A stretch of 35,750 nucleotides of DNA from a virus. Shown piece after piece: positions 1 through 35,750 of the stretch; the stretch's first letter is position 1; every line of letters begins with the position of its first letter. The notes below the pieces were generated by a model that saw only the letters and a list, made by a program, of their open reading frames with translations, was not told where the DNA came from and made no database searches. The stretch is taken from positions 1 through 35,750 of the IMG/VR virus record IMGVR_UViG_3300046170_000185, one strand, 5' to 3'. Both the position numbers and the translations under genes were made by a program.

Positions 1-585
1 ACGAGCTTCCTAAAGCATTTTGACCCCTATGGAGGAGGCGAAGGCTTGATACGATGGGCGTTCAATCAGGGTGCAACATTTGAGGAGTATGAGAAAGCAC
101 TGACAAAATGTGCTGATGATGGCACACTAATGCATGACAGTATTGAGCAATCATTCAAGGATGGCGGAGATGCTGAACACTTGCCGGACGGCTGGCAGAA
201 CTTTGTTGACAAGTTCGAGCCGGAGTTTTGCTACGGTGAGGAGCGCTTCTACGATTCAAAGCTAATGGTGACGGGTCAACCAGACTTTGTAGGCTACGTT
301 ACCTTTAAAGGTAGACGAGTGCTGGCTGTTGTTGACTGGAAATCTAGCAAGAAGCCAAGCATTAAGCACAAGTTACAGGCAAGCATCTATGCAAGCAACG
401 TTGAATGGGATGGCGAGAAGCCAGAGATTGCGTTGATCGTAGCGTTTGGTGCGGACAACAAGCAGGGCTTCAGTGCATCTGCCGTGAGTGCGGATCAGAT
501 AGCAAATAACTATAAGGCAATGCTTCATGTAAAGCGTGCCATGGAATTAACAGGAGTAAGAATTAAACCGGAGGATTGTTTATAA
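1..585 (+). CDS. C-terminal part of HIRAN-PD-(D/E)XK nuclease fusion (gene continues from 35394-35750)
   Basis: This is an exonuclease-type protein of the RecB/Cas4-like PD-(D/E)XK superfamily. Such phage enzymes degrade DNA ends for recombination or host DNA breakdown. The frame is open from base 1, before the first ATG at 46, so the gene is cut by the window edge. The visible motifs are an early helix with LMHDSIE (motif I histidine), GQPDFVGYV (the motif II aspartate), the catalytic VVDWKSSKK (D-x-K) and then LQASIYA (the QxxxY helix), in the order usual for this superfamily. Read circularly, the residues before it join in frame to the HIRAN domain at the other end, giving a protein of about 313 residues. 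The stop overlaps the next start as TAATG. Family assignment is confident; end polarity and substrate are unknown. Confidence 0.85.
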   Translation, partial: TSFLKHFDPYGGGEGLIRWAFNQGATFEEYEKALTKCADDGTLMHDSIEQSFKDGGDAEHLPDGWQNFVDKFEPEFCYGEERFYDSKLMVTGQPDFVGYVTFKGRRVLAVVDWKSSKKPSIKHKLQASIYASNVEWDGEKPEIALIVAFGADNKQGFSASAVSADQIANNYKAMLHVKRAMELTGVRIKPEDCL

Positions 586-704
586 TGGGTAAGGGAATGA
601 AGCCAAAAGGCGGCTACGATAACAAGAAGTACGAACAAGGTTATTCACAAATCAAATGGAACACTAACAAGGAGAAGAACAAATGCAACAAATCATCGAA
701 GTAA
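585..704 (+). CDS. Small basic protein, 39 residues, unknown function
   Basis: This short frame starts with an ATG that overlaps the nuclease stop as TAATG, which suggests coupled translation. The product is rich in lysine, glycine and asparagine (begins MGKGMKPKGGYDNKKY), with no membrane segment or recognisable domain. Its last 22 bases overlap the start of the next gene. Close packing and a charged soluble composition favour a real gene. I do not recognise the family. Confidence 0.5.
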   Translation: MGKGMKPKGGYDNKKYEQGYSQIKWNTNKEKNKCNKSSK

Positions 705-907
705 CAGAACTGGAACCAGCTAACGAGTTAATGGGTGCAAATAGTTTTGGCTCAAAGACTTATGAAAACTGGTGTCTCAAGGAGATGGTTCGGATTAACC
801 GGAAGCTTAGTGCGAGAGATCAACGTCCGGATGCAGACCTAGCATTCAAAACAGAAGAGGGTCAGCGTTTGTGTCAAGTGATTCGCATCATAACCCAAGG
901 GGAGTAA
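683..907 (+). CDS. Hypothetical protein, 74 residues
   Basis: A small soluble protein with balanced charge (begins MQQIIEVTELEPANEL). The start is preceded by AAGGAG at good spacing, inside the end of the previous small frame. It is followed after one base by the next gene, so it belongs to the same operon between the nuclease and the replication initiator. The central part is helical and basic (KEMVRINRKLSARDQRPDAD). I do not recognise the family and assign no function. Confidence 0.7.
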   Translation: MQQIIEVTELEPANELMGANSFGSKTYENWCLKEMVRINRKLSARDQRPDADLAFKTEEGQRLCQVIRIITQGE

Positions 908-908
908 G

Positions 909-1124
909 ATGAGACGGGTAAAGATAGATGAAGAGATGGACAGGCTAGTAGTTAAATGGACAAACGAACACATGAAAATGCAAAGGAGTAACGCTGTTGA
1001 GTACACATGTGATACATGGCGTATACTGTTGACCAACCATGTACCATCTGCTTTACTCGTCCCTTTGCGTCAGATGTTTATTCACTCATATCCAGAAACA
1101 GAGAAGGAGTTAACATGGGTATAA
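909..1124 (+). CDS. Hypothetical protein, 71 residues
   Basis: A small protein starting MRRVKIDEEMDRLVVKW, preceded by the strong ribosome site AAGGGGAG. It has an amphipathic N-terminal helix followed by a more hydrophobic stretch; no catalytic motif is visible. Its 3' end overlaps the start of the replication initiator by ten bases, so translation is probably coupled. Position suggests a replication accessory role, which is inference only. Confidence 0.6.
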   Translation: MRRVKIDEEMDRLVVKWTNEHMKMQRSNAVEYTCDTWRILLTNHVPSALLVPLRQMFIHSYPETEKELTWV

Positions 1125-1831
1125 CATTAGAAGCTGGCGAGTTCGGAATTTTTCCGGCTCGACTAGCTAAGAACCTAAAGCCTACACAGCAAGTCATTCT
1201 TGCTTGGCTATGGTTCCATAAAAACAATGAGACAAACAGTTGCTTCCCTAGTCTTGCTACACTGCAAAAAGAATGCGGCGTATCAAGTAAGAACACTGTA
1301 TTGAACGCACTCAAAGAACTCGAAAGCTTAGGATTGATAGCTAAAGACAAGAGGTTTGATGACAAAGGTAACAGCAAATCAAACGTCTATCATATCATGG
1401 CTAAGAGGGAGGGGGGTGGTTCAATAAATGAACTAGGGGGTGGTTCAAAAAATGAACTAGGGGTGGTTCAAAATATGAACCCTAACTATAAGAAGGTTAA
1501 CCATAAGAATATATCTAACATAGACTTCGCATCTATTGATGCTGAGTTTGAGCAAGCATGGATAGCTTATGATCGGAAAGGTAATAAGCAAACATCATTG
1601 CGATATTGGAGAAAGTTAACTGATAAAGATAGAGAGCAGATCATCAGCGTGATTCCGAATTACATCAAGGCTAGACCAGACAAGAAGTTCCGTAAGGACT
1701 TTCAAGGCTGGATCAATCCAAGCAACAAGATGTGGCAAGATGAGCTGGTGATTGATGAAGAGGTTAACACAGAGAAGGGACGTATGACAGCGGCTCAATT
1801 AAAAGAATGGAACAAACAATATGGTAACTGA
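1115..1831 (+). CDS. Helix-turn-helix replication initiator (lambda O / DnaD-like)
   Basis: Predicted origin-binding initiator that would load the helicase encoded next. The 238-residue protein starts at the ATG after AAGGAG at 1115, not at the in-frame upstream ATG at 1016, which has no ribosome site. The N-terminal half is a winged helix-turn-helix of the HTH_36 type found in phage replication proteins, with LATLQKECGVSSKNTVLNAL as the core. A low-complexity linker follows, with GGSINELG, GGSKNELG and VVQNMN, which is the translation of palindromic iterons. The C-terminal half has the FEQAWIAYDRKGNK ... FQGWINPSNKMWQDE pattern typical of phage primosome proteins. Iterons within the initiator gene match the lambda O arrangement. 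The gene overlaps the helicase start by 11 bases. Family is confident; the loading role is inferred from neighbours. Confidence 0.85.
   Translation: MGITLEAGEFGIFPARLAKNLKPTQQVILAWLWFHKNNETNSCFPSLATLQKECGVSSKNTVLNALKELESLGLIAKDKRFDDKGNSKSNVYHIMAKREGGGSINELGGGSKNELGVVQNMNPNYKKVNHKNISNIDFASIDAEFEQAWIAYDRKGNKQTSLRYWRKLTDKDREQIISVIPNYIKARPDKKFRKDFQGWINPSNKMWQDELVIDEEVNTEKGRMTAAQLKEWNKQYGN
1411..1513 (+). other. Predicted replication origin: three palindromic iterons plus AT-rich segment inside the initiator gene
   Basis: Three copies of the interrupted palindrome GGTTCA-N5-TGAAC(C) lie at 1418-1433, 1442-1457 and 1465-1481, spaced 24 and 23 bases, each preceded by GGGGT. An AT-rich stretch with TATAAGAAGGTTAACC follows directly. 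Iterons next to an AT-rich segment inside the initiator coding region are the classic layout of lambda-type origins (established knowledge). A near-identical inverted copy lies at 18961-19060. Binding by the initiator is inferred. Confidence 0.7.
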
Positions 1832-3089
1832 TAATCAAATACTAGCAGTCCTAAGGCGTGGTGATGAGTATGTTATTGAAGCAATCAATGCAGGACTTAG
1901 TGTTGATTGGTTTGAAAGCTACGTTGCTAAGCGTTGCTGGACTTACCTTGAAACCTTGGTGGAAGCCAAGCGATGGGACGACCTAAGCGGTAATGTAGTA
2001 CTCGCTCCAATGTTCAAAGAGATTGATGGCTCAATCGATGCGATGAGTGAGGACATACCGGACTGGGGTTTCACAGTTGAGGAGTTCATTGAGGGCTTAT
2101 CACAGTTCAGAGAGGAGCATATCAGAAAGAGAACCTTATCCATCCTGCAGGAGGGTACGAAGTCTCTGTTTGATGGTGAGTTTCCGGACGATGTATGTGC
2201 ATCAGTAGCTAACAAGCTAAGCAACACGGAGACAGTTGCTACTGAGAGATCGCTAAGAGATTTGGCGAGCGATGCATTGAAGTTAGATACAGCCGTGGCT
2301 TCCGGTGAGCGTGTTGGTCTTCCCTTTCCATGGGAGGACTTTCAGCAACGCACATTCGGCATACCCCTTAAGGCTGTCACACCGCTCGCTGGACGCGATG
2401 GCAAGGGTAAGTCTAGGTTAGCTATGTATCTGTCCCACTTCTGGCTTCAGGAGGGAATACCGGGGCTTTACATGCCATTCGAGGATGGCGCTGAAAGATA
2501 CATGACTGCAATGGCGGCTACTCATGGTAAGTATGACACGTTTGATCTACGCAGAAACAACGTGCCTGAGTCTTTCCTGATGAGGCATACGGTAGCAATG
2601 GATGAGCTGACTAAGTTACCTCTGTCCGTTGACGACCAAGCCACAACGGTTGAGTCAATCATTGCCAAGATCAGCAAGGCTAAGCAGAAGCACAACATCG
2701 AATGGGTAGTAGTTGATGGATTCAAGGACATCGTTCGTAGTGTGGGTGAGAATGCTGTAATGCAGGACAACCACATGTTCGCCTCGCTGAAGCGTGCGGC
2801 ACACAAGTATGACGTAGCAATCCTTAGTATTCATCACTTAACAAAGCTTGAGGATGAGAGCTGGATTAGCAAGCGTGACATCAAGGGTTCGGGTGAGTTA
2901 ACACAATCATCCCGCATGACACTAGTATATCAAGATACGGTATGCGCTCCTGTTATGGATGTGTACGGTACACAAGCAGAGGATGCCATTGTACTGGACT
3001 GTCAGAAAGCTTCCTATGGTGACAAGGGTTATGTAGTATTGAAGCCTGACTTACAACGAGGATCGTTTTCGGAGTTAAGACCATGCTGA
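1821..3089 (+). CDS. DnaB-like replicative helicase / RecA-fold ATPase
   Basis: Likely the replicative DNA helicase that unwinds the phage origin. The 422-residue protein has an N-terminal helical region (about 1-150) and a RecA-type core. The Walker A motif GRDGKGKS is at residues 191-198, PFEDG is near 219-223, the Walker B strand WVVVDG is at 295-300, and SIHHLTK at 336-342 corresponds to the DnaB H-motif region. The core resembles phage and bacterial DnaB, although the N-terminal domain is not recognisably DnaB. It starts inside the initiator gene and ends overlapping the next small gene. With no DNA polymerase gene in the genome, this pair probably recruits host polymerase (inference). 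Confidence 0.85.
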   Translation: MVTDNQILAVLRRGDEYVIEAINAGLSVDWFESYVAKRCWTYLETLVEAKRWDDLSGNVVLAPMFKEIDGSIDAMSEDIPDWGFTVEEFIEGLSQFREEHIRKRTLSILQEGTKSLFDGEFPDDVCASVANKLSNTETVATERSLRDLASDALKLDTAVASGERVGLPFPWEDFQQRTFGIPLKAVTPLAGRDGKGKSRLAMYLSHFWLQEGIPGLYMPFEDGAERYMTAMAATHGKYDTFDLRRNNVPESFLMRHTVAMDELTKLPLSVDDQATTVESIIAKISKAKQKHNIEWVVVDGFKDIVRSVGENAVMQDNHMFASLKRAAHKYDVAILSIHHLTKLEDESWISKRDIKGSGELTQSSRMTLVYQDTVCAPVMDVYGTQAEDAIVLDCQKASYGDKGYVVLKPDLQRGSFSELRPC

Positions 3090-3295
3090 TAAAGACCTTG
3101 GTTTACAGGGACAGGAACACAGGAGAGAAGAAGAAGCAGGAGTTCATGGTCAAAGGATCGTGGAAACCAAAGAACGTAACAGTGGATAAAAGCTCACAAG
3201 GTGAGAAGGATTCCATTGAGTTTGCCAGACGACCAGAAGTTGAGTACTTAGTAAGTTATTACTCAGCCGATCTGTTTGACAAGCGGAAGAAATAA
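3083..3295 (+). CDS. Hypothetical small basic protein, 70 residues
   Basis: The start overlaps the helicase stop by seven bases. The protein is lysine-rich with alternating charged and aromatic residues (ends SYYSADLFDKRKK) and no membrane segment. It lies between helicase and SSB, so a replication accessory role is possible. Its last 20 bases carry the -35 element of the promoter for the SSB gene. Family not recognised. Confidence 0.65.
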   Translation: MLIKTLVYRDRNTGEKKKQEFMVKGSWKPKNVTVDKSSQGEKDSIEFARRPEVEYLVSYYSADLFDKRKK

Positions 3296-3303
3296 TGTAC
3301 AAT
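3276..3303 (+). promoter_or_regulatory. Sigma70-type promoter for ssb
   Basis: TTGACA at 3276-3281, a 16-base spacer, and TACAAT at 3298-3303, about 40 bases ahead of the SSB start and partly within the preceding gene. It would give the SSB extra transcription independent of the upstream operon, as expected for a protein needed in bulk. Confidence 0.55.
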
Positions 3304-3341
3304 TACACACAGAAAAAACAACAAACAAAGGAGTAGGTAAC

Positions 3342-4031
3342 ATGAGTATTACAAACACAAACAGCGGATCATCAGTACGTAACCCTGCAACAGCAATCCT
3401 AGAGTGGGATGCCATGGAGGGTAACTTTAAGTACTACGATTCAGAAGCAAAGGAACGAGCTTACCTCAAGGGTAATATTGAGTTCGTCGTGTTGGATCAG
3501 CTTAGCAATGTATCCGGTTGGGTGCAGGACTTAGGTAGCTGTAAGGCGCAGGAAACACACAACATCAGCAAGGCTCCCATCAAGGTGCAGTCATGGAAGG
3601 ATGGCAAACCGACCATCGTCAAAGAAGGCATGTACAAGGAAATCAAAGACAGCCTCAAGGCGATGGGTATCAAGTACCGCAAGATTGTTTACGCTCTCAC
3701 AACTGAGTGTGAAACATTCGGAGCAGGCACTATCATCAAGCTGGACTTAGGCGGGTGCGCTATGAGTCAGTGGATTGAGGATGATATCAAGGACGGCAAG
3801 CAGGTGTCACTGGCTGGTTCCAACAAGGTTCAGCTAAACAAGATGGTGTCCTATATGAAGCCTCAGTTCCAAGTGGTAGAACCTGATGCGGCAGACCTAG
3901 CTGAAGCTAAGGATGCGGACGCCACACTGCAAGCGTACTTCGATGGACGCAAGCAGAAGGAGTCAGCTCCTGTGTCACAACAGACAACGCTGGATAGCGA
4001 GGTTGAGTACGAAGATGACGTACCATTTTAG
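3342..4031 (+). CDS. ssb: Single-stranded DNA-binding protein
   Basis: A 229-residue protein that would coat single-stranded DNA during replication and recombination. The start at 3342 is chosen because AAAGGAG lies at good spacing; in-frame codons upstream would read through the promoter. The N-terminal body is compatible with a phage OB-fold SSB (for example ILEWDAMEGNFKYYDSEAKE and later VYALTTECETFGAGTIIKLD). The C-terminus is acidic and ends EYEDDVPF, the bacterial SSB tip (DDxPF) that recruits partner proteins. It follows the helicase and precedes a NinG-like nuclease. Assignment rests mainly on the tip, size and context. Confidence 0.75.
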   Translation: MSITNTNSGSSVRNPATAILEWDAMEGNFKYYDSEAKERAYLKGNIEFVVLDQLSNVSGWVQDLGSCKAQETHNISKAPIKVQSWKDGKPTIVKEGMYKEIKDSLKAMGIKYRKIVYALTTECETFGAGTIIKLDLGGCAMSQWIEDDIKDGKQVSLAGSNKVQLNKMVSYMKPQFQVVEPDAADLAEAKDADATLQAYFDGRKQKESAPVSQQTTLDSEVEYEDDVPF

Positions 4032-4041
4032 TCTTTCAATT

Positions 4042-4059
4042 GGGGGTGTAAAAACCCCC
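4042..4059 (+). terminator. Terminator-like hairpin after ssb
   Basis: GGGGGT at 4042-4047 pairs with ACCCCC at 4054-4059 around a GTAAAA loop, 11 bases after the SSB stop. The following tract (TTAACTTT) is only moderately T-rich, so this is probably a partial terminator or an mRNA 3' stabiliser. Confidence 0.5.
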
Positions 4060-4078
4060 TTAACTTTAGGAGGTTAAG

Positions 4079-4513
4079 ATGGCACTGAAACACAATCGCA
4101 GTTGGTACTCAAAGAAGCTAGTAGATATAGCTAAGTGGTGTGCTAAAGAACGTGACATGAATGTTTGCCAGTGGTGCAAAACGGAAGTGTCAGGATGCAA
4201 TGCTCATGGTTCTCATGTTTTAAATGTGGGAACCAATAAGCATATGGAGTTAGACCCTGAGAATATCAAATGCCTATGCTACCATTGCCACATGAACAAG
4301 TGGCACAAGGATGTATTGTCGGCGGCTGAGTGGTTTAAGTCTGAGTTTCCGGATAGGTATGAATACCTGATGGAGATGCGCAAAGCTAAGCTAAAGATTC
4401 CAACTGTATATCTGGAAGAGTTATACGATTATTGCCGAGGAAACAAATCGGCATACCCACAAAAATACTACGAAATCATACAAAGAATAATGAAGGAGAA
4501 TAACAATGAGTGA
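4079..4513 (+). CDS. HNH endonuclease, NinG/Rap-like
   Basis: A 144-residue zinc-binding nuclease-fold protein. CQWC lies at 30-33, NAHGSH at 41-46 and DPENIKCLCYHCHMNKWH at 59-76, giving two zinc cysteine pairs, an early histidine and the asparagine of an HNH/beta-beta-alpha fold. The block ELDPENIKCLCYHCHMNKWH resembles lambda NinG (Rap), a recombination nuclease that acts on branched DNA. The C-terminal helices (AAEWFKSEFPDRYEYLMEM) also fit NinG-type proteins. It is preceded by the strong ribosome site AGGAGG and lies between SSB and nucleotide-metabolism genes. A homing-type HNH is less likely because the gene sits cleanly in the operon. Confidence 0.8.
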   Translation: MALKHNRSWYSKKLVDIAKWCAKERDMNVCQWCKTEVSGCNAHGSHVLNVGTNKHMELDPENIKCLCYHCHMNKWHKDVLSAAEWFKSEFPDRYEYLMEMRKAKLKIPTVYLEELYDYCRGNKSAYPQKYYEIIQRIMKENNNE

Positions 4514-4817
4514 ATTAAATATAATGCCGGAAGACGCACAATCAAGAAAAGAACTACCGCTGTATAGCGGGTGTATTAAATACTTCCCTGACGCACTGCT
4601 GGCAGTAGCTAAGCAGTCATGGGTAGGCAACGAGCAACACAACCCCGGTCAACCTTTGCATTGGGCTAAGGACAAATCCTCAGACGAGCTGGACGCTATG
4701 ATGCGTCACTTGCTTGAGGAAGACTGGACAGCTGTAGCATGGAGAGCATTGGCTAACCTTCAACGTCAGATTGAAGACGGATACTATCCGGGGGTTATGT
4801 TCGATGAGCTTGACTGA
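4506..4817 (+). CDS. dATP/dGTP diphosphohydrolase-domain protein (DUF5664-like)
   Basis: A 103-residue protein matching from memory the small phage family annotated as dATP/dGTP diphosphohydrolase N-terminal domain. Conserved-looking parts are KYFPDALLAVAKQSWVGN, then NPGQPLHWAKDKSSDELDAM, with a DEL..MMRHLLE helix and AWRALANLQRQIE. The charged helices with spaced D/E/H are consistent with a MazG-like metal-dependent pyrophosphohydrolase fold. The role may be shaping nucleotide pools during replication. It overlaps the HNH gene by eight bases and a tiny membrane gene at its end. Confidence 0.75.
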   Translation: MSELNIMPEDAQSRKELPLYSGCIKYFPDALLAVAKQSWVGNEQHNPGQPLHWAKDKSSDELDAMMRHLLEEDWTAVAWRALANLQRQIEDGYYPGVMFDELD

Positions 4818-4908
4818 GTTCGGTAATGTTGCATTTGAGATAGCAAGAATATGGTCGATAGTATTATTGTTTATAGTGGTTAGTTTATATATTAAAGGAG
4901 ACAAGTAA
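4804..4908 (+). CDS. Single-pass membrane miniprotein, 34 residues
   Basis: The start lies inside the end of the previous gene, and the frame ends just before the metallophosphoesterase start, whose ribosome site AAAGGAG it contains. About 17 residues form one membrane span (IWSIVLLFIVVSLYIKGDK), with a short N-terminal head and a positively charged tail. The fit between neighbouring genes argues that it is translated. Function unknown; several similar miniproteins occur in this genome. Confidence 0.5.
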   Translation: MSLTEFGNVAFEIARIWSIVLLFIVVSLYIKGDK

Positions 4909-4909
4909 G

Positions 4910-5734
4910 ATGGCATACTCAGAAAAGAAAGCAAAAGAAATCAAGAAGCTAGCGTTGGAGCTAGGTGTTAGTAAGGCGGCAAAGAAATTAAGAATGAGTG
5001 CGGAGTCAGTGAAGAGAGCTGTTCGCATTGCAGATAAAACAAAACAAAAGGAGGTAGTTCGTGTTAAACAAAATAGTCCATTTGGTGAGAGTCGCGTTCT
5101 CGTTGTCGGGGATTTACATGCGCCATTCGATCTGGATTCTTACTTCGAACACTGCATCGATACAGCCGCAAAGTACAGGGTTAATAAAGTGGTGTTCATT
5201 GGGGATGTCATCGACAATCACTTCAGCTCCTACCACGAAACTGACCCAGATGGTATGGGGGCGGGGGACGAGCTGGACATTGCCATCAAGCGAATCAAGC
5301 GGTGGTATGATGCCTTCCCAAAAGCAAAGGTTATCATCGGAAACCATGACCGCTTAGTATGCCGTAAGGCTATGACTGCTGGTATCAGCAAGCGTTGGGT
5401 GCGTGATTATAACGAAGTGCTGGGTACGCCGGGATGGGATTTTACTGAGCGTGTAGTTATTGATGACGTACAGTATATCCATGGTGAGGCTGGAACAGCA
5501 CGCACTAAGTGTCGAGCAGACCTAATGAATACAGTACAGGGTCACCTTCACACTCAAGCATACGTTGAGCATTATGTTGGTGCTAACTTCAGCGTGTTCG
5601 GTATGCAGGTTGGTTGCGGTATAGATCATGATGCATACGCTATGGCATACGCTAAGGCTGGCAAGAAGCCTGCTATCTCATGCGGCGTGGTGATTGATGG
5701 TAAGTTGCCTATCGTGGAGATGGCTTCTCTATGA
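4910..5734 (+). CDS. Metallophosphoesterase with N-terminal helix-turn-helix-like segment
   Basis: A calcineurin-like phosphoesterase of 274 residues. The metal-site motifs are in order: GDLH at 67-70, GDVID at 98-102, GNHD at 144-147, HGEAG near 191-195 and GHLH at 211-214. All the usual ligands are present, so it should be active. Residues 1-45 (ELGVSKAAKKLRMSAESVKR) look like a small helix-turn-helix, suggesting nucleic acid binding. Phage members include DNA/RNA end-processing enzymes and serine/threonine phosphatases; I cannot decide between them. Its 3' end overlaps the next membrane gene by four bases. A possible role in repairing RNA or DNA ends is inference. Confidence 0.85.
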   Translation: MAYSEKKAKEIKKLALELGVSKAAKKLRMSAESVKRAVRIADKTKQKEVVRVKQNSPFGESRVLVVGDLHAPFDLDSYFEHCIDTAAKYRVNKVVFIGDVIDNHFSSYHETDPDGMGAGDELDIAIKRIKRWYDAFPKAKVIIGNHDRLVCRKAMTAGISKRWVRDYNEVLGTPGWDFTERVVIDDVQYIHGEAGTARTKCRADLMNTVQGHLHTQAYVEHYVGANFSVFGMQVGCGIDHDAYAMAYAKAGKKPAISCGVVIDGKLPIVEMASL

Positions 5735-5979
5735 AAGCGATCATAACACTGTTCGGTACTGGCTGGGTGCAAACCCTGCTGGTATCGGCTAACATCGTAC
5801 AAGTCAGCAAGGAGCAGTACGTAGGTGCGGCTCTTGTTGGCTTCTTCATTAGTTTGGTATGGACTCTGAACGTTAAGTCCGTAGCATTCGGTGGATGGGT
5901 AGAGCGCATATCATATTCAGCAGGGGCAATGGCTGGTACAATTACAGGGATGACATTAACACACTGGTGGTACTCATGA
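5731..5979 (+). CDS. Small membrane protein, 82 residues
   Basis: The start overlaps the phosphoesterase stop (ATGA). Three hydrophobic stretches are visible: around residues 3-20, 32-48 (AALVGFFISLVWTLNV) and 62-80 (SAGAMAGTITGMTLTHWW). A holin-like or superinfection-related role is possible, but the gene lies in the replication half, far from the lysis group. Family not recognised. Confidence 0.65.
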   Translation: MKAIITLFGTGWVQTLLVSANIVQVSKEQYVGAALVGFFISLVWTLNVKSVAFGGWVERISYSAGAMAGTITGMTLTHWWYS

Positions 5980-6050
5980 GCAATGAATTAATAGTATGGT
6001 TAGTACTGGCTGTATGCCTGACGGTATACATTCTAGACTGGAGTATGTAA
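5976..6050 (+). CDS. Membrane miniprotein, 24 residues
   Basis: The ATG overlaps the previous stop (ATGA) and the stop overlaps the next start (TAATG). Nearly the whole product is one hydrophobic span (ELIVWLVLAVCLTVYIL). The perfect tandem stop/start overlaps on both sides support coupled translation of a real miniprotein. Function unknown. Confidence 0.45.
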   Translation: MSNELIVWLVLAVCLTVYILDWSM

Positions 6051-6214
6051 TGGAAGGTGATTATTATAAGTACAGATTGTCGTGGACTTCCTGCAATGGT
6101 AAGGGACACACGAAGCTGTTTGATTCACAAGCTGATTCATTTAAGTTTATTAGACAACAGAAAAATATGTCGTCAAAAGACTTCGGCTTATGCACGATAA
6201 GAAGGGATGTCTGA
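6050..6214 (+). CDS. Hypothetical protein, 54 residues
   Basis: The start at 6050 (MEGDYYKYRL) is chosen over an in-frame ATG at 5996 because it overlaps the preceding stop as TAATG and has GGAG upstream. The product is soluble and basic-aromatic, with SWTSCNGKGHTKLFDSQ and a Lys-rich tail; the pattern could form a short beta sheet. It is the last gene before a 333-base gap with a terminator. Family not recognised. Confidence 0.55.
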   Translation: MEGDYYKYRLSWTSCNGKGHTKLFDSQADSFKFIRQQKNMSSKDFGLCTIRRDV

Positions 6215-6235
6215 ATAGAATTAGAAGATTAATTG

Positions 6236-6263
6236 TTGCATTATCTTTGCAGTATGGTATAAA
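6236..6263 (+). promoter_or_regulatory. Possible sigma70 promoter for a short RNA
   Basis: TTGCAT at 6236-6241, a 16-base spacer and TATAAA at 6258-6263. A transcript from here would run about 140 bases without a convincing open frame to the terminator at 6370-6407. The -35 element is imperfect, so confidence is low. Confidence 0.35.
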
Positions 6264-6269
6264 GATAAT

Positions 6270-6407
6270 TGTCTCAAGGGAAGGTTAGGTGGTTGTCCTA
6301 GGGGTTGTTTCATTTGTCCCCTATTCTATCGAGTTTGATGCACTTGGTTAAAACCACTAAAGCATTTTGCCTCAGTCTCTTTATCTCAGGGACTGGGGTT
6401 TTTTTTT
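6270..6407 (+). ncRNA. Candidate non-coding RNA ending at an intrinsic terminator
   Basis: The gap at 6215-6547 holds a promoter-like pair, then a stretch with an inner hairpin (AGGGG near 6300 against CCCCT near 6321) and ends at a strong terminator. No ribosome site with a plausible frame is visible. It may equally be the 3' untranslated region of the upstream operon. Confidence 0.3.
6370..6407 (+). terminator. Strong intrinsic terminator of the rightward operon
   Basis: CCTCAGTC at 6370-6377 pairs with GACTGGGG at 6391-6398 (eight pairs, one G-U) across a 13-base loop, followed by an uninterrupted run of nine T. It is a classic factor-independent terminator. Confidence 0.85.
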
Positions 6408-6489
6408 ATATGTTTATTAAATGCAAAAATTTAAACATATATCTTGACCAATACCCTTACAGGTAGTAGTTATATATCTAACTCGTTCA

Positions 6490-6547
6490 TCCCCTAGGGA
6501 CGGAAGTAGCATATTGTGTGTGAAGGAACGCTGACGAGGACATACTT
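6490..6547 (+). promoter_or_regulatory. GGA-rich leader of the 53-residue gene (possible CsrA/RsmA target)
   Basis: The 58 bases before the ATG at 6548 carry four GGA motifs (GGGACGGAAG, AAGGAAC, GAGGACA); the last is also the ribosome binding site. GGA motifs spaced along a leader with one covering the Shine-Dalgarno are the hallmark of CsrA/RsmA control. A weak TTGACC at 6444 may belong to its promoter, but no good -10 element sits at normal spacing. Confidence 0.35.
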
Positions 6548-6709
6548 ATGTATTACGTAGCAAAAAGTACACTGTCAGGCGGAGTTCACGAAGTCTATCA
6601 GGCAAAGAACCCACGCATGGCGGGCGATAAATGCTTAGGAATGTGGAGCAGTAAGACCGATGCCGTATATCAAGCTAGAAAAATATACAATCTAGTTATG
6701 GCTGGATAA
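6548..6709 (+). CDS. Hypothetical protein, 53 residues
   Basis: A small compact protein (begins MYYVAKSTLSGGVHEVYQ) with alternating aromatic and charged residues, no membrane span and no recognisable domain. It is preceded by GAGGA at seven bases and followed within a few bases by a bidirectional terminator. It is transcribed as its own unit, since a strong terminator separates it from the upstream operon. This isolation, plus the GGA-rich leader, makes it look like an accessory gene of independent control. Family not recognised. Confidence 0.6.
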   Translation: MYYVAKSTLSGGVHEVYQAKNPRMAGDKCLGMWSSKTDAVYQARKIYNLVMAG

Positions 6710-6746
6710 AAAATTACCCCTTTGCTTTTGGCATTGGGGTTTTTTT
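6707..6746. terminator. Bidirectional terminator between the converging halves
   Basis: ACCCC at 6716-6720 pairs with GGGGT at 6736-6740, with an inner TGC/GCA stem. Seven T follow on the plus strand, and the A run just upstream gives a T run on the minus strand. It would stop rightward transcription of the 53-residue gene and leftward transcription of the lysis genes. Confidence 0.8.
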
Positions 6747-6767
6747 GTAGCTATATCTTTCAAAGAC

Positions 6768-7235
6768 TTAGAACCACTTAAACCTTGTGTTATCTAATTC
6801 AGTACTGCTTAACTTAATAGGGTTTATATCCTCGGGATATGGCTGAAAGAAGAAAACCTTTTTGCCACAGACAGCAAAGACCACCGCATGACCAGTACCC
6901 CTGTCGGTGATATAGCAGAATACTCCAACCGGAATACCTTTACCGTTCAGTAGCCCACACTTCCTAGCTACCATTAGCATCTCAGTCTTCATCCGTTGCG
7001 CATAGTCCTCGCAGTCCATTGCGTTTAGTCGGTAGTTGTTTTTAGTCCATCCGTCACTCATCATCTCCGCTGATGCTAGCGATCTGATAACCATTACCTG
7101 CTCTATTGATAGCTCAGCGTACTCAGAATCCATTCTAATCCACTTTGTGATATCAAACGTATCAACAGTAGGCTGAGGACTGCATGCGCTCACAACGCAA
7201 ATACAGGCGATTAAGAGGGTATGTACTATCTTCAC
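6768..7235 (-). CDS. Lipoprotein with transglutaminase-like cysteine peptidase motifs (lysis candidate)
   Basis: A 155-residue protein, probably starting at a GTG that overlaps the holin-candidate stop (GTGA). Residues 1-18 form a signal peptide with lipobox VSAC, so it would be anchored to a membrane by Cys18. The catalytic pattern of the transglutaminase-like / bacterial cysteine peptidase superfamily is visible: Cys75 in NAMDCEDYAQ, His116 in GTGHAVVFA, and an acidic residue in FFQPYPEDI near 131-137. It is the last gene of the leftward half, directly after a holin candidate. No lysozyme or amidase of a known type is present, so it may act on peptidoglycan or peptides during lysis (inference). 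Size is smaller than many COG3672 members. Confidence 0.65.
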   Translation of the reverse strand: MKIVHTLLIACICVVSACSPQPTVDTFDITKWIRMDSEYAELSIEQVMVIRSLASAEMMSDGWTKNNYRLNAMDCEDYAQRMKTEMLMVARKCGLLNGKGIPVGVFCYITDRGTGHAVVFAVCGKKVFFFQPYPEDINPIKLSSTELDNTRFKWF

Positions 7236-7654
7236 GCTTTTGCCGCCGCCTGTCCGAACAGAAAGTGAACGATGCTAACCACTGACAAACGGAACCAGTC
7301 CTCAATGACCAAGCCTTGTGCCTCGATAACCTTTAGCCCACCACCAAAGCGGAATCCAAAGAGTTCAAATCCACCAGTCTCTTTTACTATTGATACAGGT
7401 ATGTCAGGGAAGAACGCAACAACAAGCAGTCCACCGAATGCGGCAATCATTACTGTGAATCCTACAACCCTACGGAGTAATACTGAGCCACGCGCCGCCG
7501 CTCTATCCATACTGTTGTCCGCTACCTCAACCTTCTGGACAGCCAGCTTCATCATCTCCTGCTGGTTAGCAAGCTTCTGCGCCTGCATCTTCATTATCCA
7601 GCCACCTACTCCGGATGCCATCCCTACTACAAACTCCATTGGTAAACCAAACAT
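7232..7654 (-). CDS. Holin candidate membrane protein, 140 residues
   Basis: The start follows a good AAGGAG. A glycine-rich N-terminal hydrophobic stretch (FVVGMASGVGGWIM) is followed by a Gln/Lys-rich amphipathic helix, a clear membrane span at about 63-83 (VVGFTVMIAAFGGLLVVAFF), a Gly/Phe loop and a final hydrophobic segment near 122-136. The topology of two to three spans, with the coiled-coil membrane protein on one side and the lipoprotein on the other, fits a holin. Sequence family is not certain. Confidence 0.6.
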   Translation of the reverse strand: MFGLPMEFVVGMASGVGGWIMKMQAQKLANQQEMMKLAVQKVEVADNSMDRAAARGSVLLRRVVGFTVMIAAFGGLLVVAFFPDIPVSIVKETGGFELFGFRFGGGLKVIEAQGLVIEDWFRLSVVSIVHFLFGQAAAKA

Positions 7655-7664
7655 GTACTACTCC

Positions 7665-7931
7665 TTATTTTAAAAACATCTTCAACGTTTCACTAAGACC
7701 AAAGCTGTACAGCACCAGCAGTGCTAGCGTTGTAACTGTTACATACTTAATAGCTCTTATAAACTCTGAATTCTTTTTACTTCTTTCGTCCACAGTCGAT
7801 ACAGCCTCAACTAAAACCTCAAGTTTTTCGTCCATTCTATCGATGTGGTTATCAAGTTTGTCGCTAACCTGTTGCATCATAACCGCCATTCTTTTTTCTT
7901 GGGTGTCTCTAAATAAATTTTCAGGAACCAT
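7665..7931 (-). CDS. Coiled-coil membrane protein, XhlA-like, 88 residues
   Basis: A soluble N-terminal half with heptad-like helices (SDKLDNHIDRMDEKLEVLVE) is followed by one C-terminal membrane span (YVTVTTLALLVLYSFGL). This is the architecture of haemolysin XhlA-type proteins, which assist holins in phage lysis cassettes. It has the ribosome site TAGGAG and lies directly upstream of the holin candidate. A spanin-like role is possible, but no signal peptide is present. Confidence 0.6.
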   Translation of the reverse strand: MVPENLFRDTQEKRMAVMMQQVSDKLDNHIDRMDEKLEVLVEAVSTVDERSKKNSEFIRAIKYVTVTTLALLVLYSFGLSETLKMFLK

Positions 7932-7951
7932 TGCTTCTCTCCTAAAGGGTA

Positions 7952-7967
7952 AGGGGCTTTCGCCCCA
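7952..7967 (-). terminator. Hairpin after the receptor-binding protein gene
   Basis: GGGGC-GAAA-GCCCC on the minus strand, seven bases beyond the fibre gene stop, followed by TTACCCTTT. The T tract is weak, so it is likely a partial terminator that lowers read-through into the lysis genes. Confidence 0.45.
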
Positions 7968-7973
7968 CTATCC

Positions 7974-10781
7974 TTACGTCAGTCCATTAATGTTAACTGT
8001 TTGTATGTCGTTACTAACCATACTATTTAATTGCAGTTTACCATGGTTTTGGTCTGACGGGTAAACATGGTTCCTTACTCCATTAGAATAAGAATCACTA
8101 GTACCATCTCCCATTAACCATACGTAGGTTGACTGATAAGCATTTGCAGGTGTGTAGTAACTCGTTGCAAATCTTTCAGCAGGTTTCCTGAATAATCCAT
8201 TAGGGTTTCCTGTAGACAATCTAACCTTATAGTCATCAATCCACTTAACAGGGTCAGTAATCATCATTTTTGCTTGGTCAGCATCAGGCATAAATCCCGC
8301 TGGAAGCTGGGCACTAGTATAGTTACCTTCACTAATTAATGTGGTAACAACCATACTAGCTATCTTACCTCTATAGCTATATCCAGTTCCTCTACCGCCA
8401 ATGGTAAAGTCTCCTGCAACAGTTCTATCCATTCTTTGACCTGTAGAAGTCCAATTAGCTGCAATTGATAAGTTACTGCTTATTGAAGCAAATGAATCAG
8501 CACTACTCATAATTCTAATATCAAAGCAATCAGCCAAGTTAGAAGCAGAAGCATTGTTGCCTCCTAATCTTACGCCATTGTGAGCTATAGAAATTCCGTA
8601 CCAAGTAGATGAGGATATATTCGAAGCAATTCTACACATATTGTATCCAACTCCTTCTCTACCCCAACCTAGATTAACATGTCCTGTAGCACCTACATTT
8701 ACAAAGATGTTATCACTACCACTTAAAGAACCTTCGCCTTGATTCCATATCATTTGATTGCCATTGTAGCCATCTGATTTGAATACAACTGCTGTTGCCC
8801 AAGGTCTAGAAGATGTGTTGTTAGACGTCTCACCTTGTGAACGAGTGCCTAAATCAACCTGATTAGCTAACCCATTCATTTGTAATGGCTGTACATACAT
8901 CGAACTAGAAACTTGTTTAGAGTGTTCATTAGAGCCACTAAAGTCTAGAGCCTTAGTCCAAGGAGTATCGTTAGTACTAACAGGAGCTACGTCTGTAGCT
9001 GTTACAGTCATCGTACCTACAGAACTACCGTAAGAGTTTGCACGCGTTACTGTAATTGTATACACAGTGTCCGCACCAACATCAGTCAATGTACCCTGAA
9101 CCAAGCTATAGCCATCGTAGACAAGTCCTGATCCACTAGGAGAGATGCTAACAGAACTAGACCAAGTAGCACCAGCGGGTGTCACCTGAATGTTTACAGC
9201 TGTACCTTCCTCTTGAGTTAGGCTAGTTGCACTAAACTGAGGGGGAGTTAAGTCAGCGTTAGTTAGTGATGTAATCTCTGTATAAGTAGCAGCCTGTCCT
9301 AATGTTAGGTCTGCGGCGGGTGCGCTTGTATCAGTCATTGTTCCGCCATTGTCTGGCATATACCATGTTGTAGCAGTGGGGTCATCTGTATATGTATGAG
9401 TATGACTTGAGCCACTACCCGTTCCACCATTCTGACTGTCATAGTAATTAGCTTCTTCCTCTGTAGCAAACAGTGGGTACTCAAAGTTTCCATCAGGAGA
9501 CTCGATGTAACGGAACTGCATTACAGGGGCTTCAGCTTCCAGCAGGTGAACCTTGGGTGCTGATGCCACTCTAGCAGAAGGGCTTGCTGACTTAACACCC
9601 AGATGGAATGATGCACCTTCCTGAACTATATAGCTACTACGTGCATGCAAAATCCAAGTAGTACCATCATCCTGCAATGTAGAGATAGCAATGTATCCAT
9701 TCTCATCAATACCTACCCGCATCTTTACAGGGTTACCAGCAAGCCACTCGTCCTGAGACTCCCAGTTACTCCAGCCAGAACCGTAGATGAAACCAGTAGA
9801 AGCTCCGTAGTTAGTCCACGAACCATTGGGGGTTGGGTGAAACCAGTGTGAAAACTGGAAGCCATAGTGTGCGCTGTTGCTTATGGCAAATGTACTAGGG
9901 TCAGCATAGGTAGCACTCCCTGCATAGAAGCCACCACTATAGGAAGAATCTGTATGAATAAGACCAAACCCAATCTGCCCCTCACCACGAATATCAAACG
10001 TGAAGTATTCACCCGCTTGGTCGATTGTCTCAGTTGACTTAAGACCAGCTAGGTTGCCGCTAGAACTGTTAGCGAAAACATCATCACCAATAGGATCAAC
10101 GGCAGTGTTACCAATGATAGTATAACCAGCGTCAACGCCACTTACGTCAGCAACCATGGTGCTATGCGGGTCAGCAATAACAACAGCCTCAAATGCACCA
10201 ACAGTGAACAGCTCGTTAAGTGTGTTAACAACATCGTTTAATCCGCCTGATACAGTATTGCTATCAACGCTAACACGTCCATGCTCCAAGCCCTCGAAGT
10301 GCTTGTGAGTAGAAGCGCTTTCGGAGCCTGTAGGAATACCACCACCAATAGCGTGGATGTGAATAGTCCCATCTGCATCAGCAACAGCCTTAATAGTGTT
10401 TACACCGAAAGCTGATCCATTGTCCATGATGATAGATGTAGATGTGTCGTCCAGTCGGAAGTCCACATTGATACCAGTCAAAGATGTACCTGAGTCAGAA
10501 AGTCCCAGTACATTAGCGTTGGCGTTAATATAATCAACAGTGGCTTGGGCATCAGCAAAAGCATTGCCGTCTTTGTCTAAGAACTCTGTATAATTGATAG
10601 AGTAAAACTCATACTGAGTATTCTCGTCGTTAGCTGTACGGATGTCGTTAATAACATCTACAGCATTAGAGTCTAGGCTATTGATTTGAGCGGACAAACA
10701 AGCGTTAAAGTATGCGGGGTTAGAAGACCCAACAAAGTTAATGCAGTTTCCTTCAGCGTTTCTTACAATTCTCATTCCCAT
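7974..10781 (-). CDS. Large tail fibre / receptor-binding protein, 935 residues
   Basis: A very large Ser/Thr/Gly-rich beta protein at the end of the structural group. The N-terminal 250 residues (begins MGMRIVRNAEGNCINFVGSS) look virion-attached. A middle domain near 260-430 has the jelly-roll character of a concanavalin-like fold (FHLGVKSASPSARVAS). An Ig-like repeat lies near 510-600 (FSATSLTQEEGTAVNIQVTP). The C-terminal 300 residues again look like a LamG-type domain (FDIRIMSSADSFASISSNLS). This composition fits a receptor-binding fibre that decides host range. No chaperone or autoproteolysis motif recognised. Confidence 0.75.
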   Translation of the reverse strand: MGMRIVRNAEGNCINFVGSSNPAYFNACLSAQINSLDSNAVDVINDIRTANDENTQYEFYSINYTEFLDKDGNAFADAQATVDYINANANVLGLSDSGTSLTGINVDFRLDDTSTSIIMDNGSAFGVNTIKAVADADGTIHIHAIGGGIPTGSESASTHKHFEGLEHGRVSVDSNTVSGGLNDVVNTLNELFTVGAFEAVVIADPHSTMVADVSGVDAGYTIIGNTAVDPIGDDVFANSSSGNLAGLKSTETIDQAGEYFTFDIRGEGQIGFGLIHTDSSYSGGFYAGSATYADPSTFAISNSAHYGFQFSHWFHPTPNGSWTNYGASTGFIYGSGWSNWESQDEWLAGNPVKMRVGIDENGYIAISTLQDDGTTWILHARSSYIVQEGASFHLGVKSASPSARVASAPKVHLLEAEAPVMQFRYIESPDGNFEYPLFATEEEANYYDSQNGGTGSGSSHTHTYTDDPTATTWYMPDNGGTMTDTSAPAADLTLGQAATYTEITSLTNADLTPPQFSATSLTQEEGTAVNIQVTPAGATWSSSVSISPSGSGLVYDGYSLVQGTLTDVGADTVYTITVTRANSYGSSVGTMTVTATDVAPVSTNDTPWTKALDFSGSNEHSKQVSSSMYVQPLQMNGLANQVDLGTRSQGETSNNTSSRPWATAVVFKSDGYNGNQMIWNQGEGSLSGSDNIFVNVGATGHVNLGWGREGVGYNMCRIASNISSSTWYGISIAHNGVRLGGNNASASNLADCFDIRIMSSADSFASISSNLSIAANWTSTGQRMDRTVAGDFTIGGRGTGYSYRGKIASMVVTTLISEGNYTSAQLPAGFMPDADQAKMMITDPVKWIDDYKVRLSTGNPNGLFRKPAERFATSYYTPANAYQSTYVWLMGDGTSDSYSNGVRNHVYPSDQNHGKLQLNSMVSNDIQTVNINGLT

Positions 10782-10786
10782 AATAA

Positions 10787-11485
10787 TTACCTCAGTACCG
10801 TTGTTAACATTGATAGTGGTTGTACGATGATCTGGTTATCAGACTTAATAGCAGGGTATGCTAATGCGTTGATATCCTCGTCAGATGCGATATAAGCCGA
10901 AATCTCTGCACGCACTAAGTAGGTTTGTCCTACTGTACCAGTGCCGTAGAAGATAGGGCTTCCTGTTAGAGAGAAGCTAAACGTAACATTGTTGCCAGAG
11001 TCCCGGTTCTTGTACCATAATGCCGGCTCAATAGTGGTGTTGGCTACTTGTGGTATTACGTTGAAGTCAAAGCGTACGCGAACCTGATCGCCTACATTAA
11101 GATCGTTAAGCTTGATGCGTCCAGATGTAACAATATTGCTACCATCTTCGTATGTGTCAGAATCGTTGTGCGTAAAATCATACAATCCTGTAACATCATG
11201 CGGCAGATAAGAGCCACCAAAGATACCCTTGTCGGTATGGTCTGCTGGTGCAGGGCTAGCCCAGTAGGGCGAGTCCACTGACAGGTGGACATCTCTATCT
11301 AGCGAGAATGTTTTAAAGATACCTGCATCTACGTCTGCCTGTGTAATACTAATACCAGTACCCGGCTCCCATGCATAGCTATTTGATAACGGCTTGCCAG
11401 CAAATCCGCCAGTAAACTCCATACCAAACTCAGCATTGTCTAGGATAGCCTGTACCTGTGCTGTAGTTAAGTCTAATTGTCCCAT
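10787..11485 (-). CDS. Tail-fibre-associated protein, 232 residues
   Basis: Begins MGQLDLTTAQVQAILDN, an N-terminal segment common in phage fibre modules, followed by a beta-rich body (RVRFDFNVIPQVANTTIEPA). It ends five bases upstream of the large fibre gene start and starts right after the 118-residue gene. It probably forms part of the fibre assembly or carries a receptor-binding module. I do not recognise a named family. Confidence 0.6.
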   Translation of the reverse strand: MGQLDLTTAQVQAILDNAEFGMEFTGGFAGKPLSNSYAWEPGTGISITQADVDAGIFKTFSLDRDVHLSVDSPYWASPAPADHTDKGIFGGSYLPHDVTGLYDFTHNDSDTYEDGSNIVTSGRIKLNDLNVGDQVRVRFDFNVIPQVANTTIEPALWYKNRDSGNNVTFSFSLTGSPIFYGTGTVGQTYLVRAEISAYIASDEDINALAYPAIKSDNQIIVQPLSMLTTVLR

Positions 11486-11842
11486 TTATTCAATCTCCAT
11501 TAATTGCTGTTTATCAGCTATAGTTAGCCACTCATCTTTTTCTATTCCGTTCATCTGAAGGAAGTTGTCCCACTGCTCCATATCATCTTCGGTTACTTTA
11601 GTCTTACGTGTATCACCCTGTTTCTTACAAAGACTTATAAGGATATCATCCCCAATAAGCTCATGTGTTAATACAAACTGGTGCAGTTCTATGTGATTAC
11701 CCTCATCGTCATACCCGCCGGGGTCATCGTGAGGAGCATCAACAGCCAGTATGTAGGGCGATGTTAGCACCCATGCATAGTAAGCCCCATTGCTGTGTTT
11801 AAACTTTTGATATGGGCTTGGTGTTATTTCTATTTCTTCCAT
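11486..11842 (-). CDS. Hypothetical protein of the fibre group, 118 residues
   Basis: An acidic soluble protein (begins MEEIEITPSPYQKFKHSNG; has DAPHDDPGGYDDEGNH). No signal or membrane segment. It is wedged between two fibre genes with almost no intergenic space, so it could be a fibre assembly chaperone or a small virion component; this is inference. Family not recognised. Confidence 0.55.
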   Translation of the reverse strand: MEEIEITPSPYQKFKHSNGAYYAWVLTSPYILAVDAPHDDPGGYDDEGNHIELHQFVLTHELIGDDILISLCKKQGDTRKTKVTEDDMEQWDNFLQMNGIEKDEWLTIADKQQLMEIE

Positions 11843-11850
11843 AATATCTC

Positions 11851-13842
11851 CTAAGCTGCAAAGATTACAAAACCACTTCCATCTAATATAAAATCTCCAT
11901 CGACATCACGCAGTGCGCCAGATGTGCCACCGAAGTAACGCTCATTCTTTAGAACATCACTAGGCAGGAAGTCTTTGTCTAGGTCGTACTGTGCAATACA
12001 GATAACCTTACCATCTACAACCTTAACCCATATGCGGTCATATCCGTTACGATTGTTAGCGTGGTCTACCAACTGATCGAATGTCTTTTCATCCTGAGTA
12101 GAACCGTCAGAACTCCAGAAGCTAGTAGTGCCTGATGTAAACACAGAGTCAGTCTGCACTAGGTCTGCTTCAGCACCGTTATCCAGTGCTGGAGTGTTGC
12201 TGATAGTTAGGTTACCTGTGGCGTAGTCTGCACTCACAAGCGAACCTGCTGTGTCTGCTACACGAGTACCCCAGAAGGTATCAAGCCCACCAGAACCAAC
12301 CGTAACTGTGCCGCTACCAATCAATCCATTAACACTAGAGATTGTAGATGTTCCGATACCGCTAGACATTGTAAATGTTAAAACTCCATCCACCTTTATG
12401 TTATATGCTGTACCTGCACTAGATGTGATTTCACCTGTTCCTGCAGTTAGGGTAGCTGTTCCATCGTGTGTAATAACACTACTACCTGTAATTCCGGTAG
12501 CTGTTAACTTATCAGCCACACCATCAAAGGTAGCAACCTGTGTAGTCTTGATGTTAAGTGCAGGGATGTTATTAGTAACCAATGTTCCTGTACCAGAAAC
12601 AAGACTATTGGAAACTGTATCGTAAAACTTACCCTCTTGAGCCGCAGTATAATCAGCAACTAGTGTTCCATCTTTAACTAGACTAAAACTGTGTATGTCG
12701 CAATTAGCATTTACACCCCCAGCATTATTACTAAATAAACGTAAATCACCAGTTTGACTTAAACCTGTTAAATCAATAGATGTTGTCGCTCCGTTTAATG
12801 TAGCGGTAGTAGATGTAATTTCAAGGTCTACAAATTTATCTTGTATGCTAGATGCAGGTGCTAAACTGTGGTCACCATTGGGTGTAAAAATTCTCATTTG
12901 AGTGCCACTTTGATAAAACAAAAACCTTTCAGTAGCTGTTGCACTATAAAAACCTAATAAATAATCTTGAGTATCGCCTCGCCATAAGAATCTAATTTTT
13001 AAAACAATGTCTGATGAGTCTAGTCTAATACCTGTGTCTACCGAACCATCATAAGCAGTGCTTGTAACAGCAGGTGTTAACCCATATTCGTGGTTCCAAG
13101 ACTCAATGCCGTCTAACGTAGAATGAGTAGCACCAACTATTGCTCCATTTGCTCCATTACCACTTACATCATAAGCTACAGAACCAGAGCCTTCTGCCAA
13201 TGGTAAGTGAAGGTTTGCACCAACTGAAGAGTTAGTTACAGATACATTAGATATTTTACCATTCCAAACTAATCCAGTCTGCCTAGCACCGATCTGAAAC
13301 CCATGTGTGCCTCCGTGTGCGCCAGAACTTCTTGAGAAAGAGTCTGTTTGAGTCGTACCATCTGTTAAATTTTCTAAAACAAAACTACTAGTGCTACCAT
13401 CTGCATTATATGTTATTGTACTTCTATATACTTTGTTTAGCTCTATAGCAAAAATTTCAGTACCAACAGCATTTACTTTTAAAAAATTATTTTGAGTAAA
13501 CAATCTATAGGATGCTGAACCACAAGAATGAATCACTTGAGTTCCTGCTGATTCCTGCTTAAAAGTTGCTGTAATAACACAGGAGCCAAAGTTGTTCGAG
13601 GCATTTGTTGTTAAATCCACACCGCCCGCAGAGTTAATTTCTACTCTATCTCCGCTACCATCAAAGTCGAGGCAGTTAACATTAGCTAATTCAAGATCAG
13701 TTGTGTTATCCAACTCATCAAGCATTGCTCCATCTTCTGATCCGCGCTTAAAAAGCTGAAGCAGGTCGGCGGCAGATGCAATAGAGCGCCCGCCACCACC
13801 TGTCCCAAACTTAGCAAAGCGACTTCCAAAGCCGCCAAACAT
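11851..13842 (-). CDS. Tail fibre with LamG/concanavalin-like domains, 663 residues
   Basis: The N-terminus (MFGGFGSRFAKFGTGGGG, then ASAADLLQLFKRG) looks like a virion attachment leader. Residues 55-215 fit a LamG jelly roll (NCLDFDGSGDRVEI ... GFQIGARQTGLVWNGKISNV), with a linker HLPLAEGSGSVAYDVSGNG typical of such fibres. A second LamG-like unit covers about 255-400 and a Thr/Gly-rich beta region follows. LamG-type domains bind glycans, so a surface-recognition role is likely. It overlaps the preceding gene by one base. Confidence 0.75.
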   Translation of the reverse strand: MFGGFGSRFAKFGTGGGGRSIASAADLLQLFKRGSEDGAMLDELDNTTDLELANVNCLDFDGSGDRVEINSAGGVDLTTNASNNFGSCVITATFKQESAGTQVIHSCGSASYRLFTQNNFLKVNAVGTEIFAIELNKVYRSTITYNADGSTSSFVLENLTDGTTQTDSFSRSSGAHGGTHGFQIGARQTGLVWNGKISNVSVTNSSVGANLHLPLAEGSGSVAYDVSGNGANGAIVGATHSTLDGIESWNHEYGLTPAVTSTAYDGSVDTGIRLDSSDIVLKIRFLWRGDTQDYLLGFYSATATERFLFYQSGTQMRIFTPNGDHSLAPASSIQDKFVDLEITSTTATLNGATTSIDLTGLSQTGDLRLFSNNAGGVNANCDIHSFSLVKDGTLVADYTAAQEGKFYDTVSNSLVSGTGTLVTNNIPALNIKTTQVATFDGVADKLTATGITGSSVITHDGTATLTAGTGEITSSAGTAYNIKVDGVLTFTMSSGIGTSTISSVNGLIGSGTVTVGSGGLDTFWGTRVADTAGSLVSADYATGNLTISNTPALDNGAEADLVQTDSVFTSGTTSFWSSDGSTQDEKTFDQLVDHANNRNGYDRIWVKVVDGKVICIAQYDLDKDFLPSDVLKNERYFGGTSGALRDVDGDFILDGSGFVIFAA

Positions 13843-14153
13843 TAGATTTCTCCTAAAGGAACGATATTGAGTACAGCAGTAGAACCAATATGTTCACCAG
13901 CCCGCAGGATAGTAGTATAGCTACCACCAGCAGGAAGCAAGAAGCCTTCACTGTCAGCGGGGGTTGGAGCAGATGCTTCGATCTTAATCCATGCGTCAGC
14001 TACTGTAGGCGTTAGTACAACTGCCCGGTCTGTTGCTGTGTTTTCATATGTTCCGCCTGCCGATACGTTTGTGTATAAGTCTGTGCGTAAGTGTGCGAAT
14101 TGAAGTTTGTTGTTGTAACGATCTTCACCAGCTTTAATGTTTCCTAATCCCAT
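13842..14153 (-). CDS. Small beta-rich virion protein, 103 residues
   Basis: Begins MGLGNIKAGEDRYNNKLQFAHLRTD and continues with alternating beta-strand pattern (TDRAVVLTPTVADAWIKIEA). It has the feel of a small fibre or decoration protein. The start is preceded by the leader AAAGGTTAGGTAAGG, which is shared with the upstream fibre adaptor gene. Function is inferred from position only. Confidence 0.55.
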   Translation of the reverse strand: MGLGNIKAGEDRYNNKLQFAHLRTDLYTNVSAGGTYENTATDRAVVLTPTVADAWIKIEASAPTPADSEGFLLPAGGSYTTILRAGEHIGSTAVLNIVPLGEI

Positions 14154-14188
14154 TACCTTACCTAACCTTTCGTTGTATTATTAATATT

Positions 14189-15472
14189 TTATTTATAAAC
14201 CATTGCACCGCGAATTACATAGCTTGTGTCCGCAGAGCCACCGGATGTAAAACCGATTAAAGAAAAACTTGTCTGACCAGCATTGATTGGAATGGTTACA
14301 GTTGTGTCTGTTCCATCTGAATAGCTACCTGATGAACCAACACCCTTAGCCAGCGTAGTGCTTCCTCCAAATGGTAGGGTTGCCGCTAACTCTGCATAAC
14401 CATTTCCGCCTGCATGTACCCGAACAACAATCCCTGTAATATCTGCTGTCGTTAATCCAGACCCTGCAAACTCTGATATATTAAATGTGTGCGTATAATT
14501 AGCTGTTGTGCTAGCCTGACTAAGAGAACGCGTCCCACCTGTTAAGGTAATAAATTTCGGTCTTAGTGGAGAAACACTGTTATCAACGTATGCTTTAATG
14601 GATTCTTGAGTAGCACCCTTTTGATTTGAAGGGGTAGACATTGTGTCGTCGTCTATAAGGATGTCACCAACTAACGCTCTTTCTGTTACCTCGCCTGTGG
14701 CTGTGTTACCTAGTACGCTGTTAGATGTAGTGATGTCCTGAATCTTAGCATAAGTAACATTGTCATCTTTAATTTTAACTGTTTCAACAGCATCAGTAGC
14801 TAGCTTATCAACTGATATACCTGCGTCTTTTACTGCGATATTGCCACCGCTAAACTCTGTGCTAGTGCTATCCACCTTGGCTGATAACTGACCTGATACA
14901 AGGCTAAGCCCCTCGTTAGAGTCAACAGAGAATCCGCCTTCCTGTGCGATATCTAATTCAGTAACATTGCCGCTAGCGTCAAATCCCAGAGCCTTGTTGG
15001 CTCTAGCAGTTGATGATCCTACGGTATATGTAACATTGTTATCGGTTACCGGAAACTCTACAGTACGCGTGAACAAATCGTTTTGCTGTTGGTTCTGGGC
15101 AACCACTCTGTCAAGTGCTTTGTTTAAAGCTGAAGGATCAATGGTAGAACCTTCCTGCAGATCGTACTCCTGTGTATAGGCAACATCACGCTCAATAACA
15201 ATAATGTCGTTTAGTGAGGCTCCAGCACCCAGCGTGACGGTGCATCCGTTGCCGGGGTCAGATGTTACCACCTTAAACTGTCCAGCAACTGGTGATTCGT
15301 TGGCTACTAGGCTTGTCAGCGTACCGTCTGTTTCCTCTTGGTACACTTTGATATCACCATACTTTTCTCCGCTAACTGTTGTAGCATCAAAGAAGGGGAG
15401 TGTAAACGGGAAGTCCGTCTGTCCTGCTAGTGCAGAATACGTTTGTCTATTTAATTCGCTTGATAATGCCAT
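14189..15472 (-). CDS. T7 gp17-type tail fibre adaptor, 427 residues
   Basis: The N-terminal 150 residues match the T7 tail fibre N-terminal family: the SALAGQTDFPFTLPFFD start, IKVYQEETDG, ASLNDIIVIERDVAYTQEYD, and then DPSALNKALDRVVAQNQQQ. That domain attaches the fibre to the tail tube. The following region (IKDDNVTYAKIQDITTSNSV) is a repeating trimeric shaft pattern, and the C-terminal 120 residues form a short beta tip. At 427 residues it is shorter than T7 gp17 (about 550) and probably serves as an adaptor for the fibres encoded downstream. A strong promoter lies just ahead. Confidence 0.85.
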   Translation of the reverse strand: MALSSELNRQTYSALAGQTDFPFTLPFFDATTVSGEKYGDIKVYQEETDGTLTSLVANESPVAGQFKVVTSDPGNGCTVTLGAGASLNDIIVIERDVAYTQEYDLQEGSTIDPSALNKALDRVVAQNQQQNDLFTRTVEFPVTDNNVTYTVGSSTARANKALGFDASGNVTELDIAQEGGFSVDSNEGLSLVSGQLSAKVDSTSTEFSGGNIAVKDAGISVDKLATDAVETVKIKDDNVTYAKIQDITTSNSVLGNTATGEVTERALVGDILIDDDTMSTPSNQKGATQESIKAYVDNSVSPLRPKFITLTGGTRSLSQASTTANYTHTFNISEFAGSGLTTADITGIVVRVHAGGNGYAELAATLPFGGSTTLAKGVGSSGSYSDGTDTTVTIPINAGQTSFSLIGFTSGGSADTSYVIRGAMVYK

Positions 15473-15507
15473 ACCTAACCTAACCTTTCACCGTAAAGAT
15501 GTTATTG

Positions 15508-15536
15508 TTTATATATATAATTAATAAGATTGTCAA
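15508..15536 (-). promoter_or_regulatory. Sigma70-type promoter for the tail fibre group
   Basis: On the minus strand TTGACA (15531-15536), a 17-base spacer and TATAAA (15508-15513), about 36 bases before the fibre adaptor start. The -35 element overlaps the last bases of the internal virion protein gene. It shares TTGACAATCTT with the capsid promoter. Confidence 0.75.
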
Positions 15537-16345
15537 TCAATATTGTATTTTTTTGCTTTTTCGTTTTTCTTTGTAAAGAATAACTCTGATAGATTGCCAC
15601 TGTCTGCCGCATTGTATGCACGCTTGACACCAGTTACTGGGACACCAATACCAGCCAGTAGCATATCCATATCACGCAAGCCAATGTCATCACGCTTATC
15701 TTTATCAGCGAGCTTTTGACCTAGTTTAACACCCTCTTTTGCTACGCCTATTGCCGGTATCTCGTAGTCATAACCAGACATTTCCTGCATTGCAAATCCA
15801 CCAAGCCATCCGCTTCCGCTTAGTACTGTGTTAGCAAGATAGTTTTTAAACTCCTCTTCTGTCTCAGGGAACTTGCCATTTGTTGCAGCCCAGATACCCA
15901 TACCACCAAGCATTGTGGAGAATACGAGTGCCTCTAGTGACTCTCTGGATTCTGCATCCTTAAAGTTCCTAGCAAGCTTTGGCGCTCTTGCGTATATACC
16001 GTTCATAATTTTATTGAGCTGGTTTGAGAACATCATTACAGTTCTGGCAGACTCACCCTTCTGGTAGAAGCTTGTCAGCTCTGCTGGTTTGTTGGTAGGC
16101 TGTGTTCTAGCTGTGCTGTTTCTAGCCAGTCTCAACGCCTCATTGTGCGTCTTGTACTCAGATCGCGCCTTGTCGTACACAGCATTAAAGCCAGTAGCTC
16201 TTACCACTTTGTCGATCATTACAATGTGCTTTAGTCCTACCTCACCCACAAGGTTGACCATCTTGTCATAAGCGGCAGGGTCATTAGCTTTGAAGTCTGC
16301 TATAACACTATCAACGGTGGTCGATCTAATGCTTTCGTCCAGCAT
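15533..16345 (-). CDS. Internal virion protein (gp16-like), C-terminal part in third frame
   Basis: 270 residues from MLDESIRSTTVDSV to the stop. The open frame extends further upstream (AIEKNANGTPKLYNK) and clearly continues the preceding reading frame after a +1 shift near 16405-16425. It contains helical segments and a membrane-like stretch (VFSTMLGGMGIWAATNG). In T7 the corresponding large internal protein is ejected and forms part of the DNA channel across the envelope. The ATG at 16345 has no good ribosome site, so it is probably not an independent gene. The role is inferred from gene order. Confidence 0.6.
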   Translation of the reverse strand: MLDESIRSTTVDSVIADFKANDPAAYDKMVNLVGEVGLKHIVMIDKVVRATGFNAVYDKARSEYKTHNEALRLARNSTARTQPTNKPAELTSFYQKGESARTVMMFSNQLNKIMNGIYARAPKLARNFKDAESRESLEALVFSTMLGGMGIWAATNGKFPETEEEFKNYLANTVLSGSGWLGGFAMQEMSGYDYEIPAIGVAKEGVKLGQKLADKDKRDDIGLRDMDMLLAGIGVPVTGVKRAYNAADSGNLSELFFTKKNEKAKKYNID

Positions 16346-16400
16346 CTCAGCGCGACGAATAGACTTGTTGTACAGCTTTGGAGTGCCATTAGCATTTTTC

Positions 16401-18092
16401 TCAATAGCCCACGTTGTTGCCTGTTCTCATAAAGCCCTGACCAAGTCTAGCCCCTCCCTCTCCTATTCCACCTAAGTCCTGCATGTAGTAGAACAAAGAT
16501 GGTATCTGCTTGATGCCGGTAGTTTGGTTAAATGCCAAGAATCCTATGCTTAAATTTTTACGAATTCTTTTTAAGATTGCATCTGTCTGACCATCTGATC
16601 TGCTCATTTTCTGCGGATTAGCCACACGTTCCTGATACATCTCCAGCTCTCTAACCATTGATTCACCATGTACCTTCTTGATTTGTGAGCCTAGGTTCTT
16701 TCGTATGCCATTGATAACCTGTACATTTTCTGCCTGATGTATGTAGTGTTCCATCTTGTTAACCATACCCAACCATTCCCCAACTAGGTCTAGCCGTACC
16801 TCTGCTCCCGACTGAACACGCTTCTTCATCTGTGCTTTTGATGGAGCCGCACTAGAAAAATCACCTGTACCCTCCAGCATGTTTTTAATATCATCAATAC
16901 CCTTAACAAACTCTACGTCTTTTCTGTTTAGGGGTGAGTAGTAGTCTATATCTTCTAGTGCTTTGCCTTCTGTCTTGAAGTACACATCAGCTATACGTCC
17001 GCGAGTTTTTGCGTAGTCAGCAAGGACGTGATCTGCCGCAGCTTTGTATGCCGGGTTGTCTTCTATGAATTTAATTGCAGAACGCATGGCATCTTTGTCG
17101 CCTTTGAAGTTACCTCTCAATACAGCCTTTGCTCCGCCTCTTTGCTTGGACTTAGCGTATACACCCATCAGCTCTGATATAGTAAGCTTTCCGTATCCAG
17201 CGTGGAAGCTAATCTTTTGAGCCAGCTTTCTAGGGTTAAGCTTTAATCTCTTCATTGTGGAATCAAATGCTTCCTTGCGAAAACGCTCCATACGGGACGC
17301 ATCTGCATCACCAGCTCTTTGGTTATCAATAAGAGCCTTGTGGGCTACTCCATCGTATTTACCTTTACCTCCATCAAGGGTGTCAGCAAGCTCGTCCATT
17401 CTTACAAACTCCCTTAGCACAGCCTGAGCCTTCTTAGCTACCCCTTTAAAGCCACGAGGATCGCGTGTAACGGCTTCTTTCTTCTTAGGTGGCTTCTGAC
17501 CCGCCTTAAGGTTGTTTGCGATCTCCGTGTAAATTTGACGCCTTCTCGCCTCTCCTTCCTTTACAGCACCTTCTTTGGCTTTGTTTTGTATCTGCTGTGC
17601 CTTCTTACGTTGGGCTACAGTTTGCGTGCCTTCTGGCGTAAATACAGTCTCTGCCGCCTTGGTAGGAGCTAGGTCTGCATCTGTAATATCTTTCTTGCCT
17701 AGCTCAGCATACGGATTCTCCAGACCTTTCTTTACAAACTCAGTTTGTTCTTTTCTAGTCTTTATTTTCCTTTTAGGTTTCTGTGCGGCTATGAACTCAA
17801 ACCCACCGATGAGAGGTATCTTCTCTGAAACCTTAACTGATGACTCAACACGGCGTGTCATTGAACCGAAGACAATATCTGCACCGTAGTTCTGTATAGC
17901 CTCTGAAATCAGGAATTCACGCTCAACAGACTCAATCTCCTCCTGCGTTGCTCCCTTGCCTGCAACCGTAATAGCCATGCTCTTAGCTCTAGCCTGTGCA
18001 TCCTCCCATCTAAAGGCTGTTGTCAGTGCGGCGTTAGCTGTAATATCTTTAACGATAGCCTTGAAGTTTGTCTTAGACAAAGATGAGAACAC
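16401..18092 (-). CDS. Internal virion protein (gp16-like), middle part in second frame
   Basis: 563 residues of mostly helical, Lys/Ala/Glu-rich sequence, beginning FSSLSKTNFKAIVKD. The first codon is GTG within the coding end of the upstream frame, with no convincing ribosome site, and the upstream frame runs into it after a +1 shift. It ends prematurely at TGA after FMRTGNNVGY, where the next frame resumes. Length, composition and position after two other internal proteins fit T7 gp16. Either the sequence has an extra base here or the gene uses recoding. Confidence 0.6.
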   Translation of the reverse strand: MFSSLSKTNFKAIVKDITANAALTTAFRWEDAQARAKSMAITVAGKGATQEEIESVEREFLISEAIQNYGADIVFGSMTRRVESSVKVSEKIPLIGGFEFIAAQKPKRKIKTRKEQTEFVKKGLENPYAELGKKDITDADLAPTKAAETVFTPEGTQTVAQRKKAQQIQNKAKEGAVKEGEARRRQIYTEIANNLKAGQKPPKKKEAVTRDPRGFKGVAKKAQAVLREFVRMDELADTLDGGKGKYDGVAHKALIDNQRAGDADASRMERFRKEAFDSTMKRLKLNPRKLAQKISFHAGYGKLTISELMGVYAKSKQRGGAKAVLRGNFKGDKDAMRSAIKFIEDNPAYKAAADHVLADYAKTRGRIADVYFKTEGKALEDIDYYSPLNRKDVEFVKGIDDIKNMLEGTGDFSSAAPSKAQMKKRVQSGAEVRLDLVGEWLGMVNKMEHYIHQAENVQVINGIRKNLGSQIKKVHGESMVRELEMYQERVANPQKMSRSDGQTDAILKRIRKNLSIGFLAFNQTTGIKQIPSLFYYMQDLGGIGEGGARLGQGFMRTGNNVGY

Positions 18093-19086
18093 AGGGTGTC
18101 ATGCTCATGCCTGCCATTATTGCCGCACTCTTAGTACGCTCTTCGAGTGAGCCAGAACTAAACGCCATTGTATACGCACCCATAAAGGTACTACGAAGAC
18201 TTGTAATTTTGAACAACTCTTTATAAGTCTTACCCTTGGCTACAAGAGATAGGTTCTTTCCTTTGGCTAATCCATTAACGGCAGCCATCATTTTGCCCAT
18301 AAGCAAAAGGTTTCCGCCAATGTCACCAACACCCTTGTTTACTGAGCGTAGGTAGAACTTAGACTTGTCGCCTTCTTGTAGGGCTTCCATTAAACCCTTG
18401 GTTTGTATGCTATCTAACTCTTCGTACTTCTTTTCAAAAGCGTTTTTGTCTTTGTCCCAGATATCAATGATTCCACCAATCCCCGAAATTATTGCTTTAG
18501 ACACACCCATGCCTAAAGATAGGGCTGTGTTGTCTGACATCTGTTGCTCAAATGTTTCGCCCCATGCGGCGTTACCGAAGATGGTTGTTTGTGCTAGGCT
18601 TGATGCATGAGCAGCCTGCTCTTCATTTAAACCATTAGCCATTGCAAACTTCTTTGCTACCTCTGGATTGAATGTTTCTTTCATCTGAGGGAATGTGTCG
18701 TAGTTCGGCTGATCGGAATCCGTATCTATTCCAGACATAAGTTCAGCTTGTATGTCTACTTCTTCCTCTTCATCCAGAAACGACAGCTCATCTTCTTCTT
18801 CATCTAGGAACGCAAGCTCATCTTCTGGAGCGGAATCCTGTTCCTGATCTAAGAATGACAATTCATCTGACGGAGCGGAATCATCTTCTTGATCTAGGAA
18901 TGACAATTCATCAACTTCGGGCTTTTTATCACTAGGTTCTAATTGCTCATCTTGTATAGTTATATTCTTATTGTTAACCTTCTTATAGTTAGGGTTCATA
19001 TTTTGAACCACCCCTAGTTCATTTATTGAACCACCCCGGTTCATATTTTGAACCACCCCCTCGTCCTTCTTCTCGTTTAATTCCAT
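18073..19086 (-). CDS. Internal virion protein (gp16-like), N-terminal part with translated origin copy
   Basis: 337 residues. The ATG overlaps the end of the upstream gene and has AAGGA nine bases ahead. Residues 10-43 (VVQNMN, GGSINELG, VVQNMNPNYKKVNNKNI) are the translation of an iteron segment nearly identical to the one in the replication initiator. Residues 59-105 hold four DELSFLD-type acidic repeats. Then comes an Ala-rich helical body with a membrane-like stretch (LRSTFMGAYTMAFSSGS). The frame stops shortly after AAIMAGMSMTPC, while the middle part continues one base later. With both shifts resolved the protein would be about 1184 residues, near the size of T7 gp16 type proteins. Confidence 0.65.
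   Translation of the reverse strand: MELNEKKDEGVVQNMNRGGSINELGVVQNMNPNYKKVNNKNITIQDEQLEPSDKKPEVDELSFLDQEDDSAPSDELSFLDQEQDSAPEDELAFLDEEEDELSFLDEEEEVDIQAELMSGIDTDSDQPNYDTFPQMKETFNPEVAKKFAMANGLNEEQAAHASSLAQTTIFGNAAWGETFEQQMSDNTALSLGMGVSKAIISGIGGIIDIWDKDKNAFEKKYEELDSIQTKGLMEALQEGDKSKFYLRSVNKGVGDIGGNLLLMGKMMAAVNGLAKGKNLSLVAKGKTYKELFKITSLRSTFMGAYTMAFSSGSLEERTKSAAIMAGMSMTPCVLIFV
18763..18912 (-). repeat. DELSFLD-type coding repeats in the internal virion protein
   Basis: Four copies of D-E-L-[SA]-F-L-D begin at residues 59, 74, 89 and 99. The first two belong to 45-base units (DELSFLDQE followed by a short DSAP linker) that are still alike at the DNA level; the last two are shortened. Acidic residues alternate with a conserved hydrophobic L-F-L core, as in short linear binding motifs. 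Confidence 0.8.
18961..19060 (-). other. Second, inverted copy of the origin-like iteron segment
   Basis: Three palindromes GGTTCA-N5-TGAACC lie at 18993-19009, 19017-19032 and 19038-19054, again each linked to GGGGT. Bases 18961-19024 match 1450-1513 on the opposite strand at 63 of 64 positions, including the AT-rich flank. The first two units differ in order from those of the initiator gene. It lies inside the start of the internal virion protein gene. Confidence 0.8.
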
Positions 19087-20741
19087 CGGTTTGCATCCTT
19101 CAGTTTTTGTATAGCTTCTTCGCGACTAATGTTTAGTTTCTCCATTACTTTTACTACATTAGACTCGTTAGCGTCAACTGTTTCCCGTGAAACTCTAGGC
19201 TTATTGGTGCGACCTCTACGGTCACCATACTGCGTTTCTACCGTTTCTAGTAGGTTGTACTCTTCGATCAATGAAGGCACTTCGCTTTGTGCAAACTCCT
19301 TAGCAACTTCTGAGAATATCTCCTGAGCTTCTTCGCGAGTTTCTTGTATAGATGAGTCAGCGTTCTTTATTTTCCAGTCATCCATTCTATCGTTAAACTC
19401 AGTAATAGCACCCTGATTTAACACGCTTGAGGCTGATTCCCGCTGATCTGTGTTCATACCTTGAAACTGCTTTGCTGTATCACTTTCAAACCATAGAAAC
19501 CCTTTGCCCGGCTCAATAAGTGAACCATCTGCAGCCATCTCAGCCAGCCGCTGGGCATACTCTTCACGTACACTTTTGTAGGCTCTTCCGGATACAGCCT
19601 CATCTGGGTTAACCTCTGCTAATGAATAGCCAGTTAATCTAGTCATAAAGTCTTGAGAGCGATCTTCGGTTCCGTAGTATGCAACTAGTTGTGCTACAGT
19701 CTTACCTTCTGGATGGCGACCAGCCGCCGCTAGCCGAATGTCAGCTCTAGCTTTTCCTAGTGTAGCGATTTCATCAGGGCTAATCTTGGGGTCTTCCTGT
19801 ATGCGTCTAATCTCAGATACAGCTTTAGCAGTAGAGATTGTTCCGTTAGCCTCAAGCTCTCTAACCTTTACAATTTTGTCTTCATCACTGCTATTCACGT
19901 ATTCTTCTGACAAATATGTCTCAGATGCAGCGAGGTTTTGTTTGTCAGATAGTATCTTGTTAGCCTGTGTCAGACCGCTTTTAATAGCCGCATCATCCAA
20001 AGCAAATGCTCCTTCTGGACTTTTGCCTGAGCGTTGTGCCTCTAGTATAGTAATAGTATTCTCTGTATCGTTATACATTGCCTTGGTGAGACGATTTGAC
20101 TCTAGTTTAGATGAGTGTGCGCTTTCAAATTCTGACATCTCTACCGGGTTGTAGAGTTCCAGTTCCCTCATTTTGTTTATCTGAGCTAGTGCGCCATCTG
20201 AATCACCCATGTTGTAAAGACGTTCAAGTGTGTTCTCGTTGGCTGTTTTAGCCATCTTGCCCATAATGCTGACACCTTCAGCTCTAGCCTTAACAGCGTT
20301 ACCCTGCAAGCCTTTTGAGATTGTGATCTCCAGCTCAGCCTTTAGGTTGGGGAACTTCTGTAGGCGTGGGTCGCTTAGTATCTTTGAGGTAGAATCTTTC
20401 CAGTCAACCAAGCCTTTGTCTTCCCCTGTACCCCATGTAGAGTAGTCGGTTCTGTTCTGGCGGCTTTCTGAGTATACCGAATTGGCTAGGTCTAGTGCGC
20501 TACTAAACTCATGCTCTAGCAAATCACCTTCAACCTTTAAGGCTTTTGCTTTTATTTCTTTGTTGCGCTCGATGAATGCATCAGCAACTTTAGCTGCGTT
20601 TCCAAGCGCATTAGCTATGGATGTATCCCTTGCACCAGCGGACTCAATCATCTGAGAAGCCAAGCCGGAATCAATCTTTTTAGCCCCAGTCTCTCCTGTA
20701 AAACCTACCTTGCGATCGTACTTCTTTAATGAAATAGCCAT
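19077..20741 (-). CDS. Internal virion protein (gp15-like), 554 residues
   Basis: A long, almost entirely helical, Ala/Glu/Lys/Ser-rich protein (begins MAISLKKYDRKVGFTGE), with no enzyme motif. It lies between the gp14-like and gp16-like proteins, as T7 gp15 does, and has similar but somewhat shorter length (T7 gp15 is 747). It would form part of the inner core and be ejected with the DNA. Its 3' end overlaps the next gene by ten bases. The role is inferred from gene order and composition. Confidence 0.65.
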   Translation of the reverse strand: MAISLKKYDRKVGFTGETGAKKIDSGLASQMIESAGARDTSIANALGNAAKVADAFIERNKEIKAKALKVEGDLLEHEFSSALDLANSVYSESRQNRTDYSTWGTGEDKGLVDWKDSTSKILSDPRLQKFPNLKAELEITISKGLQGNAVKARAEGVSIMGKMAKTANENTLERLYNMGDSDGALAQINKMRELELYNPVEMSEFESAHSSKLESNRLTKAMYNDTENTITILEAQRSGKSPEGAFALDDAAIKSGLTQANKILSDKQNLAASETYLSEEYVNSSDEDKIVKVRELEANGTISTAKAVSEIRRIQEDPKISPDEIATLGKARADIRLAAAGRHPEGKTVAQLVAYYGTEDRSQDFMTRLTGYSLAEVNPDEAVSGRAYKSVREEYAQRLAEMAADGSLIEPGKGFLWFESDTAKQFQGMNTDQRESASSVLNQGAITEFNDRMDDWKIKNADSSIQETREEAQEIFSEVAKEFAQSEVPSLIEEYNLLETVETQYGDRRGRTNKPRVSRETVDANESNVVKVMEKLNISREEAIQKLKDANRWN

Positions 20742-20756
20742 TATCCTTCTCCTAAA

Positions 20757-21200
20757 TTACTTTATAAAACTACCTGCGGCTTCCATTGCGCCGCTGATTA
20801 AAGCTTGTCTGCCTTGTGCCTTCAATGAACTTGCTTGCATTTTGGCTCCCATTCTCGCTTGTTCTGCTTCCATCTTACCTCTGTACAATGCAATGTCTTG
20901 TTTGGTTTCAATTTCCAACAGGTCTAGTTGCATATCCTTTGCACTGTTAATCATGTCCAGCAAATCTCCGCCAGTCTCCAGTCCATCCCGACTCGCTACA
21001 CTCATGCGTTGCTGTGCCTTTTCTTCTCGCTGCATTTTAACAAGCTTTCTTGAGTCCTGAACCAACGCACCCTTTTCAGCCTTAGCGTTCATCTCAGCTA
21101 CCTTGGCATTGTATTCGCCAATCTGCTTGGCTTGTCTTGCTTTATTCTTAGCAGAACGATAGCCCATTATACCTTTTGCTATTGCAAATTCTACAAACAT
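20757..21200 (-). CDS. Internal virion protein (gp14-like), 147 residues
   Basis: Start chosen at 21200 (MFVEFAIAKGIMGYR), which has GGAGG nine bases upstream; an in-frame ATG six codons earlier would put this ribosome site inside the gene. It is Ala/Lys/Gln/Met-rich and helical, with a hydrophobic N-terminus and an Ala/Gly-rich tail (GRQALISGAMEAAGSFIK). T7 gp14 has the same position after tail tubular protein B and a membrane-active character. It follows the tail tubular B stop by one base. Confidence 0.65.
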   Translation of the reverse strand: MFVEFAIAKGIMGYRSAKNKARQAKQIGEYNAKVAEMNAKAEKGALVQDSRKLVKMQREEKAQQRMSVASRDGLETGGDLLDMINSAKDMQLDLLEIETKQDIALYRGKMEAEQARMGAKMQASSLKAQGRQALISGAMEAAGSFIK

Positions 21201-21201
21201 T

Positions 21202-24021
21202 TTACGCACCCTCCGCATTGATGTGTGTTGCTATACTTAGTACCGTCATAGGGTATGGTAAATCCTGTTTAATCTCCATAATTTTCTCTCTTTCATAATC
21301 CGACCCAACGAAAAATCTTTGTTGACCAGTCTTAAGTGCGACAGGTTGTCCCGATACATCCTGAGTATCCACTACCGGGTATGTGGTAAGCTGCTTGCCT
21401 GCCTCGCCAACCTTGGCACCCTTGGTGTTGTGAAATCTTGCAATAACTTTTGAAGTTGCTTTAACTCTTGATTGCGGGTTCAGCCCTCCTAGTTCCGGCT
21501 CAATAGGCATGGGTCTAAGTATGGATTCGTAGGGGAGTCCTGCAATTATGTTGTTGCTTGCATCGGGGATAGTAATAGAGCCACCGGATACTACCTGCTC
21601 TGAGTGGAATGAACCATCAGCAACCACCTGTAAAGTCTCTCCTTCGAGATGATCTAGCTCTGTTACCTCGTTAAACACCTGCTCAAATGCAGCTCCAAAT
21701 GGTACTGACAGGATGTTCGTAAAGTTAGCAGAGGTAAACGTGTAGCTAATCCCAGCCTGAAAAGCATTCCAACCAGCTTCCCATGGTGCTACATACTCAA
21801 CGCTGGAGCTGTTGAAGCTAGCAGTATCAGCAAAAGCGGATACATTGTTCCCGTAAAACAGCCAGTAGTTTGTGCTAGCACTCTCGAACTGTGCTTCAAA
21901 GTAAGCATCTGGATTTGCTGTGTTAGTCCAAGTCTGACCGTTATATTTATATGTACCCGTTAAGTTAGCATCGGCTAGTGTGGTTGTCCCTCCTGTGTCT
22001 ACAACATCAAACGTATCACCGTTACGCGGAATGTACACAGCGTAATCGGTTGAAGAGGACTCCTTTAGTTTGAATGTAGTAGCATCTTTATCGGAAACCT
22101 TATACACAGCCGGCGACTCTGAGAACCTAACTAGGTCGTCATCAAGCAATGTATGTCCGCCTGTAGTAACTGTAATTTCTTTACTAGAGTTTAATGCGAT
22201 GCCGGTAACGCTTACTTCTGCACCACCGTCTAGTATCTTGCCGGAATCCACATACCAGTCCAAGTCTTTTCTGGGGTGCATTCTTTCGATGCAGTACTGG
22301 TCACTACGCTTAACGCACAGCCATGTAGTGTCTTCGCCGCCGTTGTGAATAGATGTGCCGCTGTAGATTAGTCCTTTAGTAGATACTCTAGCCCATCCCT
22401 TTACGTCCTGTCCACGCTCATACGTTAGTACGCAGGCTGTTCCATCTTCCTTAATGCACCAGATAAACTGGTTCGGTTGCTTCTGTACAAACATTTCTGC
22501 AACACCGCTAAGTGTAATATCCTCGCTCAGCATGTTCAAATCGTTTCCTACAAATGTGTCTTGGTTGCGGTCAAACACTAGCTCTCTTAGCTTCAGACCG
22601 TCACGCTGTACGTACACAACTACATCGTTGGCTACTTCAGCTTGTAGTGCCGCTGAGCCGTAAGCGTTCTCTACCAGTGTAGTGATGTTGGATTGCGATA
22701 TCAGTGAGTCCTTGTCTGCTGATCTAATAGATACCGCCGTACCAGCCGTACCAAGGAACAGGTAGCGTTTACCTTCTAGCCATTTGGGTTCTTCTGGTGA
22801 ATCGATTGTGCGCTTGATTGCATCTGTAGACAGCGTACTTGTAAGGAAGTTAAAGTTTTCACCAAACTTAGATGCGAACAAATCTGCCGGTTGATCCTTA
22901 GACCCAGCCAGCCACAGTCTGTTTTCAAAGAACTCTGACGCAGGAGGAAACCCTCTGTAGCCAGAGAACGCACCTTCTGACCAGTGTACCGTTGCTGATG
23001 GGGTTACTTCTCCAGCTTGGATTGTGGAGATGATTTGAGCCTCTGCCTCCCGGGCATTGGTAACACTAGTAATCTTAACAAGACCTTTGTGGTATGTATT
23101 ATCTGTATAAAGATTGGCAGTCATTGTTGACGTCGCAATGTCAGCAGCTATTCTAATCCTAACGTTGGAGCCCTCAGCTTCTGCGGATGCAAACTTAAAG
23201 TTTCTGGACACACCACCAGTGGTATCACCAATAGTAACGTAGGGTTCAAATGCTGCTCCGGCAATGCTTCTTTCTATCCCGATTTCACCAGTCCACGTAC
23301 CATCAGTCTCAATCTCCCAGTTGGAGAAGCTAACGTCCAGTGGATCGCTTGGTTGTGTGCCGTTAGTTGAAAATGTTATTTCCTTTTTGTCACCATCTCT
23401 TAGGTGGTCAATAGCCCAGTGTGAGTCTTCGTGACCATCAAAGAAGATGTCCGAAGTGGATGTCAGTGTAGTTGTTCCTGTGTATACACCAGTAATTGCA
23501 GACGCAGTAATCTCTGTATCTGTTATGTTAACCTCCATGGTGGGAGGGTATGTGTAGGCAATCTTTGATACAGAAAATGTAGGAGCTATGGTGTCCCGTC
23601 TAAAGATCATAGTCTCTTTGGTGGGGCAGGTTAGTATAAGCGTATCGTACTTACGTGTAAACTGTACTGTGCGTAATTCGTCTTCGGTGTATTCAATCGG
23701 GTCGGTTTCTGTAACTGGCACTACCTGATCTACGCCGTTATTATCTGTGTAATGAACCTTAGCATATCCAATACCCAGCTCAATAGCAAACCTAATGTCA
23801 CTAGAGAAGTCGAACTGTAGCAGTCTAGCCGGGGTAGAGCCATCAGTACCGGTCAGAGATACAAACTCAGTGCCAGCACGTCTTTCAACACCACCTTGTG
23901 GCAGTACAATAAAGTTACTCAGATCGCGGCAACCCGCCTTGTAAAGCTCTAGATCGCTACGTCCGTCCAGCTTACGAGATAGTTCTCCCGCATTAAAAGA
24001 TTGCGTGTAATTAATTGGCAT
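21202..24021 (-). CDS. Tail tubular protein B (gp12-like nozzle), 939 residues
   Basis: The N-terminal block (NAGELSRKLDGRSDLELYKA, then CRDLSNFIVLPQGGVERRAG) is the signature start of T7 gp12-type tail nozzle proteins. Downstream features also fit: GFPPASEFFENRLWLAGS and QPADLFASKFGENFNF, then EDITLSGVAEMFVQ and WARVSTKG, and the C-terminal RPMPIEPELGGLNPQSR. It is a mostly beta protein forming the distal tube through which DNA leaves. Length is somewhat above T7 gp12 (794). It overlaps tail tubular A by one base. Confidence 0.9.
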   Translation of the reverse strand: MPINYTQSFNAGELSRKLDGRSDLELYKAGCRDLSNFIVLPQGGVERRAGTEFVSLTGTDGSTPARLLQFDFSSDIRFAIELGIGYAKVHYTDNNGVDQVVPVTETDPIEYTEDELRTVQFTRKYDTLILTCPTKETMIFRRDTIAPTFSVSKIAYTYPPTMEVNITDTEITASAITGVYTGTTTLTSTSDIFFDGHEDSHWAIDHLRDGDKKEITFSTNGTQPSDPLDVSFSNWEIETDGTWTGEIGIERSIAGAAFEPYVTIGDTTGGVSRNFKFASAEAEGSNVRIRIAADIATSTMTANLYTDNTYHKGLVKITSVTNAREAEAQIISTIQAGEVTPSATVHWSEGAFSGYRGFPPASEFFENRLWLAGSKDQPADLFASKFGENFNFLTSTLSTDAIKRTIDSPEEPKWLEGKRYLFLGTAGTAVSIRSADKDSLISQSNITTLVENAYGSAALQAEVANDVVVYVQRDGLKLRELVFDRNQDTFVGNDLNMLSEDITLSGVAEMFVQKQPNQFIWCIKEDGTACVLTYERGQDVKGWARVSTKGLIYSGTSIHNGGEDTTWLCVKRSDQYCIERMHPRKDLDWYVDSGKILDGGAEVSVTGIALNSSKEITVTTGGHTLLDDDLVRFSESPAVYKVSDKDATTFKLKESSSTDYAVYIPRNGDTFDVVDTGGTTTLADANLTGTYKYNGQTWTNTANPDAYFEAQFESASTNYWLFYGNNVSAFADTASFNSSSVEYVAPWEAGWNAFQAGISYTFTSANFTNILSVPFGAAFEQVFNEVTELDHLEGETLQVVADGSFHSEQVVSGGSITIPDASNNIIAGLPYESILRPMPIEPELGGLNPQSRVKATSKVIARFHNTKGAKVGEAGKQLTTYPVVDTQDVSGQPVALKTGQQRFFVGSDYEREKIMEIKQDLPYPMTVLSIATHINAEGA

Positions 24022-24635
24022 TATATTACCGGGCTTTCGTGTTGTCTTGACAGTAGGAAGTCACTCTCTTCCATTTCCCAGTATTTATTTTCTAGTGTAT
24101 CTACACTGCGGGCTTGAGGAAGTATTACTGAATTGTATTCTTGTATCAGATCGTTCTTCATCGCTCTGTCCAGTTGCATTGGTACGGATAGCTTGATGGC
24201 TAGCTTCTGAATAATAGCCTGAGTTAGAAAGGCATCCAGTGTGTTTACATCCTCTACCTTGGAAACGTAGGACAGATAGACGGCATCGTAGTCGCACAGG
24301 ATTGTGTTACCTTCAACAACCCACTCAGTCTTAACGCTGTTTGCTTCTGTCGTATCGTACACGTTTATAATGCGGATGTAGTCGATTGGTAGCTGGTACT
24401 TATACTTAAACTTAAATGCGGGGGCTTCTGATAGTCTTGCCAGTGATGCACGCTTCATTGCGCTGTTCCACTTGTGCGTACGTAGTACTTCCTCTAATGC
24501 TTGGTTGAAAAAAGTATTGCAGAGTTTGGCACTGTATACTACGCCATCATCTGTGTTGGAGTTTGTGTCGAGAGAAGCAATAGTGTCTGCTCCGATGTTT
24601 AGTAATGCGTGGTTGCAAATCTCAATCTTGGTCAT
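24021..24635 (-). CDS. Tail tubular protein A (gp11-like adaptor), 204 residues
   Basis: The start MTKIEICNHALLNIGADTIA followed by CNTFFNQALEEVLRTHKWNS is the pattern of T7 gp11-type head-to-tail adaptor proteins. A DYIRIINVYDT strand and the C-terminal helical hairpin (LAIKLSVPMQLDRAMKNDLI) also match. It binds the portal and carries the nozzle. It lies after the capsid gene and its terminators, as in T7. Confidence 0.9.
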   Translation of the reverse strand: MTKIEICNHALLNIGADTIASLDTNSNTDDGVVYSAKLCNTFFNQALEEVLRTHKWNSAMKRASLARLSEAPAFKFKYKYQLPIDYIRIINVYDTTEANSVKTEWVVEGNTILCDYDAVYLSYVSKVEDVNTLDAFLTQAIIQKLAIKLSVPMQLDRAMKNDLIQEYNSVILPQARSVDTLENKYWEMEESDFLLSRQHESPVI

Positions 24636-24661
24636 GTTCTCTCCAGAATAAAAGGGGTAAA

Positions 24662-24738
24662 GAAAAAGCTGGACTTACAGAGCGAGAAGGAAAACTCACG
24701 CCAGCTAGGGTAAAACGAAAGGGGGCTATTAACCCCCT
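24662..24738 (-). terminator. Tandem terminator-like hairpins after the major capsid gene
   Basis: Read on the minus strand, the first hairpin is GGGGG at 24733-24737 with CCCCC at 24721-24725, followed by TTTCGTTTT. A second is AGCTGG with CCAGCT, running into TTTTTC near 24662-24667. Two weak to moderate terminators in series would give high capsid and lower tail expression, the same logic as the T7 terminator after gene 10. Confidence 0.65.
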
Positions 24739-24742
24739 GTTA

Positions 24743-25723
24743 TTACGCGTCTACTGATTCGTCACAGTCAACACGAACAACTTTGGCTTCTTCCATACGG
24801 ACAGCACCGAAACGAGCTGAAGCGTATGCATACCAGTTGAAACGCATGTCTGCACGTTTTTCAACTTCAGTCTTGATGTCTGATCCAGTAACAGTACGGA
24901 TGGCAGACTTGCACCATACGATGTTAGCACGAACATCACCGTCAGCAGTAGCGTCAGAAACAGTACCAGCGTCAGGAGCGTCGTTAGTCCAAGACAGAAC
25001 AACACCAGTGTCGTCAACCTTAGGCAACAAGTTGCTGATGCAGAAGTTGAAGCCGAGGAAGTTGTTAACCTTACCAGAAACCAACGCCTGAATGTTGTTG
25101 TAGTCGCTAGAGATAACGTTCTCTTCAGCCAACAGGTCAGCGATCTGCTTAGGTGTAACAGCGATGTACAGCTCGTTCATCGGGTCGTCAAGGTCAACGC
25201 CAGCGATTTCGAGTTTAGCACGAGCTTCACGCAGCTTAGCAACAGTCAAGCCTTGGTTAGCGTTAGCAATTACCTGTCCAGCTCCCAATGCAACCGGGCT
25301 ACCTGCGCCAGCCTTACCAACAGAAGCTTCACCAAGGATACCAGAGATGAACTCGATGTCCCGCTTGCGGTTCAATGCAGAAACCATACGCTGAACGTAC
25401 TCAGCAGAAGGGTCAATCAAAGAACGAAGCTTGTCTTGGCTGTCGATCATCAGACCAACGTCATAAGAGTTAGCAGAAACCCGACGACGATCGTGAGCGA
25501 TGCTTGCGATAGGGCTTGTGTTAGCAGTGCCAGTAGTAGCAGCTGAAGTTACTTCTGATGCAGTTACTGAAGACAGAGTGTCGTAGAACTTGTACTCTCC
25601 GTCGATTGAGTCTTCCATTGATTTGCCAGCAAATTTACCGCCCTTAGTCTCTGTGAGGAGGTGCAGGGTAGAAGCAAACTGGTTTACGAAGTTAGGGTCT
25701 AATTGACCGCCTGTATATGCCAT
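24743..25723 (-). CDS. Major capsid protein, 326 residues
   Basis: A 326-residue protein with the look of a T7-type HK97-fold capsid protein. The N-terminal arm (begins MAYTGGQLDPNFVNQFAST), an E-loop region (KFYDTLSSVTASEVTSAATT), the long spine helix (AKLREARAKLEIAGVDLDD), the NELYIAVTPKQIADLL strand and helix, and the terminal ARFGAVRMEEAKVVRVDCDE pattern are visible. The position between scaffold and tail tubular A is diagnostic. Own promoter and a long leader upstream, two hairpins downstream. Confidence 0.9.
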   Translation of the reverse strand: MAYTGGQLDPNFVNQFASTLHLLTETKGGKFAGKSMEDSIDGEYKFYDTLSSVTASEVTSAATTGTANTSPIASIAHDRRRVSANSYDVGLMIDSQDKLRSLIDPSAEYVQRMVSALNRKRDIEFISGILGEASVGKAGAGSPVALGAGQVIANANQGLTVAKLREARAKLEIAGVDLDDPMNELYIAVTPKQIADLLAEENVISSDYNNIQALVSGKVNNFLGFNFCISNLLPKVDDTGVVLSWTNDAPDAGTVSDATADGDVRANIVWCKSAIRTVTGSDIKTEVEKRADMRFNWYAYASARFGAVRMEEAKVVRVDCDESVDA

Positions 25724-25735
25724 TTTATTTCTCCA

Positions 25736-25880
25736 ATTTAATTTTAATTAAGTTAATATATTTAATGTTACTTGTCATGACGCTACTTAATTATCCACAG
25801 AGTGGGTTGTTCGCTAGCATTTAAAGTCTGCGTAGACTGCATCTATCGTGGATTCCGAAGAGTTGCCCACGATTTGATGC
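25736..25880 (-). promoter_or_regulatory. Structured leader of the capsid mRNA
   Basis: About 150 bases between promoter and capsid start. On the minus strand there is ATCGTGG with CCACGAT (7 pairs), AGTCT-ACGC-AGACT, CCAC-TCT-GTGG and a GTCATGAC palindrome, then an AT-rich unstructured run up to the ribosome site. No open frame of note. It could stabilise the mRNA or be a regulatory RNA element. Confidence 0.45.
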
Positions 25881-25886
25881 GTTACC

Positions 25887-25915
25887 TTATATTATAATCT
25901 TACAAAGATTGTCAA
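25887..25915 (-). promoter_or_regulatory. Promoter for the major capsid gene
   Basis: On the minus strand TTGACA at 25910-25915, 17 bases, then ATATAA at 25887-25892 (a TAATAT lies two bases earlier). It shares TTGACAATCTT with the fibre promoter. It sits directly after the scaffold stop. Confidence 0.65.
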
Positions 25916-25921
25916 GATGTT

Positions 25922-26809
25922 TTATAAATTATCACCCAGTCTGCGCATTAAGTCTAAACGCTTCTCCTGAATGTGCGAAGGAATATTACCAGTAGTTCCA
26001 AGCAAGTCCTTGATCTGTTGGTTAACTTCAAACAACTGATCCTTGAGTCCTGCCATTGTATTTGTCTGGTGATGTCCAATTTCCTCGTCGTCTGCAAACT
26101 GTGCCGCAATCTTACCTAGGGTAATTGCCAGTGATGGGTCTTTCAACAATCCAGACTCCATTGCAAACTGTAGGTTGTCTTCGGGCATACCGTTGGCTTT
26201 AAGCATAGCAGTGATGCCATTCATAATCCCATCGTATCCATCTCCCCATTCCTTGCGGAGTTCCTTGTCCATCTCCTCATCAGCTTTAGTTGCAGCTTCG
26301 TTAGCCTCTTCCACTTCCTTGGCTACCATACCCAGATACCAGTCAACCATCTCTTCGGCTTTTTCTGGGCTAGCTCCTAGCTTGAATGCGTGATCTTTAA
26401 ATCCTTCGACTGCATTAGAAAAGAACTCAACAGACTCCTCACCAACCAGCTCCTTGAACTCATCTCCGAATGTAAAGTCGTAACCTTCGGTTGATTCAGG
26501 TCGCCCCATCTTGGTGTAGAACTCAGTCCACTCTTCTTCTGATGCATCGCTACCGGGAACGTCAGTCTTCTTACCTACAAAGCTTTGAAGCTCTTTGATG
26601 TACTTACCAACCTCTGTGGCATCTTTGCCTTCCAGGTTCTTCCAGAATCCAGCAGACTTAACATCCTCGTCGTCTATTTGTGACAGCATTGAATCTACAA
26701 ACGCCTGCTCTGTAGGCTCTGTGTTAGACTCTTCTACCGGTGCAGCTTCTTCTACAACTGGAGCTGCTTCCTCTGTAACCACTTCTTCGTTTACTTGTTC
26801 TTCAGCCAT
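25922..26809 (-). CDS. Scaffold / capsid assembly protein, 295 residues
   Basis: Strongly acidic, with a Glu/Val/Ala-rich N-terminus (begins MAEEQVNEEVVTEEAAP) and long helices, ending in a basic helix (SHIQEKRLDLMRRLGDNL). This is the usual composition of T7-type scaffolding proteins, whose basic C-terminus contacts the capsid protein. The block EEEWTEFYTKMGRPESTEGY is typical of podovirus scaffold proteins. It lies between portal-linked small genes and the capsid gene. The start overlaps the upstream miniprotein stop (TAATG). Confidence 0.85.
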   Translation of the reverse strand: MAEEQVNEEVVTEEAAPVVEEAAPVEESNTEPTEQAFVDSMLSQIDDEDVKSAGFWKNLEGKDATEVGKYIKELQSFVGKKTDVPGSDASEEEWTEFYTKMGRPESTEGYDFTFGDEFKELVGEESVEFFSNAVEGFKDHAFKLGASPEKAEEMVDWYLGMVAKEVEEANEAATKADEEMDKELRKEWGDGYDGIMNGITAMLKANGMPEDNLQFAMESGLLKDPSLAITLGKIAAQFADDEEIGHHQTNTMAGLKDQLFEVNQQIKDLLGTTGNIPSHIQEKRLDLMRRLGDNL

Positions 26810-26916
26810 TATCCTTCTCCCTTGTTTTTCTTTTTAGCTGTGTACTTTTTCTTACTTGCTGGATATGTCTTACCATATACTTTTGCGTTTGCATATTTCT
26901 TTTTAGAACTTTTCAT
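26809..26916 (-). CDS. Very basic miniprotein, 35 residues
   Basis: The frame begins MKSSKKKYANAKVYGKTYP and is almost half lysine; its stop overlaps the scaffold start as TAATG. The product could neutralise or bind DNA or the acidic scaffold (inference). Its ribosome site AAAGGAGG lies far upstream but is brought close by a hairpin, described separately. Coupling to scaffold translation argues for a real gene. Confidence 0.55.
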   Translation of the reverse strand: MKSSKKKYANAKVYGKTYPASKKKYTAKKKNKGEG

Positions 26917-26960
26917 AACAATAGCGAAGTTATCCCTTGCGGGGTGTCGCTACCTCCTTT
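26917..26960 (-). promoter_or_regulatory. Hairpin bridging Shine-Dalgarno and start codon
   Basis: On the minus strand AAAGGAGG (26953-26960) is followed immediately by TAGCGA (26947-26952), an inner CCC/GGG pair, TCGCTA (26922-26927), then TTGTT and the ATG. With the hairpin folded, the effective spacing between GGAGG and ATG is five bases; without it, about 36. Confidence 0.5.
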
Positions 26961-26970
26961 TAGTTTTAGA

Positions 26971-27252
26971 CTACCACTTATCTTTGTTAGCCCAGTACGC
27001 CGCAGACAACACACCCTTGGATATGTTCTTAGCGTGACGAGCTTTGAAAGCTTTGCGTCTAGCCTTTTGCTTTTTAGTTGAAGGATTCTTTCCAGCTCCT
27101 GATACTCCCTGCTGTCCGAACCTTATTGTTTTAACCGTAGAGCCTGACTTGGCTACTACTACATGTGATTTCTTTGAGTGACCCGGTGTACGCTTTGACT
27201 TGTTATAGCCGGATACGCCGATACGTTTTAAAATTGATGCTTTCTTTTTCAT
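26971..27252 (-). CDS. Small basic virion-group protein, 93 residues
   Basis: Highly basic. The segments YNKSKRTPGHSKKSHVVVAK, TIRFGQQGVSG and RRKAFKARHAKN followed by SAAYWANKDKW resemble a small protein found near capsid genes of many podoviruses and marine phages (family recalled from memory, exact name uncertain). Probably nucleic-acid binding or a minor virion protein. It overlaps the next upstream gene by four bases. Confidence 0.75.
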   Translation of the reverse strand: MKKKASILKRIGVSGYNKSKRTPGHSKKSHVVVAKSGSTVKTIRFGQQGVSGAGKNPSTKKQKARRKAFKARHAKNISKGVLSAAYWANKDKW

Positions 27253-27482
27253 CTATACCTCGCTGTTTTCTTTGCAATCTTCTTGGGTTGTTTAACAAAC
27301 TGTTTGCCAGCCTTGCTTCCCTTGCGCTTAGCCGCACTTGTTGCCGCATACTCCTTGTCGCTTAGGGATTCTATTGCCGCCTTGGGCAAATAACGCTCAC
27401 CTGTTTCGCTGGACTTCTTGCCGCTCTTCGTAGTCCACTTCTGCTTAGTCCAATCTTTTAAAGACTTTTGAGATGGTTTCAT
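27249..27482 (-). CDS. DUF5872-like basic protein, 77 residues
   Basis: Start chosen at 27482 (MKPSQKSLKDWTKQKWTTKS), which follows the very strong ribosome site AGGAGGTGG; an in-frame upstream codon would lie in the neighbouring gene. The motifs SLKDWTKQKW, KKSSETGERYLPKAAIESLS and QFVKQPKKIAKKTARYR match from memory a conserved small phage/viral family of unknown function (I believe DUF5872). Basic and helical. Its ATG overlaps the stop of the upstream gene (ATGA). Confidence 0.75.
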   Translation of the reverse strand: MKPSQKSLKDWTKQKWTTKSGKKSSETGERYLPKAAIESLSDKEYAATSAAKRKGSKAGKQFVKQPKKIAKKTARYR

Positions 27483-27658
27483 CGGTATCCACCTCCTGCC
27501 GCTTTGTATACGCGGGCTAGCATCTGAGCCTTGCGTGCTGACCATTGACCGGGCTTGCCACCCTTGCCACCAGCTTTGATGCGGTTGAACTGACGCTTAC
27601 GCATTGTAGGCTTGGTGTAGTTACCAGCCTGATTAACCTTACTCGTATACTTCTTCAT
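27479..27658 (-). CDS. Conserved small basic phage protein, 59 residues
   Basis: Begins MKKYTSKVNQAGNYTKP and ends with KGGKPGQWSARKAQMLARVY followed by KAAGGGYR. The latter block is a pattern I recall as widely conserved in podovirus structural regions. The protein is strongly basic with no membrane span. It starts within the end of the 92-residue gene and ends overlapping the next gene (ATGA), so all three appear to be translated in series. Function unknown, possibly DNA-binding or virion-associated. Confidence 0.7.
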   Translation of the reverse strand: MKKYTSKVNQAGNYTKPTMRKRQFNRIKAGGKGGKPGQWSARKAQMLARVYKAAGGGYR

Positions 27659-27917
27659 CTTTTATTTCATCCATGTTAAGTTGCTTCTTAATGGCTAGGA
27701 TAACATTGCGTAGCGTGTTGATCTTTGCCTCAATGATAGGGTCGTTGTACTCAGTGATGTCCTGCCATTTGCATATCCCTACCAGATACCGCATTACCAG
27801 TACAGCCTCGGGGCTTTCGGGATTGAATACCTCCACGAACGCCCGTCTAGTTTGCTCTGCCAAGTCCTTCTCGTCGTCCCACTTAAAGTCGTAGGTGACC
27901 TTGTCAATGATGTCCAT
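27639..27917 (-). CDS. Hypothetical protein after the portal gene, 92 residues
   Basis: An acidic helical protein (begins MDIIDKVTYDFKWDDEKD). The segment AFVEVFNPESPEAVLVMRYL resembles the small Bbp19-like phage proteins that also sit next to portal genes, but the match is weak. It starts directly after the portal stop. Possible assembly factor; function unknown. Confidence 0.65.
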   Translation of the reverse strand: MDIIDKVTYDFKWDDEKDLAEQTRRAFVEVFNPESPEAVLVMRYLVGICKWQDITEYNDPIIEAKINTLRNVILAIKKQLNMDEIKDEEVYE

Positions 27918-29564
27918 TTACTCTCCCTGCTCTTCCATTAGTTGTCCCAGCAGCTCAGCACCTGAACCCTCTTCAGGAGCCTTCTGGGTTTTAACATACG
28001 CATCACTCATGGCTGTCATCTGCTGTTGCTGAGCTTGTTGCTGTGCCGCTTGAGCTTGAGCCTGACGCTTCTCCATGACCGCTTCTTCTGAAAGCTGTAG
28101 CTCAACAGGAACCATGTTAACTTCCTGAATGAATCGTGCAGTCTTGTCAGCATCTACGTTGTCTAAGATTTCTGGTTTAAACTGAGCGATCTGCATCATC
28201 TGTTGCATTGCAGTCATAGTACCGAACAGCTCAATCTGGCGTGAAGCAATAGAAGCTTTACCTACTAGGTCGAACTCTAGGTTAGCTCCAGACAGCTCTG
28301 GTATCTCCAGCTCAGGAAACTTACCAGCACGCAACATAATACCAAACGCTCTTTCCAAGATAGGTGTGACGAAGTATTTGTTGATTCGGTTAACAGCAGG
28401 GCTTAAGAACTGTAATGATAGGTTCAGTCGCTCTGATGATTCAAATGCAGTCATGTTCTTCTTGTTGTGTAGAGGATTGAATAACGGTACATAGAAGGCA
28501 TCCATAATCTCTTCTTCCTTCTTCTGTATCATTGCATCATTGACCATTACATTGTCTTGCGGGCGTAGCTGCTCAGGCTTAGACAACGGGTTGCCAGCGT
28601 TCCAGTAAATGATGGAGCCTTGGTCGTTACTGATACGACGAACACTACCATCGTTAGGTGCTAGCCATGGCGGGTTAGATACACGCTCAGCTCCACGAAT
28701 GCGGGATACTTCCATGCGGTTAACTAAAGGCATAGTAGAGAACACCTCTAATGCAGGTGACCGACCATACTTCTCGTAGTTAGTTTTATAAAACCGACCC
28801 ACTGAATAGGGCATCTCATCAAACCCTGACTCCTGAACCATTTGCTTACCTTCCAAGGAGATGTAGTAAGACGCTATTGGCTTCTCAGTCTTCTTCAGTG
28901 AGTCGGGAACAAACCCGGTTCTAGGCATTACGATATGTATAAATGTAGACTCTTTGTTAGATGTCTGCGGGTCTTTAGCGAAGTCACTAATAGACGTGGG
29001 GCAGTCGCCACCAAACTGCTGTACTGCTTGGCGTGCGGTTAATTTGAACTCACGGATAACAGTATCAACATCTCCCATGTAGTTTTCACAGAAGAAGAAC
29101 TGGTTAATATAGTGAGAGCGGAAGTTGAGGTCACGCTTGGTGTTTGGTTCACAGTACAAAGCTGTTGTTCCAATGTATCCACAGTGGTCAATGCACTGAC
29201 CCATCTCCTCGTAGAAGTTAGAGTCTTCGATTCCACGTACAAACTTCTTGGTAACAGATGATAATGCACGCTTGACGTTATCTGACTTGCCTAGCTCGCG
29301 ATCTTGTGACTGAACGCGAATCCAGTTCTGACCCTGAGGGAACAGGTGACTCATCATACCAGCAGTAAACATACGACGAGCCTTAATGCCTACGTCCGTT
29401 ACACGCTGTACATCATTACGCTCACCCTTAGCTCTTTTGCTTTGGATGTTGTCAGCACTAGGGTTGCAGAACTCGGCGGCTGATTCGTATAGTCTTTCAA
29501 AGTTAGTTCGCTCTGAACTTCCCTTCTCTCTTTGGTACATCTTAATTAGCGAATTAACATCCAT
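27918..29564 (-). CDS. Portal (head-to-tail connector) protein, 548 residues
   Basis: A T7 gp8-type portal. The N-terminus (REKGSSERTNFERLYESAAE, FCNPSADNI) is characteristic, as are RRMFTAGMMSHLFPQGQNWI, the MPYSVGRFYKTNYEKYGRSP block, the PWLAPNDGSVRRISNDQGSI strand region and the Gln-rich C-terminal helix (AQAQAAQQQAQQQQMTA). It forms the ring for DNA packaging and the base for the tail. Length equals the T7 family norm (about 536). Starts with ATG overlapping the shifted end of the upstream gene (TAATG). Confidence 0.92.
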   Translation of the reverse strand: MDVNSLIKMYQREKGSSERTNFERLYESAAEFCNPSADNIQSKRAKGERNDVQRVTDVGIKARRMFTAGMMSHLFPQGQNWIRVQSQDRELGKSDNVKRALSSVTKKFVRGIEDSNFYEEMGQCIDHCGYIGTTALYCEPNTKRDLNFRSHYINQFFFCENYMGDVDTVIREFKLTARQAVQQFGGDCPTSISDFAKDPQTSNKESTFIHIVMPRTGFVPDSLKKTEKPIASYYISLEGKQMVQESGFDEMPYSVGRFYKTNYEKYGRSPALEVFSTMPLVNRMEVSRIRGAERVSNPPWLAPNDGSVRRISNDQGSIIYWNAGNPLSKPEQLRPQDNVMVNDAMIQKKEEEIMDAFYVPLFNPLHNKKNMTAFESSERLNLSLQFLSPAVNRINKYFVTPILERAFGIMLRAGKFPELEIPELSGANLEFDLVGKASIASRQIELFGTMTAMQQMMQIAQFKPEILDNVDADKTARFIQEVNMVPVELQLSEEAVMEKRQAQAQAAQQQAQQQQMTAMSDAYVKTQKAPEEGSGAELLGQLMEEQGE

Positions 29565-29594
29565 TACATTGAATCCTTTTTTATCTTCTTGGGT

Positions 29595-29813
29595 TTAGCT
29601 AGGTAGCTGGAGGGTGCTGCAAACTTCTGTTGAGCTGTTCCTAGTACTGAGCCTTGCTCTCCCCATCTTCTGACCACGCGTAGTGTACGTTGACTGGATT
29701 CTACGGCTAGCAGCTCTACGCATAACTGGAGATACTATCTCTGCTGATACATCCTCTGCCGGTGGCGGGGGTGCTGTCGGTGGCGGAATTGGTTTTGATT
29801 TCTTACGTCCCAT
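29595..29813 (-). CDS. gp7.3-like small virion or tail assembly protein, probably frame-shifted
   Basis: As read it has 72 residues: a proline-rich N-terminus (KPIPPPTAPPPPAEDVS) followed by an Arg-rich segment (MRRAASRRIQSTYTT). The final 24 residues look unnatural. One base on, an open frame (WGEQGSVLGTAQQKFAAPSS, then YLAKPKK) runs to a stop that overlaps the portal start as TAATG. The intact protein would thus end at 29564 with about 82 residues. Position before the portal matches T7 gp7.3, a small scaffold-like tail protein. Function is inferred. Confidence 0.55.
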   Translation of the reverse strand: MGRKKSKPIPPPTAPPPPAEDVSAEIVSPVMRRAASRRIQSTYTTRGQKMGRARLSTRNSSTEVCSTLQLPS

Positions 29814-30138
29814 TACTAAGTCTCCTAATTCTGTCTAGTTTATAAAATCGAAGGGTATCATCCCCTCTTTCAAATGCAACCCACTCAACGTTATATGGGC
29901 ATATTTCAAACAATCGGTTCAAATCTCCTGCCGCGTAATGTACATACCAACAGTCTAATTTGTCAACATCTTTCAAAGAGTTTTCGTTTTCTAACAAATT
30001 TTTGTTGTGTAGCTGAGCCAGCACGAACACTTGATTGTCGCTATACATCAGCCCATTATCCGAGTAGTGAAGTATCAACTCCTCTAACCTGCTCCCATAA
30101 AGGTCTTTTGCTTTCTGTATCGGTGTATTCATTGACAT
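29803..30138 (-). CDS. Hypothetical protein, 111 residues
   Basis: Begins MSMNTPIQKAKDLYGSRLEE, within the end of the terminase gene (overlap 83 bases), and ends overlapping the next small gene by 11 bases. It is soluble with an aromatic acidic middle (DCWYVHYAAGDLNRLFEICP). The long overlap with terminase is unusual, but the frame is well formed and continues well beyond it. Family not recognised. Confidence 0.65.
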   Translation of the reverse strand: MSMNTPIQKAKDLYGSRLEELILHYSDNGLMYSDNQVFVLAQLHNKNLLENENSLKDVDKLDCWYVHYAAGDLNRLFEICPYNVEWVAFERGDDTLRFYKLDRIRRLSNGT

Positions 30139-31495
30139 ATTCCTCCGCTTCTCCTACCGACATTGGTAGGCTTCTAACCTCTCCGCTGCTTAAATAAGGC
30201 GTGACTAAGCCTAGGTGTATAGCCATTACCATTGTTCTAAATGCATCCGCCCCATGAGAGTGTTCATCATGCACCGGTTTACCTGATGACCCCTCCCTGT
30301 ACAAACCTAGGTGGTCGAATAAGTCTTTGCATCTTTCGTGGATAAGTATCTTTCTAATCATGCGGCGACAGATTTCAATATCCTCCAGTACGGACTTAGT
30401 CTTGGGTACTCGTCTAAAGTCTATGCCAACCTCTTTGGCTCTTGTAATTAAGTCACCAAACAGCATTCGTTTTGATACATCGTGCGGTGCGTAGTGACCT
30501 GCATATCTGTAGTTCTTGCTGTTTAGTACCAAGGCATAGTCCTCAATCTTCTTACCATTTGATTCGTGATAGTCGATGATGAAGGGCTTGCCTTCTATGA
30601 TCTTGGCAAATACAATGCTGGTTGCATCACTAGTACCCAAGTCCCAGAAGGTGTACACTGAGCCGGGAGCATCGAAGTTTCCGTAGCGTTCCTCCTTCTC
30701 TAGTATCTGTAGTTCGTGACCATAGTAGCTATTCTGTACCTGTGCAACAGCTTCGTTTAAATACTCCTGCCTAGCCATGGTGTACGATATGATGCCGGAA
30801 TCCACATCGTCCTGAATGTTTTTGTACGGTCTACCATCGTATGGATTGATAATACCTTCTAGCTCAGGGTTAATGTTTAGCTCCCCATCGGGGCTTTTCC
30901 AGTAGTTGGTCTTTGTGTTCTCTAGCGTAAGATGCTGTGTAAACCAGTTGTCTCTGTTCTTGTTAGCCTCGTATAGCTTGTACAGATGGTTACTCTGTCC
31001 ACGCATTGTGCCGTTGAATATAGCAAACGCTGAACCTTCTGTGAGGATAGGTGCAAGAAACCCTGTTACTTCTTCTTTATGCAGAGAGAACTCAGACAGC
31101 ACGTAGCCAGAGCCACCCTGACCTACGAAGTTTAGGTTGTCTGTACCATCAATCTTAATCCGGCTACCGTTAATCAGGTCTAAATAAAAATCTGAGTTAT
31201 TCTTTTTAGCTACAATCTGAGGCGGACAAAGCAGGTCTACCAGCTTAACGCCCCCCGCCCACTCACAGATGTTATCCCATAACGCACGTTGCGCCCACGC
31301 TCTAGTAGGGAACAGGTAGTAGTAACTGCCCGGCGTCTGCATAGCCCTAGATACCAAGGCTGCAAACGAGGTCACATCCTTACCCGCTCGACGACACCAA
31401 GATATTACTGAATACTGCGCACCCGCATCAAACGCCCTTAGGAACGGTAGCTGGTATGGTCTAGGAGTAACTGTTGGTAGAACTATGTTACTCAC
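30056..31495 (-). CDS. terL: Terminase large subunit, 479 residues
   Basis: The packaging motor. The GTG start lies at 31495, overlapping the upstream zinc-finger gene. Walker A variant WCRRAGKD is at 33-40, Walker B-like YVLSEFS at 131-137, the coupling motif region FAIFNGTMRGQSNHLY follows, and the C-terminal nuclease has YTFWDLGTSDATSIVF and the late SHGADAFRTMVMA, the expected metal ligands. The order ATPase then nuclease and the size fit. It also has CKDLFDHLGLYR and the helix FDHLG near the end. Functionally it would cut and package DNA into the prohead. Confidence 0.92.
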   Translation of the reverse strand: MSNIVLPTVTPRPYQLPFLRAFDAGAQYSVISWCRRAGKDVTSFAALVSRAMQTPGSYYYLFPTRAWAQRALWDNICEWAGGVKLVDLLCPPQIVAKKNNSDFYLDLINGSRIKIDGTDNLNFVGQGGSGYVLSEFSLHKEEVTGFLAPILTEGSAFAIFNGTMRGQSNHLYKLYEANKNRDNWFTQHLTLENTKTNYWKSPDGELNINPELEGIINPYDGRPYKNIQDDVDSGIISYTMARQEYLNEAVAQVQNSYYGHELQILEKEERYGNFDAPGSVYTFWDLGTSDATSIVFAKIIEGKPFIIDYHESNGKKIEDYALVLNSKNYRYAGHYAPHDVSKRMLFGDLITRAKEVGIDFRRVPKTKSVLEDIEICRRMIRKILIHERCKDLFDHLGLYREGSSGKPVHDEHSHGADAFRTMVMAIHLGLVTPYLSSGEVRSLPMSVGEAEEYVNEYTDTESKRPLWEQVRGVDTSLLG

Positions 31496-31640
31496 TATCT
31501 TCTTCCCCTAGGTACTCAGACTCCTTCTCCATGCAACGCTGGCACACAGCAAACTCCAGTTCGCCCTTGGGGTCAAGGTATTCAAACACAGGGTTTTCCT
31601 CATCCCAGTCAGTAGTTTCACATTCCCAACACAATTTCAT
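31488..31640 (-). CDS. Zinc-ribbon miniprotein, 50 residues
   Basis: Begins MKLCWECETTDWDEENPVFE. Two CxxC pairs (Cys4/Cys7 and Cys33/Cys36) would bind one zinc ion. The rest is acidic. It has the ribosome site AAGGGAAG and overlaps the terminase GTG start by eight bases, suggesting translational coupling. Function unknown. Confidence 0.65.
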   Translation of the reverse strand: MKLCWECETTDWDEENPVFEYLDPKGELEFAVCQRCMEKESEYLGEEDSE

Positions 31641-31705
31641 AACTTCCCTTTCCGCGCCGCCTCGTACCCTCCCGGGTAAATCAAAAGCGTAGCGTTTAAA
31701 ATTTT

Positions 31706-31948
31706 TTAGCCAATAATCTCTAACTTCTCAACGCACCCCATTGGGATAGCGATTTGATCTTTTAAATCACAGTGATCGTCTGTTTTGTAACGGCAGGTGC
31801 TTAGTCTTATGTACTTCTTCGTAACGCTATCTACCCACCCCATGACCTCTGCTGGTGCTGGTTCAAGCTTAGCATCGCTGTGTAGGTCGGCTGTAATGTC
31901 CATCCATTCGATGTAGACCGCGTCACCCTTAGAAACTTTCATCTTCAT
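31706..31948 (-). CDS. Hypothetical protein, 80 residues
   Basis: Start at 31948 follows GAGGAGG at good spacing; a second Met two codons on is also possible. Mixed beta-type sequence (KGDAVYIEWMDITADLH, then VDSVTKKYIRLSTCRYK) suggests a small barrel. It overlaps the upstream zinc-ribbon gene by 20 bases. Family not recognised. Confidence 0.6.
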   Translation of the reverse strand: MKMKVSKGDAVYIEWMDITADLHSDAKLEPAPAEVMGWVDSVTKKYIRLSTCRYKTDDHCDLKDQIAIPMGCVEKLEIIG

Positions 31949-32234
31949 CTTCGTCCTCCTCTTCGCTGCCTAGCTCTTTAATCCAGTTCATCATATCTTC
32001 TAGCGACTCGAACTCAACCTTATCCATCTCAACACCATCAGCGTCCTCTGTAATGTACTCAGCCTCTGCGTTCTCGAAGTCCTCCAGCAAAGCTATAGCC
32101 TCTGAGCCACAGTACGGACAGTACACGGGGCTGCTATGTATGCCCTCTATCTGCAAACCAAAGCCGCTCTCAGGTACAAGAAACTTGTTCTTGCAGTCTG
32201 CACACTCCCAGTTCTCTAGCCATTCCATCTCCAT
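31929..32234 (-). CDS. Zinc-ribbon protein with acidic tail, 101 residues
   Basis: Two CxxC pairs, CADC at 11-14 and CPYC at 39-42, form a rubredoxin-like zinc ribbon. The C-terminal 50 residues are strongly acidic and end GSEEEDEDEDESF. The start overlaps the preceding stop as TAATG and has AAGGAAGG upstream. Zinc ribbons with acidic tails can bind nucleic-acid enzymes, but no function can be assigned. Confidence 0.65.
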   Translation of the reverse strand: MEMEWLENWECADCKNKFLVPESGFGLQIEGIHSSPVYCPYCGSEAIALLEDFENAEAEYITEDADGVEMDKVEFESLEDMMNWIKELGSEEEDEDEDESF

Positions 32235-32551
32235 TACTCGCCTTCCTTCCAGTCTTTGTAAGATATTATAGTTATCGCAATATCCTGCTCCGTCTCCCCT
32301 AGACCAGCCAGCTTAGCCAGCTTATCCGAAGCCTGAGCGTTGCCCCGACTAGATTCCTTTAGCAGATGCTTCATAACCATCTCGCGTAACCCAGCCTTGT
32401 CTTCTAAATCCACAGCCCCACCAGATGGCATCGTTTCCTTAACCTTCTCCAAAGCTTTGAATGGCTCAGCTAGTCTACCCGCCAACGCCCATAACTTCTT
32501 GTTGTCATCGCGGTCACTAGTCATCTCGTTATATATTTCTTGTTGATTCAT
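32234..32551 (-). CDS. Terminase small subunit candidate, 105 residues
   Basis: First gene of the leftward half, which is the usual place for a small terminase. It has a helical N-terminus and a middle helical segment, and ends with DKLAKLAGLGETEQDIAIT followed by a short strand (IISYKDWKEGE), a C-terminal pattern often seen in small terminase proteins. It is shorter than most family members, and the DNA-binding part is not certain. It could also be a regulatory protein. Confidence 0.5.
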   Translation of the reverse strand: MNQQEIYNEMTSDRDDNKKLWALAGRLAEPFKALEKVKETMPSGGAVDLEDKAGLREMVMKHLLKESSRGNAQASDKLAKLAGLGETEQDIAITIISYKDWKEGE

Positions 32552-32557
32552 AATTCC

Positions 32558-32586
32558 CTTATACTCTTTGGAAGATATATTGTCAA
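32558..32586 (-). promoter_or_regulatory. Promoter of the leftward (packaging and virion) transcript
   Basis: On the minus strand TTGACA at 32581-32586, 17 bases, TATAAG at 32558-32563. The ATG of the first gene lies only six bases beyond the -10 element. The transcript would therefore be leaderless or nearly so. TTGACAAT is shared with the capsid and fibre promoters. Confidence 0.7.
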
Positions 32587-33417
32587 AAAGATTTTAACTT
32601 TACCTCAAGCTCCATATTTGCGTTTTAAAGCCATTTAACCTGTCGAGGTAGGTCATCATATAGGTTATACCCCTAAATGCTCTTAGAATGCATCCTCATG
32701 CGTTTAAGAGGGTATTCTGGATAATGCTTACCCCCCTAGGTTCCTCTAGGTTCAAATATTTAATATCTTGATGGGGGTCTAAATACTTATTTCCCTAGCT
32801 TTCCTGTTCCGGCTGTACCCCCTCAAAAACCCCCCCCCCTTCGAAAGACTGGCAAACCATACCGGTAGACTTGCGAACCATACCGGTACAGATTCCGGTC
32901 TGGAAATCGGTCAGACCCTGACGAAAGGATTGCCCGTTCGAGGTGGCTCTGTTGCGGTACACCCCTCTTTGCCATAACCTTGGCACCACTGTGGCATCCC
33001 TTTGCCATACCTTTGCCATACCTTGGCATACCTTTAGCACGCGTGCGGGTGCGTTGAACCCCTCTTCCAATTGGTGTCGGGGAGTAAACCTCTCTCTTAT
33101 GCTTTGGTTTTGTTTGCTCTCTATGTGTCTTTGTCTCTCTCTCTATATGTTTCTTTATATGTTGTGCCTATGGAATGCCTTGACGAGGTATCATTTGCCA
33201 TCGCGCAGCTTTTACATATTTTTACACATTTTTACCTCAAATCGTCCCTGATTTTGCGCTGTCAAAAAATTTATTTTCGTCATTTTAGTCAATGTTTGCA
33301 GGGGTTTCGTGATGTGGGTGAATTTTTTTGTTGTTTTATTTTTGCTGCATGGCATAACTGTACTCGTTCGCAGGGAACAGACAACCCATCAGACGGACAG
33401 CAAGACAGCAAGCGGCG
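32587..33417. promoter_or_regulatory. Divergent control region with tandem short repeats
   Basis: An 830-base stretch without a credible gene. It holds two copies of ACCATACCGGTA 21 bases apart (32856-32888) plus a CCGGT nearby; a run of TTTGCCATACC units at 33001-33032 with variants at 32968-33000; half-iterons CTAGGTTC at 32738-32757; and an inverted repeat CTCTTA/TAAGAG near 32680-32708. A long pyrimidine tract lies at 33115-33160. Probably operators for divergent transcription. I could not identify a convincing rightward promoter. Confidence 0.45.
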
Positions 33418-33588
33418 ATGATGAAAGACCGCAACGAGATTAAGAAGAGCCTAACGGAACTTGCTCACCAACGTCAGGACAGACGTAACCAGTCAAGCCG
33501 AATCCACACGGACAATCAGTGGACGGCTAGCGTCAGACCCCTCAATCGAGGCAACTCGGCTAGCTGCGAATCAGCAGGCGGGATTTAA
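33418..33588 (+). CDS. Doubtful small frame, 56 residues
   Basis: Begins with a double ATG (MMKDRNEIKKSLTELAHQ) and continues as a basic, then Ser/Asn-rich sequence. There is no clear ribosome site, and its 3' third overlaps a set of strong hairpins. It could be a real leader peptide of the rightward transcript or just an open stretch above structured RNA. Confidence 0.25.
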   Translation: MMKDRNEIKKSLTELAHQRQDRRNQSSRIHTDNQWTASVRPLNRGNSASCESAGGI

Positions 33589-33591
33589 TCC
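33526..33591 (+). ncRNA. Structured RNA segment ahead of the first hammerhead
   Basis: Consecutive helices: GCTAGC (33526-33531) with GCTAGC (33559-33564) around CCTC-AATC-GAGG (33540-33551); CTGC-GAATCA-GCAG (33564-33577); GGAT-TTA-ATCC (33581-33591). The repeat GTGGACGGCT occurs just before and just after the block. No family recognised. Confidence 0.4.
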
Positions 33592-33613
33592 AAGTGGACG
33601 GCTGATCGGAAAA

Positions 33614-33665
33614 TCGAAACCCTAAGGGTCTGGCGGGATGGTGACCGTCACTGATGAGACAGCCA
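33614..33665 (+). ncRNA. Type II hammerhead ribozyme, copy 1
   Basis: All core elements are present. GAAA at 33616-33619 leads into stem III (ACCC with GGGT, 33619-33629), the cleavage triplet GTC ends at 33630, stem I is TGGCGG with CCGTCA (33631-33650) with an eight-base loop, and CTGATGA is at 33651-33657. The open stem II is short (G33658-C33615, A33659-T33614). Predicted cut after C33630. Stem sequences differ from copies 2 and 3 while pairing is kept. Confidence 0.8.
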
Positions 33666-33690
33666 ATTTAAATTAAAAAGGAGAAAGCAA

Positions 33691-33906
33691 ATGACAAAAG
33701 CAAACATGATCGAAACTATATTCAACAGAACTGAGCTGTTACTGGAAAAAGCTGAGCGTAAAGAAAAGGTCTACGGGAACGATAGCCATGAACATAATGA
33801 AGCTAGGAAAGAATTGACTGCCGCTATATGCCTTATTTACGACCTAGAATTACGCAATGCTTATGTAGATTGGCAAGTCCAACAAATCAGGAAAGCAAAA
33901 GCATAA
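33691..33906 (+). CDS. Hypothetical protein, 71 residues
   Basis: First well-supported gene of the rightward transcript, with the ribosome site AAAAGGAG after the first hammerhead. The product is helical and basic (begins MTKANMIETIFNRTELLLEK; has RKEKVYGNDSHEHNEARKEL). Two long amphipathic helices suggest a small DNA- or protein-binding factor. Hammerheads on both sides would release its message as a separate RNA. Family not recognised. Confidence 0.7.
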   Translation: MTKANMIETIFNRTELLLEKAERKEKVYGNDSHEHNEARKELTAAICLIYDLELRNAYVDWQVQQIRKAKA

Positions 33907-33968
33907 ATCGAAACGGGGTTCGCCCCGTCTGTCTAGCGTGGTGGCTAGGCACTGATGAGAAAGCCAAT
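33905..33968 (+). ncRNA. Type II hammerhead ribozyme, copy 2
   Basis: GAAA at 33910-33913 leads into stem III CGGGG-TTCG-CCCCG closed by A33913-T33928. The cleavage triplet GTC ends at 33929. Stem I is TGTCTAG (33930-33936) with CTAGGCA (33945-33951) and loop CGTGGTGG; CTGATGA lies at 33952-33958. Stem II is the short open helix. It starts directly at the stop of the preceding gene. Predicted cut after C33929. Confidence 0.88.
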
Positions 33969-33993
33969 TTAAATTAAACAGGAGACAAGCAAA

Positions 33994-34248
33994 ATGAATA
34001 ACGAAACTTATAACGGTTGGGCAAATTATGCAACTTGGAAAGTAAACCTTGAATTGTTGGACGGCGTAACGTCGGAAGACTTATTCGGCGGAGAATGCGA
34101 GCCGGAGCAGATAAAAGACTATATCTGGGAAATGGTAACAGACGGATACCCCGATGCTAAACCAGATGATTTTGCTATGAGATGTATGTTTGATATGTTG
34201 CACGATGTTGATTGGTACGAAATAGCAGAGTGTTTAAACGAGGATTAA
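33994..34248 (+). CDS. Small acidic protein with NGWxNYATW motif, 84 residues
   Basis: Begins MNNETYNGWANYATWKVNLE. The NGW-NYATW-VNLE pattern is one I recall in small phage and plasmid proteins of unknown function (a DUF7249-like family from memory, name uncertain). The rest is strongly acidic (DLFGGECEPEQIKDYIWEMV). Ribosome site CAGGAG after the second hammerhead. An acidic DNA-mimic type role is conceivable but unsupported. Confidence 0.7.
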   Translation: MNNETYNGWANYATWKVNLELLDGVTSEDLFGGECEPEQIKDYIWEMVTDGYPDAKPDDFAMRCMFDMLHDVDWYEIAECLNED

Positions 34249-34249
34249 C

Positions 34250-34310
34250 TCGAAACGGGGTTTTCCCCGTCTGTCTAGTGTGGTGGCTAGGCACTGATGA
34301 GAAAGCCAAT
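34250..34310 (+). ncRNA. Type II hammerhead ribozyme, copy 3
   Basis: GAAA at 34252-34255, stem III CGGGG-TTTT-CCCCG, cleavage triplet GTC ending at 34271, stem I TGTCTAG (34272-34278) with CTAGGCA (34287-34293), loop TGTGGTGG, and CTGATGA at 34294-34300. It is almost identical to copy 2; the base changes fall in the loops of stems I and III, plus one deletion in the AT-rich tail. Predicted cut after C34271. Confidence 0.88.
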
Positions 34311-34335
34311 TTAATTAAACGAAAGGCAAATTTAT

Positions 34336-34515
34336 ATGAATAGACTGAAATTATTACATATAAAATCAGAGAAACAACACAGAGAGTTATCTGTTAAAAT
34401 CGAGAAGGCAATATCAAGATCAAGGCAGGCGATGGTTCGCCAGTACGGTCTGGAAAAGGCATTGGAAATTGAAGAAAAAGTAAACAAAAACTTAAATGAA
34501 AGGTACACAAAATGA
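34336..34515 (+). CDS. Hypothetical basic helical protein, 59 residues
   Basis: Begins MNRLKLLHIKSEKQHRELSV and continues as one basic helix (EKAISRSRQAMVRQYGLEKA). AAAGG lies nine bases ahead of the ATG, after the third hammerhead. The stop overlaps the next ATG (ATGA). Likely a small nucleic-acid-binding or host-takeover protein; this is inference. Confidence 0.6.
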   Translation: MNRLKLLHIKSEKQHRELSVKIEKAISRSRQAMVRQYGLEKALEIEEKVNKNLNERYTK

Positions 34516-34775
34516 AAATTACTAAACATGAGGACGCAATTAAGATCGAGTTACCATCAAACAAGGTGCATCAAGACGAAAGCGGCAACTTTTACTCTTG
34601 GCATGAACGGCATGACGCTGAGCGAATGATTGACTATTTAGAGCAGGCGCTTATAGATCAGCCAGCTGACCCATTCGGTTCAACGCCGGAGGAGATTGAC
34701 GAGATGGAAGCCATTTGCGAAAGCCTTGGCTTCGGAACCATTAGTGATGAAAAAAGGGAGAAGTACAATGCTTAA
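34512..34775 (+). CDS. Hypothetical acidic protein, 87 residues
   Basis: Begins MKITKHEDAIKIELPSNKVH. The aromatic block GNFYSWHERHDAERMIDYLE is followed by an acidic C-terminal half. No membrane span. The start overlaps the previous stop and the end overlaps the next start by eight bases. Family not recognised. Confidence 0.65.
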   Translation: MKITKHEDAIKIELPSNKVHQDESGNFYSWHERHDAERMIDYLEQALIDQPADPFGSTPEEIDEMEAICESLGFGTISDEKREKYNA

Positions 34776-35025
34776 CACAGACTATTTAACACGGCAAAAA
34801 ATAAGAAACCTAAGTAGATCAGAAAGGCTTGCTGACGTTCTATCGTCTTATGAGTTATCTTTTCTTCGGAGCGCTGTAAGCGCCGAAATATCAAGGGCTT
34901 ACGAATTATTCGGAGAGGCTTCAGGTCATAGCTATGAGTACCTTTCAGACATACTATCGGAGGCACACGACATTTCCACAGAGGATGATATCAAGCATAT
35001 GGAACTAGGGGTTGAATATGACTGA
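34768..35025 (+). CDS. Hypothetical helical protein, 85 residues
   Basis: Start chosen at 34768 (MLNTDYLTRQKIRNLSRSER), with AAGGGAG upstream; an earlier in-frame ATG at 34696 lies deep inside the previous gene and has no ribosome site. Helical throughout (LADVLSSYELSFLRSAVSAE). Overlaps neighbours on both sides. Family not recognised. Confidence 0.6.
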   Translation: MLNTDYLTRQKIRNLSRSERLADVLSSYELSFLRSAVSAEISRAYELFGEASGHSYEYLSDILSEAHDISTEDDIKHMELGVEYD

Positions 35026-35104
35026 GTTTGTCGGATGTCTATGGGTAATGTGCGGGTTGGTTTTCGTCGTATGGTATGTAGGAATGATATTTAAGGGAGG
35101 TTAA
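35018..35104 (+). CDS. Single-pass membrane miniprotein, 28 residues
   Basis: One hydrophobic span (FVGCLWVMCGLVFVVWYVGM) with a short Lys/Gly tail. The ATG lies inside the end of the previous gene, and its last codons carry the ribosome site GGGAGG for the next gene. One of four similar miniproteins encoded in the rightward half. Function unknown. Confidence 0.45.
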   Translation: MTEFVGCLWVMCGLVFVVWYVGMIFKGG

Positions 35105-35108
35105 GATA

Positions 35109-35282
35109 ATGAATATTATAAATAAAATGTTAGACTTAGGTTGTACCGTCATGTATGTGGCGGGGTTCGCTTTGCTGGTGTACTCGTTCGCTAATCCGGA
35201 CGCACCAGTAGGAATCATGATTGTTTACGTGCTGATAATGATCCCATTGCTAGCAGGTCTGCAACTAACGGAGGGAAGATAA
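35109..35282 (+). CDS. Two-span membrane protein, 57 residues
   Basis: Two hydrophobic segments (VMYVAGFALLVYSFA and VGIMIVYVLIMIPLLAGL) separated by a short NPDAP turn, with a charged tail. Strong ribosome site GGGAGG. The stop overlaps the next ATG (TAATG). It could be an early membrane modifier or superinfection factor (inference). Confidence 0.6.
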   Translation: MNIINKMLDLGCTVMYVAGFALLVYSFANPDAPVGIMIVYVLIMIPLLAGLQLTEGR

Positions 35283-35401
35283 TGACATATGAAGAGATTG
35301 AGCAGGAACTTACTAACGAGATGTTGAACACTGAGGCTACTCCGATTCTTACATGGGAGCAGATAGCAGAAACATTAAACGGGACACTAAGCAATGATTA
35401 G
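35282..35401 (+). CDS. Acidic miniprotein, 39 residues
   Basis: Begins MTYEEIEQELTNEMLNTEAT; overlaps the previous stop (TAATG) and the start of the HIRAN gene by eight bases. Acidic, with no membrane span. Tight overlap on both sides favours a real gene; unknown function. Confidence 0.5.
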   Translation: MTYEEIEQELTNEMLNTEATPILTWEQIAETLNGTLSND

Positions 35402-35750
35402 TTTTAAGGTTGCAGGATTAATGAGTCAGGGCGAGGAGGTAACATCGCTACGCCCTACCGGTTACGTACTACTAAAGCCAGAACCGGAAAACGAATACGA
35501 TGCGGGAGCAGTTGCGGTTTATTATTCCGATGTAAAGATAGGATATGTTCCTAAGAAGGGAGGCTATCAAGAGCAGGCGGTCAAAGCAATGAAGGCTAAA
35601 ATCGTCTCTTGTTCGTATGTTCATGCCTACAATGATAACAAACCTCAATGGAACGATGAAGGTAATGGCGAGCTACGCTCTATTCGCCTCGAGATTGAGG
35701 CACAAGAGGAGAACGCAAGCAAAGTAATAGGTGGACGTTACCTGAGAGTG
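35394..35750 (+). CDS. N-terminal HIRAN domain of a nuclease fusion (continues at base 1)
   Basis: 119 residues are visible and the frame is open to the last base. Residues 1-65 show the HIRAN pattern: a VAGLMSQGEEV strand, GYVLLKPEPENEYDAGAVAV and then VKIGYVPKKGG. HIRAN domains bind DNA 3' ends or damaged DNA and occur fused to helicases and nucleases (established knowledge). The last residues (GGRYLRV) join in frame with the start of the window (TSFLKHFDPY), the usual beginning of this nuclease class. The complete gene would encode about 313 residues, with the HIRAN part perhaps directing the nuclease to DNA ends. Confidence 0.8.
   Translation, partial: MISFKVAGLMSQGEEVTSLRPTGYVLLKPEPENEYDAGAVAVYYSDVKIGYVPKKGGYQEQAVKAMKAKIVSCSYVHAYNDNKPQWNDEGNGELRSIRLEIEAQEENASKVIGGRYLRV

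Follow-up and report, generated by a model that had tools for sequence, protein, structure and literature searches.

Type II hammerhead ribozymes predicted behind a structured leader RNA and between small genes of a tailed phage

The window analysed here is the whole IMG/VR virus record IMGVR_UViG_3300046170_000185, 35,750 bases in length, and encodes the podovirus-like gene set of a small tailed phage. The minus strand carries the major head protein, tail proteins, and a head–tail adaptor with 27–29% identity to those of Pelagibacter phages such as HTVC010P, while the plus strand encodes replication initiation and helicase functions near the left terminus of the record. The record seems to be a linear cut of a genome whose right end continues into its left end. 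A rightward segment begins near 33.3 kb and contains an apparently non-coding leader, three ribozymes, and three small genes (Table 1). The match of small gene B to PF23907 (E 4.7e-5) is below that family's own cut-off. The genes that follow small gene C overlap or abut one another, leaving no further gap in that stretch.

Neither the right arm nor the first 25 kb of the window has a DNA match in 50,697 records of named phages. At the left end (1–585) we observed a PHROG exonuclease-like frame of 179 aa, whose counterpart in the relative G001 is longer (316 aa), and at the right end (35397–35750) a HIRAN-domain frame that runs off the record. A glutamine riboswitch (RF01739) is present on the plus strand at 6482–6534, where the left-hand run of plus-strand genes is nearly over, and in two relatives (L133, 14461–14513; L319, 10084–10177, minus strand). 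Glutamine riboswitches in phages are already known (PMC9004378).

Table 1. Coordinates of the elements of the rightward segment, and of a ribozyme array in another record
Feature	Position	Strand	Description
Structured leader RNA, apparently non-coding	~33360..33611	+	Covariation, 84% DNA identity with G001; ~250 nt
Type II hammerhead ribozyme 1	33612..33668	+	RF02276, 37.9 bits; predicted cut 33630/33631
Small gene A	33691..33906	+	ORF, 71 aa, AGGAG site upstream; weak match to phrog_26256
Type II hammerhead ribozyme 2	33906..33969	+	RF02276, 57.5 bits; predicted cut 33929/33930
Small gene B	33994..34248	+	84 aa, DUF7249-like
Type II hammerhead ribozyme 3	34248..34311	+	RF02276, 55.5 bits; predicted cut 34271/34272
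Small gene C	34336..34515	+	59 aa; from ORF list and sequence
24-ribozyme array	G032 = record of L046 (IMGVR_UViG_3300017605_000570), 9932-17520; L134		One strand-consistent array

The whole window was searched against all of Rfam with cmscan. Three matches to RF02276 (Hammerhead_II) exceeded the gathering score of 37 bits, at the three sites for which the original prediction had proposed type II hammerheads, and no other RF02276 match occurs in the record. All three are full length (model 1–66), with E values of 1.7e-9, 5.7e-9, and 2.2e-4 for 35.75 kb against all Rfam; ribozyme 1 clears the gathering score by just 0.9 bits. Read directly, the catalytic core (CUGAUGA, GAAA, and UH before the cut) is intact in each copy. 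In ribozymes 1, 2, and 3, the CGAAA core element starts at 33615, 33909, and 34251 and the CTGATGAG element at 33651, 33952, and 34294. Stems I and III are loop-closed and stem II is open, which is the type II permutation, as had been described. The lengths of stems III/I are 4/6, 6/8, and 6/8 bp, and every pair is standard, in agreement with the earlier observation that copy 1 has different stems that still pair. After the GTC-dependent cuts, the downstream products would begin at 33631, 33930, and 34272, the very positions first proposed. Copies 2 and 3 had been said to differ in their loops only; this needs correction, as one change also makes a U–G of the C–G pair at the top of stem I. In the window copies, TGGT of loop I can form a pseudoknot of four pairs with GCCA located 3′ of stem II. 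With plain MFE folding of copies 1 and 3 alone, a non-ribozyme fold is better by 1.6 and 0.7 kcal/mol than stems III and I, a comparison that scored these two stems without stem II tertiary contacts or the pseudoknot.

The CGAAA of ribozyme 2 begins 2 nt past the stop codon of small gene A, and that of ribozyme 3 begins 2 nt past the stop codon of small gene B. The placement of the ribozymes in gaps between genes holds for copies 2 and 3 and not for copy 1, which follows the leader. This leader lies directly upstream of ribozyme 1 in three phages (the window, G001, and G080), while the G060–G063 group has other sequence after the leader and no ribozyme 1. Over the leader, seven predicted pairs show double-sided changes, compared with zero to two when the partners are slid. 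The 3′ domain of the leader is found in seven related contigs with five distinct sequences, in which five pairs show double-sided changes; one helix reads CCUC/GAGG, CUUC/GAAG, or CCAC/GUGG in different phages. Since single-sequence folding was not significant (z −1.2 and −1.5), it is covariation that supports the leader structure. A coding role was rejected, as the 56-aa frame at 33418–33588 matches G001 over its first 20 residues only. We also rejected assignment to a known RNA family: apart from ribozyme 1, the region has no Rfam match, permissive threshold included. A scan of the collection did not find the leader outside its group of related phages; an exact-pattern match in L143 does not align and was attributed to chance. 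We likewise rejected a sigma-70 promoter ahead of the leader, the scan having found fewer sites than in shuffles. On this comparative evidence, we regard the leader as a candidate new RNA family. Most simply, ribozyme 1 would cut it off the coding message and release it as a separate RNA.

To assess pairing among related ribozymes, we compared eight 64-nt copies, all distinct, taken from the window and its relatives G001, G080, G061, and G056, five phages in total. All pairs of stems I, II, and III are standard in every copy. Over the set, 98.8% of cells are paired, and double-sided changes occur at six pairs, compared with zero or one when partners are slid by one to three columns. One stem I pair is C–G, U–G, or U–A depending on the copy. 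The loop I pseudoknot is paired in 93.8% of cells, its fourth pair being lost in G001 and G056. The stems of ribozyme 1 differ from those of the other copies; its equivalent in G080, at the same place after the leader, shows compensatory stem I changes from G–C to A–U and from G–U to G–C. In the gap before one gene of G080 and G061, the ribozyme is kept though its stem I has been swapped for another that also pairs.

In all these related phages, a linker of the form AATTTAAATTAAA...AGGAG precedes many small genes, and what stands before the linker varies. It is a type II ribozyme in the window, G001, G056, G061, and G080. Three successive gaps of G080 (L319 ~1987–2034, ~2403–2451, and ~2742–2790) contain what appear to be type I hammerheads, with the layout CCTAA-CTGATGA-hairpin-GAAA-hairpin-TC-TTAGG. 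These three copies are nearly identical, have stop codons flush or nearly so, and share an operon with type II copies. The apparent type I assignment comes from reading the core and stems; the copies score below all Rfam cut-offs, the best being RAGATH-1-hammerhead at 31.0 against 56.3 bits, with HH9 at ~18 bits. Gaps of G001, G056, and G062 hold a stem-III-like hairpin without the core, 'ATC[GT]AAACGGGGAGGCAACTCCCCACAAT', which folds at −12.8 kcal/mol (z −5.4). We also observed a hairpin, CGGGGAGGCAACTCCCC, that recurs after stop codons (L124 1909–1940; L317 2391–2417, minus strand; L320 near 2530–2560, minus strand); it includes the first part of the 5′ end of the ribozyme and no core, resembling half a ribozyme as a gap element. 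One type II copy of G080 (L319 3027–3090) has CTGATAA for CTGATGA, a change that may weaken it; in G061 the core of this ribozyme is intact.

The G001 homologue of small gene B, a DUF7249 gene, has a linker remnant in front of it and no ribozyme, and the gene that follows copy 3 likewise lacks one there. Loss of the core beside retained genes, which the original prediction had taken to speak against its proposal, is therefore found for copies 2 and 3, while copy 1 is kept in three phages. The absence of copies 2 and 3 at the same genes in G001 indicates that they are dispensable in place, which does not mean that they are inactive. Taken together, the differences in gap elements between relatives imply turnover of the ribozymes relative to the genes they accompany. 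Most of the more distant relatives (portal 67–85% identical), nearly all of them fragments, gave no match.

A strict type II hammerhead sequence pattern matched at least 120 viral DNA stretches. RF02276 gave matches in 37 of the 41 longer records to which it was applied, and multiple matches in 12 of the 37. G032 contains 24 type II hammerheads in a row between 9.9 and 17.5 kb, G011 contains ten, and G047 eight. The G032 array has mostly one ribozyme per small gene, abutted by stop codon and ribosome site, with the latter coming straight after the pseudoknot strand. Its 24 ribozymes differ greatly in sequence and keep the same place beside the stop codons. By DNA match, no named relatives were found for the G032, G047, and G018 arrays, barring one 51-base match. 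Among 141 ribozymes, drawn from the listed matches to one sequence pattern with only identical flanks removed, a same-strand stop codon ends within 3 nt of CGAAAC in 46% and within 6 nt in 70%. The corresponding values are 3.3% and 5.7% at random positions, which include coding sequence; for opposite-strand stop codons they are 1% and 6%. A stop codon within 6 nt combined with a start codon and ribosome site within 45 nt was found for 45% of the 141 listed, compared with 1% at random; length (40 aa) was the criterion for calling ORFs.

Given these features, we consider it likely that the three type II hammerheads process the 5′ part of the rightward (early/replication) transcript into a leader and single-gene messages. 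This explanation is based on the Rfam matches, the intact cores, the covariation, the gap layout, and the recurrence in other phages. Ribozyme 1 would detach the ~250-nt structured leader from the part of the message that codes for protein. The other two ribozymes, each between a stop codon and the next ribosome site, would cut co-transcriptionally to yield single-gene messages. The upstream piece would then end in a GC stem III hairpin right after the stop codon, with a 2′,3′-cyclic phosphate, and the downstream piece would start with a 5′-OH, followed by the hairpin of stem I and then closely by the ribosome site. Hairpins and 5′-OH ends protect RNA from nucleases in general, and the consequence of such ends could be altered mRNA life or uncoupled translation. 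We infer cleavage in the window phage, the resulting ends, and their effects. The ability to cut upstream of the small genes, as originally predicted, is supported by the family match, the intact cores, the compensatory changes, and the published cleavage of similar arrays. That the arrangement processes phage mRNA is the published interpretation; it fits the gap layout. Overall, the original interpretation is partly supported, the stabilising role that it also proposed being a possibility. The relatives provide further evidence that selection maintains the arrangement and that its layout is strict. More tentatively, and as a possibility rather than an expectation, some phages may dice their messages gene by gene, with self-cleaving ribozymes flush to the stops in nearly every gap of the early operon, types I and II interchangeable, and the first ribozyme maturing a self-acting novel leader RNA.

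Several other explanations have to be weighed against processing of the transcript. That the matches are chance or decayed look-alikes is very improbable: the motif is short and copy 1 barely exceeds the Rfam cut-off, but there are three copies in 700 bases, with the E values given above, plus covariation. We regard as unlikely the view that the gap element works mainly through its hairpin, as a 3′ exonuclease barrier or translation separator, with self-cleavage secondary and often lost. The core-less hairpins of G001, G056, and G062 would fit it; however, the core of full copies is complete and their stem I changes are compensated, neither of which a plain hairpin would require, and the equivalent gaps of G080 are filled by apparent type I hammerheads.

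Less likely still, the ribozyme-plus-linker repeats could serve mainly as recombination joints for shuffling small gene cassettes, with cleavage tolerated and not useful. Near-identical ribozymes with the linker do stand between different genes in the five related phages, and the gene content between repeats differs. Passive repeats would decay, yet the stem I changes are compensated, and unrelated phages keep very different ribozymes of one array at the same position relative to stop codons. With a stop codon and a ribosome site so near on either side, part of the ribozyme would be covered by ribosomes that terminate or initiate. This raises a further alternative, to which we give a lower probability again: the ribozyme might fold only when no ribosome occupies the flush stop or adjacent ribosome site, so that cutting reports and adjusts translation. 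In most copies, 0–6 nt separate the stop codon from the 5′ stem II strand, and the ribosome site of G032 directly adjoins the pseudoknot strand, but compact phage genomes alone would place genes close together. Returning to transcript processing, relatives with and without a ribozyme before the same gene, the exchange of types, and the stop-flush layout provide natural contrasts for testing mRNA level and translation. Such contrasts bear on the role of phage hammerheads, a question standing since 2011.

Among known systems, RiboJ-type insulators combine a hammerhead and a hairpin to give a cut 5′ end immediately before the ribosome site, making expression independent of upstream sequence. Unlike the window ribozymes, they are engineered, single 5′ units and do not lie between natural genes. 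HHphage of the haloviruses HF1 and HF2, with a mapped 5′ end at its cut site, also sits at the head of an early polycistronic transcript, close before its first gene; it differs in belonging to haloviruses of archaea and in its variant core, single copy, and distance of 13 nt to the helicase gene that follows it (PMC3088659). Type II hammerheads clustered around single prophage genes, and the idea that they process transcripts, were described by Perreault et al. 2011 (PMC3088659), and the window array is of this published kind. Such arrays cleave in vitro and a triple array of A. tumefaciens cleaves in E. coli, while 4 of 18 consensus-fitting ribozymes were inactive in vitro (PMC3088659). A search of the open-licence literature did not find the stop-flush statistic, the type I/II exchange in equivalent gaps, arrays of 24, or the leader RNA, although earlier reports may exist. 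The window shares with the 2011 clusters the type II permutation, the loop I pseudoknot, and several copies flanking single small phage genes. It differs in that no ardA-like gene was identified in it and that a structured leader RNA absent from Rfam precedes copy 1. Beyond those clusters, our analysis quantifies the flush spacing to stop codons and places apparent type I and type II hammerheads in equivalent gaps of the relative G080.
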